Source: Cnuella takakiae
GTDB taxonomy: Bacteria > Bacteroidota > Bacteroidia > Chitinophagales > Chitinophagaceae
Assembly (NCBI RefSeq): GCF_001953305.1
Contig: NZ_MTFE01000010.1
Coordinates: forward strand, 1,084,187-1,148,186
Length of the DNA stretch: 64,000 nucleotides
Direction: 5' to 3'
Of the stretch, positions 1 to 64,000 are shown in pieces; the first letter of the stretch is position 1, and each line of letters starts with the position of its first letter. The notes under the pieces were generated by a model that did not search any database, was not told the DNA's origin, and was given only the letters and a program-made list of their open reading frames with translations. The position numbers and the translations under genes were made by a program.

Positions 1-232
1 TCCTCTATATAAAAGTATTTCCAATACGATAAAGATGCTGACATGCATCAGCATGACAAGGGTTTGAAAGGCCTGGCTTGCTCCAGATCCAGAACCGTAA
101 TATTGCTTATTAGGATTGCATAAAACAAAATGTAAAAGCATGTTGAAAAGGCTTGAATGTTACATCTTGATTTGATCAGTTTATATAGCCATATAGCAGG
201 CACTCATCATTCATCCCTCATTACTCATCATC

Positions 233-802
233 ATGAACGACCAGCTCACACCCCTACAAAGCATTGAACTGATCCAATCAATGATCAGCAAAACTAGGAG
301 CAGCCTCAAGGCAAACAGTTTTTATTTTTTGTTTTGGGGCTGGCTTGCATTTAGTGCATTGTTGGTGCAGTTTGTATTAAAAACAATACTGGACTATCCG
401 CGTCATTACCTGGTTTGGCTGGTGACCATACCGGCAGTGTTCATCACCATTTGGTACGCCCGCAAACGACATAACCCCAGTGCCCGCACCTATATCGGCG
501 AGAGCATGGGGCAATTGTGGATGGGTATTGGCATTTCCTTTTTTGTGCTGTCCATCATCATTTCCGCAGGGCCTTCAGGGTGGCTGTATGCCTACCCTTT
601 TTTCATCCTGTTTTATGGCCTGGGCACTTTTATTTCGGGCAGGCTGCTCCAATTTAAACCTATGATCATTGGCGGCATATTCAATTGGGTGCTGGCAGCT
701 ATTTGTCCCATGTTACCTTACGATTATCAGATACTTTTGGCGGCCCTTGCCCTGCTCACCAGTTATATCATTCCCGGCCATTTGCTCAACAGAGAAAACT
801 AG
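233..802 (+). CDS. Conserved multi-pass membrane protein, paralog 1
   Basis: A 189-residue protein of unknown function. An N-terminal soluble stretch of about 35 residues (LTPLQSIELIQSMISKTR) is followed by about five hydrophobic segments. The next gene encodes a protein of the same architecture with a similar beginning (LSQQESLQLITEMIQKAK), so the two look like a tandem duplication. Five bases separate them, and a small winged-helix regulator overlaps the second, so the three probably form one operon. The start ATG follows directly on a pyrimidine-rich repeat-like stretch (CATTCATCCCTCATTACTC). I infer a membrane partner or target of the regulator. No catalytic motif is visible. Confidence 0.8.
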   Translation: MNDQLTPLQSIELIQSMISKTRSSLKANSFYFLFWGWLAFSALLVQFVLKTILDYPRHYLVWLVTIPAVFITIWYARKRHNPSARTYIGESMGQLWMGIGISFFVLSIIISAGPSGWLYAYPFFILFYGLGTFISGRLLQFKPMIIGGIFNWVLAAICPMLPYDYQILLAALALLTSYIIPGHLLNREN

Positions 803-807
803 TGTCT

Positions 808-1491
808 ATGTCCGAACAGCAACTATCGCAACAGGAAAGCCTGCAGCTCATCACCGAGATGATCCAAAAGGCCAAGAAAAGCATTCACGAAACAGGCACT
901 TCCTCCATCCTTTGGGGCAGCGCCATTGCCGTTTGCGGGCTGGTCAATTTTGCCGAAAGACAATGGCAATTTTCCATTGGCTTTGATGTATGGCTGCTGG
1001 CCATGATCGCCATCATCCCGCAGGTATGGATATCGGTAAGAGAAAGTCGCGAACGGAAGGTGCGTACCCATACCCAGGTGGTTCTGAACAACGTGTGGAT
1101 TGTATATGGCCTGTCCATTTTTGCGCTGGTGTTTTATTTCAACATTGTGCCTGGCGTTACCGAAAGGTTGCTCGCTGAAAGCGGAAGCCAGGTATTCGCC
1201 CGAAACACTACAACAGGAATTGAAACACCTTTCCGCTCATTTATTGCCAGCAGTGGATCTCTGCTCCTGCTGCTTTACGCCATTCCTACGCTGATCACCG
1301 GTCTTACGCATCGCTTCAAGCCAATGATCATCGGCGCCGTATTGTGTTATGGCTTCTTTATTGCCTCCCTGTTTACCGATACCCGGCTCGACATGCTGTT
1401 CAATGGTTTGGCTGCCATCTGCAACTGGTTGATTCCCGGCTTAATTTTGCGCAGCCTTTACCTGAAGGAAAAAGCCGGCCGGAATGTTTAA
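808..1491 (+). CDS. Conserved multi-pass membrane protein, paralog 2
   Basis: A 227-residue membrane protein related to the preceding one: the N-terminal amphipathic helix is followed by a WG-containing first membrane segment and four to five further segments. It has an extra loop of about 30 residues (GVTERLLAESGSQVF onward) between segments 3 and 4, absent from paralog 1. The start at 808 is chosen because homology to the neighbour begins there; an in-frame upstream start at 685 would overlap the previous gene. The end overlaps the downstream regulator by 8 bases, indicating translational coupling. Function unknown. Confidence 0.8.
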   Translation: MSEQQLSQQESLQLITEMIQKAKKSIHETGTSSILWGSAIAVCGLVNFAERQWQFSIGFDVWLLAMIAIIPQVWISVRESRERKVRTHTQVVLNNVWIVYGLSIFALVFYFNIVPGVTERLLAESGSQVFARNTTTGIETPFRSFIASSGSLLLLLYAIPTLITGLTHRFKPMIIGAVLCYGFFIASLFTDTRLDMLFNGLAAICNWLIPGLILRSLYLKEKAGRNV

Positions 1492-1768
1492 AGACCTGGA
1501 CCCTATATTACACTCGCAGCTCCGCCTGGCCATCATGTCGCTGCTCATCGGCGTGAAGGAAGCCGACTTTTCCTACCTCAAGGAAAAGACCGGCGCCACT
1601 GCGGGCAACCTTAGCGTACAGGTGCAAAAACTCAAGGAAGCGGGTTATATCGAAGTGGTAAAACAATTCAAAGACAACTACCCGCAGACCCTTTGTAAGA
1701 TCACCGATACGGGCATCAGCAGGTTCGAGCAATACGTGGCTGATTTGAAAGCCTATCTGGGACAATAG
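1484..1768 (+). CDS. Small winged-helix transcriptional regulator
   Basis: A 94-residue protein that fills a single winged-helix DNA-binding domain. It has helices around DPILHSQLRLAIMSLL, a recognition helix near TGATAGNLSVQVQKLKEAGYI, and a wing ending in ITDTGISRFEQYV. This is the pattern of the ArsR/MarR-like HTH_34 family. No metal-binding cysteines and no separate effector domain are visible. Its start overlaps the end of the upstream membrane gene by 8 bases. In other Bacteroidota such regulators accompany small membrane proteins of unknown role; control of its own operon is an inference. Confidence 0.85.
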   Translation: MFKDLDPILHSQLRLAIMSLLIGVKEADFSYLKEKTGATAGNLSVQVQKLKEAGYIEVVKQFKDNYPQTLCKITDTGISRFEQYVADLKAYLGQ

Positions 1769-1866
1769 ATTTCAGATTTAGGATTTCCGATTTTGGAAAA
1801 GGTGAAACAAAGTGTATTGGTGATCCGCTCCTTCATGAATAAGTTATAGCGAAATCAATAGTTCAG

Positions 1867-2310
1867 ATGTCACACAGCGAGAAAGAACTGCAAAGCAATA
1901 CTGCGCCAAGCCCATTTGCACAAACTTTTTTTCATGGCACCAAGGCCGACCTGAAGGTGGGCGACCTCATTACGGTTGGCTTCAGCGCCAACAACGGGCA
2001 GGAAGCACAATTAAGGCATGTATACTTTACTGCCACCCTCGATGCTGCTATCTGGGGTGCCGAACTTGCACGTGGCGATGGACGCGGAAGGATATACCTG
2101 GTGGAAGCTACAGGACCCCTTGAAGATGATCCCAACTTAACCAACAAGAAATTTCCCGGTAACCCTACTATGTCCTATCGCTCACAGCAACCGCTGCGGG
2201 TGGTTGGCGAGCTTACTGTTTGGCAGGGCCATGCACCGCAGCAGGTGCAACAGATGCAGGATGCATTGGCCAGGCTGAAAGAGCAGGGCCTCGACACCAT
2301 CGAAAATTAG
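1867..2310 (+). CDS. arr: Rifampin ADP-ribosyltransferase
   Basis: A 147-residue Arr-family enzyme, which inactivates rifamycins by transferring ADP-ribose from NAD+ to the C23 hydroxyl. The whole protein follows the family: FFHGTKADLKVGDLI, TATLDAAIWGAELA, GRGRIYLVEATGP and EDDPNLTNKKFPGNP are diagnostic. The catalytic H-Y-D triad of mycobacterial Arr corresponds to His23, Tyr53 and Asp88. Length is normal. It stands alone with no mobile-element gene nearby, so it looks like a chromosomal intrinsic copy rather than an integron cassette. No clear promoter was seen in the 98 bases upstream. Whether it confers resistance in this host cannot be read from sequence. Confidence 0.93.
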   Translation: MSHSEKELQSNTAPSPFAQTFFHGTKADLKVGDLITVGFSANNGQEAQLRHVYFTATLDAAIWGAELARGDGRGRIYLVEATGPLEDDPNLTNKKFPGNPTMSYRSQQPLRVVGELTVWQGHAPQQVQQMQDALARLKEQGLDTIEN

Positions 2311-2640
2311 CAAAGACTACATTGGAGGGAGCAATAAGCACACGATCTTTTTATCAAATGCAGGCTACCAAGCCAATATCAGGTTGCCAATAAAACCGTT
2401 GATACAGTTTGAATTTAATCGCTACATGCTGCTAACCCATAGTTTTATCCGTGGGTTATCATATCAATCTTAAGACAATTGTTTACAGCATATCTCTGCG
2501 CCGCTTTGCGTTTCCTCAGCGTTCTTTGCGATACGCCTCAATTCCATCCTTCTTAATTGCTCCCCAATCGAAATCTTAAATCGGAAATCCGCGATCCTTC
2601 AACGCTTCCGCCTCTTTGTTTGTTTGGTACCTTTATGCAC
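2311..2640. other. Repeat-bearing intergenic region
   Basis: A 330-base stretch without a credible gene. It holds a single-hairpin relative of family R10 (AACCCAT near 2434 pairing with GTGGGTT near 2451), a degenerate R12 fragment rich in CTTTGCG units (about 2495-2541), and a partial R2 fragment (AAATCGGAAATCCGCGATC, about 2577-2596). The promoter-like element for the ABC exporter lies at its right end. Confidence 0.6.
2628..2635 (+). promoter_or_regulatory. Putative -7 element of the ABC exporter
   Basis: TACCTTTA, close to the Bacteroidota TAnnTTTG consensus, ends five bases before the chosen ATG at 2641. If it is used, the transcript would be nearly leaderless. Confidence 0.45.
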
Positions 2641-3576
2641 ATGAGGGAAACACTGATATCCGTCAACAACCTGGTGAAAGACTTCAAGGGCCTGCGAGCC
2701 GTCAACGGGCTTTCCTTTACCGTGCCGCAGGGTGAAGTGTACGGCTTCCTGGGGCAGAACGGTGCAGGCAAAAGCACCACCATCCGCATGCTGCTCACGT
2801 TGGTGCAGCCTACTTCGGGTTCCATTCAATTGTTTGGGCAAAACCTTACCACCGAGCGTCATACCATCCTGCGGCAGGTGGGTGCCGTGATTGAGCGTCC
2901 CGATCTTTATAAATACCTTACGGCTTACGACAACCTCCGCATCATGGCCCGCCTCAGCGGCGTGAAAGTGGGGCAAAAAGAGCTGATGCGCGAACTGGAA
3001 AGGGTAGGGCTGGGACAAAGGGCGCACAGCCGCGTTAAGACCTTTTCGCAAGGCATGAAACAGCGTTTAGGCATAGCCTGCGCCCTCATACACAACCCGC
3101 AACTCATCATCCTCGACGAGCCTACCAACGGTCTCGACCCGCAGGGCATTGCCGATATCCGCAACCTCATATTACACCTGGTAAAAAATGAAGGCAAGTC
3201 GGTATTTGTGTCCTCGCACCTGTTGAGTGAGATACAGCTGATCGCCGATTCCATGCTCATCATCGACAAAGGCCGCGAGGTAGCGCAGGGCAGGGTAAGC
3301 GAACTGCTCAACCCTTCGGAAACCATCGTTCAGCTGCACACCACCGATGATGCTGCCACTACCCAATGGCTCCAAGCATCGCAGTGGCAGCAGCACCTGG
3401 CGCCAGCTGCCGATGGCATACAACTGCGCCTGCACAGCAACCGCATTCCCCTGCTCAACCGCGACCTCGTGGGTGCCGGTGTAGATGTGTTGTCGCTGCA
3501 AAGCAGGCACTCGCTCGAAGACTATTTCTTATCGCTTACAACTTCCAACCAGCATGTGGCAGCTTACCAGCATTGA
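2641..3576 (+). CDS. ABC exporter ATP-binding protein
   Basis: A 311-residue ATPase of the BcrA/CcmA-like export type. Walker A is GQNGAGKST (about residues 38-46), the signature is FSQGMKQRL (about 142-150), Walker B is LIILDEPTNGLDP, and the switch histidine is in SSHLLSE. A C-terminal extension of about 80 residues beyond the nucleotide-binding domain is usual for this group. The start at 2641 is preferred over an upstream in-frame ATG at 2635 because the latter falls within the promoter-like element. The end overlaps the permease gene by 23 bases. The substrate is unknown. Confidence 0.9.
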   Translation: MRETLISVNNLVKDFKGLRAVNGLSFTVPQGEVYGFLGQNGAGKSTTIRMLLTLVQPTSGSIQLFGQNLTTERHTILRQVGAVIERPDLYKYLTAYDNLRIMARLSGVKVGQKELMRELERVGLGQRAHSRVKTFSQGMKQRLGIACALIHNPQLIILDEPTNGLDPQGIADIRNLILHLVKNEGKSVFVSSHLLSEIQLIADSMLIIDKGREVAQGRVSELLNPSETIVQLHTTDDAATTQWLQASQWQQHLAPAADGIQLRLHSNRIPLLNRDLVGAGVDVLSLQSRHSLEDYFLSLTTSNQHVAAYQH

Positions 3577-4393
3577 ACTGTTCAAGATATTTAAGAAACC
3601 GCGTACCTATATCTCCTTTGTTGCCATTGCTTCCATCATCCTGCTGGTACAACTGGCCCTGTATGTGGATGGCGAGACCTACCTGTCTTTTGTGATGCAG
3701 TCGGTGAACGAAACCTTCAGCATTGAAGGCAAAAGGCTCAACGGATATTTTGTGTGTTATACCATTTTGCAAACCCTGCTGGTGCATGTGCCCCTGCTCA
3801 TTGCACTGGTTGCCGGCGATATGCTGGCAGGTGAAGCTAACATGGGCACTTTACGTTTACTGGCATCCAAACCCATCAGCCGCAGCGGGCTGGTGCTGAG
3901 CAAGTTTGCAGCTACAACGGTATATACCATCGCCCTGCTGGTGTTTATGGCGGCGCTATCTCTTGGTTTATCCATCCTGCTTTTTGGCACTTCCGACCTG
4001 ATGGTGTTTAAAAGCGATATGCTACTGATCCTGTCGCAAAAAGATGTGCTGTGGCGTTATTTCGGGGCGTTTGGCTTTGCCATGCTGGCCATGACCACCG
4101 TGGCTTCGCTGGCCTTCCTGCTATCGGTGTTTGCCGAAAACAGCATCGGGCCCATCATCTCCACCATGAGCATCATCATCCTGTTTACCATCCTCACCAC
4201 GATGGATATACCGCTATTCAATTCGCTGAAGCCGTTCCTGTTCACCAACCACATGCTCAACTGGAAAGGCTTCTTTGAAGATCCCGTAGATTACCGGGAA
4301 GTGTTAAAGTCGGCAGGGATACTGGTAGCGCACATTGTGCTCTTCCTTTCAGTGGTGATCTTTGTGTTTCGCAAAAAAGATATCTTATCATAA
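3554..4393 (+). CDS. ABC-2 type permease
   Basis: A 279-residue membrane protein with about six hydrophobic segments, partner of the ATPase encoded immediately upstream. The first residues (MWQLTSIELFKIFKKPRTYI) and the stretch GDMLAGEANMGTLRLLASKPISR, with the acidic and positively charged residues before a membrane helix, are characteristic of the ABC-2 permease family. The two genes overlap by 23 bases, so they should be co-translated and form one exporter. An R1 palindrome starts two bases after the stop. Substrate not determinable. Confidence 0.88.
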   Translation: MWQLTSIELFKIFKKPRTYISFVAIASIILLVQLALYVDGETYLSFVMQSVNETFSIEGKRLNGYFVCYTILQTLLVHVPLLIALVAGDMLAGEANMGTLRLLASKPISRSGLVLSKFAATTVYTIALLVFMAALSLGLSILLFGTSDLMVFKSDMLLILSQKDVLWRYFGAFGFAMLAMTTVASLAFLLSVFAENSIGPIISTMSIIILFTILTTMDIPLFNSLKPFLFTNHMLNWKGFFEDPVDYREVLKSAGILVAHIVLFLSVVIFVFRKKDILS

Positions 4394-4394
4394 A

Positions 4395-4452
4395 GGACCA
4401 CAGACGACAGACGACGGACAACTTGTGGTCCGTTGTCTGTCGTCTGTGGTCC
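4395..4452. repeat. R1 palindrome, copy 1
   Basis: A 25-base arm (4395-4419, GGACCACAGACGACAGAC plus GACGGAC) pairs with 4428-4452 across an 8-base loop, with one G-T wobble. It starts two bases after the permease stop and ends 16 bases before the next start. The same family recurs at 15826-15902. Confidence 0.85.
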
Positions 4453-4468
4453 GCTCAAAAACATCCGC

Positions 4469-5158
4469 ATGAAAACGATTTTTCTTTCCGCCCTTTTGCT
4501 CTTGCAAACAGGCTTGTTGTGGGCACAAAATGAAGCCGCACTGATCAAGGCTGTAAAGGCAAAGCTGGATAAAGTGGCCAATTACCAGGCCAGCGGCAAT
4601 ATGAGTATTGACGCGGCATTTATCAAGGCGCCTGCATCTGCCATAACGGCTTACTACAAAAAGCCCAACCGCTTTGCCATTAAGAAACAGGATGGATTGA
4701 ATATCCTGCCCAAAGGCGGGGTGAGCATCAATCTTTCTTCTTTGCTAGGTGGTGAAAATGTAACGGCGGTAAGCGCTGGTACCACCGTACTGAACGGTGC
4801 ACCAGTACGCATCATAAAGCTGCTGCCTTTGGATGACAAAAGCGATGTAGTGCTCTCCACTTTATACATCAACGAAAAGGCGCAGCTGGTGCAAAAAGCG
4901 CAGGTTACTACGCGTGATAACGGCTCTTACGAGATGGACATGAAATATGGTAAATATGCCGCCTGGGGCCTGCCAGACAAAGTGGTATTTACCTTCAACA
5001 CCAAGGAGTACAAACTGCCCAAAGGCATAGCCATGGAGTATGATAAAGGCAATAGCGGCAAGCCGCAAAAACCTGTGGACCGCAAAGGCACCGTAACCAT
5101 CAACTACACTGGGTATAGCATCAACAAGGGGGTGGATGATAAAGTGTTTGGGAAATGA
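4469..5158 (+). CDS. LolA-like periplasmic lipoprotein-carrier fold protein
   Basis: A 229-residue secreted protein. It has a signal peptide (MKTIFLSALLLLQTGLLWAQ, cleavage probably after WAQ) and then a LolA/LolB-like fold (DUF2092 type): a helix with LIKAVKAKLDKVANYQASGNM, beta strands with YYKKPNRFAIKK, and VRIIKLLPLDDKSDVVLSTLYIN. Members bind lipid or lipoprotein acyl chains in the periplasm. The start at 4469 is chosen because the signal peptide begins there; an upstream in-frame start lies in the R1 repeat. It may serve the ABC exporter upstream, by proximity only. Confidence 0.75.
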   Translation: MKTIFLSALLLLQTGLLWAQNEAALIKAVKAKLDKVANYQASGNMSIDAAFIKAPASAITAYYKKPNRFAIKKQDGLNILPKGGVSINLSSLLGGENVTAVSAGTTVLNGAPVRIIKLLPLDDKSDVVLSTLYINEKAQLVQKAQVTTRDNGSYEMDMKYGKYAAWGLPDKVVFTFNTKEYKLPKGIAMEYDKGNSGKPQKPVDRKGTVTINYTGYSINKGVDDKVFGK

Positions 5159-5250
5159 TACGGGTTTCAAGTTGCAGGTTCCGGGTTGCTGGTGCATAGC
5201 CGCCGGAACAATCAAAAGGTATACAGCATTGTATGGTTGGTACTGCCAAC

Positions 5251-5280
5251 AAAAAGGCGCTTTTCAAAAGCGCCTTTTTG
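5251..5280. terminator. Bidirectional terminator
   Basis: AAAAAGGCGCTTTT pairs perfectly with its complement across one base, flanked by A and T runs. It lies between convergent genes (the LolA-like gene and the NmrA-like gene) and can serve both strands. Confidence 0.9.
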
Positions 5281-5281
5281 T

Positions 5282-6211
5282 TTAGTTCCTGTTGGCTTGT
5301 GCAGCGGCCAACACCTCTTGCACACTTGTCCATTTGATACTTGGGTAACGGTCATTATTCAGTGGTGTTAGTTTAGGCAGTCCTGTAAACATGTTGTGCA
5401 TGTACTGCATGCCCTGCCAGGGTGGAAATATTTCTTTTTGCTGTGGGAACAGTTTGCGGGTAATCCTGATCATGGTTTGCAACGCACCTAAGCCACCGGG
5501 CCGCAATAGTTTGAAGGGTTTGTCAAAAACTTTACTGGCAACGGCCTGGAGGCCATGCGCATTTTGCACATCACCGGCAATGCAGAGATAGCGGGGTGCC
5601 GTATCATCCAGCGCAGCAAGCGTGGTATATTCGGCGGTGTTGTCAATGGTGGTAAAATCAAGCAACTGATCGGCACTGCCCCAATGCAGTACTCTTTTGA
5701 TGCCGCTCAAGACTATGGGTGCCTGCCCCGTGAGTAGGTCGGTAAACATGCCGTTAAGGATGGAAGTGGCTTTGATGGGTTGGCTGTCGATGTGCTGGTG
5801 AAACCTGCGTCTGAGGTCAAGGTTGCGGTTGCTGCCTTCTGTTAATTTGGTATAATCAATCGAGTAGTCGGATGGAATGAAGCGGGGCACACCGGCATCA
5901 ATGGCAGCCTGTAGCAGTTGGCTTTGCGCACCAATGATCACATCTTCCAAGCCATTGAGTGCCGACACTACGCAGGCGCCGCCAGCACAGGCTGCAGCCA
6001 GTTCGGCGGCGTTGTTATAATCCACTTCCACTATTTGCAAGCCGCTTTTTTGCAGTGACGCCAGGCTGCTGCCATTACTGCCTTTACGGATCAATGCCTT
6101 TACATTGGCTTTGTGTTGCAGGAGGTAAGTGGCTATTCGATGCCCCAGGTCACCGGTTGCGCCTGCAAGGATGATCGTCTTAGTGTGCTGCGTTGCGTGT
6201 TGTTCCTGCAT
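5282..6211 (-). CDS. NmrA-family NAD(P)-binding reductase
   Basis: A 309-residue protein with an N-terminal Rossmann motif (IILAGATGDLGHRIA, about residues 12-26), then VSALNGLEDVIIGAQ and FIPSDYSIDY, typical of the NmrA/isoflavone-reductase-like short-chain dehydrogenases. These act as redox sensors or as reductases and epimerases on small molecules. The start at 6211 is preferred over an in-frame ATG 66 bases further out because the family begins about ten residues before the glycine motif. An R12 inverted repeat lies just upstream (6251-6349). Substrate unknown. Confidence 0.85.
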   Translation of the reverse strand: MQEQHATQHTKTIILAGATGDLGHRIATYLLQHKANVKALIRKGSNGSSLASLQKSGLQIVEVDYNNAAELAAACAGGACVVSALNGLEDVIIGAQSQLLQAAIDAGVPRFIPSDYSIDYTKLTEGSNRNLDLRRRFHQHIDSQPIKATSILNGMFTDLLTGQAPIVLSGIKRVLHWGSADQLLDFTTIDNTAEYTTLAALDDTAPRYLCIAGDVQNAHGLQAVASKVFDKPFKLLRPGGLGALQTMIRITRKLFPQQKEIFPPWQGMQYMHNMFTGLPKLTPLNNDRYPSIKWTSVQEVLAAAQANRN

Positions 6212-6250
6212 GATGTGTTTTTGTTGGTAAATGGTACGATCGAGTAATCG

Positions 6251-6349
6251 AGAAGTATTGTATCGCAAAGCGCGCAAAGAAAACGCAGAGGGCAGCTAAG
6301 GTTTTCTTTGCGATCCTTTGCGTTTCCTTTGTGTGCTTTGCGATACTTC
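6251..6349. repeat. R12 inverted repeat upstream of the NmrA-like gene
   Basis: Outer arms GAAGTATTGTATCGCAAAGC and GCTTTGCGATACTTC enclose further CTTTGCG/CGCAAAG units. It belongs to the degenerate family that recurs at 8633-8953, 27643-27713 and 28700-28770. It fills most of the spacer behind the NmrA-like start. Confidence 0.75.
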
Positions 6350-6374
6350 CTACTAAAACCTTAGAACGATAAAC

Positions 6375-6406
6375 AAGAAAGCGCCTGCATATGCGGGCGC
6401 TTTCTT
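6375..6406 (-). terminator. Terminator downstream of copA
   Basis: AAGAAAGCGCC pairs with GGCGCTTTCTT across a loop of about 10 bases. Read on the minus strand it follows the copA stop and ends in TTTCTTGTTT. Confidence 0.85.
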
Positions 6407-6427
6407 ACATCAAAATATGTAGTAAAA

Positions 6428-8542
6428 CTACCGTTCCACATTCTTAACAAACAACCTGCCCGAATTGATGGCGAGCACTACATCACTCAGGCCCATTACC
6501 AATGCACCAAAGGCAGGACTCAGGAAGCCCAGTGCTGCTACGGGTATGGCAACGATGTTGTAGGCAAAGGCCCAGAACAGGTTTTGCTTGATGGTGGTAT
6601 AGGTGTTGCGGCCCAGGCCCAGGGCCATGGGCAGCTTTTTCAGGCCGCTGTTCATCAGCACCACGTGGGCGCTTTGCATGGCCAGTTGCGAAGCTTCGCT
6701 CATCGAAATGCCTACGGTTGCTTTGGCTAGTGCGGGTGCATCGTTGATGCCGTCGCCTACCATTACGGTAGGCGCGGCGGCTGAAAGCGACGCAATCTTT
6801 TCCAGTTTTTGCTCCGGTGTCTGTTCTGCAATCACTTCATCAATGCCCAGGGGTTGGGCCAACTGTCGGCACTTCTCGTACCGGTCGCCGGAAAGCAGGA
6901 TCGTTTTAATGTTTTTGCTTTTTAGATAACGAACTACATCGTGTGCCTCAGGCCTGAGTTCGTCCTGCAAGTCAATCCAGCCGATCAGCTGGTTGTTGCG
7001 CAGCACATAGATGTTGTGCTGGTTTTCCGATGTATGGGCTTTGGCGATGTTGTAAGAGCCAGCCAGGTATTCATTACCATCCAAGTCGGTAGCTACCATG
7101 CCCTGGCCTTTCACTTCTTCGATCTTTTTCCAGCGGATGGGTGCAGCTACCTTCCAGTTGTCGGTAATGCTTTTTGCCAATGGGTGGTTGGAAAATTTTT
7201 CCAATGACCAAACGATGGCCTGGAACTCCTGTTCGTTCACATTCTGGAACCAGTAATTGCTGATGGCAAACCTCCCCGTGGTAAGGGTACCTGTTTTGTC
7301 AAATACCACTTGCTTGATATCACTGAACAGCTCCAGGCTGCGGGCATTGCGGAACAAGATGCCGTTGCGGGCACCACGGCCCAGGCCAACGGCGATGGCT
7401 GCAGGCGTTGCCAGTCCCATGGCACAGGGGCAGGCAATCACCAGCACCGCGATGCTGCGCATCAGGGCAGGGGTAAAAGCGCCCAGATAAATCCAGTTGC
7501 CGATGAGCGTGAGCAGCGCAATACCTACAACCACGGGTACAAAGATGGCAGAGATTTTATCGGCCATTTGTTGCACCGGCGGCTTCTCGCCCTGCGCCTT
7601 CTTTACCATGTTGAGGATGCCCGACAAAACGGTATCGTTTCCTGCAGCCGTAACAATGGCTTTCACGGTGCCGCTTTCGAGGATGCTGCCGCCAATCAGC
7701 ATATCTTTTTTGCCCTTGGCAATGGGCATGCTTTCGCCAGTGAGCAGGGCTTCGTTTACTTCGGCCTCACCCCACAGTATCTTACAATCGGCAGGTACCT
7801 GTTCGCCGGTGCGGATCAGCAGCAGGTCGCCGTTTTTCAAAGCGGTGTTTTCCACCGGGAATACATGCTCCTGGTGTTCACCATCGTAGGCGATCATGTT
7901 GGCCATCACCTTTTGCGATTTCACCAGGCCTTTCAGCGCACGCTGGGTGCTTTGCACGGTGCTGTCTTCAAGGAACTCGCCAAAGAATACCAGCGTGATG
8001 ATGGTGGCTGCCGTTTCGAAAAAGAGGTAGTCTTCCGAGTTGCCCAGGAAGATGCCAATCAGGCTGTACACAAAAGCTGCCGTAGCACCGATGGTGATCA
8101 GCACGTTCATGTTGGGAATGCCATTGCGCAGGCTTTTGATGGCCGAACGGCCGAAGTGCCGCATACCCACGAGGTACACCGGCAGGCAAAGCGCCAACTG
8201 CACCCAGGGGTTCATCAGGAAATGAATGTGCAGGCCTGGTATCATGTGCAGCATCAGCACCAGGGTAAAGGGCAAACAAGCCCAGAACCGCTGGATATTG
8301 CTGGACAGAAAAGGTTTTTTCTTTTCAGTGCCTGCGGTTTCGGAGGCTACGCTATAGCCCAGGCCTTCGATGCCTTGGGCCAGTTGCTGGCGGGTGGCCT
8401 TGCCGTTGATATCAAAAGACACATCGCCGTCGATGGGGTTCACCGACACGTTTTGCGCGCCTTCTTTTGTGAGGTATTTGTTTATGGTGAGCGCACAGTT
8501 GGCGCAGTGTATGCCTTCCACCTTCCATTGTACTTTTTCCAT
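6428..8542 (-). CDS. copA: Copper-exporting P1B-type ATPase
   Basis: A 704-residue heavy-metal P-type ATPase. One N-terminal HMA domain carries the metal site GIHCANC (about residues 10-16). Membrane helices follow, then the TGES actuator loop, the transmembrane CPC motif (VIACPCAMGLATP) that defines Cu+ pumps, the phosphorylation site DKTGTLT, the HP motif in SNHPLAKS, and the hinge GDGINDAPA. It exports Cu+ from the cytoplasm using ATP. The length fits a single-HMA CopA. No copper chaperone or CueR-type regulator lies beside it. A TACCTTTG promoter element is 16 bases upstream. Confidence 0.96.
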   Translation of the reverse strand: MEKVQWKVEGIHCANCALTINKYLTKEGAQNVSVNPIDGDVSFDINGKATRQQLAQGIEGLGYSVASETAGTEKKKPFLSSNIQRFWACLPFTLVLMLHMIPGLHIHFLMNPWVQLALCLPVYLVGMRHFGRSAIKSLRNGIPNMNVLITIGATAAFVYSLIGIFLGNSEDYLFFETAATIITLVFFGEFLEDSTVQSTQRALKGLVKSQKVMANMIAYDGEHQEHVFPVENTALKNGDLLLIRTGEQVPADCKILWGEAEVNEALLTGESMPIAKGKKDMLIGGSILESGTVKAIVTAAGNDTVLSGILNMVKKAQGEKPPVQQMADKISAIFVPVVVGIALLTLIGNWIYLGAFTPALMRSIAVLVIACPCAMGLATPAAIAVGLGRGARNGILFRNARSLELFSDIKQVVFDKTGTLTTGRFAISNYWFQNVNEQEFQAIVWSLEKFSNHPLAKSITDNWKVAAPIRWKKIEEVKGQGMVATDLDGNEYLAGSYNIAKAHTSENQHNIYVLRNNQLIGWIDLQDELRPEAHDVVRYLKSKNIKTILLSGDRYEKCRQLAQPLGIDEVIAEQTPEQKLEKIASLSAAAPTVMVGDGINDAPALAKATVGISMSEASQLAMQSAHVVLMNSGLKKLPMALGLGRNTYTTIKQNLFWAFAYNIVAIPVAALGFLSPAFGALVMGLSDVVLAINSGRLFVKNVER

Positions 8543-8558
8543 CCTTTCGTCTTTGCTG

Positions 8559-8566
8559 CAAAGGTA
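8559..8566 (-). promoter_or_regulatory. -7 promoter element of copA
   Basis: TACCTTTG on the minus strand, a perfect TAnnTTTG match, 16 bases before the copA ATG. No convincing -33 TTTG at the usual spacing. Confidence 0.6.
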
Positions 8567-8632
8567 GCAAGGGGTAGGGGGAGGTGCAGGGTTTTAACAG
8601 GGCTATCTTTTCAACGGGGTTGCAAAAATGAG

Positions 8633-8953
8633 TTGCCCGCAACGACGCAACGGGGCCACGGCGCAACGGGCTTTTCACGCAAAGGCGCAGAGGAGCAAAG
8701 ACGCAAAGATGGGTTGCTTGCAAAGGCGCAAAGGCAAAAAGGAAAGTTTTAAGGGAACGATACAACGAAGCAAAACTGCAAAATAAGATTTACAACCTAG
8801 TTGATACCTGCTGTAGAACCAATTGCTTTTACCTTAAAATCCCTTGCGCCTCCGCGTCTTTGCGTGCAACATCACATCATCGTTGCGCCGTGGCTCCGTT
8901 GCGTCGTTGCGTGAAAAAACTTTGCGTCTTTGCTCCTCTGCGCCTTTGCGAGA
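8633..8953. repeat. R12 composite inverted repeat
   Basis: The 446-base copA-tsaE intergenic region is largely repeat. Unit ACGACGCAACGG-GCCACGGCG occurs near 8641-8665 and inverted near 8882-8910. Unit ACGCAAAGGCGCAGAGGAGC followed by AAAGACGCAAAG occurs near 8680-8709 and inverted near 8923-8950. The order of units is permuted between arms, so it is a mosaic rather than a simple hairpin. It separates divergent copA and tsaE. Confidence 0.8.
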
Positions 8954-8975
8954 AAATGTTTTGCGGGAAACACAA

Positions 8976-8983
8976 TAGGTTTG
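8976..8983 (+). promoter_or_regulatory. -7 promoter element of tsaE
   Basis: TAGGTTTG, a perfect TAnnTTTG match, ends five bases before the tsaE ATG, implying a leaderless or nearly leaderless mRNA. Confidence 0.6.
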
Positions 8984-8988
8984 CACCC

Positions 8989-9405
8989 ATGAACTACACG
9001 GTGGCCCTCAACGAGCTGAACTCCTTTGCCCACACCTTCTGGCAGGCTGTTGGCAATGCCCGGGTTTTTGCTTTTCATGGCGAGATGGGGGCAGGCAAAA
9101 CCACGCTTATCTCGGCACTGTGCCGCGCAAAAGGCGTGCAGGATCATATGGGTAGTCCCACTTTTTCCATCATCAACGAGTATGCAGATGGCGATGGTAA
9201 TCCCATTTACCACATGGACCTCTACCGCCTCCGCGACCCCGAAGAGGCGGTGCAGACGGGGGTGGAAGACACCATTACCAGCGGCGACATTTGCCTGGTG
9301 GAATGGCCCGAAAAGGCGCCGCAACTGTTTGAAGAAAATACCCTGCACGTGTACATCGCCGCAAATGAAGATGGCAGCAGAAGCATTCGGATTACGGATG
9401 TTTGA
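8989..9405 (+). CDS. tsaE: tRNA t6A37 biosynthesis ATPase TsaE
   Basis: A 138-residue TsaE (YjeE family). It works with TsaB and TsaD in threonylcarbamoylation of A37 in ANN-decoding tRNAs. Walker A is HGEMGAGKTTL (about residues 29-39); SPTFSIINEY and the segment HMDLYRL are the conserved switch-like motifs; LVEWPEKAP is the Walker B-like region. The start at 8989 is set by the family N-terminus; upstream frame-open sequence is R12 repeat. The last codons run into an R2 inverted repeat, which supplies the final few residues and the stop. tsaB and tsaD are not in the window. Confidence 0.93.
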   Translation: MNYTVALNELNSFAHTFWQAVGNARVFAFHGEMGAGKTTLISALCRAKGVQDHMGSPTFSIINEYADGDGNPIYHMDLYRLRDPEEAVQTGVEDTITSGDICLVEWPEKAPQLFEENTLHVYIAANEDGSRSIRITDV

Positions 9406-9486
9406 TTTCGGATTTCGGAAACTTGCCACATGAAAGCTTGTGCCCTCATCGGCAGCTTCCGAAATCCGAAATCGTAAATCCGAAAT
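9385..9486. repeat. R2 inverted repeat after tsaE
   Basis: GATTTCGGATTTCGGAA (9404-9420) pairs with TTCCGAAATCCGAAATC (about 9457-9473), and flanking sequence continues the pairing imperfectly. The left arm includes the tsaE stop codon and last codons. The family recurs at 34018-34113, with a fragment near 2577. Confidence 0.85.
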
Positions 9487-9539
9487 CCTATCCCTGCTTT
9501 GTTGTATTTTAACGCCTTCAAAACAGAGGCAAAGGTTAC

Positions 9540-10754
9540 ATGTTGCAGCAAAAACCGCTCATCAGCACTTCATTTTCGTATGAAACGCTTGAAGAAACCC
9601 TGGATGTAAAACCCAAGGGTGCACAACTCCATATTGGCATACCAAAAGAAACGGCTTTCCAGGAAAACCGGATTGCACTGACGCCGGATGCGGTAAGCGT
9701 GCTGGTGAGCAATGGCCACCAAGTAACCATCGAGCACAATGCCGGCGAGGCTGCGCATTTCGCCGACCGCGACTACAGCGAAGCCGGCGCCCGCATCGTA
9801 TACGAAAAGGAAGAAGTGTTCAAAGCCCCGGTGATCATCAAAAGCGCACCGGTGGTGGAAGATGACCTGCCTTATCTCCAGTTCAACCAGATGATCGTTT
9901 CGCCCATCCACCTCAGCGTGCTCAAGGCGGAGCTGCTGCAAAAAATGATGGAGAAACGCATCACGGCCATCTCTTTTGAAAACCTGAAAGACGACAGCGG
10001 CAACTATCCCATTGTACGCGGCATGAGCGAGATCGCCGGTTCGGCAGTGATGCTGATTGCAGCGCAATACCTCTCTTCGTCCAACCACGGCAAGGGCGTG
10101 CTGCTGGGCGGTATTTCCGGAATCGCACCCACCAAGGTCATCATCCTGGGTGCCGGTATTGTAGGCGAATATGCCGCCCGTGCCGCCATGGCGCTGGGTG
10201 CTTCGGTAAAGGTTTTTGATAATAGCGTATATAAACTTAAAAGGCTGCAGAACAACATCGGGCAGCGCCTGTGGACCTCCGTGATGGAGCCGCGCATGCT
10301 GGCCAAACAACTCAAAACATGCGAAGTGGCCGTTGGCGCCCTCTCATCCCAAACCGGCCGTACACCCGTGGTGGTGAGCGAGGAAATGGTGAGCAGCATG
10401 CGCAAGGGCAGCGTGATCATCGACGTAAGCATCGACCGCGGCGGCTGTTTTGAAACCTCCGAAATTACATCCCACGAATCGCCCATTTTCCTGAAGTACG
10501 GCGTGATCCACTACTGCGTACCCAATATTCCATCCGGCTTTGCCCGCACGGCATCGCAGGCCATCTCCAACGTGCTGATGCCCCTGTTGCTGGAAGCGGG
10601 CGAGGAGGGCGGATTTGAAAAACTGATCTGGCACAATGTGCACCTCCGCTCGGGTATCTATATGTTTAAGGGCGCACTCACCAATTTTTACCTCAGCGAA
10701 CGTTTTGGCATCAAGTACACCGACTTGAACCTGCTGATTGCCAGCAGGCGGTAA
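9540..10754 (+). CDS. ald: Alanine dehydrogenase
   Basis: A 404-residue NAD-dependent L-alanine dehydrogenase, interconverting L-alanine and pyruvate plus ammonia. The N-terminal catalytic domain has IGIPKETAFQENRIALTP, with the conserved Arg and Lys of the family. The Rossmann domain has GVLLGGISGIAPTKVIILGAG with GAGIVGEYAARAA, and the conserved VIIDVSIDRGGCFETS is close to the C-terminal active-site segment. It is about 30 residues longer than the classical 371-residue enzyme because of an N-terminal extension common in Bacteroidota. Apparently monocistronic. Confidence 0.93.
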   Translation: MLQQKPLISTSFSYETLEETLDVKPKGAQLHIGIPKETAFQENRIALTPDAVSVLVSNGHQVTIEHNAGEAAHFADRDYSEAGARIVYEKEEVFKAPVIIKSAPVVEDDLPYLQFNQMIVSPIHLSVLKAELLQKMMEKRITAISFENLKDDSGNYPIVRGMSEIAGSAVMLIAAQYLSSSNHGKGVLLGGISGIAPTKVIILGAGIVGEYAARAAMALGASVKVFDNSVYKLKRLQNNIGQRLWTSVMEPRMLAKQLKTCEVAVGALSSQTGRTPVVVSEEMVSSMRKGSVIIDVSIDRGGCFETSEITSHESPIFLKYGVIHYCVPNIPSGFARTASQAISNVLMPLLLEAGEEGGFEKLIWHNVHLRSGIYMFKGALTNFYLSERFGIKYTDLNLLIASRR

Positions 10755-10889
10755 GCGAAACGGGGTTTGTTGTAGTGCCATTTGTCCGCAATGGACACCA
10801 CTGGTCGCCGGTTTTTGGCCTGTAAAAGCAAAAGGCTGGTACCTGGAAAAAGCCTGAACTATTTTGGCAGCCACCATTAACCAACTGCC

Positions 10890-12539
10890 ATGACCAAACA
10901 AACCCGTGTACCCCTGCTGCAAACCCTGCGCAGGGCATTTTTTCTTTCCAGCGCCGCTGCCCACAAGGGCATGCCAATCCCCGAAGTAACCGCACTGGCC
11001 CAGGCCTCCACCCTGCACCGCCGCAAGTTTGTGGGCGATGTTGCCAAAGCAGGACTGGCCTTTTCTGCAGCCGGTTTGCTGCACGGTTGCCGCAAGGCTG
11101 CCGACCTGTTGCCTAACGAGGCTCCTCCTCAATCAAACACAATCAAACCCAAACAAAACCAACCCCGTATTGCCATACTGGGTGCGGGCATGGCCGGTTT
11201 GAACTGCGCCTACCAGCTTCAAAAGGCAGGGTACAGCGCGCAGGTGTTCGAAGCCTCCAAACGCAGCGGCGGCAGGATGTATAGCAGTAAAAATGTGCTG
11301 GCGCCCGACCTGGTTACCGAACTGGGCGGCGAGTTCATTGATACGGAACACAAAGACATGCTGAAGCTTTGCCACGAGTTTGGGCTGCCCCTGCTCGATA
11401 CCCTTTCGAAAGAAGAAGCTGCCTATACCCGCGACAGTTTTTTCATCAATGGCCGCTTCTACACCGAAGACGAGATTATCGCCGCATTCCAGCCTTTCCA
11501 GCAGCGCATTGCCGCCGATATCCGCTCGCTGCCTTCGGTTATGACTTTTGAACAGTACGACAGCCGCACACTGTATTTCGACCAGTTGAGCATACCTGCT
11601 TATTTTGATGCTATTGGCCTGGATGGCTTCCTGCGTACCGGTTTGGAAGTGGCTTACCTCACCGAGTATGGCCTGGAAATAGGCGAGCAGTCGGCCATCA
11701 ATTTCCTGTACCTCTTTGTGGCCAATACGGCGCAGGCCTTCCAGGTTTTTGGTACCAGCGATGAACGCTACAAAGTGGCGGGCGGCAACCAGCGGGTAAC
11801 CGATGCCTTGCACAACCAGGTAAAAGACCAAATGCAACTGGGGTACCGGCTGGTGCGCATCCGCGAAGGGGCCAATGGCTACCTGCTGGATTTTACCACC
11901 GATGGTGCTTCGCTTACCGTACCTGCCGATATCGTGGTGTGTACCATTCCTTTTAGCGTGTTGCGCGAAGTAGAAATCAAGGTGCCGCTGCCGCAGTGGA
12001 AAAAGAACGCCATCAACAACCTGGGTTATGGAACCAATTCCAAATTATTCCTTGGTTTCCATAAAAGAGTATGGCGCCAGTATGGGCATAGCGCTTATAT
12101 GTTTTCCAACAGCGCCATTCAAACCGGCTGGGACAATACCCAGCTGCAGCCCGGCAAGGCAGGCGGGTTTACGGTGTACCAGGGTGGCAAGAAAGGATTG
12201 GATCTTGGTGCCGGTTCCCCGCAATCGCAGGCCGGTATTTTCGTGCAGCAACTGGAAAAAATGTGGCCCGGATCTGCCAACGCCTATACCGGGGTGGCCA
12301 AACGGATGCATTGGCCCGAACATCCATTTACAAAGGGCAGTTATGCCTGTTACAAAGTAGGGCAGTATACCAGCATCAGGGGTGCCGAAATCAAACCCGT
12401 TGGCAACCTGTTTTTCGCCGGCGAACATTGCAGTGCCTATTACCAGGGATTTATGAACGGCGCCGCCGAAACAGGGCGGATGGTGGCAGGGGAAGTACTG
12501 AAAGCGGTTAAAGACAAAACCCTGGTGGCAGTCAGCTGA
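10890..12539 (+). CDS. Flavin monoamine oxidase, probable Tat-exported lipoprotein
   Basis: A 549-residue FAD-dependent amine oxidoreductase. The dinucleotide motif IAILGAGMAGLNCAYQLQKAG starts about residue 93 and is followed by EASKRSGGRMYS. The C-terminal LFFAGEHCSAYYQGFMNGA is the family's second FAD-contact motif. It oxidises primary amines or amino acids to the corresponding aldehyde or keto acid, NH3 and H2O2. The N-terminus has an RR motif (LHRRKFVGDVAKAG) and a lipobox-like LLHGC, so Tat export and lipidation are likely, though both lie unusually far in (about residues 43-67). The substrate cannot be deduced. A terminator follows. Confidence 0.88.
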   Translation: MTKQTRVPLLQTLRRAFFLSSAAAHKGMPIPEVTALAQASTLHRRKFVGDVAKAGLAFSAAGLLHGCRKAADLLPNEAPPQSNTIKPKQNQPRIAILGAGMAGLNCAYQLQKAGYSAQVFEASKRSGGRMYSSKNVLAPDLVTELGGEFIDTEHKDMLKLCHEFGLPLLDTLSKEEAAYTRDSFFINGRFYTEDEIIAAFQPFQQRIAADIRSLPSVMTFEQYDSRTLYFDQLSIPAYFDAIGLDGFLRTGLEVAYLTEYGLEIGEQSAINFLYLFVANTAQAFQVFGTSDERYKVAGGNQRVTDALHNQVKDQMQLGYRLVRIREGANGYLLDFTTDGASLTVPADIVVCTIPFSVLREVEIKVPLPQWKKNAINNLGYGTNSKLFLGFHKRVWRQYGHSAYMFSNSAIQTGWDNTQLQPGKAGGFTVYQGGKKGLDLGAGSPQSQAGIFVQQLEKMWPGSANAYTGVAKRMHWPEHPFTKGSYACYKVGQYTSIRGAEIKPVGNLFFAGEHCSAYYQGFMNGAAETGRMVAGEVLKAVKDKTLVAVS

Positions 12540-12570
12540 TCCGGTTCATTTATTGTTAATAGTAAAATTG

Positions 12571-12599
12571 AAAAGCAGGCAAAACTTTGCCTGCTTTTT
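12571..12599 (+). terminator. Terminator after amine oxidase
   Basis: AAAAGCAGGCAAA pairs with TTTGCCTGCTTTTT across a short loop and ends in a T run. Confidence 0.9.
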
Positions 12600-12643
12600 G
12601 TTGTGAGAAAGCAAAGGAAAATGCATTAACAAAATATTTTAAA

Positions 12644-12653
12644 CAAACGTTTG
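12644..12653. promoter_or_regulatory. Putative TetR operator O1
   Basis: Perfect palindrome CAAACGTTTG; its right half is also the -33 TTTG of the efflux operon promoter, so a bound repressor would block the polymerase. Confidence 0.65.
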
Positions 12654-12680
12654 ATTTAATTAAACAGTTGTTTAATTTTG
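12650..12680 (+). promoter_or_regulatory. Promoter of the tetR-efflux operon
   Basis: TTTG (12650-12653), a 19-base spacer, then TAATTTTG (12673-12680): an exact match to the Bacteroidota -33/-7 housekeeping promoter with ideal spacing. The ATG is 20 bases after the -7 element. Confidence 0.8.
12658..12677. promoter_or_regulatory. Putative TetR operator O2
   Basis: Inverted repeat AATTAAACA-GT-TGTTTAATT, 9-base arms and a 2-base centre. It fills the promoter spacer and overlaps the -7 element. This position suits autorepression by the TetR protein encoded 24 bases downstream. Confidence 0.75.
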
Positions 12681-12700
12681 TGGTCGATTTCCTTTCAACC

Positions 12701-13330
12701 ATGTTTAACGACAAACAATTACAAATCATGGGCACGGCCGAAGACCTCTTTGCACAAAAGGGTTTTGACGGTACTTCTGTTCGCGACATTGCGGAAGCGG
12801 CAGGCGTAAACATTGCCATGATTTCTTATTATTTCGGTTCCAAGGACAAGCTGATGCAGGCCCTTTTTGAAACCCGTACCGCTAATGTCCGGATGCGCGT
12901 GGAAAGCCTGCTTAAAGACGAACGCCTGGAACCTTTGGAAAAGATGTATGTGCTCATCGACGACTACGTGGAGCGGGCATTTAAAAACCAGCAGTTCTAT
13001 AAAATCATGATCTGCGAGCAGGTAATGGAAAAGCAAAGCCTGGTAACCGACCTGATGAAAGAACTGAAACTAAAAAACGCCGAAACAATCAGCCTGCTGA
13101 TCCAGAACGGTGAAGAAAGAGGGGTGTTCCGCAAAGGCGTAGACGTGGTATTGATGATGCAAACCATGATCGGTACCATTTCGCATGCTTTTATAAACAA
13201 GAAGTTTTACCGCGCCTTCCACCACCTCGAGCACCTCGACGATACCAGCTTTCACCAGACCCTCAAACAGAAAATCAGCGACCATATCAAGTACATTTTT
13301 AAAGCACTATTGACTTATGAAGCATCGTAA
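12701..13330 (+). CDS. TetR-family repressor of efflux operon
   Basis: A 209-residue TetR regulator. The N-terminal HTH (FAQKGFDGTSVRDIAEAAGVNIAMISYYFGSKDKLMQALF, about residues 17-55) is canonical. The C-terminal ligand domain is divergent, as usual. The gene is first in an operon with tolC-, emrA- and emrB-like genes and overlaps the next by 14 bases. Two palindromes overlap the promoter, so autorepression relieved by a drug-like ligand is the expected control. The start at 12701 is chosen because upstream in-frame sequence lies across the promoter. Ligand unknown. Confidence 0.9.
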   Translation: MFNDKQLQIMGTAEDLFAQKGFDGTSVRDIAEAAGVNIAMISYYFGSKDKLMQALFETRTANVRMRVESLLKDERLEPLEKMYVLIDDYVERAFKNQQFYKIMICEQVMEKQSLVTDLMKELKLKNAETISLLIQNGEERGVFRKGVDVVLMMQTMIGTISHAFINKKFYRAFHHLEHLDDTSFHQTLKQKISDHIKYIFKALLTYEAS

Positions 13331-14669
13331 CCGGGGCATTTTACTTTTTGCACTTACGTTGTTGCTGGGCGCCCTGCTGCCCGCAGCGGCGCAGGAACGT
13401 AAAGAGTTGTCCATCACAGAAGCAATTGATCTCAGCATCAAAAACAGCCACACCCTCAAGGGCAGCCAGGCACGCATTGAGCAGGCTACTGCGGCCCTTC
13501 GTGAAGCTGTGGAACGCAAACTCCCCGACGCCTCGGTGGCAGGATCTTATGTGCGCCTCAACAATCCCAACGTCAGCATGAAAGTAAAGCTGGGTAGTGG
13601 CAACAGCGGCGGCGGCTCGGAAGAGCGGAGTGGCAAGATTTCGCAGGCCATGTACGGCATGCTCAATGCCTCGCTGCCCATCTATGCAGGTGGCCGTATT
13701 CGTTATGGCATCGAGTCTTCGCGCTTTCTCGCAGAAGCCACCCGCCTGGATGCCGAACAGGACCGCGAAGAAGTGGTAGGCAATACTATTGAAGCCTTCA
13801 ACAACCTGGCAAAAGCCAGGCAGGCTGTGGCCCTGGTGCAGGAAAACCTGAAAGACGCGCAGCAACGTGTACAGGACTTCCAGAAGCTGGAGCAAAATGG
13901 CCTGATGGCCCGCAACGACCTTTTGAAAGCGCAACTGCAAACCTCCAATACCGAGCTGGCCCTGCTGGATGCAGAAAACAACTGGAAGCTGGCCAATATC
14001 AACATGAACCTGATGCTGGGTCTGCCCGATGCCACCGAGATTAACCCCGTGGTAAGCAGCCTTAAAGCCGGGGACAACCTCCTGCCCCTGGAAGACTATG
14101 TGCAGCATGGCTTAAAGAACCGTAAGGACCTGGCAGCCCTCCAGCTACGCGAACAGGCAGCCACCACTGGTGTAAAAGCCACAAAGGCAGAGAAGCTGCC
14201 CAGCCTGGCACTTACCGGTGGTATGGTAGACCTGCACGTACCCAACCTGATCACCGTTACCAATGCGGTAAACCTGGGTGTGGGTGTGAAATACGACATC
14301 GCTTCGCTGTGGAAAAACAAGAGCAAGGTGCAGCAAGCCGAAGCCCGGGTGCGGGAGATAAAAGCCGGAGAAGAAGCCCTTAATGATGGCATTCACCTGC
14401 AGGTGGCGCAGGCTTACCAAACCTACCTGAGCAGCCGCAAAAAGATCGAGGTGTATAATAACGCCGTTACACAGGCGGAAGAAAATTTCAAGGTAAACCA
14501 GAACAAATACAACAACGGTTTAGCTACCGCTACCGACCTGCTGGATGCCGATGTGGCCCGCCTGCAGTCCCGCCTCAACCAGGCATTTGCCCAAAGCGAT
14601 GCCGCCGTGGCTTACCACCAATTGCTGGAAGCTGCCGGTTTGCTCACCGCAAATACCAATACCAAGTAA
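13317..14669 (+). CDS. TolC-family outer-membrane efflux channel
   Basis: A 450-residue outer-membrane factor with a signal peptide (RGILLFALTLLLGALLPAAAQ) and two repeated halves of long coiled coil. The start LSITEAIDLSIKNSHTLKGSQARI and the segment NKYNNGLATATDLLDADVARLQSRLNQ are typical of TolC/CusC-like proteins. It forms the trimeric exit duct for the pump encoded downstream. It overlaps tetR by 14 bases; 42 bases separate it from the adaptor gene. A Gly/Ser-rich insert (GSGNSGGGSEE, about residue 93) lies in the first coiled-coil arm. Confidence 0.92.
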   Translation: MKHRNRGILLFALTLLLGALLPAAAQERKELSITEAIDLSIKNSHTLKGSQARIEQATAALREAVERKLPDASVAGSYVRLNNPNVSMKVKLGSGNSGGGSEERSGKISQAMYGMLNASLPIYAGGRIRYGIESSRFLAEATRLDAEQDREEVVGNTIEAFNNLAKARQAVALVQENLKDAQQRVQDFQKLEQNGLMARNDLLKAQLQTSNTELALLDAENNWKLANINMNLMLGLPDATEINPVVSSLKAGDNLLPLEDYVQHGLKNRKDLAALQLREQAATTGVKATKAEKLPSLALTGGMVDLHVPNLITVTNAVNLGVGVKYDIASLWKNKSKVQQAEARVREIKAGEEALNDGIHLQVAQAYQTYLSSRKKIEVYNNAVTQAEENFKVNQNKYNNGLATATDLLDADVARLQSRLNQAFAQSDAAVAYHQLLEAAGLLTANTNTK

Positions 14670-14711
14670 AAACACCAACAACGCTTAACAAACTGATTCA
14701 AACCAACAATC

Positions 14712-15812
14712 ATGAACGCTCCCGATAACAACGCGCAAGCGCCCCAAAAGAAAAGTAAAGGCTTCCTCATTGTACTGATCCTGCTGGTAGTGGGCGGTGG
14801 TGCTTTTGGTTTTACCAAATACAACCATGCACAGCACCACGAGGAAACCGACAACGCACACATCGAATCCAATATCAGCCCCGTTATTCCCCGTGTAGGT
14901 GGTTATATCAAAGACGTGCTGGTAAAAGACAACCAGCGGGTGAAAAAAGGTGATACCCTTTTGGTGATCGACGACCGCGACCTGCAGGTAAGACTGCAGC
15001 AGGCAGAAGCCGCACTGGCTACCGCAAAAAGCAACCTGGATGTGGCCCGCGCCTCTACCAGTGCTGCCACTGCCAATATCGCTTCATCCCGTGCCAGCAT
15101 CGGTACCATCGATGCACAGATTGAAACGGCCAAGGTGAACGTATGGCGCACCACGCAGGATTTCAACCGCTACGAAAACCTGATCAAGGACCACACCATC
15201 ACCCAGCAGCAATACGAGCAGGCTGTGGCTGCAAAGCAAACCGCCGAACGCCAGCTGCAGGTGCTGCAGGAGCAGAAGCGCCAGGCCACTTCGCAAACAA
15301 GTGCCGTGGCTTCGCAAAGCGGTGCTACCTCGCAGCAGATTGGTGTTGCTTCCGCTGTGATCAAGCAGCGTGAAGCGGACATTGCTGATGTAAAAAACCA
15401 ATTGAGCTATACCGTTATTACAGCTCCTGCCGATGGGTTGATTTCGAAAGTAGGTGTACAGGCAGGACAACTGGTACAACCCGGCCAGGCCTTGTTCAGC
15501 ATTGTGCTGAATAACGAAAAATGGGTGATCGCCAACTTCAAGGAAACCCAGCTGGACCGCATGAAAGTGGGCCAGAAAGTAACCTTGAAAGTGGATGCTT
15601 ATCCCGGCGAAGAATTCGAGGCGCAGGTGACTTCATTTTCACCCGCTACCGGTTCCTCTTTTGCGCTGCTCCCTCCCGATAATGCAACCGGCAACTTCGT
15701 GAAAGTAGTACAGCGTGTGCCCATCAAAATTGAATTTGCCAACCCCAACAATCCCGAGCTGCAGCAGCTGCGTGCCGGTATGAACGTGGAGGTGGATGTG
15801 CATCTTGATTAA
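14712..15812 (+). CDS. EmrA-like membrane-fusion (HlyD) protein
   Basis: A 366-residue periplasmic adaptor. One N-terminal membrane anchor (GFLIVLILLVVGGGAFGFT, about residues 17-35) is followed by the split lipoyl domain (ISPVIPRVGGYIKDVLVKDNQRVKKGDTL), a long alpha-hairpin coiled coil (about 90-230) rich in Ala and Gln, and the second lipoyl half (VITAPADGLISKVGVQAGQ). It links the EmrB-like transporter to the TolC-like channel. The combination with a 14-helix MFS pump identifies the EmrAB-TolC arrangement rather than RND. Confidence 0.93.
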   Translation: MNAPDNNAQAPQKKSKGFLIVLILLVVGGGAFGFTKYNHAQHHEETDNAHIESNISPVIPRVGGYIKDVLVKDNQRVKKGDTLLVIDDRDLQVRLQQAEAALATAKSNLDVARASTSAATANIASSRASIGTIDAQIETAKVNVWRTTQDFNRYENLIKDHTITQQQYEQAVAAKQTAERQLQVLQEQKRQATSQTSAVASQSGATSQQIGVASAVIKQREADIADVKNQLSYTVITAPADGLISKVGVQAGQLVQPGQALFSIVLNNEKWVIANFKETQLDRMKVGQKVTLKVDAYPGEEFEAQVTSFSPATGSSFALLPPDNATGNFVKVVQRVPIKIEFANPNNPELQQLRAGMNVEVDVHLD

Positions 15813-15825
15813 GCCGACAAGCAAC

Positions 15826-15902
15826 TGACCACAGACAACAGACGACAGACGACTGACGACGGGGGAAAATGCCGCAGTCCGTCGTCTGTCGTCTGTGGTC
15901 CC
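15826..15902. repeat. R1 palindrome, copy 2
   Basis: Left arm TGACCACAGACAACAGACGA plus a further GACAGACGACTGAC; right arm GTCCGTCGTCTGTCGTCTGT plus GGTCC. The left arm carries one extra 7-base unit compared with the right. It lies between the adaptor and pump genes inside the operon. Confidence 0.85.
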
Positions 15903-15914
15903 AAATATTCCCTC

Positions 15915-17498
15915 ATGCAACCTCAAGAATCTCTAATCGAATACGGCTCGCGCAGGGTGATCGTTACCCTTACCGCCATCATTTGCGCCCTGCTCGAGAT
16001 CGTGGATACCACCATCGTGAACGTGGCGCTGAATGATATGCGCGGCAACCTGGGCGCCACCATGAGCGAAGTGGGCTGGGTGATCACGGCATATGCCATC
16101 GGCAACGTGATCATCGTTCCCATGACCAGCTGGCTCTCGCAGCAGTTTGGCCGTCGCAACTATTTCGCAGCCTCCATCATCCTGTTTACCGTTTGCTCCT
16201 TTATGTGTGGCAACTCCTCGGTGATCTGGGAATTGGTGCTCTTCCGCTTTTTGCAGGGTGTGGGCGGTGGAGCCTTGCTGGTAACCTCGCAAACCATCAT
16301 TACCGAAAGCTACCCGCCCGAGAAGCGCGGTATGGCGCAGGCCATTTATGGCTTGGGTGTAATCATTGGTCCCACGCTGGGCCCGCCCCTAGGTGGTTAT
16401 ATCGTTGACCACTTCTCCTGGCCTTATATTTTTTACATCAATATTCCCATCGGTATTATCGCAGCCCTGTTGGCGTTCACCTTTGTGCGCAGCCCCAAGT
16501 ACACGCAGAAGAGTGCCGCAAAAGATATCGACTGGATCGGTATCGGTTTCCTGGCAATGGCGGTAGGTTCGCTGCAGCTGGTGTTGGAACGCGGGCAGGA
16601 TGAAGATTGGTTCAACAGCACGGAGATCATTTTATTTTCCATTCTTGCGGTACTGGGCCTGTTCTTCTTTATCTGGCGCGAGCTTACTTTCCGCAATCCT
16701 ATTGTAGAATTAAGGGTATTGAAAAACGGAACCCTGCGTGTGGGTACGGTACTCTCGTTTATCCTTGGTTTTGGATTGTACGGCTCCACCTTTATCATCC
16801 CCTTGTATACGCAGGCCACCCTTGGCTGGACGGCGCAGCAATCGGGTATGCTGCTGGTGCCGGCGGCACTAACCACGGCGTTTATGATGCCCATGATCGG
16901 CCGCTTGTTGCAGAAAGGTGTAAAGCAACAGTATATGGTGGCCACGGGTATGTTCCTGTTTTTCCTGTACTCTTTGTGGGGTTATAAGATCATGACACCC
17001 GATACGGGCGAAGGTGCATTTTTCTGGATGCTGATTGTTCGGGGTGTTGCCATGGCCTTGTTGTTTATTCCCATTGCCACGCTTTCCCTTTCTTCGTTAA
17101 AAGGGCAGCAGATTGGGCAGGGTGCAGCCTTTACGGGTATGATGCGACAACTGGGTGGCTCATTTGGCATCGCCATCATCACTACTTATCTATCGCGGCA
17201 AAACATCGTACACCGCAGCGACCTGGTGGCCAGCCTAAACGTGAATGACCCCGATGTGCAAAGCCGTGTAATGGGCCTACAGCATATGTTCCAAAGCAAG
17301 GGCATGACTGCGGATGCGGCCCTGCGCAGTGGTTATAAACTGTTGGATTTTTCCGTCATGAAACAAGCCTCCGTATTGTCGTATATGGATGCATTTCTTT
17401 GGCTGGGTGTGATGTTCCTGGTATGTGTGCCTTTTGTATTGCTGGTAAAAAGCAAGAAGCAGGCAGGCAAGGTGGATATGTCGGAGGCGATGCACTAA
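15915..17498 (+). CDS. DHA2-family multidrug efflux MFS transporter
   Basis: A 527-residue EmrB/QacA-type drug:H+ antiporter with about 14 membrane helices. The first-helix motif LEIVDTTIVNVALNDM (motif D1), WVITAYAIGNVIIVP, the loop motif SQQFGRRNYF (motif A) and VLGVIIGPTLGPPLGGYI (motif C, antiporter) are all visible. With the EmrA- and TolC-like proteins it should export hydrophobic drugs across both membranes. It is the last gene of the TetR operon. An R8 element begins 39 bases after the stop. Confidence 0.94.
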   Translation: MQPQESLIEYGSRRVIVTLTAIICALLEIVDTTIVNVALNDMRGNLGATMSEVGWVITAYAIGNVIIVPMTSWLSQQFGRRNYFAASIILFTVCSFMCGNSSVIWELVLFRFLQGVGGGALLVTSQTIITESYPPEKRGMAQAIYGLGVIIGPTLGPPLGGYIVDHFSWPYIFYINIPIGIIAALLAFTFVRSPKYTQKSAAKDIDWIGIGFLAMAVGSLQLVLERGQDEDWFNSTEIILFSILAVLGLFFFIWRELTFRNPIVELRVLKNGTLRVGTVLSFILGFGLYGSTFIIPLYTQATLGWTAQQSGMLLVPAALTTAFMMPMIGRLLQKGVKQQYMVATGMFLFFLYSLWGYKIMTPDTGEGAFFWMLIVRGVAMALLFIPIATLSLSSLKGQQIGQGAAFTGMMRQLGGSFGIAIITTYLSRQNIVHRSDLVASLNVNDPDVQSRVMGLQHMFQSKGMTADAALRSGYKLLDFSVMKQASVLSYMDAFLWLGVMFLVCVPFVLLVKSKKQAGKVDMSEAMH

Positions 17499-17536
17499 TA
17501 CGTTTGTGATTGGTGATTGGGTATTGGGTATTTGCT

Positions 17537-17716
17537 CGTCATGGCGAAGCGCCGGCAGTGTTTGGCATTAGGTAACAATTAGCGGCGCTGAAGCAATCCC
17601 CTGCTATTACAGGACACCAAAGTTGCTGCTTTTAGTGTGCCACAGCGGCAGGAGATTACTTCGGCGCAACAAGTAAGGCCTTTGTATTAAAACCCTGCTG
17701 GCGCCTCGCAATGACG
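17537..17716. repeat. R8 nested inverted repeat, copy 1
   Basis: A 180-bp element. Outer ends CGTCATGGCGAAGCGCCGGC and GCTGGCGCCTCGCAATGACG are inverted copies. Inner inverted pair: GGCGCTGAAGCAATCCCCTG (about 17584) and the complement of GCGCCGAAGTAATCTCCTGC (about 17645-17667). It has the same size and architecture as the copy at 20966-21144. GTCATTGCGA elements of this kind occur in many bacteria. No coding capacity. Confidence 0.85.
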
Positions 17717-17742
17717 CCCCGTTTTTCATACTTTTTGCCTTT

Positions 17743-17801
17743 ACACAATCACCATAAAAAAACCGCACAGTTACTGTGCGGTTTTTTTATGGTGATTGTG
17801 T
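17743..17801. terminator. 28-bp perfect palindrome, bidirectional terminator
   Basis: Arms of 28 bases (ACACAATCACCAT, seven A, CCGCACAG and its complement) with a three-base loop TTA. The central stem with A7/T7 acts as a terminator on both strands; the outer 13 base pairs are far more than termination needs. It lies between the efflux operon and convergent metalloprotease gene. Confidence 0.85.
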
Positions 17802-17821
17802 GTCGCTTAACTTTTCCCTGG

Positions 17822-17944
17822 CATCCTGAGCGCAGCGAAGGATCTGAAACAAGCAAAAGGTAGGAGTGTTAAAAGCAAGAATAGCTTGCAATTGCATGGC
17901 CTGTTTAGTTACTCATACTCAGATCCTTCGCTGCGCTCAGGATG
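17822..17944. repeat. R9 inverted repeat pair
   Basis: CATCCTGAGCGCAGCGAAGG plus ATCTGA (17822-17847) and its perfect 26-base inverted copy (17919-17944) flank 71 bases with no other structure that I recognise. CATCCTGAGC elements of this type are known from many bacterial genomes. Confidence 0.85.
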
Positions 17945-17985
17945 TCAAGCCCGTTGCAAATAGACGCAAACTGATATTGCCAATT

Positions 17986-18056
17986 AGCCCACGGTTTCAA
18001 CCGTGGGTGGTAGCAGTAAGAGTTACTACAGCAGAAACCGTTTCAACGGTTTTTAT
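17986..18056. repeat. R10 double hairpin, copy 1
   Basis: First hairpin CCCACGGTTTCAACCGTGGG (17988-18007), a spacer of about 26 bases, then GAAACCGTTTCAACGGTTTT (about 18034-18053). The same two-hairpin order recurs at 53252-53317 and 62548-62615, resembling REP elements of the kind mobilised by TnpA-REP (RAYT) enzymes. Confidence 0.85.
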
Positions 18057-18063
18057 GTGCCAA

Positions 18064-18099
18064 CAAAAAGCCCCTGCAATCACTTGCAGGGGCTTTTTG
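18064..18099. terminator. Terminator of the metalloprotease gene
   Basis: CAAAAAGCCCCTGCAA pairs perfectly with its complement across TCAC. On the minus strand it follows the metalloprotease stop and ends in a T run. Confidence 0.9.
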
Positions 18100-18121
18100 T
18101 ATAAAGCAATAAATCTTAAGC

Positions 18122-20701
18122 TTATTTAGGATCCAGTGCCTGCGCAATACGCTGGCTCAGGTCCTGCAGGTGATAACGGGTAAGCTTATCCGAAGTACGG
18201 CCGGCAGCAGCTTTGATCTCCGCCTGCAGTTCGGTAAGGTGACCACGTGCAATAGAAGATACATCGCTGTTGCGGGTATTGGTGATACCGGCAAATGCAA
18301 TGGCTGCAGCAGGTGCCGAAGTGCTGGCTGTGTTGGGCAGCAGGGCAATCAGGCGCTCTACATAATTCTTCTGCAGGTTGCGGCGGTACAGGTCGGCGGC
18401 TTTGCCGGTGCGCAGTTCCTGCCAGATACCGGCTTTTACATCGGCCAGCAGGTCCATGGCATTATAGGTGCCTTTACCAAAGCGGGAAGCGCTTTCCTGC
18501 ATGCGTACCAGGCGGCTTGCCGACAGTACGTTGTTCAGTGCGCTGTTCTGCATGGTGGCAACGTCGTTACCATTCAGGTCGGCGATCTTGTTGAGAATGC
18601 TTGTTTCCAACATCCAGGTAGGCGTTGTAAACACCTGGCGGTTCAGCCAGCTAACGGCTTCTTTTTGCACGGCTTTAGGCGTGGGTTCGTACACACTGCC
18701 CTGCTGCTCGATGCTTTTGAAGGTTTCCTGCACGCCACCGATGTTGCGGATCACGTGGTTGGTGTAGCGGTTGAACTGACCCAGCACCTGTCCGTAGATC
18801 TCGTTCAGGTTTTCGAAGCGGTCGCCTTCTTCGCGGGTCCACTCGGGCAGGTTCTTCATCACGCGCTTCAGGTTTTTCACGCCGTATTCGCTTGCCTTCA
18901 TGCTGTTGTCGCCGAGGTCCTCGGTTTGTGCACGGGGATCGTCGTTGCGGCCTTCGCCACCAAACCACAGTCGGGGGTTCTTACCCAGGTTGTCAACGAT
19001 CATCTTGTTGCCTTCAGCACGGTCGGCTTCTTCGCTCTTATCGCTCCAACGGTAACCCCACTGGATGGCCCAGAGGTCGTACTCGCCGATGCGGGGATAG
19101 ATACCATCGCGGCTGATATTGTCTTCGGGCTGTGCTACGTAGTTGAAACGGGCATAGTCCATGATAGAAGCAGTGTGGCCATTGGCTTCCACCCACTTCT
19201 TATCGCGCAGTTTTTCTACAGGCGTTTTGCTGCTGCTGCCCATGTTGTGGCGCAGACCAAGCGTGTGGCCTACTTCATGCGAAGACACAAAGCGGATCAG
19301 GTCGCCCATCAGCGAATCGTTGAACTTCATCTTGCGGGCGCCTGCGTCGATGGCTGCAGCCTGTACAAAGTACCAGTTGTGCAACAGTTTCATCACGTTG
19401 TGGTACCAGCCAATATGGCTCTCCAGGATCTCACCGGTGCGGGGATCGTGTACGTTGGGACCATAAGCATTGGGGATATCGGAAGCCAGGTAGCGAACGG
19501 CAGAATAGCCGGCCGACTCGAGGCTCATGGTGCTGTCTTTGGGCCATTCTTTACCAACGATGGCGTTCTTGAAACCAGCTTTTTCGAAAGCCTTCTGCCA
19601 GTCGTTGATGCCCTGGAGGATATAAGGCTTCCACTTGTCGGGGGTAGCGGGGTCTACATAGTAAACGATTTGCTTCTTGGGTTCCACCAGCTCGCCGCGC
19701 TTGTAGCGCTCGATGTCTTCAGCCTTGGGCTCCAGGCGCCAGCGAACGATATAGGTTTCGCTGTTGGCACGCTGCGACGTATCGGTAAACTCGCTGATCT
19801 GGTCGGCAAAATAACCCACACGCGGATCGAAAAAACGACGGCTAATGGGGTTTTCCGGCAGGCGGATGAAAGAAGTATTTGTTTCAATAGTTACCGCACC
19901 AGCGGCATTGGCGGCAGGCAGGGTAGCTGGCGCGCCTGGTACCGGAACCATGGAAGGAGCAGCAGGTGTAACGGTAAAGGTCTTCACGCTGCGCACCTCG
20001 GTGGTGTTGGGATGGCTGCTGATGTTTTCAACATAAGAGCGATCGGCGGCAATTGCCGACAGACCCAACTGGCGCTTGGTGCGTGGGTTGAGCGATACGA
20101 TTTGGTTGTCGCCTTTGAAAAACTCGGTAACATCGATGATCACACCTGAGCTGTCGCGGTTGAAAGCTTTTACATCAAAAGCAGCTGCAATAGGATCGAG
20201 GTTGGAGTTGCGTACCGCCTGGAAAATGGGCTTGGTGCTGTCGGGTGAAGACACCACGTTGAGCACTGTACGGATGAATACCCTGTTCTCGGGACCCCGC
20301 TCAAAACGCAGTACGTTCTGGTTGGTCATTTCACCACCATAGAGCGAAGCACCTGCAGTCATCCGCGCAAAACGGGTAACGGTCAGGAGGTCTTTGCCCA
20401 AGAGGGTGTTGGGGATTTCAAAGTAATACTTGTCGTCCTGCCAGTAGGTAGGGATCAGGCCTTTCTGGCTGCGCAGTTTGGCAGCGTCAAAAAATGCCTT
20501 GAACGATTTGGGAGCGGTGCGTGCCGCAGCAGCGCCGGCGCCTCTTTCGCTACCGGCTGCAGGTGCAGCGGCAGGCGTGGTACCTGCTACCGGTAGGGGC
20601 GCAGGTTTGGTGGTTGTTGTTTGCTTGCTTTTGGTGGGCGTAATACAGCTGGTAGCAGCCAGTACCATACCCGCACACACCACGTGTCGAAGTTGCCTCA
20701 T
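18122..20701 (-). CDS. Zinc-dependent metalloprotease lipoprotein (DUF5117/DUF4953)
   Basis: An 859-residue exported protein. The N-terminus has a lipobox (MVLAATSC, Cys about residue 19), so it should be anchored in the outer membrane. A Pro/Ala/Thr-rich linker (about 25-65) follows, then a DUF5117-like domain. The metzincin-like zinc site SHEVGHTLGLRHNMGSS sits near residue 473, giving His-Glu-x-x-His plus a third His, followed by SIMDYARFNYV, a Met-turn-like segment. These large proteases are common in Bacteroidota; substrates are unknown. The gene is monocistronic between two R8 elements (17537-17716 and 20966-21144). Confidence 0.9.
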   Translation of the reverse strand: MRQLRHVVCAGMVLAATSCITPTKSKQTTTTKPAPLPVAGTTPAAAPAAGSERGAGAAAARTAPKSFKAFFDAAKLRSQKGLIPTYWQDDKYYFEIPNTLLGKDLLTVTRFARMTAGASLYGGEMTNQNVLRFERGPENRVFIRTVLNVVSSPDSTKPIFQAVRNSNLDPIAAAFDVKAFNRDSSGVIIDVTEFFKGDNQIVSLNPRTKRQLGLSAIAADRSYVENISSHPNTTEVRSVKTFTVTPAAPSMVPVPGAPATLPAANAAGAVTIETNTSFIRLPENPISRRFFDPRVGYFADQISEFTDTSQRANSETYIVRWRLEPKAEDIERYKRGELVEPKKQIVYYVDPATPDKWKPYILQGINDWQKAFEKAGFKNAIVGKEWPKDSTMSLESAGYSAVRYLASDIPNAYGPNVHDPRTGEILESHIGWYHNVMKLLHNWYFVQAAAIDAGARKMKFNDSLMGDLIRFVSSHEVGHTLGLRHNMGSSSKTPVEKLRDKKWVEANGHTASIMDYARFNYVAQPEDNISRDGIYPRIGEYDLWAIQWGYRWSDKSEEADRAEGNKMIVDNLGKNPRLWFGGEGRNDDPRAQTEDLGDNSMKASEYGVKNLKRVMKNLPEWTREEGDRFENLNEIYGQVLGQFNRYTNHVIRNIGGVQETFKSIEQQGSVYEPTPKAVQKEAVSWLNRQVFTTPTWMLETSILNKIADLNGNDVATMQNSALNNVLSASRLVRMQESASRFGKGTYNAMDLLADVKAGIWQELRTGKAADLYRRNLQKNYVERLIALLPNTASTSAPAAAIAFAGITNTRNSDVSSIARGHLTELQAEIKAAAGRTSDKLTRYHLQDLSQRIAQALDPK

Positions 20702-20900
20702 GAAACTTGCGTGAATTTATAGGTAAAAGGAAAAGAGATGCAGTGCAGGTTACACGCCTGTGCAGGTTGTAGAATGGAAATTTTTCTCATGTTTTAGTAA
20801 CGCCACAGGCGCCCTTTCGGGAAGTGGGAAGGTAAGGCAAAATGCTGAAGCTGAGCCTTTTTGGTGTTAATAGAGGTTAACAAATGGGATGAGCGGGGAG

Positions 20901-20940
20901 GCGTGAGTGGTGAATGGGCAATGGTGAATAGTGAGTAGGG
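20901..20940. repeat. R4 fragment
   Basis: GAGTGGTGAATGGGCAATGG and following GTGAATAGTGAGTAGGG belong to the family that is inserted in hemC. This copy is intergenic and only one arm is clear. Confidence 0.6.
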
Positions 20941-20965
20941 AAAGGGCAAGCATGCACAATGGGCA

Positions 20966-21144
20966 CGTCCTTGCGAGGCGCCTGCGGAGTTTTGCAAATA
21001 GTAGTCACCAGCGGCGCCGAAGCAAGCTCCTGCTGCTGTAGTAACCCTAAACCAGCACGATTATGAACCCGTAGGTGCAGGGGATTGCTTCAGCGCCACA
21101 AACCGTTTCGTAACGCCAGTCACTACCGGCGCTTCGCAATGACG
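20966..21144. repeat. R8 nested inverted repeat, copy 2
   Basis: A 179-bp element with ends CGTCCTTGCGAGGCGCCTGC and CCGGCGCTTCGCAATGACG, and inner pair GGCGCCGAAGCAAGCTCCTG (about 21013) and GCAGGGGATTGCTTCAGCGC (about 21077). Same layout as copy 1. It fills most of the 486-base gap between the metalloprotease and the ABC ATPase; I see no gene there. Confidence 0.85.
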
Positions 21145-21187
21145 TAGCCTTTTTGATGTCAGCGGCTGCGCATTGAAATGAAGCGCG

Positions 21188-21808
21188 TTACTGCTTCCAA
21201 TCCGTTATAGAAAGTACCGTATTGCAAAAGCTGTATTCCACCGGGTCGTTGGAGCATACCAGCACCAGGCGGTCCTTTGTAAAGCGCTCCACTAAGGAAT
21301 GATAGAGTTCTATGCCTTGTTTGTCGAGGTTGGAGCAGGGCTCGTCCAGCAGCACGATGGGTGCGCTGCACAAAATGGCTTGTGCCAGTTTTACCCTTTG
21401 CTTCATCCCCGAAGAGTAATAGCGTATCTGCTTGTGTGCGGCTGCCTGCAGGCCGATGATGTTGATCACTTCCCTGGCGTTGAGGCCGGAAAGGTATTGC
21501 TTGAAGGAAAAATGAAAATCGAGAAACTCGGTGAGGGTGAGTTCTTCAATGAGGTCGAGGTAGGGTGCAGTGATGGCAACATGCTGGTGCAGGTCTTCGT
21601 CTTTTACCGCTTTGCCGTTGATGGTATAGGTGATCTTGCCTTCGCTGGGCTGGAGCATGCCACCCAGTGTTTGCAGCAGGGTGCTTTTGCCCGAGCCGTT
21701 GTGGCCTGTAATAGCATAGGCATTGCCCGAAAAAAAATCGAGGCTGGCACGACGATATATCCATTCCCGGTTAAATCGTTTGCCAGCCCCGCTAAGATTA
21801 ATATGCAT
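21188..21808 (-). CDS. ABC transporter ATP-binding protein
   Basis: A 206-residue single nucleotide-binding domain. Walker A is GHNGSGKSTL (about residues 35-44), signature YYSSGMKQRVKLAQA, Walker B IVLLDEPCSNLD. The usual switch histidine is replaced by VCSNDPVEY, where an Asn stands in the H-loop region. No permease is adjacent. It overlaps lpxA by 11 bases and so is translationally coupled to lipid A genes. This ATPase commonly follows lpxA in Bacteroidota; its partner is not evident here. Confidence 0.85.
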   Translation of the reverse strand: MHINLSGAGKRFNREWIYRRASLDFFSGNAYAITGHNGSGKSTLLQTLGGMLQPSEGKITYTINGKAVKDEDLHQHVAITAPYLDLIEELTLTEFLDFHFSFKQYLSGLNAREVINIIGLQAAAHKQIRYYSSGMKQRVKLAQAILCSAPIVLLDEPCSNLDKQGIELYHSLVERFTKDRLVLVCSNDPVEYSFCNTVLSITDWKQ

Positions 21809-22595
21809 CTTCCGCGTTTTTCGAAAAGCGTTTGATGATTCCGGTTGCGGAAGATTTTACAAAATCAAGAATGAACTGCTTTACCTCGCTGTCGGCCACC
21901 TGCTCTTCTACCATTTGCACGGCAACAGAGGTAGGATGTCCCTGTACAAAGAGGATATGGTATACCTGCGAGATGGCTGCAATCTGTTCGGCAGTGAAGT
22001 TGCGGCGCTGGAGGCCTACAACGTTTACACCGGCATAGCTCATGGGCTCGCGGCCTGCTTTTACAAAAGGCGGTACGTCTTTGCGCACAACGGTATGTCC
22101 TGCGATATAAGTGTGGGCGCCAATGCGGGTAAACTGGTTGGCGCCTGCAAGCCCGCTGATGATGGCATAGTCGCCTACTTCAACGTGGCCGGCCAGCTGC
22201 ACGGAGTTGGCCAGGATCACATGGTCGCCAATGATACAGTCGTGTGCTACGTGGGCATAGGCCATCAGCAGGCAGTGGCTGCCCACCACGGTCTTCCATT
22301 TGTCTTTGGTACCGCGGTTGATGGTAACATATTCACGGATGGTGGTGTGGTCGCCAATTTCCGCGGTGGTTTCCTCGCCTACAAATTTAAGGTCCTGCGG
22401 AACGGCGCCGATAACAGCACCGGGAAAGATTTCGCAGTGCTTGCCGATGCGGCTATAAGGCATGACTACTGCATGCGACATGATGCGTGTGCCATCTCCA
22501 ATGGTAACGTTGTCGTGAACGACAGCAAAAGGCTCGATGGTTACATCAAGACCCAGTTTTGCATTGGGGTGTACAGACGCCAGTGGTGAGATCAT
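21798..22595 (-). CDS. lpxA: UDP-N-acetylglucosamine acyltransferase
   Basis: A 265-residue LpxA, which transfers a 3-hydroxyacyl chain from ACP to UDP-GlcNAc in the first step of lipid A synthesis. The N-terminal two thirds are left-handed beta-helix hexapeptide repeats (IGDGTRIMSHAVV, LANSVQLAGHVEVGDYAII). The catalytic His lies in AYAHVAHDCIIGDHV, and NVVGLQRRNFT marks the C-terminal helical domain. The start ATG overlaps the stop of lpxC-fabZ (ATGA), so the three genes form one leftward operon. Confidence 0.96.
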   Translation of the reverse strand: MISPLASVHPNAKLGLDVTIEPFAVVHDNVTIGDGTRIMSHAVVMPYSRIGKHCEIFPGAVIGAVPQDLKFVGEETTAEIGDHTTIREYVTINRGTKDKWKTVVGSHCLLMAYAHVAHDCIIGDHVILANSVQLAGHVEVGDYAIISGLAGANQFTRIGAHTYIAGHTVVRKDVPPFVKAGREPMSYAGVNVVGLQRRNFTAEQIAAISQVYHILFVQGHPTSVAVQMVEEQVADSEVKQFILDFVKSSATGIIKRFSKNAEDAY

Positions 22596-24016
22596 ACTTT
22601 TACTTTAGGTTTCTTGACAATTTGAGCAACCATATCGGCTTCTGCCACCAGTTTGTCGCCCACAAAAATAGTTCCTTTCATTTCACAAATACCCCTGCGC
22701 ACCGGGTTCATCAACTCCATCTTCAGCACCAGCGTATCGCCCGGAACTACTTTTTGCTTGAACTTACAGTTGTCGATCTTCAGGAAATAAGTGTCGTAAT
22801 CGTTCTCCGGATCATCGGGGATGGTAAGCAGTCCGCCGGTTTGAGCCAGGGCTTCTACCTGCAGCACGCCGGGCATCACACAGTTGCCGGGGAAGTGACC
22901 CTGGAAGAAAGGTTCGTTGTAGGTAACGTTCTTCACGGCAATCACGTACTTCTCCGTCAGTTCAATGATCTTGTCCACCAGCAGGAAGGGGTAGCGGTGG
23001 GGCAATTTCTTTTCGATGGCATGCACGTCCATCACCGGCGGCTTGGCCGGGTCGTATACGGGAATATCTTTCTTGTTCTTGTACTTCTTGATGTGCTCCT
23101 TGATCTTGCGGGCAAAGGCTACGTTGGAAGCATGTCCGGGACGGTTGGCAATGATATGTGCCTTAAACGGAAAGCCTACCAGTGCCAGGTCGCCGATCAC
23201 GTCCAGTAGTTTGTGGCGTGCCGGCTCGTTGGGGAAACGCAGGTCCAGGTTGTTGAGGATACCGCCTTCGTTCACCTTCACATTGTCTTTTTCAAAAATC
23301 TGGGCAATACGCTGCACCTGTGTTTCGCTCACGGGGCGGTCTACCACCACGATGGCGTTGTTGAGGTCGCCGCCTTTGATCAGGTTATTGTCCAGCAGGT
23401 ACTCCAGCTCGTGGAAAAAGCAGAAGGTGCGGCAGGGCGCCACTTCTTCGGCAAACTGGCTGATGCTGTTGATGGCCGCATGCTGCGTGCCCAGTACCGG
23501 CGAGTTGAAGTCGATCAAGGTATTGATGCGGTACTCGTGGTAGGGGAGGGCCACCATTTCCACTTTCTTGCCTTCGTCAACAAAAGAAATATTGTGCTGC
23601 AGGGTGTACCACACTTTGGCGGCGTCCTGCTGTTGGATACCGGTGCTGGCGATGGCCTCCACAAAAGGAGCGGAGGAGCCGTCGAGGATGGGCACTTCGG
23701 GAGCGTTCAGTTGTACCACGGCATTGTCCACACCACAACCCACCAGGGCCGCCATCAGGTGCTCGATGGTGCTCACCCGGGCGCCATTGGCTTCGATGGT
23801 GGTACTGCGGGTGGTTTCCACCACATTGTCTACATCGGCCTTTACCACAGGCTGGTTGGGAAGGTCCACGCGCTGAAACACGATACCTGTATTGGGCTCG
23901 GCAGGCTTGAGGGTCATCTCCACCGTTGCACCCGAATGGATACCCACGCCGTTGATCTGAATGTCGGAAGCCAGCGTATGCTGAAAATCCGTGTTGATTG
24001 AATTCTGCAAAAGCAT
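22592..24016 (-). CDS. lpxC-fabZ: Bifunctional LpxC deacetylase / FabZ dehydratase
   Basis: A 474-residue fusion typical of Bacteroidota. Residues 1 to about 310 are LpxC, the zinc UDP-3-O-acyl-GlcNAc deacetylase: QHTLASDIQINGVGIHSG, ATRSTTIEANGARVSTIEHLMAAL, the zinc motif with HKLLDVIGDLAL, and GFPFKAHIIANRPGHASN. Residues from about 330 on are FabZ, the 3-hydroxyacyl-ACP dehydratase (LPHRYPFLLVDKI, FQGHFPGNCVMPGVLQVEALAQ). The start at 24016 is set by the LpxC N-terminus; a TACTTTCG element ends four bases upstream. An R11 repeat begins 16 bases upstream and makes a spurious frame extension. Confidence 0.95.
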   Translation of the reverse strand: MLLQNSINTDFQHTLASDIQINGVGIHSGATVEMTLKPAEPNTGIVFQRVDLPNQPVVKADVDNVVETTRSTTIEANGARVSTIEHLMAALVGCGVDNAVVQLNAPEVPILDGSSAPFVEAIASTGIQQQDAAKVWYTLQHNISFVDEGKKVEMVALPYHEYRINTLIDFNSPVLGTQHAAINSISQFAEEVAPCRTFCFFHELEYLLDNNLIKGGDLNNAIVVVDRPVSETQVQRIAQIFEKDNVKVNEGGILNNLDLRFPNEPARHKLLDVIGDLALVGFPFKAHIIANRPGHASNVAFARKIKEHIKKYKNKKDIPVYDPAKPPVMDVHAIEKKLPHRYPFLLVDKIIELTEKYVIAVKNVTYNEPFFQGHFPGNCVMPGVLQVEALAQTGGLLTIPDDPENDYDTYFLKIDNCKFKQKVVPGDTLVLKMELMNPVRRGICEMKGTIFVGDKLVAEADMVAQIVKKPKVKV

Positions 24017-24020
24017 GGCG

Positions 24021-24028
24021 CGAAAGTA
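24021..24028 (-). promoter_or_regulatory. Putative -7 element of lpxC-fabZ
   Basis: TACTTTCG on the minus strand, one mismatch from TAnnTTTG, four bases before the ATG. Confidence 0.4.
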
Positions 24029-24032
24029 AGAC

Positions 24033-24308
24033 GAACCGGTGATTTGTATGATTTTGAAAGGATTTAAAGGAATGGACCTGCACAGTGCGGCTATCAGGGT
24101 ATAAAAAACATGGGAAAAGGGGTTCAATTTGTTCTGAATTGTTTTTGTTTTTAGCCTTTATGGTAAATAAAAGGCTTACCTGATTAGCTATTTACTGCAG
24201 CAATTATATGGTTCCTGCGCCATTCGTTTGGACCCGCGTTACAAAACCAATGCTTTACCACAGTGAGCTTCTTATCAATCCTTTTAAAATCCTGCCCATC
24301 ACCGGTTC
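24033..24308. repeat. R11 inverted pair in the lpxC-araC intergenic region
   Basis: GAACCGGTGATTTGTATGAT followed by TTTGAAAGGATTTAA (24033 to about 24070) and an inverted copy ending in CATCACCGGTTC (24271-24308). They flank about 200 bases with a small AGCCTTT/AAAGGCT hairpin (about 24151-24174). Each copy sits behind a divergent gene with the same polarity relative to it. The 357-base gap has no gene. Confidence 0.8.
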
Positions 24309-24359
24309 TTTTGACTTTTCCATGATTGTTAAAGCACGGGTATTAAGACAGGCAGCACG

Positions 24360-24367
24360 TACCTTTG
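24360..24367 (+). promoter_or_regulatory. -7 element of the AraC-type gene
   Basis: TACCTTTG, a perfect match, ends six bases before ATG 24374; a short-leader or leaderless transcript is implied. Confidence 0.55.
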
Positions 24368-24373
24368 CAGGCG

Positions 24374-25309
24374 ATGCAAGCAGTGTTAAGTACATTTAAG
24401 TGGATGACCGAAGGACCAGAGATGAGCAGTCTGCTGGTAAATGAGTCGGGTAGGCTGATACCGGGCTCCGTTCAGTATGGTATCCGCCGTTATGTAAAAC
24501 CACAGGGTTGGATGGCCGAAGACACCGGTATGTTGCAATACGTGATTGCGCCGGAAGAAAAAGGCGGCAACCGCCTGGAGCTGCACTTCTGCATCACGGG
24601 CAATATGTATTGCAAAGAGCAGGTAGGTGGCTGCAGGGAATGCAAAGCGCATAACACTGCCAACTGCCCCAAGCAGTTTGAAAGTGTAGACCTGCTCACC
24701 TTTACGTTTACGCCATCGGTGCTGGCGCAGTTTGTTAAATCAAGAGCCGCCAGCAACACGCTTGCCGATGATGTGCTCACATTCAGGCATACCCAATCCT
24801 TCTCACAATTAGTTCCACTTTGCAACCGCATGCGTTCGGTGCTGGATGGCATTACCAGCCACAACTACACCGATACGCTGGAGAACATTTTTGTAAATGC
24901 GCAAACCCAGATGCTGTTACTCTACAGCCTGGATTGCATGCTGGGTGAAAAGGAAATAGATGTTATAACCTGTAAGTTCCTGGCCAATGGTGCCGACCGC
25001 GATAAGATCCTCAAAGCCCGCGATGTACTGATCGAACATATTGGTGAACCCATCACCATCAAGGAACTGAGCCGCAAGGTGGCCATGAACGAGTGCTACC
25101 TGAAAAAAGGCTTCAAGGAAATGTTTGGCACCACCATCTTCGATTTTTACCAGAACCAGCGCATGGAACACGCCAAGTACCTGTTGTACGAAAAAGGCCT
25201 GAGCGTAACCGAAGTATCTATGATGCTCGGGTATTCCTCTATCTCGCACTTCTCCACTGCCTTCAAGAAGCATACGGGGCTGAAGCCTTGTGAATTGTTG
25301 TTGCGGTAA
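24374..25309 (+). CDS. AraC-family regulator with N-terminal cysteine cluster
   Basis: A 311-residue regulator. The C-terminal AraC/XylS double HTH (ITIKELSRKVAMNECYLKKGFKEMF and LSVTEVSMMLGYSSISHFSTAFKKHTGLKP) is canonical. The N-terminal domain is not a cupin I recognise. It carries a Cys-rich segment, FCITGNMYCKEQVGGCRECK followed by AHNTANC (about residues 75-101), with five cysteines, which could bind a metal, Fe-S cluster or sense redox state. The start at 24374 follows the promoter element. The next gene, same strand and 230 bases on, is a transporter-like membrane protein that could be its target. Confidence 0.88.
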   Translation: MQAVLSTFKWMTEGPEMSSLLVNESGRLIPGSVQYGIRRYVKPQGWMAEDTGMLQYVIAPEEKGGNRLELHFCITGNMYCKEQVGGCRECKAHNTANCPKQFESVDLLTFTFTPSVLAQFVKSRAASNTLADDVLTFRHTQSFSQLVPLCNRMRSVLDGITSHNYTDTLENIFVNAQTQMLLLYSLDCMLGEKEIDVITCKFLANGADRDKILKARDVLIEHIGEPITIKELSRKVAMNECYLKKGFKEMFGTTIFDFYQNQRMEHAKYLLYEKGLSVTEVSMMLGYSSISHFSTAFKKHTGLKPCELLLR

Positions 25310-25330
25310 CTGGAACCGCAGATTTAGTAT

Positions 25331-25539
25331 GAACCAGTGATTTGCAGAATTTTGAAAGGATTTAAATGACTTAAATCCTAACTGTATCATGGACTTGAAC
25401 CTTGTTATTAACCTGTTCTTGCCAATTTTTGTTTCCACTTTTATAATGCCTAAAGTCATTGGTGGTTATATGACCTAAACTATAGCTTGTGCTTCTACAT
25501 TCTTATTAATCCTTTCAAAATCCTGCAAATCACTGGTTC
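25331..25539. repeat. R11 inverted pair between AraC and transporter genes
   Basis: GAACCAGTGATTTGCAGAAT followed by TTTGAAAGGATTTAAATGA (25331-25369) and an inverted copy ending ATCACTGGTTC at 25539, directly before ATG 25540. The right copy therefore supplies the immediate leader of the next gene. Confidence 0.85.
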
Positions 25540-26157
25540 ATGTTTACCGTCATCGCCGGCACCCTTTTACTTGCTTTTGTACATGCATTGATACCCAACC
25601 ACTGGTTGCCCTTGGTAGCGGTGGCACGTGCCGAGAAATGGAGCCGCAGGGAAGTAAACACTGTTACGCTGCTGGCAGCACTGGCGCATGTGTTGGGCAC
25701 TGTAGCTTTAGGACTGGTATTAGGGCTTATTGGAAAAGAATTACAAGAGCAATATGGCCAGGTGATCTATGTGATTGGCGCGGTGCTGCTGATTGTTTTC
25801 GGGTTGATCTACTTCACTGTCAACCTGCCGCACCACCATCATAGCGGGCAGGAAGATGTGAATGCATTCAAACGCAGCAAGCGTCGTTGGGTCCTGATCT
25901 TTATCGTGATGATGTTTCTTTCTCCTTGTTTAGAAGTAGAGAGTTTGTTTCTTTCTGCCGGTGCTTACGGAATGGGGATTGTAAGCTTGATGGCAGTACT
26001 TTATGCCATTGTTAGCATCAGTGGTATTTTATTGTTGGTAAACCTGGGTGTAAAAGGTACCAACCTGCTGAGTGCACATTTTATCGAACACAATGAAAAA
26101 AGAATTAGTGGGATTGTGCTGATTATTGTCGGTATCGTTTCGTTCTTCTTGCATTGA
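25540..26157 (+). CDS. NicO/HupE-like membrane protein, probable metal transporter
   Basis: A 205-residue protein with about six membrane helices. The first helix contains HALIPNHWLPL, and a second conserved stretch LAALAHVLGTVALG resembles the HxxxD/HA-type helices of nickel-cobalt (NicO/UreH) and related exporters. A His cluster (LPHHHHSGQED, about residue 100) lies in a cytoplasmic or periplasmic loop. FLSPCLEVESLF holds a conserved Pro-Cys. I infer transition-metal transport, with moderate confidence; a thiol-linked DsbD-like role is an alternative. The ATG abuts an R11 copy and the stop is followed three bases later by an R6 copy. Confidence 0.65.
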   Translation: MFTVIAGTLLLAFVHALIPNHWLPLVAVARAEKWSRREVNTVTLLAALAHVLGTVALGLVLGLIGKELQEQYGQVIYVIGAVLLIVFGLIYFTVNLPHHHHSGQEDVNAFKRSKRRWVLIFIVMMFLSPCLEVESLFLSAGAYGMGIVSLMAVLYAIVSISGILLLVNLGVKGTNLLSAHFIEHNEKRISGIVLIIVGIVSFFLH

Positions 26158-26159
26158 AA

Positions 26160-26330
26160 CAACACCCCCTGTCCGCCTAAAGGGGAAACTTAGGCCGGAG
26201 CGTTCGCCTCCTCTGCTACATACGTTAAGTTGAATTTGTTATAAATAACATCGCCGCTCTGAATAGGAGCGGCGATGTTATAATAGGGTTGTTTGACCTA
26301 AGTTCCCCCTTCAGGGGGGCAGGGGGTGTT
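26160..26330. repeat. R6 inverted pair around a hairpin, between convergent genes
   Basis: The left copy (26160-26194, CAACACCCCCTGTCCGCCTA onward) starts just after the transporter stop. The right, inverted copy (26297-26330) ends on the hemL stop codon. A 15-bp hairpin (26245-26281) lies between. The family recurs as a pair at 61486-61748. Confidence 0.85.
26245..26281. terminator. Hairpin between convergent genes
   Basis: ATAACATCGCCGCTC pairs perfectly with GAGCGGCGATGTTAT across seven bases. There is no long T run, so it may act as an RNA end-protecting stem or a weak two-way terminator. Confidence 0.65.
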
Positions 26331-27627
26331 AAAGTTCCTGCTGTATCTCCAGCAAGCTCTCACCTGCTGCAAGGATTGTCAAATCCAGATCTTCATAGGT
26401 CAGTGCATTGTTCAGGAACCAGCTTTCAAATGCCGATGGCGGCAGGTAGATACCACGGCGCAGCATGGCATGGAAGAACTTCGAGAACAGGGCATTGTTG
26501 GCCGATGCCGCCGATGCAAAATCAGTAACGGGGCGGTCGCTGAAGTGCACCGAAATCATCGAGCCAATTTGGTTGATCACGTAAGGAATACCGCTCTTGC
26601 TGAACACGCTGTCGAGACCACCACGGAGGTACAGCGTTTTTTCATCCAGCTCGTTATAGTGCGTTTGGGTTTTGTTCAATTCGCTTAGTAAGGTGTAACC
26701 TGCCACCATCGCCAGCGGGTTGCCGCTAAGCGTACCTGCCTGGTACACATTGCCCAATGGCGCGATGTATTCCATGATCTCACGCTTGCCGCCAAATGCA
26801 CCTACAGGCATACCGGCGCCTATCACTTTACCATAGGTAACAAGGTCGGCATCCACCATCAGGCGTTGTTGCGCGCCGCCGGGTGCCAGGCGGAAACCGG
26901 TCATCACTTCATCAAAAATGAAGACGATGTTTTCCTGTGTGCACAGTAAACGCAAACCTTCCAGGAAGCCGGGCTCGGGAAGAATACAACCCATGTTGCC
27001 TGCTACAGGCTCGATAATGATGGCTGCAATTTCGTTTTTGTTTTCCGCTACCAATCGCTGCACTACTTCAAGGTCGTTATAAGGTGCAACCAAAGTATCG
27101 TTGGCAACGCCTGCCGTTACACCGGGCACTTGTTGAATATTAAACGTAGCCAACCCACTGCCTGCTTTCACCAGGAAAGAATCGGCATGACCATGGTAAC
27201 AACCTTCAAACTTGATGATCTTGTTTTTGCCGGTGTAGCCACGTGCCAGACGTACTGCACTCATACAGGCCTCTGTACCCGAAGAGGTCATGCGGATCAG
27301 GTCCACGTTGGGCGCCATGCTCTTGATCAGTTCGGCCATGTCGATCTCCAGTTCGGTAGGCGTACCAAACGATGTAGACTCGGTTGCTTTTTGCTGGATA
27401 GCTTGCACCACCAAATCGTGCGCATGACCCAGGATCATCGGACCCCAGGACGCGATGTAATCAATGAAGCGGTTGCCGTCTTCATCGTAGAGGTAAGCAC
27501 CTTTCGCACGCTGTATGAATACGGGTGTACCACCTACGCTTTTAAATGCGCGAACAGGAGAGTTCACACCACCGGGAATCGAGGCTTGGGCTTTTTCGAA
27601 TAATGTTTGGCTTTTAGTAAAGTTCAT
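26329..27627 (-). CDS. hemL: Glutamate-1-semialdehyde 2,1-aminomutase
   Basis: A 432-residue PLP enzyme that converts glutamate-1-semialdehyde to 5-aminolevulinate. It belongs to the class-III aminotransferase fold: [52 protein letters not shown], and the PLP lysine in [19 protein letters not shown]. It is the last gene of the leftward heme cluster. Its stop codon coincides with the end of an R6 repeat. The 78-base gap to hemB holds an R12 hairpin. Confidence 0.96.
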
Positions 27628-27642
27628 CTTCTTTATTTTTTT

Positions 27643-27713
27643 GCCACAAAGACGCTAAGGCACAAAGCAACACAAAGTCTTTGTGCATCTTTCTGTCTTT
27701 GTGCCTTAGTGGC
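27643..27713. repeat. R12 hairpin between hemB and hemL
   Basis: GCCACAAAGACGCTAAGGCA onward, with the inverted arm ending CTTTGTGCCTTAGTGGC at 27713. The right end includes the hemB stop and its last two codons. A sister copy lies between hemF and hemB. Confidence 0.85.
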
Positions 27714-28683
27714 CTAATATTCTTACTGCATCTTTTGCAAAGTAGGTCGCAATCAAATCGGCGCCTGCGCGCTTCATAGAAGTAAGCGTTTCTATGATGG
27801 CTTTCTCTTCATTAATCCAACCCATTTTCGCAGCTGCTTTTATCATGGCGTATTCACCGCTGATGTTGTAACAGCTTACCGGTACATCCACCGCGTTCTT
27901 TACTTCGCGGATGATATCGAGGTAAGACAGTGCGGGTTTAACCATAACAATATCCGCGCCTTCTTCCACGTCCATGATGGTTTCCTTCACCGCTTCCAGC
28001 CGGTTGGCATAATCCATCTGGTAGGTCTTCTTATCACCAAAGCCGGGAGCACTGTCCAGTGCGTCGCGGAAAGGACCATAAAAACAGGATGCGTATTTAG
28101 CGCTATAGGCCATGATGCCCACCTTGCTGAAATTGCTTTGCTCCAGTGCCTGGCGAATGGCTGCAATGCGGCCGTCCATCATATCGGAAGGAGCTACAAA
28201 ATCCGCACCTGCTTCGGCATGGCTCACACTCATCTGTGCCAGCACTTCAACGGTGGCATCATTCACGATCTCGCCGTTTTCTACTATGCCATCATGGCCA
28301 TAAGAAGAGAAGGGATCTAGCGCTACATCCGTCATTACCAGCATGTCGGGGCATGCATCCTTGATAGCACGGATGCTGCGTTGCATTAGGCCATTGGGGT
28401 TGATGGCTTCGGTGCCTTTGTTATCTTTTGTTTCGTCTTTGGCTTTTACAAAAAGCAGTACGCTTTTCAGGCCCATGCTCCACAGTTCCTTCACCTCCTT
28501 AACGGTGATGTCAAGGGAGTTGCGGTAATAGTTGGGCATAGATGCGATCTCTGAATGTACGTTCTCGCCTTCATCAATAAACAGCGGTACAATGAAGTCG
28601 TTCGGGGTCAGTTGTGTTTCAGCAACCAGGCTGCGTATTGCGGGAGATTGCCTAAGAATTCGATTTCTCCTTTGTAGAAACAT
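27706..28683 (-). CDS. hemB: Porphobilinogen synthase (ALA dehydratase)
   Basis: A 325-residue HemB, which condenses two 5-aminolevulinates to porphobilinogen. Both Schiff-base lysines are visible, in MAYSAKYASCFYGPF and ADIVMVKPALSYLD. The catalytic metal site reads DVALDPFSSYGHDG, with no cysteines, so this is the Mg2+-type rather than the zinc Cys3 type. The start at 28683 is preferred because the family begins MFLQRRNRILR; the upstream frame is repeat. The C-terminal Gly-His and stop are contributed by an R12 repeat. Confidence 0.96.
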   Translation of the reverse strand: MFLQRRNRILRQSPAIRSLVAETQLTPNDFIVPLFIDEGENVHSEIASMPNYYRNSLDITVKEVKELWSMGLKSVLLFVKAKDETKDNKGTEAINPNGLMQRSIRAIKDACPDMLVMTDVALDPFSSYGHDGIVENGEIVNDATVEVLAQMSVSHAEAGADFVAPSDMMDGRIAAIRQALEQSNFSKVGIMAYSAKYASCFYGPFRDALDSAPGFGDKKTYQMDYANRLEAVKETIMDVEEGADIVMVKPALSYLDIIREVKNAVDVPVSCYNISGEYAMIKAAAKMGWINEEKAIIETLTSMKRAGADLIATYFAKDAVRILGH

Positions 28684-28699
28684 GGCTTTTATGTTTTTG

Positions 28700-28770
28700 C
28701 CACAAAGACAGAAAGGCGCAAAGCGGCACAAAGCCTTAGTGCACCTTTCTGCCTTTGCGACTTAGTGGCT
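28700..28770. repeat. R12 hairpin between hemF and hemB
   Basis: GCCACAAAGACAGAAAGGCG onward, with inverted arm ending CTTTGCGACTTAGTGGC. It fills nearly all of the 91-base spacer within the heme operon. Confidence 0.85.
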
Positions 28771-28774
28771 AAAA

Positions 28775-29773
28775 TCAAACCCAATCCCGTGGATGCAAAC
28801 AGGCATCCAGCAAGTCAGCTTCGGGGCTGCCGGGCTGGGGTTGGTAGTTGTATTCAAAACGCACGGTTGGCGGAAGGCTCATCAGGATGCTTTCAATCCT
28901 GCCGTTGGTCTTCAACCCAAATAGGGTGCCGCGATCGTGCACGAGGTTGAATTCGGTATAACGTCCGCGGCGGATCTCCTGCCAATGCTTGTGTGCATCA
29001 GTGTAAGGCATATCCTTGCGTTTGTTCACAATAGGAACATATGCTTGTACAAATGCATCGCCGCAAGCCTGTCCGAAGGACATCCAGAAGTCCATTCCAC
29101 GGGCCCCTGCGGTGGAGGAGGATTGAGCAGCACTTAACCTGCCTTGGTAATCGTAGAAGATACCGCCAATACCACGTCGTTCGTTGTTGCGGTGGTAGTT
29201 CACAAAGTAATCATCACATACTTTCTTGAACGTCGGGTAAAATGAAGGGTCAAACTGATCGCACACCGTTTTGTATGTTCCATGAAAATGCCTGGCATCT
29301 TCTTCAAACAAATAATAAGGGGTAAGATCGGTACCGCCACCAAACCAGCGGTCAATGGTTTCGCCCGCTTCGTTATACAGTTCGAACATACGGTAGTTGC
29401 AATGCACCGTAGGTACAAATGGATTCAAAGGATGAATCACTAACGATAAGCCACAGGCAAACCAGGAGTGCCCGTTGATTTTGAGTTGGGTGCGCATGGC
29501 GTCTGTTACTTCACCAAACACTACAGAGGTATTGACGCCGCCTTTCTCAAATACATCACCACCTGCAATCACCCTTGTTTTGCCACCGCCACCTTCGGGG
29601 CGTTCCCATTTGTCTTCTATAAACTTGGCCTTGCCATCCGATTCTTCCAATGCCGAACAGATGCGGTTTTGCAAGTCGTAGATATAGGCGATCCATTGGT
29701 CTTTAACGGCCCCTCCCCGGCCCTCCCCGGTGGGGAGGGAGTTTGAGGCAAAAGCTTGACTATTTTGTTCCAT
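28775..29773 (-). CDS. hemF: Oxygen-dependent coproporphyrinogen III oxidase with repeat-derived N-terminus
   Basis: A 332-residue HemF, converting coproporphyrinogen III to protoporphyrinogen IX with O2. The core is intact: WERPEGGGGKTRVI, FEKGGVNTSVV, FGGGTDLTPYYLFEEDARHFH, NERRGIGGIFYDY, GRYTEFNLVHDRGTLFGLKT. Residues 12-22 ([11 protein letters not shown]) are encoded by an R5 palindrome at 29708-29743. The family normally begins close to what is here KDQWIAYIYDLQ (residue 24). The likely start is ATG 29773, outside the repeat; a GTG lies one codon earlier. It follows hemE by 47 bases. Confidence 0.94.
   Translation of the reverse strand: MEQNSQAFASNSLPTGEGRGGAVKDQWIAYIYDLQNRICSALEESDGKAKFIEDKWERPEGGGGKTRVIAGGDVFEKGGVNTSVVFGEVTDAMRTQLKINGHSWFACGLSLVIHPLNPFVPTVHCNYRMFELYNEAGETIDRWFGGGTDLTPYYLFEEDARHFHGTYKTVCDQFDPSFYPTFKKVCDDYFVNYHRNNERRGIGGIFYDYQGRLSAAQSSSTAGARGMDFWMSFGQACGDAFVQAYVPIVNKRKDMPYTDAHKHWQEIRRGRYTEFNLVHDRGTLFGLKTNGRIESILMSLPPTVRFEYNYQPQPGSPEADLLDACLHPRDWV
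29708..29743. repeat. R5 palindrome inside the hemF 5' coding region
   Basis: CCCTCCCCGGTGGGGAGGG preceded by CCCCTCCCCGG. It is in frame in hemF and is an inverted near-copy of 29824-29862, 80 bases away. Confidence 0.85.
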
Positions 29774-29820
29774 CACAAGGTTCGACGTTGCTGAATGTTT
29801 GATAAAAGTCGGAGTGTTTT

Positions 29821-30885
29821 TTATACTCCCTCCCCACCGGGGAGGGCAGGGGAGGGGCTGCTGTATTCCTTCACCGCCTCCACAAAGGCCTTCGCATGAT
29901 CTACGGGTACATTGGGCGTAATGCCATGGCCCAGGTTGGCAATGTAGCGCTGGGTGCCGAAGCCGTCGATCATTGCCTTAACGCTCTTCTTGATCTCTGG
30001 AACCGGTGCCAGCAGTTTGGCGGGATCGAAATTGCCCTGCAAAGTGATGTTGCCACCAGTCCACTCACGGGCCAGTTTGGGATCAATGGTCCAGTCGAGG
30101 CCAATGCCCGAGGCACTGCTTTGCGACAGGTCTTTTAGTGCATACCATGTGCCCTTAGGGAAGAGGATTACCGGTGCATGCTTGCTCACCGCATCTGAAA
30201 TCTGGATCAGGTAAGGCTTCGCAAAAGTGTTGAAATCGGCGGGGCTCAGCGAACCTGCCCAGCTATCAAATACTTGTACAGTATCCGCACCTGCTTTGGT
30301 TTGCGCAATCAGGTAGTCGATGGTGATATCCGTTATCTTCTGGAGCAGCTGGTGTGCCAGTTGGGGCTGTGTGTAGGCAAACTGCTTCGCCTTATCCCAT
30401 GTTTTACTGCCTTTGCCTTCCACCATGTAGCAGAGGATGGTCCAGGGGGCACCGGCAAAACCGATCAGGGGTGTGCGGCCGTTCAATTCTTGCTTGGTCA
30501 GCGTCAATGCATCCAGCACATACTTCAGGCTTTCTTCAGCGCCTGTTGTAATCAGCGCGTCGATGTCGGCCTGTGTTTGCATCACCTTGGGCAGCGAAGG
30601 GCCCTTGCCTTCTTCCATCAGCACTTCCACACCCATGGCTTGCGGAATCACGAGGATATCGGAGAATATGATGGCTGCATCAACACCCACCTGGTCGATG
30701 GGCTGCAGGGTAATCTCGGTTGCCAGTTCGGGCGTTTGTACGCGGGTGAAAAAGTCGTACTTGGCTTTCAGCTTCAGGTAGTCGGGCAGGTAGCGGCCGG
30801 CCTGGCGCATCATCCATACGGGAACACGTTCTACTTGTTCGCCACGCAGGGCACGCAGCAGCAGGTCATTCTTCAGGTTGCTCAT
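29821..30885 (-). CDS. hemE: Uroporphyrinogen decarboxylase with repeat-derived C-terminus
   Basis: A 354-residue HemE, decarboxylating uroporphyrinogen III to coproporphyrinogen [18 protein letters not shown] carries the conserved Arg residues, [12 protein letters not shown] the catalytic Asp region, [16 protein letters not shown] and [22 protein letters not shown] the family C-terminus. After VKEY the protein ends with [13 protein letters not shown], encoded by an R5 palindrome (29824-29862), with the stop at the repeat edge. This adds about a dozen residues to the usual length. The start overlaps the hemD stop (ATGA). Confidence 0.95.
29824..29862. repeat. R5 palindrome encoding the HemE C-terminus
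   Basis: CCCTCCCCACCGGGGAGGG followed by CAGGGGAGGGG. It is read in hemE in a different frame and orientation from the copy in hemF, giving a Pro/Gly-rich tail. Confidence 0.85.
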
Positions 30886-31592
30886 TCGTTGGGCTGTTTA
30901 GGGTTGCGGTAGTAGTCCATCGCATCGCGAACAAGCTGTTCTTTCGACGGACTATCGGCAACGTATATGCGATTTGTTGTGTACGTGTTCAGTGCCGCGG
31001 CAGTGGTGGTGCCAATGGCAAAAAGATCGGTGCTTTCAGGGAGCTGTGAATTGCTGTTGAAAAAAGCATGCACTGCGCTGGGGCTGTAAAACAGGATGCC
31101 GTGGTAGGCCTTGTCCAGTACATGCGGTGTTTCGATGGTGCGGTAAACCATCACCTCGTTCAGTTCAATGCCGGCTTCCTTTAGTTTGTCGGGCAGCTCA
31201 TCGCGGCGGATATCGCCACAAAAAAAAGTGACTTCCTTTTCGCCTCGGCTAATGATGGTATCGGCGAGCGCTCCTGCATTGTCGGCGGTACCGGCAATGG
31301 TACCTAAATGCGCTTCGGCCAGCAGTTTGGTGGTGTTGCCGATGGCATAAATACGCCAGCCGGGTTTTTGCCCCAGGTAATGGTGTACGGCTTCAACGGC
31401 ATTCATGCTGGTAAACACCACGGTGGTATATGCGGTGGCCGCCTTTATTTGCACCTCCACTTCATCGTTAAGGATGGGCTCGGTATCAATAAAAGAAAGG
31501 CAATCGATGTGAAAGCCTTTGTGTGCCGCTTCTTCCAGCAGGGATGCCGGAAGGGGCCGGGTACTCAGTATGGTAAACTCAGGATTTTGCAT
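30882..31592 (-). CDS. hemD: Uroporphyrinogen-III synthase
   Basis: A 236-residue HemD, which closes hydroxymethylbilane to uroporphyrinogen III. The sequence is divergent, as usual in this family, but has the two-domain pattern with [54 protein letters not shown] and [12 protein letters not shown]. The start at 31592 overlaps hemC by 14 bases; an alternative ATG at 31622 would overlap more. The stop overlaps the hemE start by four bases. Position between hemC and hemE supports the call. Confidence 0.92.
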
Positions 31593-32625
31593 TGCGTACT
31601 TGCTGAACAATTTCGTTGACATAAGGTTGGTTCAGCAATTCATTGGCCAGCAGCACACCCAGGGTTTGCGAATGCTCAGATGCAGATTCTTTTTCCACTT
31701 CCACCATGCGGCTGCCATCGGGAGCACAGATATTACCCCGCAGCCATACTTTTCCCCCGCGCATTTGCGCCAGCGCACTGATGGGCGTGGAGCAACCACC
31801 CATAAGGGTGCGGAGGAAATCACGTTCGGTTTTTACACAGAGGGCGGTATGCTCGTGGTGAAAGCTTTGGCAGGCATCAAACGCGTAGTTGTCATCTTTA
31901 CGGCAAACCACCATAATAGCGCCCTGTGCGGGTGCAGGCAGCATCCAGTCGAGGTCAATGCTCTTTTCGGGGCGGAGGTTGATGCGCTCCAGGCCGGCAC
32001 CGGCGAAGATGGCGCCGTTCCAGTTGCTTTCGGCCACCTTGCGCAGGCGGGTATTTACATTGCCGCGCAGGTTTTCGATAGTATGAGTAGGGTAGCGGTG
32101 TTTCCACTGGGCGATGCGGCGGATGGAGGAGGTGGCTAAGGTGAATGGTGAATGGTGAGTAGTGAATGGTTGATCGTGAATGGTCAATGGTGAATGGTGA
32201 ATCGCTGCCGTTGATGGCTCATTCACCATTGATGATTGCCCATTGCCCATTGCCCATTGGCCATTCACAAATCCCAGTTGCTCCAGGTCCGAATCATTTT
32301 TATACACAAAGATGTCTTTATGCGAAGCACGCTCCAGCACGGCGGCCTGTTGCAGGCCATTGGCCAGCTGGGTAGGCACGTCCTTCATGGAGTGTACGGC
32401 GATGTCGATGGTATTGTTGAGCAGGGCAATGTCCAGCACTTTGGTAAATACACCGGTAACACCTATTTCGTATAGGGGGGTAACGAGGTTGATATCACCC
32501 TCGCTTTTCATATACACCAGCTCGGAAGCGATGCCGGCGGTTTTGAGTAAATCCTGCACTAAAGTGGCCTGCCACACAGCCAGCTGGCTGTCGCGGGTAC
32601 CAATACGAAGGGGTTGTGAGCTCAT
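31579..32625 (-). CDS. hemC: Hydroxymethylbilane synthase with in-frame repeat insertion
   Basis: A 348-residue HemC (porphobilinogen deaminase); the family is usually about 300-315. It polymerises four porphobilinogens on a dipyrromethane cofactor. The catalytic Asp (HSMKDVPTQL, about residue 82), the substrate-binding ATSSIRR and LRGNVNTRLRK arginines, and the cofactor Cys (MGGCSTPISAL) are all present. Residues 120-162, from VNGQWAMGNG to TTHHSPFT, are encoded by a 128-bp R4 palindrome. They replace the short link before ATSSIRR and contain five His. No stop or frameshift occurs and the operon overlaps are kept, so I treat it as functional. Confidence 0.94.
   Translation of the reverse strand: MSSQPLRIGTRDSQLAVWQATLVQDLLKTAGIASELVYMKSEGDINLVTPLYEIGVTGVFTKVLDIALLNNTIDIAVHSMKDVPTQLANGLQQAAVLERASHKDIFVYKNDSDLEQLGFVNGQWAMGNGQSSMVNEPSTAAIHHSPLTIHDQPFTTHHSPFTLATSSIRRIAQWKHRYPTHTIENLRGNVNTRLRKVAESNWNGAIFAGAGLERINLRPEKSIDLDWMLPAPAQGAIMVVCRKDDNYAFDACQSFHHEHTALCVKTERDFLRTLMGGCSTPISALAQMRGGKVWLRGNICAPDGSRMVEVEKESASEHSQTLGVLLANELLNQPYVNEIVQQVRNAKS
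32141..32268. repeat. R4 palindrome inserted in hemC
   Basis: Plus-strand left arm: tandem GTGAATGGTGAATGGTGAGT-type units (32141-32200). Right arm: ATTCACCATTGATGATTGCC and CCCATTGCCCATTGGCCATT units (32221-32268). The loop is about 20 bases. In hemC it is read in frame without a stop. Related fragments occur at 20901-20940 and perhaps 205-232. Confidence 0.88.
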
Positions 32626-33857
32626 GATTGGGCGGTGCCGGTGGTCATAAATTTATTGATGGCCTCGAAGAAATGACAGGCTCCGCCGTTTTTTAAACGG
32701 ATCTTACCAGCCATATCATTGATCACCCGCTGGATGCGGGCATCGGCCTCCTTGCTGCAGCCGGTGCTGGAGCAAATAAAGTCGGGGTTGTTGTGGATCT
32801 CCTTCAGCTTGAGCTTGGTGGTTTTCAGCAGGGGCGCATGACGGCGCATCTGCTGCCACTCTTCAAACTCGCACATGCACTCGGCGATGATGGCCTTTGC
32901 CTTGGGGACTTCGGCTTCCCGCTTCTTCAGGGTTTCGTCCTTGAGTTTGGAGAGTTCATCCACGTTCACCAGATGTACGTTGGGCAGCACCTGTGCGTCG
33001 TCGGCAACATTATAAGGAATAGAAAGATCGATGATCAGTTTGTCGGTACCGCCTTCCAGGTGCTCTTTGCGGATCACCGGGTCGGTGGCATTGGTAGCCA
33101 CCAGGATGATATCGGCTTTGGCGATCTCTTCACCCAGGTTTTCCAGCAGGGCGTATTTCAGACCCAGCTCACCGGCCAGCTCGGCAGCCTTTTCGGGCGA
33201 GCGGTTGATGAGGGTAACGTTTTGGGTTTCAAGATAGTCCACCACGTTCTTGCAGGTATTGCGGCCTATTTTGCCTACACCCAGCAAGAGGATATTTTTT
33301 TCGGAAGGCTTTGCGATTACGTTGCGGATATACTGCACCGCGGCAAAAGCCACCGAAACGGTACCGCCACTCAGTTCGGTATTGTTCTTGATCAGTTTCG
33401 ACGATTGCAGCGCGGAGTTGAGCAGGCGTTCGGTGAAAGCGCCGATAAACCCGCGGTCTTTGGCAAACTTGCAGGCCAGCTTCATCTGTCCAACGATCTC
33501 GTAATCACCCAAAATCTGGGAGTCGAGACCGGCAGCTACCGAGTAAAGGTGCTCGATGGCTTTGTGGCCATTTTTGATATAGGCGAGTTTGGAAAAGGTT
33601 TCAGCAGAACCTGCGGTTTGCGTGCACAGCAGGTGGATGAGTTGCCCCGGGTGGTGGGCGAAACCGTACACTTCGGTACGGTTGCAGGTGGAAAGAACAA
33701 ACAGTTCGCCCAATCCGGAAGCCTTGGCTGTGTGCAGCAAAGTTTCGTACTGGTCATTGTTAATGGCAAACTGTCCGCGGATGGATGCATCCGTTTTCTT
33801 ATAGTTAATCCCTACAATGAAGAAATTGGTGATGTGCCTGTATTCGTTCGTTTCCAT
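32622..33857 (-). CDS. hemA: Glutamyl-tRNA reductase
   Basis: A 411-residue HemA, the NADPH-dependent first enzyme of the C5 heme pathway, reducing glutamyl-tRNA to glutamate-1-semialdehyde. The catalytic Cys is in LFVLSTCNRTEVYGF (about residue 58). The NADPH domain has LLLGVGKIGRNTCKNV. NRSPEKAAELAGELG and the C-terminal dimerisation helix follow. First gene of the leftward operon, with a TACCTTTG promoter element 30 bases upstream. Its stop overlaps the hemC start by four bases. Confidence 0.96.
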   Translation of the reverse strand: METNEYRHITNFFIVGINYKKTDASIRGQFAINNDQYETLLHTAKASGLGELFVLSTCNRTEVYGFAHHPGQLIHLLCTQTAGSAETFSKLAYIKNGHKAIEHLYSVAAGLDSQILGDYEIVGQMKLACKFAKDRGFIGAFTERLLNSALQSSKLIKNNTELSGGTVSVAFAAVQYIRNVIAKPSEKNILLLGVGKIGRNTCKNVVDYLETQNVTLINRSPEKAAELAGELGLKYALLENLGEEIAKADIILVATNATDPVIRKEHLEGGTDKLIIDLSIPYNVADDAQVLPNVHLVNVDELSKLKDETLKKREAEVPKAKAIIAECMCEFEEWQQMRRHAPLLKTTKLKLKEIHNNPDFICSSTGCSKEADARIQRVINDMAGKIRLKNGGACHFFEAINKFMTTGTAQS

Positions 33858-33887
33858 TCAGTGTATCTCGTCGGTGAAATCGCACAG

Positions 33888-33895
33888 CAAAGGTA
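33888..33895 (-). promoter_or_regulatory. -7 promoter element of the heme operon
   Basis: TACCTTTG on the minus strand, perfect match, 30 bases before the hemA ATG. A TTTG lies 13 bases further upstream, shorter than the usual spacing. Confidence 0.6.
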
Positions 33896-34017
33896 CTTGG
33901 GCACCATCCAAACTGTGCATCGTTCTGTCATTGATGTGTCATTTCAGCGTCTGATTTTCATCAGGTTGTAACCTGCTATGTGTCAATTGAACAATTTGGC
34001 GCATCAACTGTCTATGG

Positions 34018-34113
34018 GATTTCGGATGTGGGATTTCAGATTTCGATATTTGCCGGTTGCGTAAGCTTACTGCTGTCAACAGCCTCCGAATTCCAAAATC
34101 CCACATCCGAAAT
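34018..34113. repeat. R2 inverted repeat in the hemA-hemH divergent region
   Basis: GATTTCGGATGTGGGATTT (34019-34037) pairs perfectly with the inverted copy near 34095-34113. The promoter element of hemH follows directly. Confidence 0.85.
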
Positions 34114-34118
34114 CAGTT

Positions 34119-34126
34119 TACTTTTG
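34119..34126 (+). promoter_or_regulatory. -7 promoter element of hemH
   Basis: TACTTTTG, a perfect TAnnTTTG match, 16 bases before the hemH ATG and immediately after the R2 repeat. Confidence 0.55.
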
Positions 34127-34142
34127 TCACACGAAATTTTCT

Positions 34143-35207
34143 ATGAAAAGAGCTGTTGTTTTAATGAACCTGGGTTCGCCCGACTCTACCGAAGTAAAGG
34201 ATGTACGGCGCTATCTCGACGAGTTTTTGATGGACGAGCGGGTGATTGACAAGCCCTTATGGTTCCGGCGGCTGTTGGTGAAAGGCATTATTGTGCCGTT
34301 TCGTTCGCCTAAATCGGCTAAAGCGTACAAGAGCATCTGGACTGAAGAAGGCTCGCCCTTGCTGGTGATCAGCCGCCAGCTGCAGGATGCGCTGGATAAA
34401 GAAATCGATGAGCCGGTGGTACTGGCTATGCGTTATGGCAACCCTTCGCCCAAGGCGGCTTACGACAGCCTGGTGGCCCAAAACCCCGACCTGGAAGAGG
34501 TGATCCTGGTGCCCCTGTACCCGCATTATGCCATGAGCTCTTACGAAACGGCCGTGGAATATGCCAAGGAGCAGCACCGCACGGGTGGCTACAAGTTTAA
34601 GCTCACCACCATTAAGCCATACTACGACGACGATACCTACCTGCATGCCCTTTGCGAAAGCATCCGGCCGCAGCTGGAGCAGGACTACGACCAGATCCTG
34701 TTTTCGTACCACGGCGTGCCCGAACGGCATATAAAGAAAGGTGACATCACTGGCCAGCACTGCCTGCAGGTGGCCGGCTGCTGCGACAAGCCTTCGGCAG
34801 CGCACCAATATTGCTACCGGCACCAGTGCTGGGCTACTACCAAAGAAGTGGCCAGGCGCCTGAACATACCCGATGGCAAATGGGGCTTTTCGTTCCAGAG
34901 CCGCCTGGGCCGCGATCCCTGGCTGCAGCCTTATACCGCCAAGCGCCTGGAAGAGCTGCCTAAAGAAGGGGTGAAGAAACTGCTGGTGGTTTGCCCAGCC
35001 TTTGTGAGCGACTGCCTGGAAACCCTTGAAGAGATTGCCGAAGAAGGTAAGGAAGAGTTCATGCACGCCGGCGGCGAGTCGTTTGAAATGATTCCCTGCC
35101 TCAACGTACACCCGCTTTGGGTGGGCGCCCTCAAAAAATGGATCGGTGAACTCAGTTCCGGCGACAAAACCATGGAATTGGGGAAGATGTTTCATGAAAG
35201 AGCTTAG
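34143..35207 (+). CDS. hemH: Ferrochelatase
   Basis: A 354-residue HemH, inserting Fe2+ into the tetrapyrrole at the end of the pathway. VVLMNLGSPDSTEVKDVRRYL is the family start. The metal-binding His is in ILFSYHGVPERHIKKGD (about residue 190), VCPAFVSDCLETLEEI holds the conserved Glu region, and CCDKPSAAHQYCYRHQCWATT is Cys-rich and might ligate a cluster. Divergent from hemA, so heme synthesis may be controlled from both sides of one intergenic region. hemJ follows. Confidence 0.95.
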   Translation: MKRAVVLMNLGSPDSTEVKDVRRYLDEFLMDERVIDKPLWFRRLLVKGIIVPFRSPKSAKAYKSIWTEEGSPLLVISRQLQDALDKEIDEPVVLAMRYGNPSPKAAYDSLVAQNPDLEEVILVPLYPHYAMSSYETAVEYAKEQHRTGGYKFKLTTIKPYYDDDTYLHALCESIRPQLEQDYDQILFSYHGVPERHIKKGDITGQHCLQVAGCCDKPSAAHQYCYRHQCWATTKEVARRLNIPDGKWGFSFQSRLGRDPWLQPYTAKRLEELPKEGVKKLLVVCPAFVSDCLETLEEIAEEGKEEFMHAGGESFEMIPCLNVHPLWVGALKKWIGELSSGDKTMELGKMFHERA

Positions 35208-35211
35208 GGTA

Positions 35212-35274
35212 AGTTCAAAGTCAAAAGTTCAAAGTCAGGGTCATGAGTAATCCCGGCTTTGAACTTTGAACTAG
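35212..35274. repeat. R13 inverted repeat between hemH and hemJ
   Basis: AGTTCAAAGTCAAAAGTTCA (35212 onward) and CTTTGAACTTTGAACTAGC (35256-35274). It occupies the leader of hemJ. Confidence 0.8.
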
Positions 35275-35324
35275 CAACCTTCAACTCAATACTGGCAGCA
35301 ATTCCTTCACTTCAACCTCCACGC

Positions 35325-35900
35325 TTGTACCTCTACCTTAAAGCCCTCCACATCATTTTTATTGTTACCTGGTTTGCCGGGATGTTCTACATCGTACGCC
35401 TCTTTATATATAATACTGAAGCGCAGGAGCGGGGTGAGCCTGAGCGGGGCATTTTGCAACGCCAGTTCCGAATCATGATCAAAAGGTTGTGGCTGGGCAT
35501 CACCTGGCCATCGGCAGTTTTGACCCTGATTCTTGGGCCAACGGTGATGTACCTGGGCGGCTGGCACAACCAACTGGATGAAACGGCAGGTAAGTGGCTG
35601 CTGGTCAAGTTGTTGTTTGTGGCTGGGTTGTATGCTTACCATTTTTCCCTTCATGCCATTTACAAACAGGAGTTGGCGGGAGTGTTCAAATACTCCTCCG
35701 GAAAGCTGCGGGTGTGGAACGAGGTAGCCACCATTTTCCTGGTGGCCATCGTAATGCTGGCAACGGTAAAAAGCAGTGTTTCCTGGGTGTATGGGTTGGC
35801 GGGGTTGATTGGGCTGGTGGTAGTGTTGATGAGTGCGATAAAGATTTATAAGAACCTCAGGCAAAAAGAGGCGCCGGCAGCAATTGACAATGCAGGGTAA
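35325..35900 (+). CDS. hemJ: Protoporphyrinogen IX oxidase HemJ
   Basis: A protein of about 191 residues in the HemJ/UPF0093 (CopD-like) family, which oxidises protoporphyrinogen IX to protoporphyrin IX and fills the only gap left in the heme pathway here. LKALHIIFIVTWFAGMFYIVRLFIY carries the conserved His, Trp and Arg; GKWLLVKLLFVAGLYAYHFSLH the second His region; there are about five helices. No ATG fits the N-terminus. TTG at 35325 (giving YLYLKALH) matches where the family begins. A further upstream TTG at 35259 lies inside the R13 repeat. A terminator follows. Confidence 0.88.
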   Translation: MYLYLKALHIIFIVTWFAGMFYIVRLFIYNTEAQERGEPERGILQRQFRIMIKRLWLGITWPSAVLTLILGPTVMYLGGWHNQLDETAGKWLLVKLLFVAGLYAYHFSLHAIYKQELAGVFKYSSGKLRVWNEVATIFLVAIVMLATVKSSVSWVYGLAGLIGLVVVLMSAIKIYKNLRQKEAPAAIDNAG

Positions 35901-35915
35901 ATAATTGATAGCTAA

Positions 35916-35947
35916 ACCAGGCCCGGGCGCCTGGTTTTTATTTTTGA
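35916..35947 (+). terminator. Terminator after hemJ
   Basis: AACCAGGC and GCCTGGTT pair around CCGGGC, followed by TTTTATTTTT. Confidence 0.85.
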
Positions 35948-36052
35948 TTAAAAAAGTGTTGCAACCAGCTGTTCTCCAAATACAGTATTTGATCCTATGT
36001 GTAAGCTTTTAGCCTCACCGGTGCCACAAAGTTGAATAAACTGCCTTGGTGC

Positions 36053-36069
36053 TACAACCTGTGGTTGTA
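36053..36069. promoter_or_regulatory. Palindrome upstream of the TonB receptor
   Basis: TACAACC-TGT-GGTTGTA, 88 bases before the receptor start. It may be an operator or an RNA hairpin; it does not match a Fur box or a cobalamin box that I recognise. Confidence 0.35.
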
Positions 36070-36156
36070 TTTCCCGATACCGTAACCCCATTTCCTGAAT
36101 CCGTAAACGCTTCCATTTGCTGCGGCGCACCTTTGCACCCCAACGATTTGAAGATT

Positions 36157-38373
36157 ATGCGCACCAGAATCCTGCTCTCCCTTAGCCTGTTTTGCTCCCT
36201 GGCTGCCTCAGCCCAGGTAGTGACAAATACCCCATTTTACGACGACTCCACTGCTCCCCGCACCAAGAATCTTCCCGAAATCACCATTGTGGGCCGCGGC
36301 TCCAAAAGCGACTACCAGGCCCTGCCCGAAATTGTGGGTACTTCTATCTATGCCGGTAAAAAAAGCTCCCTGATTGTGCTGGACAATGTGCAGGGCAACG
36401 TGGTGACCAATACCATGCGCCAGGTGCTGGCCAAAGTGCCCGGCATCCATGTATGGGAAAGCGACCCTTCAGGGATACAGATCGGTATCTCGGCCCGTGG
36501 GCTGAGCCCCAACCGAAGCTGGGAATTCAATACCCGCCAGAACGGTTATGATATTGCTGCCGATCCTTTTGGCTACCCCGAAGCATATTATAACCCGCAA
36601 TTGCAGGCGGTACAACGCATCGAAATCATCCGTGGACAGGGCTCGCTCCAATACGGGCCCCAGTTTGGTGGTATGGTCAACTATATCCTGCGCAACGGCT
36701 CCGAAATCACCAAGCCTTTTGAGTTTGAAACCCAGCAGACTGTGGGTTCCAATGGCCTGTTCAACTCCTATAATGCCATAGGCGGTAATACGGAAAAAGT
36801 GCATTATTACGCTTTCTTCGACCACCGCAACGGCGATGGCTGGCGCCAGAACAGCCGCTACAACAGCAACTCGGGTTTTGCCACCATTACTTATAAGTTT
36901 AATCCCAAGGCAAGCCTTACCGCCGAGCTGATGCGCTACCACATGCGCAGCCAGCAGCCGGGCGGTTTGACCGATTCCCTGTTCAAGATTGATGCACAGC
37001 AGAGCCTGCGCAGCCGCAACTGGTTCGACATTACCTGGACCACGCCTGCGCTGATTTTCAATTATAATTTCAACGCCACCACCCGCTGGAACACGAAGTT
37101 GTTTGCCACCATCGGCGACCGCAACTCGGTGGGCTTTTTCCCTGCAGCCGGTATCATTGTGCCCGATACCATCAATGCCGCTACCCGCGAGTACAACAAC
37201 CGGGTGATCAACCTCGACCAATACCGCAACTATGGACTGGAAAGCCGTTTCATCACCGATTACCGGCTGGCTGGTTTGAACCATACATTTTCGGGCGGCA
37301 TCCGCGCCTACACCGGCACCACGCACCGGGTGGCCGATGGCAAGGGTTCTACCGGTACGGGCTACGATGTAAACGTGATAGGCCGGTACCCCCGCGATGT
37401 GGAGTTTGTAAGCCACAACCTGGCGGCTTTTGTTGAAAACATCTTCCGTATCAACGACCGCCTGTCGGTAATTCCCGGTATCCGCTACGAGTGGCTGGAA
37501 GGGGCTGCCTCGGGCCGCAACAGCATCAATGCACAGGGACAGGATGTGATTTTGCAAAATGTTTCCCGCAGCCGTGGCTTTGTGCTGGCCGGCGTTGGCG
37601 CCGAATATGATGTGACCAAAGGCACCGAGCTGTACGCCAACTGGAGCCAGGCTTACCGCCCCATCCAGTTTGCCAACCTGCAGGCACCGCCCACTACCGA
37701 TATTGTGGATCCGAACCTTGCGGATGCCCGTGGCTACAACCTCGACCTGGGTTACCGTGGCAAGGTGGGTAATTACCTCCAGTGGGATGTAAGTGCCTAT
37801 CGCCTGCAGTACAACAACCGGGTAGGTACCATCACCCCTGTTGCCGGCGGCCCCCGCCTCATTACCAACGTGGGCGCCAGCACCAGTAAGGGCATCGAAA
37901 GCTATATCGAGTTCAATCCCGTACGTGCTTTTTCACAGAGCCGCTATGCCGACCTGATCCTTTTTGGTTCGTATGGTTATACCGATGCCCGCTACAGCGG
38001 CAACCATAAAGATGCTACTACCAAGGACAAGAGGGTAGAGAATGCCCCCCGCAATATTTTCCGCGGTGGTATTACGGCCGGTTACAAAGGCTTTTTGCTC
38101 ACCGGCCAGGTGAGCCATGTAAGCGATGCCTACAGCGACGCCAACAATACGGTGCTGCCTACTGCCAACGCCAACAATGGTCTGATCCCGGCTTATACCA
38201 TTACCGACCTGACGGCTACTTATAAATTCAACAGCAACCTGAACCTGAAAGCAGGTATCAACAACCTGTTTGATGAGCGCTACTTTACCCGCCGTGCCGG
38301 TGGCTACCCCGGCCCGGGATCGCTTCCCGCCGATGGCCGTACCTTTTTTGTAGGTGTAGGTGCTAAGTTTTAA
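36157..38373 (+). CDS. TonB-dependent outer-membrane receptor, FecA-like
   Basis: A 738-residue receptor. The signal peptide is RILLSLSLFCSLAASAQ. The plug domain (about residues 50-170) has NTMRQVLAKVPGIHVWESDPSGIQIGISARG and VQRIEIIRGQGSLQYGPQFGGMVNYI. A 22-strand barrel follows, ending LKAGINNLFDERYFTRRAGGYPGPGSLPADGRTFFVGVGAKF with terminal Phe. Closest in style to ferric-dicitrate and siderophore receptors. It moves an iron chelate across the outer membrane using TonB energy. Its place beside the heme genes suits iron uptake. No sigma/anti-sigma pair is adjacent. The start at 36157 is set by the signal peptide. Confidence 0.92.
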   Translation: MRTRILLSLSLFCSLAASAQVVTNTPFYDDSTAPRTKNLPEITIVGRGSKSDYQALPEIVGTSIYAGKKSSLIVLDNVQGNVVTNTMRQVLAKVPGIHVWESDPSGIQIGISARGLSPNRSWEFNTRQNGYDIAADPFGYPEAYYNPQLQAVQRIEIIRGQGSLQYGPQFGGMVNYILRNGSEITKPFEFETQQTVGSNGLFNSYNAIGGNTEKVHYYAFFDHRNGDGWRQNSRYNSNSGFATITYKFNPKASLTAELMRYHMRSQQPGGLTDSLFKIDAQQSLRSRNWFDITWTTPALIFNYNFNATTRWNTKLFATIGDRNSVGFFPAAGIIVPDTINAATREYNNRVINLDQYRNYGLESRFITDYRLAGLNHTFSGGIRAYTGTTHRVADGKGSTGTGYDVNVIGRYPRDVEFVSHNLAAFVENIFRINDRLSVIPGIRYEWLEGAASGRNSINAQGQDVILQNVSRSRGFVLAGVGAEYDVTKGTELYANWSQAYRPIQFANLQAPPTTDIVDPNLADARGYNLDLGYRGKVGNYLQWDVSAYRLQYNNRVGTITPVAGGPRLITNVGASTSKGIESYIEFNPVRAFSQSRYADLILFGSYGYTDARYSGNHKDATTKDKRVENAPRNIFRGGITAGYKGFLLTGQVSHVSDAYSDANNTVLPTANANNGLIPAYTITDLTATYKFNSNLNLKAGINNLFDERYFTRRAGGYPGPGSLPADGRTFFVGVGAKF

Positions 38374-38394
38374 ATGCATAAGCCCAAAGATTTG

Positions 38395-38427
38395 AGCCCT
38401 GGCAATTAGCCGGGGCTTTCCTTTTTT
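38395..38427 (+). terminator. Terminator after the TonB receptor
   Basis: AGCCCTGGC pairs with GCCGGGGCT (one T-G wobble) across AATTA, followed by TTCCTTTTTT. Confidence 0.85.
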
Positions 38428-38560
38428 ATATGGGAGGGCCATGAACCTTGCCTGTACCCAACAAATTAGGTGGGATGTATGGCATACCTGAGTTGGCAGC
38501 CGGGTAAATACTATCCGGATGGGTTGGTGTTGGAATATGGTGAATACCCACATTTGTATC

Positions 38561-39463
38561 ATGCCCAAACTGTTCGTTTTCCTGTATTTTCTGTTTCTTC
38601 ATTTCCGAGGCGTTACCCAACCGCTCGACGTGAACTATTCCGGAGTATGGGGCTTTATGACACAAGCAGGTGTGAACTGGTTCTTTGGTGATATTGGTGG
38701 CATACGCGGTGTGGGTCAACCTTTTGCAAAGGACTGGAACCTGAAGGGCACCACGCCCAATGTTGCGGCCAGTGTGCTGTACAATGCAACCAATAGAATG
38801 GCTTTCCGGCTGCAGGTTAGTGCCGGCAGTCTCAAGTCGGACGATAAATACCTGCCGCTTGATGATAACAGCGGGCGCCGCGAACGCAACCTGAACTTCC
38901 GGACCTCGCTGTTTGAGGCATGCGCCGGTGTCCAGCTCAACTACCGCTATTTTGTGGATTATGCCGTTGACAACGAGCCTACAATAGGCCGGTTTTACCC
39001 ACATGCATTTGTAGGGATTGGCTTGTTTTATGCCAATCCAAAGGCGCTGTATGAGGGCAGTTGGGTGGCCCTGCGGCCCTTGCGCACCGAAGGGCAGGGT
39101 ATGGCCGAATATCCCGACAGGAAGCTGGTAAAACCCATCAACCTGTACTTCCCCGTTTCGCTGGGACTCAATTACAACTTTAATGAAGGATTGGGCATGC
39201 ACCTGGAGTGTATGTGGCGCAAGTCGAGTACCGACTACGTGGATGATGTCAGCGCCCGGTATATTAATCCCGCGCTGTTTGACAAATACCTGACCCCGGA
39301 GCAAACTAAAATCGCCAGGGCCCTCCACGACCGGAGTGGTGAACTCAATAACGGGCGAAGTATCAACAAGGAGGGCGACATCCGCGGTTTGCCTGATAAG
39401 GACAGCTGGGTGAGCTTTAACCTGGGGATTACCTACAACCTGTGGAGAAAGAAATATTATTAA
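38561..39463 (+). CDS. Outer-membrane beta-barrel protein (DUF6089-like)
   Basis: A 300-residue protein with a short signal peptide (KLFVFLYFLFLHFRGVTQ). Alternating strands follow, including ASVLYNATNRMAFRLQVSAG, FYPHAFVGIGLFYANP and LYFPVSLGLNYNFNEGLGMHLECMWR. It ends NLGITYNLWRKKYY, a barrel-closing aromatic strand. This pattern fits the porin-like DUF6089 family of Bacteroidota, possibly structural. The start at 38561 is chosen for the signal peptide. No operon partner. Function unknown. Confidence 0.75.
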   Translation: MPKLFVFLYFLFLHFRGVTQPLDVNYSGVWGFMTQAGVNWFFGDIGGIRGVGQPFAKDWNLKGTTPNVAASVLYNATNRMAFRLQVSAGSLKSDDKYLPLDDNSGRRERNLNFRTSLFEACAGVQLNYRYFVDYAVDNEPTIGRFYPHAFVGIGLFYANPKALYEGSWVALRPLRTEGQGMAEYPDRKLVKPINLYFPVSLGLNYNFNEGLGMHLECMWRKSSTDYVDDVSARYINPALFDKYLTPEQTKIARALHDRSGELNNGRSINKEGDIRGLPDKDSWVSFNLGITYNLWRKKYY

Positions 39464-39683
39464 TAGCAGCCAAGGGGTTTGTTCTCCTGTATTCCCAAGC
39501 TTGCGATCTGCAAGTATGCCCCTAAAACCCGCATTTCTTTCATTGTATATTATAATTATATAAGAATGCTTTTCGGTTTTGCTCCTCTTTGTATCCCGCT
39601 TCGCTAAAAAAGGACCTGCCTATTATGAGCCCCGGTATTCTTACCCTTCACTTTCCGTACCTTTAGCCCCATTTTTTAGCAAT

Positions 39684-42600
39684 ATGACCGCTCGATATAA
39701 AGAATTTAAATACCTGAACCTTCCCTCCATCGAAAAAGAGATCCTTCGGAAGTGGGAGGAGGAGCAGGCTTTTCAGAAAAGCGTGGAGCTGCGCCAGGGC
39801 GCTCAGCCCTTTGTATTTTATGAGGGACCGCCTTCGGCAAATGGTATGCCCGGCATTCACCACGTTATTTCGCGTACGCTGAAAGACCTGGTATGCCGCT
39901 ACAAAACCATGCAGGGCTTCCAGGTGCAGCGCAAGGGTGGTTGGGATACCCACGGTTTACCGGTTGAGTTGGGTGTGGAAAAGGAGCTGGGTATCACCAA
40001 GGAAGACATCGGCAAAACCATTTCGGTGGCCGACTACAACCAAAAATGCCGCGAGGCCGTACTGCGGTACAAAGACAAATGGGACGACCTGACCACCCAA
40101 ATGGGTTATTGGGTGGACCTCAAGAATCCGTATATCACCTTCACCAACGAATACATCGAAAGCCTGTGGTGGTGCCTGCAGCAACTGTATAAGCGCAACT
40201 TGCTGTACAAAAGCGTATCCATCCAGCCTTATTCGCCCGGCGCCGGCACCGGTTTGAGCTCGCACGAGCTGAACCAGCCCGGTACTTATAAAATGGTGAA
40301 AGACACCAGTGCAACCGTGGTGTTTGGTTTAAAAAAAACCGAGCATTCGGCATTCCTTTTTGAAAAAGTAAGCGGCGAAGCAGTTGGCATCCTGGCCTGG
40401 ACCACCACGCCCTGGACCCTTCCTTCCAACCTCGGCCTGGCCGTGGGTGGAAATGTGGATTATGTACTGGTAAAAACCTTCAACCCCTATACCCACCAGC
40501 CGCAGAACGTGGTGATGGCTAAGGCGCTGTTGCATAAATACTTCAAATCTGAGGGCGAGAACGCCGATTTTGCCGCCTATAAAGAAGGTGACAAGGTAGT
40601 GCCCTACCAGATACTGTCTGAGTTTAAAGGCGCTGAGCTGGAAAATCTGCCCTACGAGCAGTTGCTGCCTTATGAGGCTAACTCATTAGAAGCAGTTCGG
40701 GCCATAACGCCTGATGCGAAACCTTTCCGCATCATGGTAGGCGATTTCGTAACCACGGAAGATGGTACCGGTATCGTCCACATCGCCCCTGCCTTTGGCG
40801 CAGATGACTTTAAGGTGGGTAAGAAATACGGCATCGGCATCCTGACCCTGGTTGACCGCGAAGGCAAATTCGTGGACGGGCTGGGTGAGTTCAGCGGCCG
40901 TTTCATCAAAGATTATAAGAATGAACAGGGATATGTAGACGTGAACGTCGACATATCCGTAAAGCTCAAGAAAGAAGGCCGTGCCTTTAAAGTTGAAAAA
41001 TACGAGCACAGCTATCCCCACTGCTGGCGCACCGACAAGCCGGTAGTGTACTACCCGCTGGATGCCTGGTTTATACGTACCACTGCGCTGAAAGAACGTA
41101 TGGTGGAGCTGAACAAGACCATCAACTGGAAGCCTGCCGCTACCGGTACCGGCCGTTTCGGCCAGTGGCTGGAGAATATGGTGGACTGGAACCTCAGCCG
41201 CAGCCGCTACTGGGGTACGCCCCTGCCCATCTGGCGCACGGAAGATGGTTCGGAAGAAAAATGCATCGGCTCTATTGCCGAGCTGAATGCCGAAATCCGC
41301 AAGGCTTCCGAAGTGCTGGGTGGCGAGACCAACAAGCATTACCTGCACGATGGCATCCTGGACCTGCACAAACCTTATGTAGACGAGGTGGTGCTGGTGT
41401 CGGATAGCGGCAAGCCCATGCACCGTGAACCCGATCTCATCGACGTGTGGTTCGACTCGGGTGCCATGCCTTATGCGCAGGCGCATTTCCCTTTTGAAAA
41501 CAAGGAGTTTTTTGCCAATAATTACCCCGCCGACTTTATCGCCGAAGGCGTGGATCAAACCCGTGGCTGGTTTTATACCCTCCATGCCCTGGGTTCCATG
41601 CTCAAGGAATCGGTACACGAGGAATTGAAAGCTGCAGGTTTCAAAGGCGACTTTGAGGCCAAGTACCCCGGCTTGGCTTACAAGACCGTTGTATCGAACG
41701 GACTGGTGCTGGACAAGAACGGCAACAAGATGAGTAAGCGCCTCGGCAACGTGGTGGATCCGTTCAAAACCATCGGTGATTTCGGCGCCGATGCCACCCG
41801 CTGGTACCTCATTACCAACGCATCGCCCTGGGACAACCTCAAGTTTGACCTCGAAGGCATCAAGGAAGTGCAACGCAAATTCTTTGGTACTTTATATAAT
41901 ACCTACCAGTTCTTCGGCCTTTATGCAAACGTGGACGGCTTCTCGTACAGCGAGGCCCCGATCCCGGTAAAAGAGCGTCCCGAGATCGACCAGTGGATCC
42001 TGTCGAGTCTGCAAACCCTGGTGAAAAAGGTAACGGCAGCTTTCGACGACTACGAGCCTACAGTTGCCGGCCGCCTGATCGAGGATTTTGTAGACGAGCA
42101 CCTCAGCAACTGGTATGTGCGTCTTTGCCGCCGCCGGTTCTGGAAAGGGGAGTACGAGGGCGACAAGATCGCTGCCTACCAAACCCTGTACGAGTGCCTG
42201 GAAACTGTAGTAAGATTGATGGCGCCTATTTCGCCCTTCTTCAGCGACGAGCTGTTCCGCAACCTCAATGCCGTTACCGGCCGCTTTAGCGAGGAGTCGG
42301 TACACCATGTGTTGTTCCCGAAAGCCGACGAGGCCTTGATCGACACCCTGCTGGAAGAACGCATGCAACTGGCGCAGGACGCTTCCTCGCTGGTACTGTC
42401 GCTGCGTAAAAAGGTGAATATCAAGGTGCGTCAGCCCTTGCAAAAGATCCTGATACCGGTTCTGAGCAGTGGTATGGAAGCGCAGTTGCGCAAAGTAGCC
42501 GACCTGATCCTGGCAGAAGTAAACGTAAAAGAGCTGGAGTACCTTACCGAAACAGAAGGCTTTATCAAGAAAAAGATCAAGCCTAATTTCCAGGCTTTGG

Positions 42601-43088
42601 GTAAAAAACTGGGCGCCAGAATGAAAGTGGTATCTACTGCTTTGGCAGAATTTAGTCAGCACGACATTACTTTATTTGAAAAAGAAGGACGATATTCACT
42701 CCCCATTGATGGTATTTATGTAGAGCTTACTTTGAGTGAAGTGGAGATCATCAGCGAGGATATTCCGGGTTGGACGGTGGCCAGCAAAGGCGCCCTTACC
42801 GTGGCGCTCGACATCAACGTTACACCCGTGCTGGAGCAGGAAGGCAATGCCCGTGAGTTTGTAAACCGGATTCAGAAGGTGCGTAAGGAAAGCGGTTTTG
42901 AACTTACCGACCGGATTGCTGTTACTGTAGGTGGCAGCAACGGGCTGGAAGCTTCGCTGCAGCAGTTTAAGTCTTATATATGTGCGGAAATTCTGGCAGA
43001 CAAGCTGGAGTTTGTGCCCCAAATAATCGATGGCATAGAAATAGAAGTAAACGAAGAGAAGCTGAAGGTCATCGTTTCTAAAATGTAG
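39684..43088 (+). CDS. ileS: Isoleucyl-tRNA synthetase
   Basis: A 1134-residue class-I synthetase. The HIGH motif is the variant MPGIHH (about residues 55-60) after YEGPPSANG; GWDTHGLPVELGVEKELG and the editing domain (TTTPWTLPSNLGL, GTGIVHIAPAFGADD) follow; the KMSKS loop is NKMSKRLGN (about residue 682); the C-terminal domain is long. Size and the variant HIGH motif place it with the long, eukaryote-like type-2 enzymes found in Bacteroidota, which tend to be less sensitive to mupirocin. The start at 39684 follows TACCTTTA at 39654. The DksA-like gene begins eight bases after the stop. Confidence 0.96.
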   Translation: MTARYKEFKYLNLPSIEKEILRKWEEEQAFQKSVELRQGAQPFVFYEGPPSANGMPGIHHVISRTLKDLVCRYKTMQGFQVQRKGGWDTHGLPVELGVEKELGITKEDIGKTISVADYNQKCREAVLRYKDKWDDLTTQMGYWVDLKNPYITFTNEYIESLWWCLQQLYKRNLLYKSVSIQPYSPGAGTGLSSHELNQPGTYKMVKDTSATVVFGLKKTEHSAFLFEKVSGEAVGILAWTTTPWTLPSNLGLAVGGNVDYVLVKTFNPYTHQPQNVVMAKALLHKYFKSEGENADFAAYKEGDKVVPYQILSEFKGAELENLPYEQLLPYEANSLEAVRAITPDAKPFRIMVGDFVTTEDGTGIVHIAPAFGADDFKVGKKYGIGILTLVDREGKFVDGLGEFSGRFIKDYKNEQGYVDVNVDISVKLKKEGRAFKVEKYEHSYPHCWRTDKPVVYYPLDAWFIRTTALKERMVELNKTINWKPAATGTGRFGQWLENMVDWNLSRSRYWGTPLPIWRTEDGSEEKCIGSIAELNAEIRKASEVLGGETNKHYLHDGILDLHKPYVDEVVLVSDSGKPMHREPDLIDVWFDSGAMPYAQAHFPFENKEFFANNYPADFIAEGVDQTRGWFYTLHALGSMLKESVHEELKAAGFKGDFEAKYPGLAYKTVVSNGLVLDKNGNKMSKRLGNVVDPFKTIGDFGADATRWYLITNASPWDNLKFDLEGIKEVQRKFFGTLYNTYQFFGLYANVDGFSYSEAPIPVKERPEIDQWILSSLQTLVKKVTAAFDDYEPTVAGRLIEDFVDEHLSNWYVRLCRRRFWKGEYEGDKIAAYQTLYECLETVVRLMAPISPFFSDELFRNLNAVTGRFSEESVHHVLFPKADEALIDTLLEERMQLAQDASSLVLSLRKKVNIKVRQPLQKILIPVLSSGMEAQLRKVADLILAEVNVKELEYLTETEGFIKKKIKPNFQALGKKLGARMKVVSTALAEFSQHDITLFEKEGRYSLPIDGIYVELTLSEVEIISEDIPGWTVASKGALTVALDINVTPVLEQEGNAREFVNRIQKVRKESGFELTDRIAVTVGGSNGLEASLQQFKSYICAEILADKLEFVPQIIDGIEIEVNEEKLKVIVSKM

Positions 43089-43096
43089 CGTATTGT

Positions 43097-44020
43097 ATGG
43101 CAACAAAGAAAGCTGCCCCCAAAAAAGCCGCCGCCAAAGCCGCAAGTCCGGCAAAAAAGGTGGCCGCACAGCCTGCTAAGGCTGCAACTAAGACTGCTGC
43201 GCCAAAGGTAGCACCTGCCAAAAAGGCGGTGGAGACAAAAGCTGCGCCTAAGAAGGCTGCCGAAAAAATTACGGCTGCCCCTGCAGCCAAAAAGGTTGTA
43301 AGCGCGTCTAAGCAAGCACCGGCCCCTGTTCAAAAGGTAGCCGCTAAGGCTGCTCCTGCCAAAAAAGAAGCAGAAGCAGAAAAGCCTATGGCAACAAAAA
43401 CTACCGCCGCTAAAACCGGCAAAGAAGCACCTGCAAAGGTCACAGAGACCGAAGTGGTAAAGCCCGCAGTGGCCGCCCCCAGTACCGAAACTGTGAAGCC
43501 TGCAATAAAGCCCCTGGCCAAGCCTGCCAAAAAGGAAAGCGCTAAGCCTTTTGTAGTACCCAAAACCACCACAACCCGGTCGGTTAAGTATGAACCCGAG
43601 TTCACCAAATCTGTTTTAGACACATCAACCCCCCAGGAGCCTACAGGACCAAGTATGAGATATTCTGATGCCGAGTTACAAGAGTTCAGGGATCTGATCA
43701 ACCGCAAGCTGGATACAGCCAAAAAAGAACTGGCTTACCTTCAGGGCCTGATCACCCGCAAGGACGAAAGCGGCGACCTCGACGAAGGCCGCTACATGAC
43801 CATGGAAGACGGCTCGATGAGCATGGAGCGCGAACAGCTGAGCCAGATGGCCAGCCGCCAGATCCAGTTTATCGACCACCTCGAAAAGGCGATCATGCGC
43901 ATCGAGAACAAGACTTATGGCGTTTGCCGGGTTACCGGAAAGCTGATCGACAAGGCCCGCCTGCGTGCTGTACCCCACGCCACGCTGAGTATCGAGGCCA
44001 AGCAAATGATGAACAAATAA
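43097..44020 (+). CDS. DksA/TraR-like protein with histone-H1-like tail
   Basis: A 307-residue protein in two parts. Residues 1 to about 170 are low complexity, rich in Ala, Lys and Pro (AAPKKAAAKAA, VAPAKKAVETKAAPKKA), like eukaryotic H1 tails. Residues about 185-307 are a TraR/DksA-type domain: a coiled coil (LQEFRDLINRKLDTAKKELAYL) and the end YGVCRVTGKLIDKARLRAVPHATLSIEAK. Of the four zinc-finger Cys only one remains. DksA modulates RNA polymerase with ppGpp; the basic tail suggests DNA or RNA binding. It sits eight bases after ileS, an arrangement common in Bacteroidota, where lspA usually follows; here lspA is 17 kb away. Confidence 0.88.
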   Translation: MATKKAAPKKAAAKAASPAKKVAAQPAKAATKTAAPKVAPAKKAVETKAAPKKAAEKITAAPAAKKVVSASKQAPAPVQKVAAKAAPAKKEAEAEKPMATKTTAAKTGKEAPAKVTETEVVKPAVAAPSTETVKPAIKPLAKPAKKESAKPFVVPKTTTTRSVKYEPEFTKSVLDTSTPQEPTGPSMRYSDAELQEFRDLINRKLDTAKKELAYLQGLITRKDESGDLDEGRYMTMEDGSMSMEREQLSQMASRQIQFIDHLEKAIMRIENKTYGVCRVTGKLIDKARLRAVPHATLSIEAKQMMNK

Positions 44021-44030
44021 GCTTTCTTTC

Positions 44031-44063
44031 AAACCTATAAGGTTTCTAAAACCTTATAGGTTT
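44031..44063. terminator. Hairpin after the DksA-like gene
   Basis: AAACCTATAAGGTTT pairs perfectly with AAACCTTATAGGTTT across CTA, followed by TTAGAGA. Confidence 0.75.
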
Positions 44064-44075
44064 TTAGAGATAACC

Positions 44076-44101
44076 AGCCCCGCAACTGCGGGGCTTTTTT
44101 G
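44076..44101 (+). terminator. Second terminator after the DksA-like gene
   Basis: AGCCCCGCA-AC-TGCGGGGCT followed by TTTTTT: a strong intrinsic terminator 13 bases after the first hairpin. Confidence 0.9.
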
Positions 44102-44182
44102 TGCCTGCTCTAAAAAAACCTTGAAGGATTTTGGAAACATTCAAGGTTTGGGCCAACTGCTACCTTTACCAAAATTTTGAAC

Positions 44183-45502
44183 ATGCGTTTTTGCCTTACC
44201 CTTTTGTTTTCCTGCGTTTTGCTGTTGTGCAAGGCGCAATTGGTTGCCGGTCCCATGCTGGGCCAACTGGAGCTCCGCACCGCCAGCATCTGGCTGGAAG
44301 TGGCCCTAGGGGTAAAGGCGGTTGCGTTGCGCTATGGGGTGAAAGGCGCCCTGCAAAAAACACAAAGCTATAAAGGCGAACTGGGCAAGGAGTTTAATCC
44401 CATCCGGATTGACCTGGGCGGACTGGAGCCCAACACTACTTATGCTTATACCATCATTATTGATGGCAAATCAATACCCGGCGGCAGCTTTACCACCAAG
44501 GAACTGTGGCAGTGGCGCAAACCGGCACCTGATTTCTCCTTTGTTACCGGTTCCTGCAATTATGTAAACAACCCGGTGTACGACCGTCCCGGTAAACCCT
44601 ACGGTGCCGACTCTTCCATTTTCCAGGCCATGGCAAAGGAAAAATCCGCCTTTATGCTGTGGCTAGGCGACAACTGGTACACCCGCGAAGTGGATTATGC
44701 TGCTCCGTGGGGATTGTGGGCCCGCGCCAGCCGCGACCGCAGCCAGCCTGTTTTGCAGCCTTTCCTGAAGGCTATGGCACATTATGCCAACTGGGACGAT
44801 CATGACTATGGACCCAACGATGTGGGTGGGAATTATATACTGAAGGAAGAAGCGAGGAAGGTGTTTCAAAGCTACTGGGCAAACCCATCCTATGGCATGA
44901 AAGGGGAGGGGATTTACACTCAGTTTTCCTGGAGTGATGTAGATTTCTTTGTTACCGACGACCGTTGGTGGCGTGCGGCTGATAACCTGCCCGACTCGGT
45001 TGATGGCAAGCCAAACCCGGAGAAAACCTTTTTGGGAAAAGAACAACTTCAATGGCTGAAAAATGCACTGGCATATAGTTCGGCAACTTTTAAAATAATA
45101 GTAGTGGGCAGCCAGGTGCTCAACCCTGTGCTGGACAACGAATCTTTGCATGACTACCCTGCCGAGTACAATGAACTGGTGCAGTTTATTACCAGCAATA
45201 AGATCAAAGGCGTGCTGTTTCTATCAGGTGATCACCATCATTCCGAGATCATCAAAATCAACCGGCAGGGTACCTATCCTTTATATGATATCACAGTGTC
45301 GCCGCTCACTTCCGGGTTGCGTGCTTTTGCAGGCCCCGAAGTAAATAATCCGTACCGGGTAGCAGGCTTCGATCATATCCAGAATTATGGTCGGTTTAGC
45401 TTTAGCGGCCCCGCCGGGCAGCGCAAGTTGACGGTAAGTTTTCACGATCCGAAAGGAACCCAAATTATGGAGTGGCAGATTAGCGAAAACGAGTTGAGAT
45501 AA
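44183..45502 (+). CDS. PhoD-like alkaline phosphatase / metallophosphodiesterase
   Basis: A 439-residue secreted enzyme with signal peptide RFCLTLLFSCVLLLCKAQ. An N-terminal Ig-like/fibronectin-like domain (about residues 20-110) is followed by the PhoD metallophosphatase domain: FSFVTGSCNYVN, FMLWLGDNWYTREVDY, YANWDDHDYGPNDVGGNY, FFVTDDRWWR and GVLFLSGDHHHSEIIK supply the Asp, Asn and His metal ligands. PhoD enzymes hydrolyse phosphate mono- or diesters outside the cytoplasm with Ca/Fe. The start ATG at 44183 follows TACCTTTA by 15 bases. Confidence 0.92.
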   Translation: MRFCLTLLFSCVLLLCKAQLVAGPMLGQLELRTASIWLEVALGVKAVALRYGVKGALQKTQSYKGELGKEFNPIRIDLGGLEPNTTYAYTIIIDGKSIPGGSFTTKELWQWRKPAPDFSFVTGSCNYVNNPVYDRPGKPYGADSSIFQAMAKEKSAFMLWLGDNWYTREVDYAAPWGLWARASRDRSQPVLQPFLKAMAHYANWDDHDYGPNDVGGNYILKEEARKVFQSYWANPSYGMKGEGIYTQFSWSDVDFFVTDDRWWRAADNLPDSVDGKPNPEKTFLGKEQLQWLKNALAYSSATFKIIVVGSQVLNPVLDNESLHDYPAEYNELVQFITSNKIKGVLFLSGDHHHSEIIKINRQGTYPLYDITVSPLTSGLRAFAGPEVNNPYRVAGFDHIQNYGRFSFSGPAGQRKLTVSFHDPKGTQIMEWQISENELR

Positions 45503-45545
45503 GCGATCATTTGATATCTTCAAATGCACCATTGATACTTGAATA

Positions 45546-46052
45546 ATGACGATCAGTTTTACATATAAGAAGCCGCAGGTAATACAGGCCTTGCGCTACC
45601 ATTTTTTGGCCAAAAGGGAGATCCGCCTGATGATCATCCTGGTAAATGTCTTTGCTTTTTTGTCGGCAGCACTTTTTTACTTCAAGAAAGTAACGCCCAT
45701 GGCTTTCCTGACAGGCTCGCTGTTGTGGTTTATCCTGATGCTCACCTTTTGGTTCTTTCTGCCGGGAGCGGTGTATCGCAGGGCCAGCACTTTCCGTGAT
45801 CATTTCACCATGAAATTCGGTGAGCAGGACTTTTCGGTAGGCAATGAAAGGGGCTCCCGCTCCTGGTCCTGGCAGGCATTGCAAAGCTTCCTGGAAACCC
45901 CTAACTTCTTTCACCTGTATTTCGACAGCCGCTCTTTTTTCCTGGTGCCCAAGGATGGGTTTAGCAACAGCGATGAAGTATGGGAAATGCGGCAGTTGCT
46001 AAAACAGAAAGTGGGGCCCATCCTAAGTCCTTCCCGAAGGGAAGGACTTTAG
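45546..46052 (+). CDS. YcxB-like membrane protein with repeat-encoded C-terminus
   Basis: A 168-residue protein with two adjacent membrane helices (about residues 27-75: LMIILVNVFAFLSAALFYF, LLWFILMLTFWFFLPG) and a C-terminal soluble domain (FSVGNERGSRSWSWQALQSFLETPNFFHLYF), the YcxB-like pattern. Function is unknown. The last nine residues (LSPSRREGL) and the stop codon are encoded by an R7 palindrome at 46021-46052, so the native C-terminus has been replaced or extended. It faces the GNAT gene across an R7 pair. Confidence 0.8.
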   Translation: MTISFTYKKPQVIQALRYHFLAKREIRLMIILVNVFAFLSAALFYFKKVTPMAFLTGSLLWFILMLTFWFFLPGAVYRRASTFRDHFTMKFGEQDFSVGNERGSRSWSWQALQSFLETPNFFHLYFDSRSFFLVPKDGFSNSDEVWEMRQLLKQKVGPILSPSRREGL

Positions 46053-46197
46053 AGAACTGCAGCAGCTAGCTTCCTTTCTATTACACAACAAAGCCTGCAA
46101 CAATTTGGGTGTTGCAGGCTTTGTTGTTTGTTCGGAACCAGTAGGAAACCAAATGTTGTAGGATATCAAAGTCCTTCCCTTCGGGAAGGATTTAGGA
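46021..46197. repeat. R7 inverted pair around a hairpin, between convergent genes
   Basis: Left copy: AAGTCCTTCCC-GAA-GGGAAGGACTT (46025-46049), coding for the YcxB-like C-terminus. Right copy about 46169-46197 (AAGTCCTTCCCTTCGGGAAG onward) is inverted. Both are themselves palindromes. A perfect 18-bp hairpin (46085-46127) lies between. Confidence 0.88.
46085..46127. terminator. Perfect 18-bp hairpin between convergent genes
   Basis: ACAACAAAGCCTGCAACA pairs perfectly with its complement across ATTTGGG. It can terminate from both sides. Confidence 0.8.
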
Positions 46198-46205
46198 TGG
46201 GCCCC

Positions 46206-46634
46206 TCATAGTTCTTTTTCCATCACCACGTGCGGTATCGTTACTTCTTCAAACTCGCCGCCCTGTACGTTGTAGCCCATCTTTTCGTAAAAACCAACAG
46301 CGTTTTTGCGGGCATGCATGGTAATGCGGCGATAGCCATGATCGCGGGCCAGGTTTTCGGCAAACTGGATGAGTGCCTTACCTACGCCTTTGCCCTGCAG
46401 GTCGTTGAGTACGGCCATCTGGCGCAGCCTTACCGTTTGCGGAGCTTCTTCTACCAGCATGCAGCAACCCAGTATTTTATCGTCTTCGTAAGCACCGATC
46501 ATCAGGTTGCTTTTTTCTTTTTCCAGTTCTTCGGGCGTGAAAGTTAAGCCCAGCGGTTTGCGCAAAATATCCTCCCGAAGGCGCACCATATTGGTATAGT
46601 CGGGTGTGCCGTGATCAATGATCTTTAATGCCAT
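46206..46634 (-). CDS. GNAT-family N-acetyltransferase
   Basis: A 142-residue acetyltransferase. The acetyl-CoA signature is LRQMAVLNDLQGKGVGKALIQFAENLARDHGYRRITMHAR (about residues 69-108), with the Q/RxxGxG/A loop as QGKGVG, and KNAVGFYEKMGYNV is the conserved C-terminal element. The strand around DYTNMVRLREDILRKPLGL is typical of small ElaA-like GNATs. Substrate unknown. Monocistronic, with an R7 repeat just after its stop. Confidence 0.9.
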   Translation of the reverse strand: MALKIIDHGTPDYTNMVRLREDILRKPLGLTFTPEELEKEKSNLMIGAYEDDKILGCCMLVEEAPQTVRLRQMAVLNDLQGKGVGKALIQFAENLARDHGYRRITMHARKNAVGFYEKMGYNVQGGEFEEVTIPHVVMEKEL

Positions 46635-46775
46635 GCTAATGGGTTGAGTGGGATCAAGTTACAATAATTGGCGAAACGCACCAATCAAAAATCATTGGCT
46701 TACAGGCGCAAACGCCCTGTGGAAAAGGATTTTGGCTAAATCTTGAGCTGAAAGTTCTTTTAATTGTAAAACTTC

Positions 46776-46783
46776 TATTTTTG
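46776..46783 (+). promoter_or_regulatory. -7 promoter element of acpP
   Basis: TATTTTTG, perfect TAnnTTTG, 26 bases before the acpP ATG, in an AT-rich region suited to a strongly expressed gene. Confidence 0.6.
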
Positions 46784-46809
46784 CACCACTATAACCAAAC
46801 TTTTACATC

Positions 46810-47046
46810 ATGTCAGACATCGCAGCAAGAGTAAAAAAGATCATTGTAGACAAACTGGGCGTTGATGAAGCTGAAGTTACCAATGAGGCTTCCTTTACCA
46901 ATGACCTGGGTGCCGATTCGCTCGACACAGTTGAACTGATCATGGAATTCGAAAAGGAATTCAACATCTCTATTCCTGATGAGCAGGCTGAAACCATCAC
47001 TACTGTTGGTCAGGCTGTATCTTACCTGGAAGAGCACGCTAAATAA
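46810..47046 (+). CDS. acpP: Acyl carrier protein
   Basis: A 78-residue acidic ACP, carrier of growing fatty acids. The phosphopantetheine Ser is Ser37 in [45 protein letters not shown] is the conserved third and fourth helix region. Followed by fabF 108 bases on and then rnc, the classical acpP-fabF-rnc order. The spacer contains a GGCGG-rich segment but no strong terminator, so read-through into fabF is likely. Confidence 0.97.
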
Positions 47047-47154
47047 GGAAACACTTTTTTTATCCGTCCCAACCGGAATAAAATCTTTATCCGCCTTTGA
47101 CTGTGCGAGCAGCAAAGGCGGTTTTATCTTACAAAAACCACGGTGCAAGGCAAT

Positions 47155-48408
47155 ATGCAACTTAAGCGGATCGTAGTTACGGGTATGGGTGCCCTCACGC
47201 CAATCGGTAATAATATTACTGAGTTCTGGAACAACCTGCGCAACGGTGTTAGTGGCGCCGATACCATCACCAACTTTGATGCGACCAAGTTCAAAACCCG
47301 CTTTGCATGCGAGGTGAAGAACTTCGATGCCACCAGTTTCATCGATCGAAAAGAGGCCCGCAAAATGGACCGCTTTACGCAAATGGCCATTGTGGCTTCC
47401 GACCAGGCCGTGCAGGATGCCGGTATTGGCGATGACAATGTAAACCCCGACCGCGTAGGTGTTGTATTTGCCTCGGGCATCGGTGGTCTCATCACCTTCC
47501 AGGAAGAGGTTACCAACTTCGCCAAAGGCGATGGCACACCCCGCTTCAATCCTTTCTTCATCCCCAAGATGATTTTGGATATTGCCGCAGGCCACATCTC
47601 CATGCGGCATGGTTTCCGTGGCCCCAACTTTGCGGTGGTGAGCGCCTGTGCTTCTGCTACCAACGCCATGATGGAAGCTTTCAACCTCATTCGGTTGGGC
47701 AAGGCTGATATCATCATTACCGGTGGTGCCGAAACCGTGATCTCCGAAGCCGGTATTGGTGGTTTTAATGCCATGAAGGCCCTCAGCGAGCGCAACGACG
47801 ATCCCAAAACCGCCAGCCGTCCCTACGACAAAGACCGCGATGGATTTGTGATGGGCGAAGGTGCCGGTGTACTGGTATTTGAAGAACTGGAACATGCCCT
47901 GGCTCGTGGTGCCAAGATCTATTGCGAAATTGGCGGCGCCGGTGCTACTGCCGATGCGCACCACCTTACCGCTCCCCATCCCGAAGGACTGGGTGCCCGC
48001 AACGTAATGCTCCAGGCACTTGATGATGCCGGTATGACCATTACCGATATCGACTATATCAATACCCATGGTACCTCTACTCCGTTGGGTGATATTGCCG
48101 AAGTAAAAGCCATACAGGCTGTGTTTGGCGGCCATGCATACAACCTCAATATCTCTTCTACCAAATCCATGACAGGCCATTGCCTGGGTGCTGCTGGTGT
48201 GATAGAGGCTATTGCCTGTATTCAGAGTGTGCAGCACGATATTGTGCCGCCCACCATCAACCACTTCACCGATGATCCGGAACTGGATCCCAAACTGAAC
48301 TTCACTTTCCATACTGCGCAAAAGCGGGTGGTAAATGCAGCCCTCAGCAATACATTCGGTTTTGGTGGGCACAATGCTTGCATGATCTTTAAAAAATATT
48401 CTGCTTAA
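47155..48408 (+). CDS. fabF: 3-oxoacyl-ACP synthase II
   Basis: A 417-residue KAS II, which condenses acyl-ACP with malonyl-ACP in fatty-acid elongation. The catalytic Cys is in VVSACASATNAM (about residue 164), and the two His lie in INTHGTSTPLGD and KSMTGHCLGAAGVIEA; the C-terminal SNTFGFGGHNACMIF is the usual end. ATG 47155 is chosen over a GTG four codons upstream because LKRIVVTGMGALTPIG follows immediately. Located between acpP and rnc. Confidence 0.96.
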   Translation: MQLKRIVVTGMGALTPIGNNITEFWNNLRNGVSGADTITNFDATKFKTRFACEVKNFDATSFIDRKEARKMDRFTQMAIVASDQAVQDAGIGDDNVNPDRVGVVFASGIGGLITFQEEVTNFAKGDGTPRFNPFFIPKMILDIAAGHISMRHGFRGPNFAVVSACASATNAMMEAFNLIRLGKADIIITGGAETVISEAGIGGFNAMKALSERNDDPKTASRPYDKDRDGFVMGEGAGVLVFEELEHALARGAKIYCEIGGAGATADAHHLTAPHPEGLGARNVMLQALDDAGMTITDIDYINTHGTSTPLGDIAEVKAIQAVFGGHAYNLNISSTKSMTGHCLGAAGVIEAIACIQSVQHDIVPPTINHFTDDPELDPKLNFTFHTAQKRVVNAALSNTFGFGGHNACMIFKKYSA

Positions 48409-48437
48409 TTTCAACGGCAGGATTTATACATTCAAGC

Positions 48438-49178
48438 ATGTCCTTTGTGGGATTTTGGTCGGCACTCTATAAAAAGCGTTCGGGGTCGTCTTTCAAGAAA
48501 AATCTGAAAGCCGTGCTGGGCTTCTCGCCTGGCAGCCTCTCGCTATATAAAACTGCCCTTACCCATCGTTCCATCAAGGAAACATCGGATGCTAACAACG
48601 AACGCCTCGAATACCTGGGCGACGCTATTCTCTCCGCTATTATTGCCGATTACCTTTTTAAACGCTATCCCTACAAGGAAGAAGGTTTCCTGACCGAGAT
48701 GCGCAGCAAGATGGTAAACCGTTCGCAGCTGAACGATATTGCCATCAAGATGGGCCTCAAGAAGATTACTGTATTCAACAAAGCCGACAACTCGCTCAAG
48801 GTGAGCCAGATTTTTGGTAATACCCTTGAAGCCCTCGTTGGTGCTGTGTACCTCGATAAAGGGTATAAAAAAACCAGCAAGTGGGTAGGCGAGCAGATCA
48901 TCATGCCCCACATGTTTGTGGACGACCTGGAGGTGCTGGAAATTAATCATAAAAACAAGCTCTATGGCTGGGCCAACAAAAACGGCAAGCAGTTGGAGTT
49001 TGAAACCATGAACGAGCAGATGCAGGGCGGCCGCCGTCTTTTCACCATTGGCGCCGTTGTAAATGGAAAAGTAATTGCCGAAGGCAAGGCTTACAACAAA
49101 AAAGACGCTTCGCAAATTGCCGCCCAACTGGCTGTGGAAAAGCTGGGCATCATCAATGGGGAGGCAACACAGCCTTAA
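48438..49178 (+). CDS. rnc: Ribonuclease III
   Basis: A 246-residue dsRNA endonuclease for rRNA and mRNA processing. The catalytic signature NNERLEYLGDAILSAI (about residues 53-68) and the second acidic site GNTLEALVGAVYLDKGY are intact. A C-terminal dsRNA-binding domain (about 165-240) ends KKDASQIAAQLAVEKLG. The high density of long RNA-forming palindromes in this genome gives the enzyme many possible substrates, an inference. It follows fabF by 29 bases. Confidence 0.95.
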   Translation: MSFVGFWSALYKKRSGSSFKKNLKAVLGFSPGSLSLYKTALTHRSIKETSDANNERLEYLGDAILSAIIADYLFKRYPYKEEGFLTEMRSKMVNRSQLNDIAIKMGLKKITVFNKADNSLKVSQIFGNTLEALVGAVYLDKGYKKTSKWVGEQIIMPHMFVDDLEVLEINHKNKLYGWANKNGKQLEFETMNEQMQGGRRLFTIGAVVNGKVIAEGKAYNKKDASQIAAQLAVEKLGIINGEATQP

Positions 49179-49400
49179 ACCTGTTGCTTCATCGTATTAC
49201 TCATTTCGGTGTAGTCTGCGCTATTTTCTTCCTTTCAGAATGAGTTATTCTTCTATTTGCTTTTGAAGCTCCACTTCATATTCATCCTTAAAGGCTTTTG
49301 CTATACCAAAGCAACTTGTATATTAATGTTTAGGGGAAATATGCCTTTTTGAAAAGACAAAATTGCCCATTTTTTGTACCTTGTAGGTAAATGCAAAGCC

Positions 49401-49832
49401 ATGATTAAAACGGCTGAGGCCGCATTTTTGGTTTTATCGGAAATGCCCGGCCAAATAAATGACAGCGAAATTTTGGATTTATTGTACACCCGCGAGTTGG
49501 ATTGGAAGTACATGGATGCAATCAAAAGTCTGACTGCGTTCAGCGACGAAACTATTTCCGATTGGTTCAATATCAGCGTAAAAACTTTGCGGGAATACCG
49601 CAAGCCAGGTAGTTCTTTCAAGAACAACGTAAAAGAGCAACTCCTGCTGCTGCTCACCCTAATTAAACATGGCACCTCGGTTTTCGGGTCGCATACCGCC
49701 TTTGACAATTGGCTGCGTACACCCAACTTCTTTTTCGACCAAAAAGTTCCGGCCTCTTTTCTCAACACCGTTACCGGTATCAGGTTTGTAAACGACCGGC
49801 TCACAGCCATGGAGTATGGCGATAACGTCTGA
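49401..49832 (+). CDS. Xre/MbcA/ParS-type antitoxin of a RES toxin
   Basis: A 143-residue antitoxin. An N-terminal HTH-like region (DETISDWFNISVKTLREYRK, about residues 44-63) is followed by the toxin-binding domain ending GIRFVNDRLTAMEYGDNV; the LL-rich middle (LLLLLTLIKHGTSVFGSHTAFDNWLRTPN) is diagnostic for the Xre-MbcA-ParS family. It neutralises the RES toxin encoded three bases downstream and probably represses the operon. The start ATG 49401 is preferred over an upstream in-frame TTG. The 222 bases upstream hold no gene. Confidence 0.88.
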   Translation: MIKTAEAAFLVLSEMPGQINDSEILDLLYTRELDWKYMDAIKSLTAFSDETISDWFNISVKTLREYRKPGSSFKNNVKEQLLLLLTLIKHGTSVFGSHTAFDNWLRTPNFFFDQKVPASFLNTVTGIRFVNDRLTAMEYGDNV

Positions 49833-49835
49833 GGG

Positions 49836-50288
49836 ATGGAAGTGTTTCGGATCACAAAGCAATCCTTTGCCGGTGCCCTTACCGCTTCGGGTAGTGCCAA
49901 TCGCTGGAATGTAAAAGGACAACAGGTATTGTACACCGGCGGTTCCCGGTCGCTTGCCACCCTTGAACTGGTGGTGCACAAGGGCGCCATCGTGCCAACT
50001 GATTTGTATAAAGTGATGGTTATCTCTTTGCCGGATGCGGACCATTTTTATACGCAAGTACAAACGCGGGATTTGCCCCAAAACTGGCAATCCATTGCGG
50101 CTTATGCCACCCTGCAGCGCCTTGGTTCCAGCTGGGTGGAGCAAGCAGCATCATTGATTTTAAAAGTCCCTTCTGCGGTTATTCCGTTTGAATACAATTA
50201 TATCATCAATACCGAGCATCCCGATTTTACAGAAAACGTTAAGTTGGTAAGAACAGAACCTTACTTCTGGGATTACCGGTTGTTTTAA
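49836..50288 (+). CDS. RES-domain toxin
   Basis: A 150-residue RES domain. The namesake residues are visible: Arg in EVFRITKQSFAG, Glu in LATLELVVHKG (about residue 47) and Ser in LGSSWVEQAASLILKVPSAVIP. SANRWNVKGQQVLYTGGS is the conserved NAD-binding start. RES toxins degrade NAD+ and arrest growth. Three bases separate it from the antitoxin gene, so the pair is an operon. The full set of residues suggests an active toxin. Confidence 0.9.
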   Translation: MEVFRITKQSFAGALTASGSANRWNVKGQQVLYTGGSRSLATLELVVHKGAIVPTDLYKVMVISLPDADHFYTQVQTRDLPQNWQSIAAYATLQRLGSSWVEQAASLILKVPSAVIPFEYNYIINTEHPDFTENVKLVRTEPYFWDYRLF

Positions 50289-50293
50289 AGGCA

Positions 50294-50698
50294 TTATAGT
50301 TTCTTTTCCTGGCACAACTCGATCAACACTCCGTTCGTATCTTTTGGGTGTAAAAAACAAACGAGTTTATTGTCTGCGCCTTCCTTGGGTTGCGGGTTAA
50401 TCAGGGTAAAGCCTTCATCCTGCAACCGGTTCATCTCTGCATGAATATCGGCCACCTCAAAAGCAATGTGGTGGATGCCTTCCCCCTTCTTTTCAATGAA
50501 CTTTTGAATAACCCCATCAGGTGTGGTGCTTTCAAGCAGTTCGATCTTGGTTTCGCCTTTTTGGAAAAATGCGGTGCGTACTTTTTCGGAGGCAACTTCC
50601 TCCTGTTTATAGCAATTGGTATTCAATAACTTAGAAAATAAAGGAATGGCTTTTTCAAAAGAGCTAACTGCTATACCAATATGCTCAACTTTTAACAT
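50294..50698 (-). CDS. mce: Methylmalonyl-CoA epimerase
   Basis: A 134-residue VOC-fold enzyme that interconverts (2R)- and (2S)-methylmalonyl-CoA. The metal ligands lie in VEHIGIAVSSFEKAIPLF, GIHHIAFEVADI and VLIELCQ, and FLHPKDTNGVLIEL is characteristic. It connects propionate and succinyl-CoA metabolism; the mutase genes are not in the window. Its stop lies six bases from the end of the convergent RES toxin gene. Confidence 0.93.
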   Translation of the reverse strand: MLKVEHIGIAVSSFEKAIPLFSKLLNTNCYKQEEVASEKVRTAFFQKGETKIELLESTTPDGVIQKFIEKKGEGIHHIAFEVADIHAEMNRLQDEGFTLINPQPKEGADNKLVCFLHPKDTNGVLIELCQEKKL

Positions 50699-50772
50699 GC
50701 GCCTTTGTTTATGATTATGGTAAAATTACCGTCATAGATAGGTTCTATAAGGATAGATTGGTGCATTATAGG

Positions 50773-50780
50773 TAAATTTG
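50773..50780 (+). promoter_or_regulatory. -7 promoter element of iscS
   Basis: TAAATTTG, perfect TAnnTTTG, 30 bases before the iscS ATG. Confidence 0.55.
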
Positions 50781-50810
50781 CTATCCGAAACGAAAACAAA
50801 TACATATTGT

Positions 50811-52028
50811 ATGCTGAAACTTCCCATATATCTTGATCATAACGCTACTACGCCCTGTGATCCACGTGTAGTAGAAGCCATGATTCCCTACTTCACCGAG
50901 GCTTATGGAAACGCTGCCAGCCGCAACCACCCATTTGGATGGAAGGCTGAAGAAGCTGTGGATTATGCCCGTGAGCAGGTAGCCAAACTAATCAACGCCG
51001 ATCCTAAAGAAATTATTTTCACCTCCGGTGCCACCGAAGGCGATAACCTGGCGATCAAAGGTGTGTTTGAGATGTATGCTACCAAAGGCAACCACATCAT
51101 CACCTGTAACATCGAGCACAAAGCCGTGCTGGATACCTGCAAGCACCTGGAGAAAGAAGGTGCCGAGGTTACCTACCTGGAAGTAAGCGATAAAGGCCTG
51201 GTTACCCCCGAGCAGGTGGAAGCCGCTATCAAGCCCAACACCATCCTTATTGCCCTCATGTATGGCAACAACGAGATTGGTACCCTGATGCCCATCCGCG
51301 AGATCGGTGCCATTGCCCGCAAGCATGGTGTGCTGCTGTTCACCGATGGTGTGCAGGCAGTAGGTAAAATCCCCGTTGACGTGAAGGCCGACAATATTGA
51401 CCTGATGGCCTTTACCGCACACAAGATGTACGGTCCCAAGGGTGTAGGCGCCCTATACGTTCGCCGCAAGAACCCCCGTGTAAAAGTTACTGCCCAGATG
51501 GACGGTGGCGGACATGAGCGTGGCATGCGCAGCGGTACCCTCAATGTGCCTGGTATCGTTGGTTTTGGTAAAGCCTGCGAACTGGCCATGAACGAAATGC
51601 AGCAGGATGCCGAGCGCCTGAGCAAGCTCCGCGACAAACTGGAAGGTGCCCTGATGCAACTGGAAGAGGCATACATCAACGGCGACCCCGCACACCGCCT
51701 GCCCCATGTTACCAATATTTCTTTCAAGTACGTGGAAGGTGAAGGCCTGCTGATGGGCTTTAATAAGGACATCGCGCTTTCTTCCGGTTCGGCTTGTACT
51801 TCTGCTTCACTCGAGCCATCTTACGTGCTGAAAGCACTGGGCCTCGGCGACGATCTGGCACACAGTTCGCTCCGTTTTGGTCTGGGCCGCTACACCACCG
51901 AAGAGCAGATCGATTATACCATCGAAGCCATTTCCAAAACAGTAACCAAGCTCCGCGAGATGAGCCCGCTGTGGGAAATGTACAAAGAGGGTATCGACCT
52001 GAATACCATCGAGTGGGCACACCACTAA
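50811..52028 (+). CDS. iscS: Cysteine desulfurase
   Basis: A 405-residue PLP enzyme that delivers persulfide sulfur from cysteine to Isc[19 protein letters not shown] is the start signature, the PLP His lies in [13 protein letters not shown], the PLP Lys in [20 protein letters not shown], and the persulfide Cys in [21 protein letters not shown]. First of iscS-iscU-iscA. The spacers of the three genes are filled with R3 repeats. No iscR-like regulator or hscAB is seen nearby. Confidence 0.96.
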
Positions 52029-52038
52029 ACATAATCTG

Positions 52039-52072
52039 CCAATCAGCTAATGTGCTAATTAGCTGATTGGCA
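52039..52072. repeat. R3 hairpin between iscS and iscU
   Basis: GCCAATCAGCTAAT pairs perfectly with its complement across GTGCTA, 11 bases after the iscS stop. Further TTAGCACA-like units lie up to 52111. Confidence 0.85.
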
Positions 52073-52130
52073 TCACTCTTTTCATAACCGGTACGTAATT
52101 AGCACAATAGCTTATTATCAAATTACCACT

Positions 52131-52547
52131 ATGGCTTACTCTGACAAACTGTTGGACCATTACAATAACCCCAAGAATGTGGGTACCCTCGACAAGAGCA
52201 AAAACAATGTAGGCACCGGCCTGGTAGGTGCTCCTGAGTGCGGCGACGTTATGCGCCTGCAGATCGAGGTGGACGAGAACGGCGTGATTGCCGATGCCAA
52301 ATTCAAAACCTTCGGTTGTGGTTCGGCCATTGCTTCTTCCTCGCTGGCTACCGAGTGGCTGAAAGGCAAAAGCATTGAAGACGCCATCAAGATCGACAAC
52401 ATGGTGCTGGTAGAAGAACTAAACCTGCCCCCCGTTAAGATCCACTGCTCGGTACTGGCCGAAGACGCCATCAAGGCTGCCGTTAACGACTACCGCAAGA
52501 AGAACGGCCTGGAAGAAATCCAGTTCGAAGAGAGCGTAGTACACTAA
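52131..52547 (+). CDS. iscU: Iron-sulfur cluster scaffold protein
   Basis: A 138-residue IscU. The three cluster Cys are in GAPECGDVMRLQI, KTFGCGSAIASSSLATEW and PVKIHCSVLAEDAIKAAV, with the conserved Asp in the first motif. The LPPVK chaperone-recognition motif is present. It assembles [2Fe-2S] clusters using sulfur from IscS. The stop codon runs directly into R3 repeat (TAATTAATTAGCTAATTAGC). Confidence 0.96.
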   Translation: MAYSDKLLDHYNNPKNVGTLDKSKNNVGTGLVGAPECGDVMRLQIEVDENGVIADAKFKTFGCGSAIASSSLATEWLKGKSIEDAIKIDNMVLVEELNLPPVKIHCSVLAEDAIKAAVNDYRKKNGLEEIQFEESVVH

Positions 52548-52548
52548 T

Positions 52549-52652
52549 TAATTAGCTAATTAGCCAATATGCTAATGTGCTAATAAGGTAATCTGTTACA
52601 TCAGTTTGCCTTTTTAGCACATTAGCATATTAGCACATTATCACATTAGCAT
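52549..52652. repeat. R3 inverted repeat between iscU and iscA
   Basis: AATATGCTAATGTGCTAA (52566-52583) pairs perfectly with TTAGCACATTAGCATATT (52614-52631); more TAGCACATTA units follow to the iscA start. The whole spacer is repeat. Confidence 0.88.
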
Positions 52653-52653
52653 T

Positions 52654-53004
52654 ATGGTTGGAACAGACAACGCCATATTCGTAAGCGATAAGGCAAAAGA
52701 AAAAGTAAGTCAGCTGATGCAGGACGCTGGTATTGCCGGCGATGGTTCCTATTTCCTGCGGGTGAGCGTGGTAGGCGGAGGTTGCTCGGGTTTGAGCTAT
52801 AAGCTGGACTTCGACAACGAAAGCAAACCCATGGACCAGGTGTTTGAAGATAATGGGGTAAAGGTGGTAACCGACCTAAAAAGCTTCTTGTACCTGGTGA
52901 ACACCGAGCTGAAATTCTCCGATGGCCTGAATGGTAAGGGTTTTTATTTTGAAAACCCTAACGCCAGCAGAACTTGTGGTTGCGGTGATAGCTTCGCCGT
53001 GTAA
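52654..53004 (+). CDS. iscA: A-type iron-sulfur carrier protein
   Basis: A 116-residue A-type carrier with the three conserved Cys: GGGCSGLSYKLDF and SRTCGCGDSF. VKVVTDLKSFLYLVNTELKFSDGLNGKGFYFENPNA is the typical core. It passes clusters from IscU to target enzymes. It starts immediately after an R3 repeat and an R11 copy begins four bases after its stop. Confidence 0.95.
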   Translation: MVGTDNAIFVSDKAKEKVSQLMQDAGIAGDGSYFLRVSVVGGGCSGLSYKLDFDNESKPMDQVFEDNGVKVVTDLKSFLYLVNTELKFSDGLNGKGFYFENPNASRTCGCGDSFAV

Positions 53005-53008
53005 GCAG

Positions 53009-53157
53009 GAACCGGTGATTTATAAGATTTTGAAAGGAATTGTATGATTGGGTCGTTTAAGAATTGACCTGTTCATCAATGTTATAAGACCTCGCTTTGG
53101 CGGGGTTTTGTTTTGACCGGTGATGTGTAGGATTTTGGAAGGATCGGTAGGATGGGT
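53009..53157. repeat. R11 direct pair after iscA
   Basis: GAACCGGTGATTTATAAGAT (53009 onward) and TGACCGGTGATGTGTAGGAT (53114 onward) are direct repeats about 105 bases apart, each followed by TTTG(A/G)AAGGA and a GTAxGATxGG tail. The iscA terminator lies between. Confidence 0.8.
53090..53115 (+). terminator. Terminator after iscA
   Basis: CCTCGC pairs with GCGGGG across TTTG, followed by TTTTGTTTTG. Confidence 0.8.
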
Positions 53158-53251
53158 CGTTTACAATTTCACCTGTTGACTAATTTGAAAAAATCTTGCA
53201 ATGCTGGCTTCGTTTTTACTGCAAGAAGTTGTTATAACATGGTTGGCGTTT

Positions 53252-53317
53252 ATTAGCCCACGGCTTTAGCCGTGGGGCATAGCAAGAACGAATACGATAA
53301 AACGGTTTCAACCGTTT
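53252..53317. repeat. R10 double hairpin, copy 2
   Basis: CCCACGGCTTTAGCCGTGGG (about 53256-53275), then AAACGGTTTCAACCGTTT (53300-53317). The iscA-gldF gap (494 bases) otherwise holds two R11 copies, a terminator and R14; no gene seen. Confidence 0.85.
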
Positions 53318-53454
53318 CTGTGAACTGAAGCAATGCATGCTGCATTGGCGAGGTGCCAACATTTTGTGAATACGATCTTATCTACATACACTGTAGATGC
53401 CCTTCAATCGTTTACAACCAACTTTAAACTTTTGACTCCCAACTATCCCCTATT

Positions 53455-53498
53455 TTGCACCTACTTCGTACTTCCCACTTCTAACTTCGTACTTACTG
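53455..53498. repeat. R14 tract before gldF
   Basis: Direct units CTACTTCGTACTTCCCACTT and CTAACTTCGTACTTACTG abut the gldF start codon, so the tract forms its leader. Confidence 0.65.
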
Positions 53499-54218
53499 AT
53501 GTGGTCAATTTGTAAAAAAGAGTTCAGCCAGTTTTTCAGCAGCCTAACGGGCTATATCGCCATCGTGGTGTTTTTGCTGGTAAACGGGTTGGTGCTGTTT
53601 GTATTTCGCAACAACATACTGGAAAGCGGTTTTGCCACGCTCGACCAGTTCTTTGCTTTTGCACCCTGGGTGATGCTGTTCCTGACGGCCGCAGTTACCA
53701 TGCGCTCCTTTGCCGATGAGTACCGCGGGGGCACCTTCGAGGTATTGCGCACCCGGCCGCTCACGGCAGGCCAGCTGGTGGGCGGAAAGTTCTGGGGCAG
53801 TTTTGCTGTAGCGGCAATTGCACTGCTGCCCACACTGGTATATTTCTTTTCGATCAACAGCCTGGCAGCTACTTCTGGGATTGATGCCGGTGCTGCTGCT
53901 GGCTCTTACCTGGGCTTGCTTTTTCTTACCGCGGTATTTACGGCCATCGGTATTTGCGTTTCCTCGTTTACCAATAATGCCGTTGTTGCCTTTATCATCA
54001 GCATCGTGGTGATGGTGTTGTTTTACTTTGGCTTTGAGGCTTTGAGCCAGTTGCCCCTGTTTAATAATGGCGCCGGTTATTACATCGAAATGTTGGGCAT
54101 CCGTTATCATTATACCAGCATCAGCCGCGGCGTGCTCGATACCCGCGACCTGGTGTACTTTATCAGCCTGGTACTTTTTTTCCTGCTCATCACCCGTCAA
54201 AACCTGCAGCACCGATAA
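53499..54218 (+). CDS. gldF: Gliding motility ABC permease GldF
   Basis: A 239-residue ABC-2 permease with six helices. Its beginning (WSICKKEFSQFFSSLTGYIAIVVFLLVNGLVLFVF) and GYYIEMLGIRYHYTSISRGVLDTRDLVYF are characteristic of GldF. With GldA and GldG it forms an ABC complex required for gliding and linked to the type IX secretion machinery in some Bacteroidota. gldG begins three bases after its stop. gldA is not in the window. Confidence 0.93.
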   Translation: MWSICKKEFSQFFSSLTGYIAIVVFLLVNGLVLFVFRNNILESGFATLDQFFAFAPWVMLFLTAAVTMRSFADEYRGGTFEVLRTRPLTAGQLVGGKFWGSFAVAAIALLPTLVYFFSINSLAATSGIDAGAAAGSYLGLLFLTAVFTAIGICVSSFTNNAVVAFIISIVVMVLFYFGFEALSQLPLFNNGAGYYIEMLGIRYHYTSISRGVLDTRDLVYFISLVLFFLLITRQNLQHR

Positions 54219-54221
54219 GCT

Positions 54222-55940
54222 ATGAACAAATTGTTTGGCAATAAAAAGATTGGCTGGATTGTATTGCTGGTAGCATTGGTGCTGGTAAATGTACTGGCTT
54301 CGCTGCTGCATGTGCGTGCCGACCTTACCGAAGAAAAACGCTACTCGCTGAGTGCGCCTACAAAAGAGCTGTTGCGTGGGCTGGACAGCACCGTTCAAAT
54401 AGATGTATTGCTCGAAGGCGATGACCTGCCCGCTGTTGTGCGCAGGTTCCGCAATGCGGTGGGTGAGTTCTTGTTTGAAGCCAAACAATATGGCGGCAAC
54501 AAGGTCCAGTTCCGTTTTATTAATCCATATGCCGATGCAAGTGATACGGCTGCAACCCGCAGGCTGGAAGATTCCCTGCAATACTACTATGGCCTCAATG
54601 CCGTACTTTTTAATGCGCCGGAAAAAGTGGGCGATGAACTGGAAGTAAAGAAACTGGTGCATGGCGCCGTGGTGCGTTATGGCGATAAAGCAGTGGGTGT
54701 TGACTTCCTGAAAGGTGCCCGGTCCTTTGGTACCGAGGCTGAGCAACTTGCAGCCCTTTACAACAACGTGGAAGCTTCGCTGGAATATAATTTTGGTTCG
54801 GCCATACAAAAGGTGACAGCTAAAAAGAAACCAACGGTAGCGTACATGCTGGGCAACGGTGAAAGCTGGGGACCAACCGTTGATGATGCGGTGCGTACGC
54901 TGTTTACAAATTATTACGCCGATACACTCAACATCCGTGAGTTTCCCTACATACCTAAGCAGATCGACGCGCTGGTATTTGTAAAGCCAACCATACCCTT
55001 TTCTGATGCCGAAAAGCTGAAGATCGACCAATATGTAATGAACGGCGGCAAGGTGTTGTGGATGGTGGATAATATGTATGCCGAGTTCGACAGCTTGTAC
55101 AAATCGAATGGCTTTGTTGCTTATGATCGTGGATTGAACCTGGAGGATTTGCTGTTCAACTACGGTGTACGCATCAACCAAAGCCTGCTGCAGGATATGC
55201 AGGCCGACCAGTTGCCACAAGTGAGCGGCGAAGGTCAGGGACAGCAACAGCGTTTTGTAAGCTGGCCGTTTTTTCCCATTCTTAATGGCACCAACCATCC
55301 CATCAGCAAAAACCTGGATGGTGTACGCAGCATGTTTCCAACGACGCTCGACACGGTTGCCGCATCAGGGGTGGCCAAGACCTTCCTGCTGCACTCCTCC
55401 AACAATGCGCGGGTGCTGCCCGCACCTGCAAAAATTGATTTTACCTTTTTGCAAATAGCGCCTGAGGAAAAAGAGTTCACCCAACGGCAGGTACCTGTAG
55501 CGGTATTGCTGGAAGGCGATTTCCGCAGCCTCTACACCGGCCGGGTGCCCCGTGCGGTTGCCGACTCGCTGGCCGCTGCCGGTATGCCCGTCAAATACAA
55601 GGTAGGCGGCAACAACAAGATAATCGTGGTGGCCGATGGCGATATTGCTATGAACCAATACAGCCAGTTCTCCGGTCCCCTGCCCATGGGCCAAAACCTG
55701 TTTACTCAGTACACTTTTGCCAACAAAGACTTTTTCCTCAACAGCCTCGAGTACCTGGTGAACCCTTCCAATATTTTACAAACACGGGCCAAAGAGTTCA
55801 GCCTGCGCTTGCTCGATCCTCGCAGGGTGAAGGCTGAGCAAACTACCTGGCAACTGGTTAACGTGGCGCTGCCTATTGCGCTGATGATCCTGTTTGGATT
55901 TGTGTACCAGCAGTTACGCAAAAGAAAATATGCAAGATGA
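54222..55940 (+). CDS. gldG: Gliding motility protein GldG
   Basis: A 572-residue GldG. An N-terminal membrane helix (IGWIVLLVALVLVNVLASLL) is followed by DLTEEKRYSLSAPTKELLRGLDSTVQIDVLLEGD, the hallmark of the GldG/ABC_transp_aux family. A large periplasmic domain and a C-terminal helix (VALPIALMILFGFVYQQLRKRK) complete it. It works with GldF. Operonic with gldF; a 21-bp palindrome terminates the unit. Confidence 0.93.
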   Translation: MNKLFGNKKIGWIVLLVALVLVNVLASLLHVRADLTEEKRYSLSAPTKELLRGLDSTVQIDVLLEGDDLPAVVRRFRNAVGEFLFEAKQYGGNKVQFRFINPYADASDTAATRRLEDSLQYYYGLNAVLFNAPEKVGDELEVKKLVHGAVVRYGDKAVGVDFLKGARSFGTEAEQLAALYNNVEASLEYNFGSAIQKVTAKKKPTVAYMLGNGESWGPTVDDAVRTLFTNYYADTLNIREFPYIPKQIDALVFVKPTIPFSDAEKLKIDQYVMNGGKVLWMVDNMYAEFDSLYKSNGFVAYDRGLNLEDLLFNYGVRINQSLLQDMQADQLPQVSGEGQGQQQRFVSWPFFPILNGTNHPISKNLDGVRSMFPTTLDTVAASGVAKTFLLHSSNNARVLPAPAKIDFTFLQIAPEEKEFTQRQVPVAVLLEGDFRSLYTGRVPRAVADSLAAAGMPVKYKVGGNNKIIVVADGDIAMNQYSQFSGPLPMGQNLFTQYTFANKDFFLNSLEYLVNPSNILQTRAKEFSLRLLDPRRVKAEQTTWQLVNVALPIALMILFGFVYQQLRKRKYAR

Positions 55941-55972
55941 GCACCTGTTTTCCAGATGCTTTATTAAGTTGA

Positions 55973-56020
55973 CCTTTCATAATAAATCCCGCCATTGCCG
56001 GCGGGATTTATTATGAAAGG
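55973..56020. terminator. Perfect 21-bp palindrome after gldG
   Basis: CCTTTCATAATAAATCCCGCC pairs perfectly with its complement across ATTGCC. It lies between convergent gldG and TPR genes and can serve both; it resembles the 17743 palindrome in having arms longer than needed. Confidence 0.85.
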
Positions 56021-56038
56021 AATAAGTGATCATTGGGT

Positions 56039-57508
56039 TTATAACTTTTTTCTTACTTCGTTTCTGATCAGGGCATTACCTATATCATTGAAGTTAAAAG
56101 CAGCCAGATCTTTGTACAGGGCCTTCGCCTTTGCTGTATTGCCTTGCCCTTCGTATGCTTTGGCCATCCAATACATGGCATACCGGTCTTCTTTACTAAT
56201 TTTTTCAAAATGTGCAATTGCCTGCGCATAGTCTTTTTGGTGCAGGCTGGTGTATCCACGCAAAAAGATACTTGGCGCCAGCTTACGCGGGTTTTTGATT
56301 GGCTCCAGCAATACTTTCATTTCGTCTGCATTTTTTTGCGTCCCTGTAAAATCCTTTTCCAGTGTTTTGACTATGCCTTCCCAAAACAGCATATCTGCTT
56401 TGCTTTGCAGCTTTGCTTCTGCTGTGCCGGTTTGGTTGCTCACAGCTAATGACACAGGTTTATAGCGGGCAATTATTTCTTTTAGTTGTTGCACATCGCC
56501 TGTATGCATGCATATGAATGCAGCCTGGTAATAAAAATTATCTTTTACAACCATGGCCTGTGGTGCCTTCATATTTGTGGTAATGGTTTCGGCATCGTTT
56601 AACAGGGTCTGTACTGCTTTCTCCGGCATACCCTGATACACGAATGTTGTGGCATAGTAGCTGTGCGCATTGATGGGAACATCGTCTATGGTGCCGGCCT
56701 GTTGGTAATCGGCCCGCGCTTTGTCAAAATTTCCGGAGAAGGTATAAGCATGCCCCCTTTTGATGTAAAGTTGTGGCAGTGCGGCATCCATTTGAATACC
56801 TTTTGAGTAAACCTCAATGGCTTTTGTAAAATCATTTTGCGCCCGGTATACATCTCCCAGCATCACGTAAGTAGACCCTTCGGGTGCGATGCTGACCAGT
56901 TTCTTTGCATTTTTTTCGGCCTGTTTGATATCTGTTGGATTGCGCAGCAAATAAGAAAAGGTCAACTGCATGTAAGGAGCCGCCCATGCAGGTTCCATTT
57001 CGATGGCTTTCTGGTAATTACTCCTGGCTTTTTCCGGTTCATCAGCCTGGTTGTAGGTATCGCCCAACAGCAGGTAGGCTCTTGCCTTGTCGGGGTACTG
57101 TGCTACCATTTTCTGGGCAGTTGCCAGGCGGGTTTCCCAGTCATCTTTCAGGAAAGTTTCGGCGTATGTATAGTACAGCTTTTCAAACTCATTGGCAGTT
57201 TCCAAGTTTTCTTTTGCTTTTTGCAGGTACAAGGAAAAGTCCTCTGGCGAGGGGGAGACCAGGGCCCGGTAAACATTGGCCATGGCATGTCTTGGGTCCT
57301 GTTCCTTGGTTTTTTGAAACGACTGGCGCGCCTTATTGACATTACCCATATCATAGTGGTAGACGCCCTGCTGGAAGGCAGAATAAGAAGGCTGGGCAGA
57401 AACAGTAAACAATGTGCCGCCACCAGGCTGAACGGTTTGCGCATGGGAGTGAAGATTGGCTGTTGCCAATAAAAGGCCAGCCAGCAAGCATGAAAACAGC
57501 TTTTTCAT
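56039..57508 (-). CDS. Secreted TPR-repeat protein
   Basis: A 489-residue protein with signal peptide (LFSCLLAGLLLATANLHSHAQ) and about eight tetratricopeptide repeats, for example ARAYLLLGDTYNQADEPEKARSNYQKAIEMEP, YVMLGDVYRAQNDFTKAIEVYSKGIQMD and PQLYIKRGHAYTFSGNFDKARADYQQ. The C-terminus has another repeat (YWMAKAYEGQGNTAKAKALYKDLA). Such periplasmic TPR proteins are scaffolds; the partner is unknown. Confidence 0.88.
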   Translation of the reverse strand: MKKLFSCLLAGLLLATANLHSHAQTVQPGGGTLFTVSAQPSYSAFQQGVYHYDMGNVNKARQSFQKTKEQDPRHAMANVYRALVSPSPEDFSLYLQKAKENLETANEFEKLYYTYAETFLKDDWETRLATAQKMVAQYPDKARAYLLLGDTYNQADEPEKARSNYQKAIEMEPAWAAPYMQLTFSYLLRNPTDIKQAEKNAKKLVSIAPEGSTYVMLGDVYRAQNDFTKAIEVYSKGIQMDAALPQLYIKRGHAYTFSGNFDKARADYQQAGTIDDVPINAHSYYATTFVYQGMPEKAVQTLLNDAETITTNMKAPQAMVVKDNFYYQAAFICMHTGDVQQLKEIIARYKPVSLAVSNQTGTAEAKLQSKADMLFWEGIVKTLEKDFTGTQKNADEMKVLLEPIKNPRKLAPSIFLRGYTSLHQKDYAQAIAHFEKISKEDRYAMYWMAKAYEGQGNTAKAKALYKDLAAFNFNDIGNALIRNEVRKKL

Positions 57509-57926
57509 AAAAAAAGTTTAGGCGTGAAAAATCGGGTCCAAAAGAAAAAGTGATTTCGCAGGATGCAGAAAGCCGGTTAGTTGCAGTTGATGGTAAGAAT
57601 TGAAAAGGGAACGAACCAGGATGAATGGCGGGATGCGATTAATGTACAACAGTTGGTGGCCAATTCAAAGCAGAAGCTTGCCGACGGTTTTTGCCGGAAC
57701 CGGGATTTTATAGCTGAGGGGTATATGTTGGGTAAATGGATTGTTGTTGCACCAAAGCTTTGGCCGGTGCCTGCACGGTAATATAAAAAGCCAGGTGAAT
57801 CTGCATGTTTATACTTGCACGGACAAGTTTTCCCATTATCAAGAAAAGCATCCAGATTAAAAGCATTAGCATATGGGCTTGACCCCGAACCTTTACCTTT
57901 GCTGGCTTAATTTATAAGCAACAGCT
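57509..57926. other. Gene-free region upstream of terC
   Basis: 418 bases with no convincing gene. A 66-codon open frame at 57581 has no homology I recognise. I looked for a yybP-ykoY manganese riboswitch because of terC and did not see its conserved core. The promoter element for terC is at 57894-57901. Confidence 0.5.
57894..57901 (+). promoter_or_regulatory. -7 promoter element of terC
   Basis: TACCTTTG, perfect TAnnTTTG, 25 bases before the terC ATG. Confidence 0.6.
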
Positions 57927-58904
57927 ATGTCGGCAAATCAGATAACCTATCTAGTTTTTGGTATCGTACTCATTGTAGCCCTGGTGCTTGACCTGGGCCT
58001 GCTGAGTAAGAGAGGTTCTACCATCACCATCCGTAAGGCATTGTACCAAACCCTGTTCTGGGTAGCACTTTCCTTTGCCTTCTTTGGCTTTATGTGGTTT
58101 GAGCACGGCAGCGCACCTGCTACCAAATACATACTGGCTTACCTGATGGAATGGAGCCTGAGTATCGACAACATCTTTGTGTTCATCCTCATCTTTACCT
58201 TCTTTAAAGTAACCGAATCGGATGCCGGCAGGGCCCTGCTCATTGGTATCCTCCTGGCCATTGTATTCCGCATCATCTTCATAGCAGTAGGTATTGAGCT
58301 GGTAGAACGCTTCCATTGGATCCTGTACATCTTTGGGGCCTTCCTGGTATATACGGGCATCAAGCTGTTTGCAAAAAAAGACGAAGAAGAATTCAACCCT
58401 GCCGATACTGCCGTGTACAAGTTTGTTACGCAGTATTTCCGGGTAACAGAAGTGGACCCCAAAGGCCGCTATATCATCCGCCTGCATAACAAGGTATTCT
58501 TTACCACGCTTGCCGTAGTGGTGTTTATCCTGGCCGCTACCGATATTGTATTTGCCCTCGACTCCATCCCTGTAGTATTGGGCGTAGTAAAGGAAGCCGG
58601 TAAAGAACTGACCGCTACCGATACCCTGGTGATTTACTCTTCCAACATCTTCGCGGTGCTGGGGCTGCGTTCCCTCTTCTTCCTGATGCGGGGTGCCGTA
58701 AACAAGTTCGATTATCTGCAACAAGGCATCGCCATTGTACTGGTATTTATCGGTTTGAAAATGCTGGTAGAAATCTTCGATGTCCATGTACCCATTTACA
58801 TCTCCCTGCTCTTTATCGTACTCTGCCTGGGTGGTTCCATCTGGTATTCTATTTACCACCAGCGTAAAGGCGTGCCGAGAGAGGTGGAGGATGGAAGCCT
58901 GTAA
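57927..58904 (+). CDS. TerC/Alx-family metal exporter
   Basis: A 325-residue membrane protein with about eight helices. The duplicated acidic motifs EWSLSIDNIFVFILIF (about residue 73) and AATDIVFALDSIPVVLGV (about residue 207) are the family signature and hold the Asp residues implicated in Mn2+ transport. Alx/TerC proteins export manganese, some loading secreted enzymes. An R3 repeat follows the stop. Confidence 0.93.
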   Translation: MSANQITYLVFGIVLIVALVLDLGLLSKRGSTITIRKALYQTLFWVALSFAFFGFMWFEHGSAPATKYILAYLMEWSLSIDNIFVFILIFTFFKVTESDAGRALLIGILLAIVFRIIFIAVGIELVERFHWILYIFGAFLVYTGIKLFAKKDEEEFNPADTAVYKFVTQYFRVTEVDPKGRYIIRLHNKVFFTTLAVVVFILAATDIVFALDSIPVVLGVVKEAGKELTATDTLVIYSSNIFAVLGLRSLFFLMRGAVNKFDYLQQGIAIVLVFIGLKMLVEIFDVHVPIYISLLFIVLCLGGSIWYSIYHQRKGVPREVEDGSL

Positions 58905-58906
58905 GT

Positions 58907-59035
58907 AATGTGCTAATGAGGTAATTAGCTAATGTGCTAATTCTGTTTGCACATCCTTGTTTTGTATTTGTTTTGTGCAAGTACAGCAACCCAATATTTA
59001 GCACATTAGCACATTGGCTAATTAGCTCATTACCC
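58907..59035. repeat. R3 inverted repeat between terC and murF-alr
   Basis: AATGTGCTAATGAGGTAATT followed by AGCTAATGTGCTAATT, and the inverse TTAGCACATTAGCACATTGG plus CTAATTAGCTCATTACC just before ATG 59037. It supplies the immediate leader of murF-alr. Confidence 0.88.
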
Positions 59036-59036
59036 C

Positions 59037-61487
59037 ATGTTTTACTCCGCTTCCACCATCGCCGCCATCATCGCTCCGCACACCCGGCTGACACAGCCCG
59101 ATGCGCCGGTGCGCTACCTGCTTACCGATAGCCGGCACCTGCTGCAGGCTGCCGATACCCTGTTTTTTGCACTGGATGGCCCAAGGCGCAGCGGCAGTGC
59201 CTATGTGACTGCTTTGTACGAGCAGGGCGTGCGCAATTTCGTGGTACGCGATGCGCCCGACAAAGACGCTTTTGCCGGAGCCAACTTCTTTGTTGTTTCC
59301 GATCCTTTGCAGGCCTTGCAGCAACTGGCGCAGCATCACCGCGAGCAGTTTTTTTTGCCCGTGATAGGTATTACCGGAAGCAATGGCAAGACCATCGTAA
59401 AAGAATGGTTGTACCAGTTGTTGCAGGAAGAAGAAAAGATTTGCCGCAACCCCCGCAGTTACAACTCGCAGGTAGGCGTGCCACTCAGTGTATGGCAGCT
59501 TGCCGAAGAGCATAGCCTAGGCATCTTTGAAGCAGGTATTTCTCAGCCCGGTGAAATGCGCCGCCTGCACGATATCATTCAGCCTACCATTGGTGTGTTT
59601 ACCAACCTGGGTGATGCGCACAGCGCGGGTTTTGCAAGCGATGCTGCTAAAGCAAAAGAGAAAGCACAATTGTTTGAAGGTGTTGCCGCCATCATCACGC
59701 AGGAAAAATACCAGCACCTATTTACCGACGCCACCCTGTTTACCTGGGGCAGGAGGGAAGACAATGAAGTAGTGGTAAAGGAAATACAGGCTGGCCACAA
59801 CAGTTCAAAACTGGTGCTTTCTTTTGGTGCAAAAATATACACCGTAACTATTCCTTTTGCAGATACGGTGGCGCAGGAAAATGCCCTGCATTGCTGCGCA
59901 GTACTCCTGTATTTAGGAAAAGACCTGAACGATTTCAGTGATCGCTTTGCGCAGCTGCATGCAGTGGATATGCGCCTGCAGTTTTTTGATGGCATCAATG
60001 GCTGCACCATCATCAACGATAGCTACAGCGCCGACATCACATCCTTTTCGCTGGCGCTGGCCTTTATGGCGCAACAGCAAACCGGCCAGGCCCGTACCGT
60101 TATTCTTTCCGATTTTATGGAAAGCGGCCGCGAAGCTTCGGACCTGTACCGCAATGTGGCCGGTGCACTGGCAAAGTATAAAGTGCAAAAAGTAATAGGC
60201 ATTGGAGCGCAAATCAGCGACTTGCTTCCCGGTGCATTGGCTGCAGGAACCAGCGCCAGCTTTTTCCCTTCAACTGATGAATTCCTGCAGCATTTCCGGA
60301 CTTCTTCTTTTCACAACGAAACCATCCTGGTAAAAGGCGCACGCCGTTTCCAGTTCGAACGCATTGCCCACCATTTTGAGCAGAAGGTGCACCAGACGGT
60401 GTTGCAGATCAACCTGAACGCCATGGTACACAATATCAGGCAGTACCAGGCGCTGCTCCAGCCCGGTACCCGTATGATGGCCATGGTGAAGGCTTTTTCC
60501 TATGGCAGCGGAGGTGCCGAGATCGCTTCCGTGCTGCAGCAAAATAATGTGGACTACCTGGGTGTGGCCTATGTGGACGAAGGTGTTGACCTGCGCCGTG
60601 AAGGCATCAGCCTCCCCATCATGGTGATCAATGCCGATGCTTCTTCCTTCGATGCCATTGTGGATCACAACCTGCAGCCGGTTATTTACAGTCCCGAACT
60701 GCTGGAGCGTTTTGAAGCTTATATCTCCGGTCAGGGATTGAGCTCTTGGCCGGTGCACCTGGAAGTAGAAACCGGCATGAACCGCTTGGGCTTTAGCGTC
60801 AACAGCATTGCTGCTATTGGCCAACGAATAGTGGAGAAAGGGCTTTTGAAAATTGAAACCGTCTTCAGCCATTTGGCTGCAAGCGAAGACCCTGCACAGG
60901 ATGCATTTACCAGTCAGCAGGTGCAAACCTTTGGGCAGGCCATTGCTTTATTGCAACAGCACATTACTTACCCTTTTATCCGGCATATTGCCAATTCCGC
61001 TGCTATTATCCGCCATCCCGCTCTGCACTACGATATGGTGCGGTTAGGCATTGGCTTGTATGGTGTGGAAACCGTAAGCGGCAGCGTAGAATTGCAGCCT
61101 GTAGCAACCTTGCGTTCTACTATTGCACAACTGAAGCAACTCCAGCCCGGAGAAACGGTGAGTTATAACCGCCGGGGTGCCATCGACCATCCCTCGCTCA
61201 TCGCCACCGTGCGTATTGGGTATGCCGATGGTTACTCGCGCCGCTTCAGCAATGGGGCAGGCAAAATGTGGGTACGCGGCCGGCTGGTACCTGTGGTAGG
61301 CACCGTATGTATGGACATGACCATGATTGATGTAACCACCGTTCCCGGTGTATCGGAGGGCGATGAGGTGATCATCTTTGGACAGGAGCTGCCCGTACAG
61401 CAACTGGCTCAATGGGGCGGCACCATTCCCTACGAGATCATGACCGGAATATCACAAAGAGTAAAGAGGGTGTATTACCAGGAGTAA
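59037..61487 (+). CDS. murF-alr: Bifunctional MurF ligase / alanine racemase
   Basis: An 816-residue fusion found in Bacteroidota. Residues 1 to about 445 are MurF, which adds D-Ala-D-Ala to UDP-MurNAc-tripeptide: ITGSNGKTIVKEWL P-loop (about 112), NPRSYNSQVGVPLSVW, IINDSYSADITSFSLALAF. Residues from about 450 are alanine racemase: the PLP Lys in MMAMVKAFSYGSGGAEIA, the catalytic Tyr in VRIGYADGYSRRF, and CMDMTMIDVT. It links D-Ala production to its use. An R6 repeat abuts the stop codon. Confidence 0.96.
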   Translation: MFYSASTIAAIIAPHTRLTQPDAPVRYLLTDSRHLLQAADTLFFALDGPRRSGSAYVTALYEQGVRNFVVRDAPDKDAFAGANFFVVSDPLQALQQLAQHHREQFFLPVIGITGSNGKTIVKEWLYQLLQEEEKICRNPRSYNSQVGVPLSVWQLAEEHSLGIFEAGISQPGEMRRLHDIIQPTIGVFTNLGDAHSAGFASDAAKAKEKAQLFEGVAAIITQEKYQHLFTDATLFTWGRREDNEVVVKEIQAGHNSSKLVLSFGAKIYTVTIPFADTVAQENALHCCAVLLYLGKDLNDFSDRFAQLHAVDMRLQFFDGINGCTIINDSYSADITSFSLALAFMAQQQTGQARTVILSDFMESGREASDLYRNVAGALAKYKVQKVIGIGAQISDLLPGALAAGTSASFFPSTDEFLQHFRTSSFHNETILVKGARRFQFERIAHHFEQKVHQTVLQINLNAMVHNIRQYQALLQPGTRMMAMVKAFSYGSGGAEIASVLQQNNVDYLGVAYVDEGVDLRREGISLPIMVINADASSFDAIVDHNLQPVIYSPELLERFEAYISGQGLSSWPVHLEVETGMNRLGFSVNSIAAIGQRIVEKGLLKIETVFSHLAASEDPAQDAFTSQQVQTFGQAIALLQQHITYPFIRHIANSAAIIRHPALHYDMVRLGIGLYGVETVSGSVELQPVATLRSTIAQLKQLQPGETVSYNRRGAIDHPSLIATVRIGYADGYSRRFSNGAGKMWVRGRLVPVVGTVCMDMTMIDVTTVPGVSEGDEVIIFGQELPVQQLAQWGGTIPYEIMTGISQRVKRVYYQE

Positions 61488-61748
61488 CACCCACCCCCTG
61501 TCCCCCTAAAGGGGGAACTTAGGTCGGTTAGCTTGATTGCAAAAAAAATTGTATTTAATAGTAAAATGGGAACGCGGATGAAACGGATAAGAACAGATAT
61601 CCGTATTCATTCGTTCCATCCGTTCCATCCGTGTTCCCATCAATGCACCCACAGCCAAATTTCTAATTAAACACTTCCGCACTGATGCATACACCCTTAC
61701 CTGCAGCCATTCCGCCCTAAGTTCCCCTTTCAGGGGGACAGGGGGTAT
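61486..61748. repeat. R6 inverted pair with nested R15 repeat
   Basis: Left R6 copy (61486-61524) starts on the murF-alr stop codon; the inverted copy is at 61716-61748. Between them an R15 inverted repeat (ATGGGAACGCGGATG at 61565 and CATCCGTGTTCCCAT ending 61640, with ATCCGTTCCATCC units). The 299-base gap to lspA holds no gene. Confidence 0.85.
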
Positions 61749-61759
61749 GCCTTTCCCCT

Positions 61760-61767
61760 TATCTTTG
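61760..61767 (+). promoter_or_regulatory. -7 promoter element of lspA
   Basis: TATCTTTG, perfect TAnnTTTG, 19 bases before the GTG start and 11 bases after the R6 copy. Confidence 0.6.
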
Positions 61768-61786
61768 ACCCCCTAACTAATACTTC

Positions 61787-62464
61787 GTGAAACTACGTTC
61801 CGCTATACTGATCATTTTGCTGGTGATTGTGGCCGACCAGGCTTTAAAGATCTGGATCAAAACCTCTTTTCCCTTTGGACACATCACCAATGTGCTAGGC
61901 CTTTCCTGGTTCCGGCTGTACTTTATCGAAAACGAAGGCATGGCCTGGGGCTGGAAATTTGGCGGTGACTTTGGTAAAATATTCCTGACGCTTTTCCGAC
62001 TGGTAGCTGTAGGTTTTGGATCCTGGTACTTAGTGAAAATTGTACGGGAGCGTTACACAAGGGGATTTATCATTTGCGCATCGCTCATCTATGCCGGTGC
62101 ATTGGGCAACCTTATTGATTCGCTTTTTTACGGGATGATCTTTGGCCAATCCACCTACACGCAGGTGGCGGAAGCCTTTCCTGCAGGTGGAGGTTACGCG
62201 GGCTTCCTCCACGGGCATGTGGTAGATATGTTGTACTTCCCCATGGTACATTCCAATTTCCCCAACTGGCTGCCCCTGATTGGAGGGAAGGAGTTTGAGT
62301 TCTTTAGTCCCATCTTCAATATTGCCGATGCTTCTATTTCATTGGGTGTGATTGTCTTGCTCCTGTTTCAAAAGCGATTCTTCCAACGTGAAGATGAAGA
62401 GGAGCAGGAAGAAGTATCCGGTCAGGAAACCCATAGTGTGGGCGACAATGCACCTGCTGTATAA
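61787..62464 (+). CDS. lspA: Lipoprotein signal peptidase
   Basis: A 225-residue signal peptidase II, which cleaves prolipoproteins after lipidation. The first helix is AILIILLVIVADQALKIWIK; the two catalytic Asp lie in GALGNLIDSLFYG and FSPIFNIADASISLGV. The family is about 160 residues in proteobacteria; the extra length is a loop around residues 115-150 and an acidic tail (REDEEEQEE), as in other Bacteroidota. The start is GTG 61787; no ATG fits. In relatives it follows ileS-dksA; here it is 17 kb away. Confidence 0.94.
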   Translation: MKLRSAILIILLVIVADQALKIWIKTSFPFGHITNVLGLSWFRLYFIENEGMAWGWKFGGDFGKIFLTLFRLVAVGFGSWYLVKIVRERYTRGFIICASLIYAGALGNLIDSLFYGMIFGQSTYTQVAEAFPAGGGYAGFLHGHVVDMLYFPMVHSNFPNWLPLIGGKEFEFFSPIFNIADASISLGVIVLLLFQKRFFQREDEEEQEEVSGQETHSVGDNAPAV

Positions 62465-62480
62465 GCCGGGTTACAATATC

Positions 62481-62510
62481 AAACGCTTCCAATTGGAAGC
62501 GTTTTGTTTT
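62481..62510 (+). terminator. Terminator after lspA
   Basis: AAACGCTTCCAA pairs with TTGGAAGCGTTT, followed by TGTTTT. Confidence 0.85.
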
Positions 62511-62547
62511 ACTACTTGTTAGGTTCTTTAAGGGCCCCATATTTAAT

Positions 62548-62615
62548 CAGCCTGCGGTTTCAACCGTGGGTTTTTGGCGTAAGGACCTTTTGCCGGAAAC
62601 CGTTTTAACGGTTTC
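62548..62615. repeat. R10 double hairpin, copy 3
   Basis: CCTGCGGTTTCAACCGTGGG (first hairpin with one mismatch), then GAAACCGTTTTAACGGTTTC (about 62596-62615). Same layout as copies 1 and 2. Confidence 0.85.
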
Positions 62616-62647
62616 TGATAAACGCTTATGTTTTGGTACAAATAAAA

Positions 62648-62671
62648 AAATCCGCCCTTACGAGCGGATTT
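62648..62671 (-). terminator. Terminator of the 58-residue gene
   Basis: AAATCCGC pairs with GCGGATTT; on the minus strand it follows the small gene and ends in a run of seven T. Confidence 0.8.
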
Positions 62672-62696
62672 CAAAAGAACTATTGCGTTGCGGCCT

Positions 62697-62873
62697 TTAG
62701 GCTGCGTCCTGCTTTTTTTGTTTGCTGGGACCCGGCTCGGGGCCAAGGCTGGCATAGCTGAAAATTCCATTGGGAGTGATCAGGTGCACAGCAGCCAGTT
62801 CTTTCTTCGACGAGTACAGCACTTCGAGCTTAGGCTCTTGCTGTTGTACCCCTTCTTTGGGTTGCTGTTTCAT
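62697..62873 (-). CDS. Small conserved-looking protein of 58 residues
   Basis: Reads MKQQPKEGVQQQEPKLEV then LYSSKKELAAVHLITPNGIF, and ends GPEPGPSKQKKQDAA. It begins with a clear ATG, is followed 26 bases later by its own intrinsic terminator, and has a folded-looking core (VLYSSKKELAAVHLITPNGIFSYASL) between polar tails, so I judge it real. There is no signal peptide or membrane segment. Function unknown. It is divergent from nothing and stands alone between lspA and the lipocalin-like gene. Confidence 0.65.
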   Translation of the reverse strand: MKQQPKEGVQQQEPKLEVLYSSKKELAAVHLITPNGIFSYASLGPEPGPSKQKKQDAA

Positions 62874-63008
62874 GGTCGTATTGTTTAGCTTTCGAAATTT
62901 GGACGGTTAAGTTAAGACAAAGTTTAACAGCAACCTGTTAAGAAATAAAGAAGTGCGTTCTTCTTTTTACTGGCTCTTGTTTATTTGGCTACAGGCAGTG
63001 CTCTTTTG

Positions 63009-63449
63009 TTACTTGTACAGGTAAATAATTTCTTCGTATTTGGCGCCTGCACTTTCTTCTGCAGCATACAACACCAGTTGGTTGTTAGTCCATTCTTTGA
63101 TGGCAAAAGAAATGGAGTCGTCTTCGTCCTCATACTTGATTTGCAGGTTATTATTTCCTTCCATTCGCCAGGTGGCTTTGTCTTCATCACCATCGATGAA
63201 AGTCGTGCACTTACCATCTGCGCCAAATAGAACATAGTCTTCTGCACCTCCCAGTTCGATATAAATTTCCGGATCATCGGTGATGCCATCACCATTAAGG
63301 TCACCCGAATCGGTGTACTCCATTCTTTCAACTTTCCACTTGCCAACAATGCCTGCTTCAGGACCGGCGTTCTCGTCTTTGTCTTTCCTGCAAGATGTGC
63401 AGATCAAGGTAGTCGCCATCAGCAGTGCGGCAAAAATGCTTTTGTTCAT
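63009..63449 (-). CDS. Lipocalin-like lipoprotein
   Basis: A 146-residue lipoprotein. The signal SIFAALLMATTLICTSC has a lipobox with Cys20, so it should be lipid-anchored. The mature part begins GIVGKWKVERMEYTD, the lipocalin-like opening common in Bacteroidota, and has strands such as KATWRMEGNNNLQIKY. DLNGDGITDDPE (about residues 50-61) is a calcium-loop-like motif. The start at 63449 is chosen for the signal peptide. Function unknown. Confidence 0.82.
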   Translation of the reverse strand: MNKSIFAALLMATTLICTSCRKDKDENAGPEAGIVGKWKVERMEYTDSGDLNGDGITDDPEIYIELGGAEDYVLFGADGKCTTFIDGDEDKATWRMEGNNNLQIKYEDEDDSISFAIKEWTNNQLVLYAAEESAGAKYEEIIYLYK

Positions 63450-63596
63450 AATGCTGTTTTTAAAAGTGAATAAGGTTTTGATTGAAAATCGTTTTGTGTT
63501 GCGTGCACAAGTGAAATTGCAACCGTATTCCTTTTCATAACAGGTGATATTGCCCCTATGGTAAACGTGATTTTTCCCGTGGGTGCCAACAATAGA

Positions 63597-63618
63597 AAAG
63601 CAGCCGTGAGGCTGCTTT
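63597..63618 (-). terminator. Terminator of the right-edge gene
   Basis: AAAGCAGCC pairs with GGCTGCTTT across GTGA; on the minus strand it follows the gene ending at 63723. Confidence 0.75.
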
Positions 63619-63722
63619 GAAACAGGTAAACTGCATGTATCCAACCTGCATACGTTCGCATAATACAGTTACCTACTTGCAGTTTTTTGCTGCTTATTGC
63701 AAAATGTTTACAGCCTGCTCAA

Positions 63723-64000
63723 CTACTCCTGCCACCGAAACACCACCCTGGCATTCTGCTGTTCAGAAGAAGAAATATTTACCTGGTACCGCTGCTCGCC
63801 TGCAGTAACCACCATCAATGAGGTGTTGGGCGGAATGGAACCCAGGTTATGCGCCACCATGATCAGTTCGTGGTAAGGGTTGGCTGCATCCACTTTGACC
63901 TTCAAGCGCAGGGGCGCCTGCGAAAGCCGGGCGTTGGAAATCACCAGTTCGTTGTTGTGGTACACGCTCACCGTATCGCCATCTACCTGTCCGTTATCAT
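63723..64000 (-). CDS. C-terminal part of a secreted-type protein, cut by the window edge
   Basis: The last 92 residues of a longer protein; the frame is open to the window edge. It reads DNGQVDGDTVSVYHNNELV, then HELIMVAHNLGSIPPNTSLMV and ends ARVVFRWQE. This beta-rich terminal module (DNG-x-x-DGDTVSVY and AHNLG-x-IPPNT) recurs at the C-termini of various exported proteins of Chitinophagaceae. The identity of the N-terminal part cannot be told. Confidence 0.8.
   Translation of the reverse strand, partial: DNGQVDGDTVSVYHNNELVISNARLSQAPLRLKVKVDAANPYHELIMVAHNLGSIPPNTSLMVVTAGEQRYQVNISSSEQQNARVVFRWQE

Follow-up and report, generated by a model that had tools for sequence, protein, structure and literature searches.

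The hemC gene of Cnuella takakiae contains, at positions 32141-32268, a copy of an element of the form (TGAATGG)n - spacer - (CCATTCA)n. The element is dispersed in the genome and lies mostly between genes; in hemC it is read in frame within an essential enzyme. Repeat occupation of this HemC loop is wider than first noted and extends to many lineages of the Chitinophagaceae. We consider it probable that the loop is a permissive site, occupied again and again by intergenic palindromic repeats that are tolerated there.

The palindromic element in hemC

The window (the whole stretch of DNA analysed, 64,000 nucleotides) is part of a 5.7-Mb genome in 10 contigs. It exhibits an ORF (31579-32625, minus strand, 348 aa) corresponding to HemC, hydroxymethylbilane synthase (porphobilinogen deaminase), with matches to Pfam PF01379/PF03900 and a profile score of 279.6 bits against TIGR00212 (cut-off 164). 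The gene order is hemA (glutamyl-tRNA reductase, 32622-33857; TIGR01035, 264.3 bits, cut-off 209.55), hemC, a hemD-like gene (uroporphyrinogen-III synthase, 30882-31622; NF004593, E-value 9e-17, 61.3 bits, below the cut-off of 275) and then hemE (uroporphyrinogen decarboxylase, 29821-30885; TIGR01464, 434.6 bits, cut-off 302.95), all on the minus strand. The sequence-only reading had described both operon overlaps and all catalytic residues as intact, and this holds: hemC shares 4 bases with the hemA ORF and, with the start listed for the hemD-like ORF, 44 bases with the latter, and D82, C278, R169 and R170 (the Asp of KDVP, the Cys of GGC and the two Arg of ATSSIRR), to which we assign the catalytic roles, are invariant in 14 HemC sequences. 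The genome contains a single full hemC match; the five other HemC matches are confined to the repeat-coded stretch and its surroundings (query residues 99-168). Near the other end of this gene group, GC-rich inverted arms (CCCTCCCCGG / CCGGGGAGGG) are found about 90 bases apart at 29711-29862. The second of these arms lies in the last hemE codons and encodes the hemE tail, beyond the TIGR01464 match, which stops at residue 340 of 354.

The 128-bp element in hemC (32141-32268, minus strand) is an imperfect palindrome of the heptamers TGAATGG and CCATTCA, read in frame as HemC residues 120-162, approximately, ahead of the ATSSIRR strand. In gene order, the first arm (32219-32268, minus strand) is composed of TGAATGG-type sense units with the variants GCAATGG, CCAATGG and TCAATGG, and reads VNGQWAMGNGQSSMVN; the second arm (32141-32204, minus strand) is composed of CCATTCA-type sense units and reads IHHSPLTIHDQPFTTHHSPFT. 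TRF reports a 7-bp array at 32140-32202 and arrays of the inverted unit within 32212-32268, and an inverted-repeat search gives 54-nt arms (32143-32196 / 32220-32273) that are 70% complementary. With up to three mismatches, GTGAATGGTGAATGG has 17 matches in the window against 2.09 expected, a number reached in none of 100 shuffles, and 11 of the 17 lie in the hemC segment or across its edge. A match of this type marks a related heptamer array, GTGAGTGGTGAATGGGCAATGGTGAATAGTGAGTAG, at 20901-20940 on the plus strand, between listed ORFs of at least 80 aa. The repeat origin of the hemC segment, the limits given for it and the existence of the fragment at 20901-20940 were all part of the sequence-only reading, and each is borne out; that the hemC segment is repeat-derived is well supported. 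An RNA hairpin is predicted for 32135-32275 (141 nt; MFE -45.1 kcal/mol, z = -3.53, none of 200 shuffles as low), of which the centroid structure retains the inner part only.

In the loop alignment, residues 119 and 125 of the E. coli enzyme (1pda) match residues 117 and 163 of the Cnuella protein, so that 5 residues stand against 45, a net gain of 40 over E. coli HMBS. The ORF is open throughout, and residues 120-162 contain five histidines, as had been read from the sequence. The suggestion that the protein exceeds its family by about the length of the insert also agrees with the data, its loop having 55 residues against a commonest length of 16 among 97 family members. The insert was further described as His-rich, and this part needs qualification: the five histidines are real, but they follow from translating CCATTCA arrays, which encode PFTIHHS in every frame, and His-richness is not conserved, the 58-residue loop of Paracnuella aquatica containing no histidine.

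The 7-bp unit passes through all three reading frames, and TGAATGG arrays therefore present TGA in every frame once they are three units long. In the HemC arms (21 rows), ten sense units start in phase with a codon, and all ten are of the TCA, TCG or GCA type; an open frame leaves no room for TGA at this phase. TGA is kept by 23 of the 41 units in the remaining two phases, compared with 220 of 278 units in the other sampled genome clusters. Arrays of a 7-bp unit with TGA in every frame can thus be coding, the codon-beginning units being TGA-free variants.

The AlphaFold2 model (14-sequence input; pLDDT 81.5, pTM 0.80) predicts a largely confident HMBS fold outside residues 42-59 and 127-155, where pLDDT is below 50. 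The structural check proposed earlier thus yields a predicted disordered loop at 127-155. For FVNGQW, with which the insert starts, the model shows two short strands at middling confidence. The best 32 Foldseek matches of the model are all HMBS (TM 0.76/0.89 to 1ypn).

A dispersed, mostly intergenic heptamer family

Further copies, also in other genes, had been suggested as a check on the repeat origin, and they are abundant. In its own genome, TGAATGGTGAATGG has 76 matches when one mismatch is allowed (reversed control, 3) and 303 when two are allowed (control, 56). We sampled 46 clusters, which are the strongest ones and comprise part of the 303 matches (one of the 46 is a single match). Two-armed clusters account for 16 of them, hemC included, and all 16 have the TGAATGG arm ahead of the CCATTCA arm, the inner 14-mers being 5-90 bases apart. 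Intragenic copies are limited to two of the 46 clusters, one in hemC and one in a gene with an AAA_28 match (Pfam PF13521). The ORFs flanking many of the sampled arrays end or start within a few bases of the array. In some cases the preceding ORF ends on the array itself, its stop codon being the TGA of the first unit (for example G000:C1:1632498, 4093185, 4286123 and 4940362, where G000 is the Cnuella genome itself).

The AAA_28 gene contains an extra loop, YPIPNAQSPITSHQSLIPQ. Heptamer-derived in-frame loops occur at the same site, with different unit variants, in the Cnuella gene (L176:1694-2284, i.e. G000:C1:597093-597683) and in that of a congener, G005 (L211:1195-1791), and in none of the other 18 of the 20 orthologues read, out of 28 genomes with a match. 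In G005, 40 chosen stretches contained 29 clusters, and the AAA_28 loop is the sole confirmed in-gene cluster.

Several other candidates for in-gene copies were rejected. The cluster scan of the Cnuella genome flagged five ORFs, of which hemC and the AAA_28 gene were upheld; three further ORFs, flagged in a separate scan (G000:C1:4391162, 3086513 and 3489001), have no Pfam match. Among the remaining three of the five, an adenosine-deaminase ORF was set aside with its Pfam match starting at residue 64 and the array before the match, a Fapy-glycosylase-like ORF with its match starting at residue 52, downstream of the array, and a 92-aa ORF with no Pfam match. The other three of the four ORFs flagged in G005 comprise two with a Pfam match past the array (from residues 54 and 94, the arrays being at 15-24 and 46-53) and one without a match.

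An octamer family, TAATGTGC / TTAGCACA, is also represented in the window, by two copies at 52549-52657 and 58901-59045. These share the plan of the heptamer element, a tandem array followed by a gap and an inverted array.

Recurrent repeats in the HemC loop of Chitinophagaceae

We collected 103 HemC loci from 30 of 41 matching genomes, from a further 13 loci, and from 60 of 91 further genomes (107 matching, 16 already in the set); the last were taken largely in order of rank, a choice that gives more weight to closer relatives. Dropping six duplicates left 97 distinct proteins. The nearest named relative by HemC among those read is P. aquatica, with 86.7% protein identity outside the loop. 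The loop, counted from DIFVY to ATSS, varies from 13 to 58 residues; it has 16 residues in 41 of the 97 proteins and at most 17 in 48.

Heptamer DNA (best 14-mer with at most two mismatches) is present in the loop of 17 of the 97 genes, against 0.01 expected from windows of equal length in the same genes, and seven loops match on both strands at this limit. Looser limits give 20 against 0.2 (three mismatches) and 29 against 2.93 (four mismatches). The bearers are Cnuella takakiae itself, seven of the 17 congeners searched, P. aquatica, Niastella vici and members of seven further genera (g15, g48, g56, g59, g74, g93 and g105, of which g59 is borderline). The loops of the congeners and of P. aquatica occupy the same site with other lengths and unit variants, and the insert is accordingly neither recent nor private to a strain. 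The earlier reading of hemC as carrying an in-frame palindromic repeat stands, but what it presented as one insertion is a site recurrent across genera, which also hosts a second family. P. aquatica exhibits TCAATCG runs where the Cnuella gene has GCAATGG, which suggests in-place turnover of units. Loops of 33-51 residues with no heptamer DNA are also seen (L160 of G063, L118 and L120).

A loose regular expression for xNGxW and close variants of it matched 17 of 49 long loops. The DNA of 11 of these is 0-2 positions away from GTGAATGGTGAATGG, and that of the other six is 5-8 of 15 positions away, which hints that NGxW may have been retained as protein after its DNA drifted. Codon divergence of the ordinary kind in relatives' loops had been named in advance as evidence against a repeat origin, and the outcome is divided: parts of the loop are shared with relatives, 17 of the 97 loops lying near the repeat consensus and six of the 17 xNGxW loops having diverged from it. 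Identity at four-fold sites is 134/210 in the last eight loop codons and 2542/7095 in the rest of the gene; this comparison is partly circular, the rows having been picked by their match to the repeat, and we do not rely on it as a sign of conservation at the DNA level.

The heptamer load of a genome does not by itself predict a HemC insert: G020 has the heaviest load of 58 genomes (524 matches against 13 for the control with at most one mismatch), and a search of its HemC loop (L049) for the heptamer gave no match. A loose heptamer pattern showed no clear excess over control in three of ten genomes tested (G086, 14 against 28; G173, 47 against 105; G152, 8 against 6), and the HemC loops of G086 and G152 are heptamer-like nonetheless.

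The second family is unrelated to the heptamer and occupies the same HemC loop in two other genera. The loop of the G173 gene (L105) forms a palindrome whose arms are CCCCTTTAGGGGATGGGG (RNA z = -5.12). Matches to CCCCTTTAGGGGATGGGG with at most three mismatches number 32 in G173 (control 0), 32 in G086 (2), 78 in G150 (3) and 10 in G000 (4); in hemC itself, both arms are exact in G173, and one arm is present with one mismatch in G150. The tree sister of the G173 gene is that of G086 (L107; SH-aLRT 99), and the two proteins are 90.8% identical outside the loop with different repeat types inside it, the G086 loop being heptamer-like. We take this pair as the best sign that the site, and not one family, recurs. 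The AU test rejects a single clade for the two rows of this CCCC-type family marginally (p = 0.0458), and their separate origins stand on that marginal value.

On a HemC gene tree built without the loop, a single clade for the 16 heptamer rows as opposed to the 81 others is rejected (AU p = 5e-43), the 81 including 33 rows with longer loops, some of them maybe decayed inserts. Leaving these 33 rows uncounted, 11 label changes separate the 16 heptamer rows from 48 short-loop rows. An earlier count of 15 was discarded as an over-count, a threshold having split the near-identical L154 and L068. The tree is weak, with 46 of its 94 inner branches open, and its root was not inferred, so that it does not separate gains from losses. 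Filled and empty loops occur in sisters (L033 and L039) whose proteins are 88.3% identical outside the loop.

Such a distribution might also result from a single heptamer insertion that preceded the split of the genera and was then inherited vertically, with many losses or shortenings and re-expansion from resident units; no special landing site would then be required. The 3' arm register is common to 19 of 20 chosen heptamer-like loops, with one tie, and the six drifted xNGxW loops look as if the protein had been kept while the DNA changed. The shared register fits common descent or seeding at resident codons better than random landing, but it is a weak guide, as a bias towards it is seen in short loops too, 20 of 48 favouring it uniquely at low scores (6-12 of 21). 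Against one old insertion stand the different repeat family in the loop of two genera, the sisters L107 and L105 with their different repeats, and the 48 loops of at most 17 residues; we regard it as rather unlikely. The same register, which runs on into the conserved IAT codons resembling a unit, could instead reflect a hot spot at the DNA level: in some species the TIAT codons (ACC-ATY-GCY-ACC) resemble a CCATTGC unit, and microhomology there would seed array growth or recombination. The coincidence of the register with the TIAT codons in those 19 loops, and a unit phase that runs on into ATY-GCY in many inserted loops, favour this idea; but the CCCC-type palindromes have no such homology, the bias of the short loops makes the register a weak test here too, ACCATTGCCACC itself is found in only 3 of 48 short-loop genes, and an insertion event was in no case observed directly. 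We judge it unlikely.

That the loop is functional, binding metal through its five histidines or acting in regulation through the predicted mRNA hairpin, seems to us very improbable. PFTIHHS is what CCATTCA arrays encode whatever their frame, P. aquatica does without histidine and half of the HemC proteins without a long loop, and we found no support for metal binding by the HemC loop. Many long family loops lack heptamer DNA, which is what an ordinary low-complexity loop would predict, its likeness to the heptamer arising by chance or amino-acid bias; this view is refuted by the excess of heptamer loops over expectation, the matches on both strands and the dispersed genome copies, unless the counts are in error, and we give it hardly any credence.

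Under the permissive-loop explanation, which we prefer, elements would reach the loop rarely; strand-switching or recombination between arrays is a guess at how. Copies that break an essential enzyme would be lost, and the HemC loop would be one of few sites where 10-45 extra residues cost little. Resident arrays would gain, lose and swap 7-bp units, selection retaining only those changes that bring neither a frameshift nor an in-frame TGA, and the insert would be translated as a floppy loop with no particular role. The 5' arm has perhaps persisted in some lineages as an (L)GxxNGxW turn. A stronger form of the proposal, which we advance tentatively and think possible, is that the loop is a true landing site, entered independently and repeatedly by unrelated repeats with the aid of unit-like resident codons, and that NGxW was kept as protein in some lineages after the DNA decayed. 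If so, an essential enzyme would be gaining new coding sequence from intergenic repeats.

Comparison with known repeat systems

Palindromic elements that lie in frame within conserved genes are best known from Rickettsia and Wolbachia. We found no report of repeats in hemC or of a TGAATGG heptamer among the titles and abstract openings of the open-licence PMC articles listed by our literature searches.

Another 7-bp unit is the TAACTGA heptamer, described as direct repeats in Beggiatoaceae, Cyanobacteria and five Bacteroidetes that are mostly intergenic and contain stops in forward reading (PMC4679880). That paper places one set of two repeats within a putative F. litoralis purC, and counts 169 direct sets and one indirect repeat in its main genome (PMC4679880). 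The unit length and the intergenic preference are alike, but the unit here is TGAATGG and inverted arms are paired in 16 of the 46 clusters, so that the hemC element falls outside that family. REP and the GTAG- and CGTC-tagged palindromes are likewise dispersed and mostly extragenic; they are described as tagged and 20-40 bp long (PMC3733652), whereas the arms here are heptamer arrays and the hemC copy exceeds 100 bp. Enterobacterial and Neisseria MITEs are cited as short repeats with ORFs fused in frame to genes (PMC2229807). They have terminal inverted repeats and, in several cases, target duplications.

The sequence-only reading had likened the insert to Rickettsia palindromic elements (RPE), and in behaviour the likeness is upheld: a dispersed palindrome, in frame, at a tolerated place of a conserved enzyme. 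RPE, and the WPE of Wolbachia, are presented as dispersed palindromic repeats of 100-150 bp lying in frame in conserved genes, and an RPE-bearing Gmk as active with changed substrate affinity (PMC2229807). For some RPE, another paper leaves it undecided whether shared sites are hot spots for insertions of different origin or one old diverged insertion (PMC3767692). The hemC element is similar in its length of 128 bp, its long predicted stem-loop, its dispersal and its in-frame presence in conserved genes. It differs in its host, a member of the Bacteroidota, in arms made of 7-bp tandem units around a variable spacer, and in a mostly intergenic location (2 of 46 clusters in genes); moreover, one HemC loop hosts two unrelated families in different species. 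With two such families in one loop, and with filled and empty sisters at hand, the choice between hot spot and old insertion can be put to the test, and in an enzyme open to assay. By analogy, then, the hemC element appears to work like the Rickettsia palindromic elements; as unit, host and intergenic bias differ, we liken it to them by behaviour and do not file it as an RPE.
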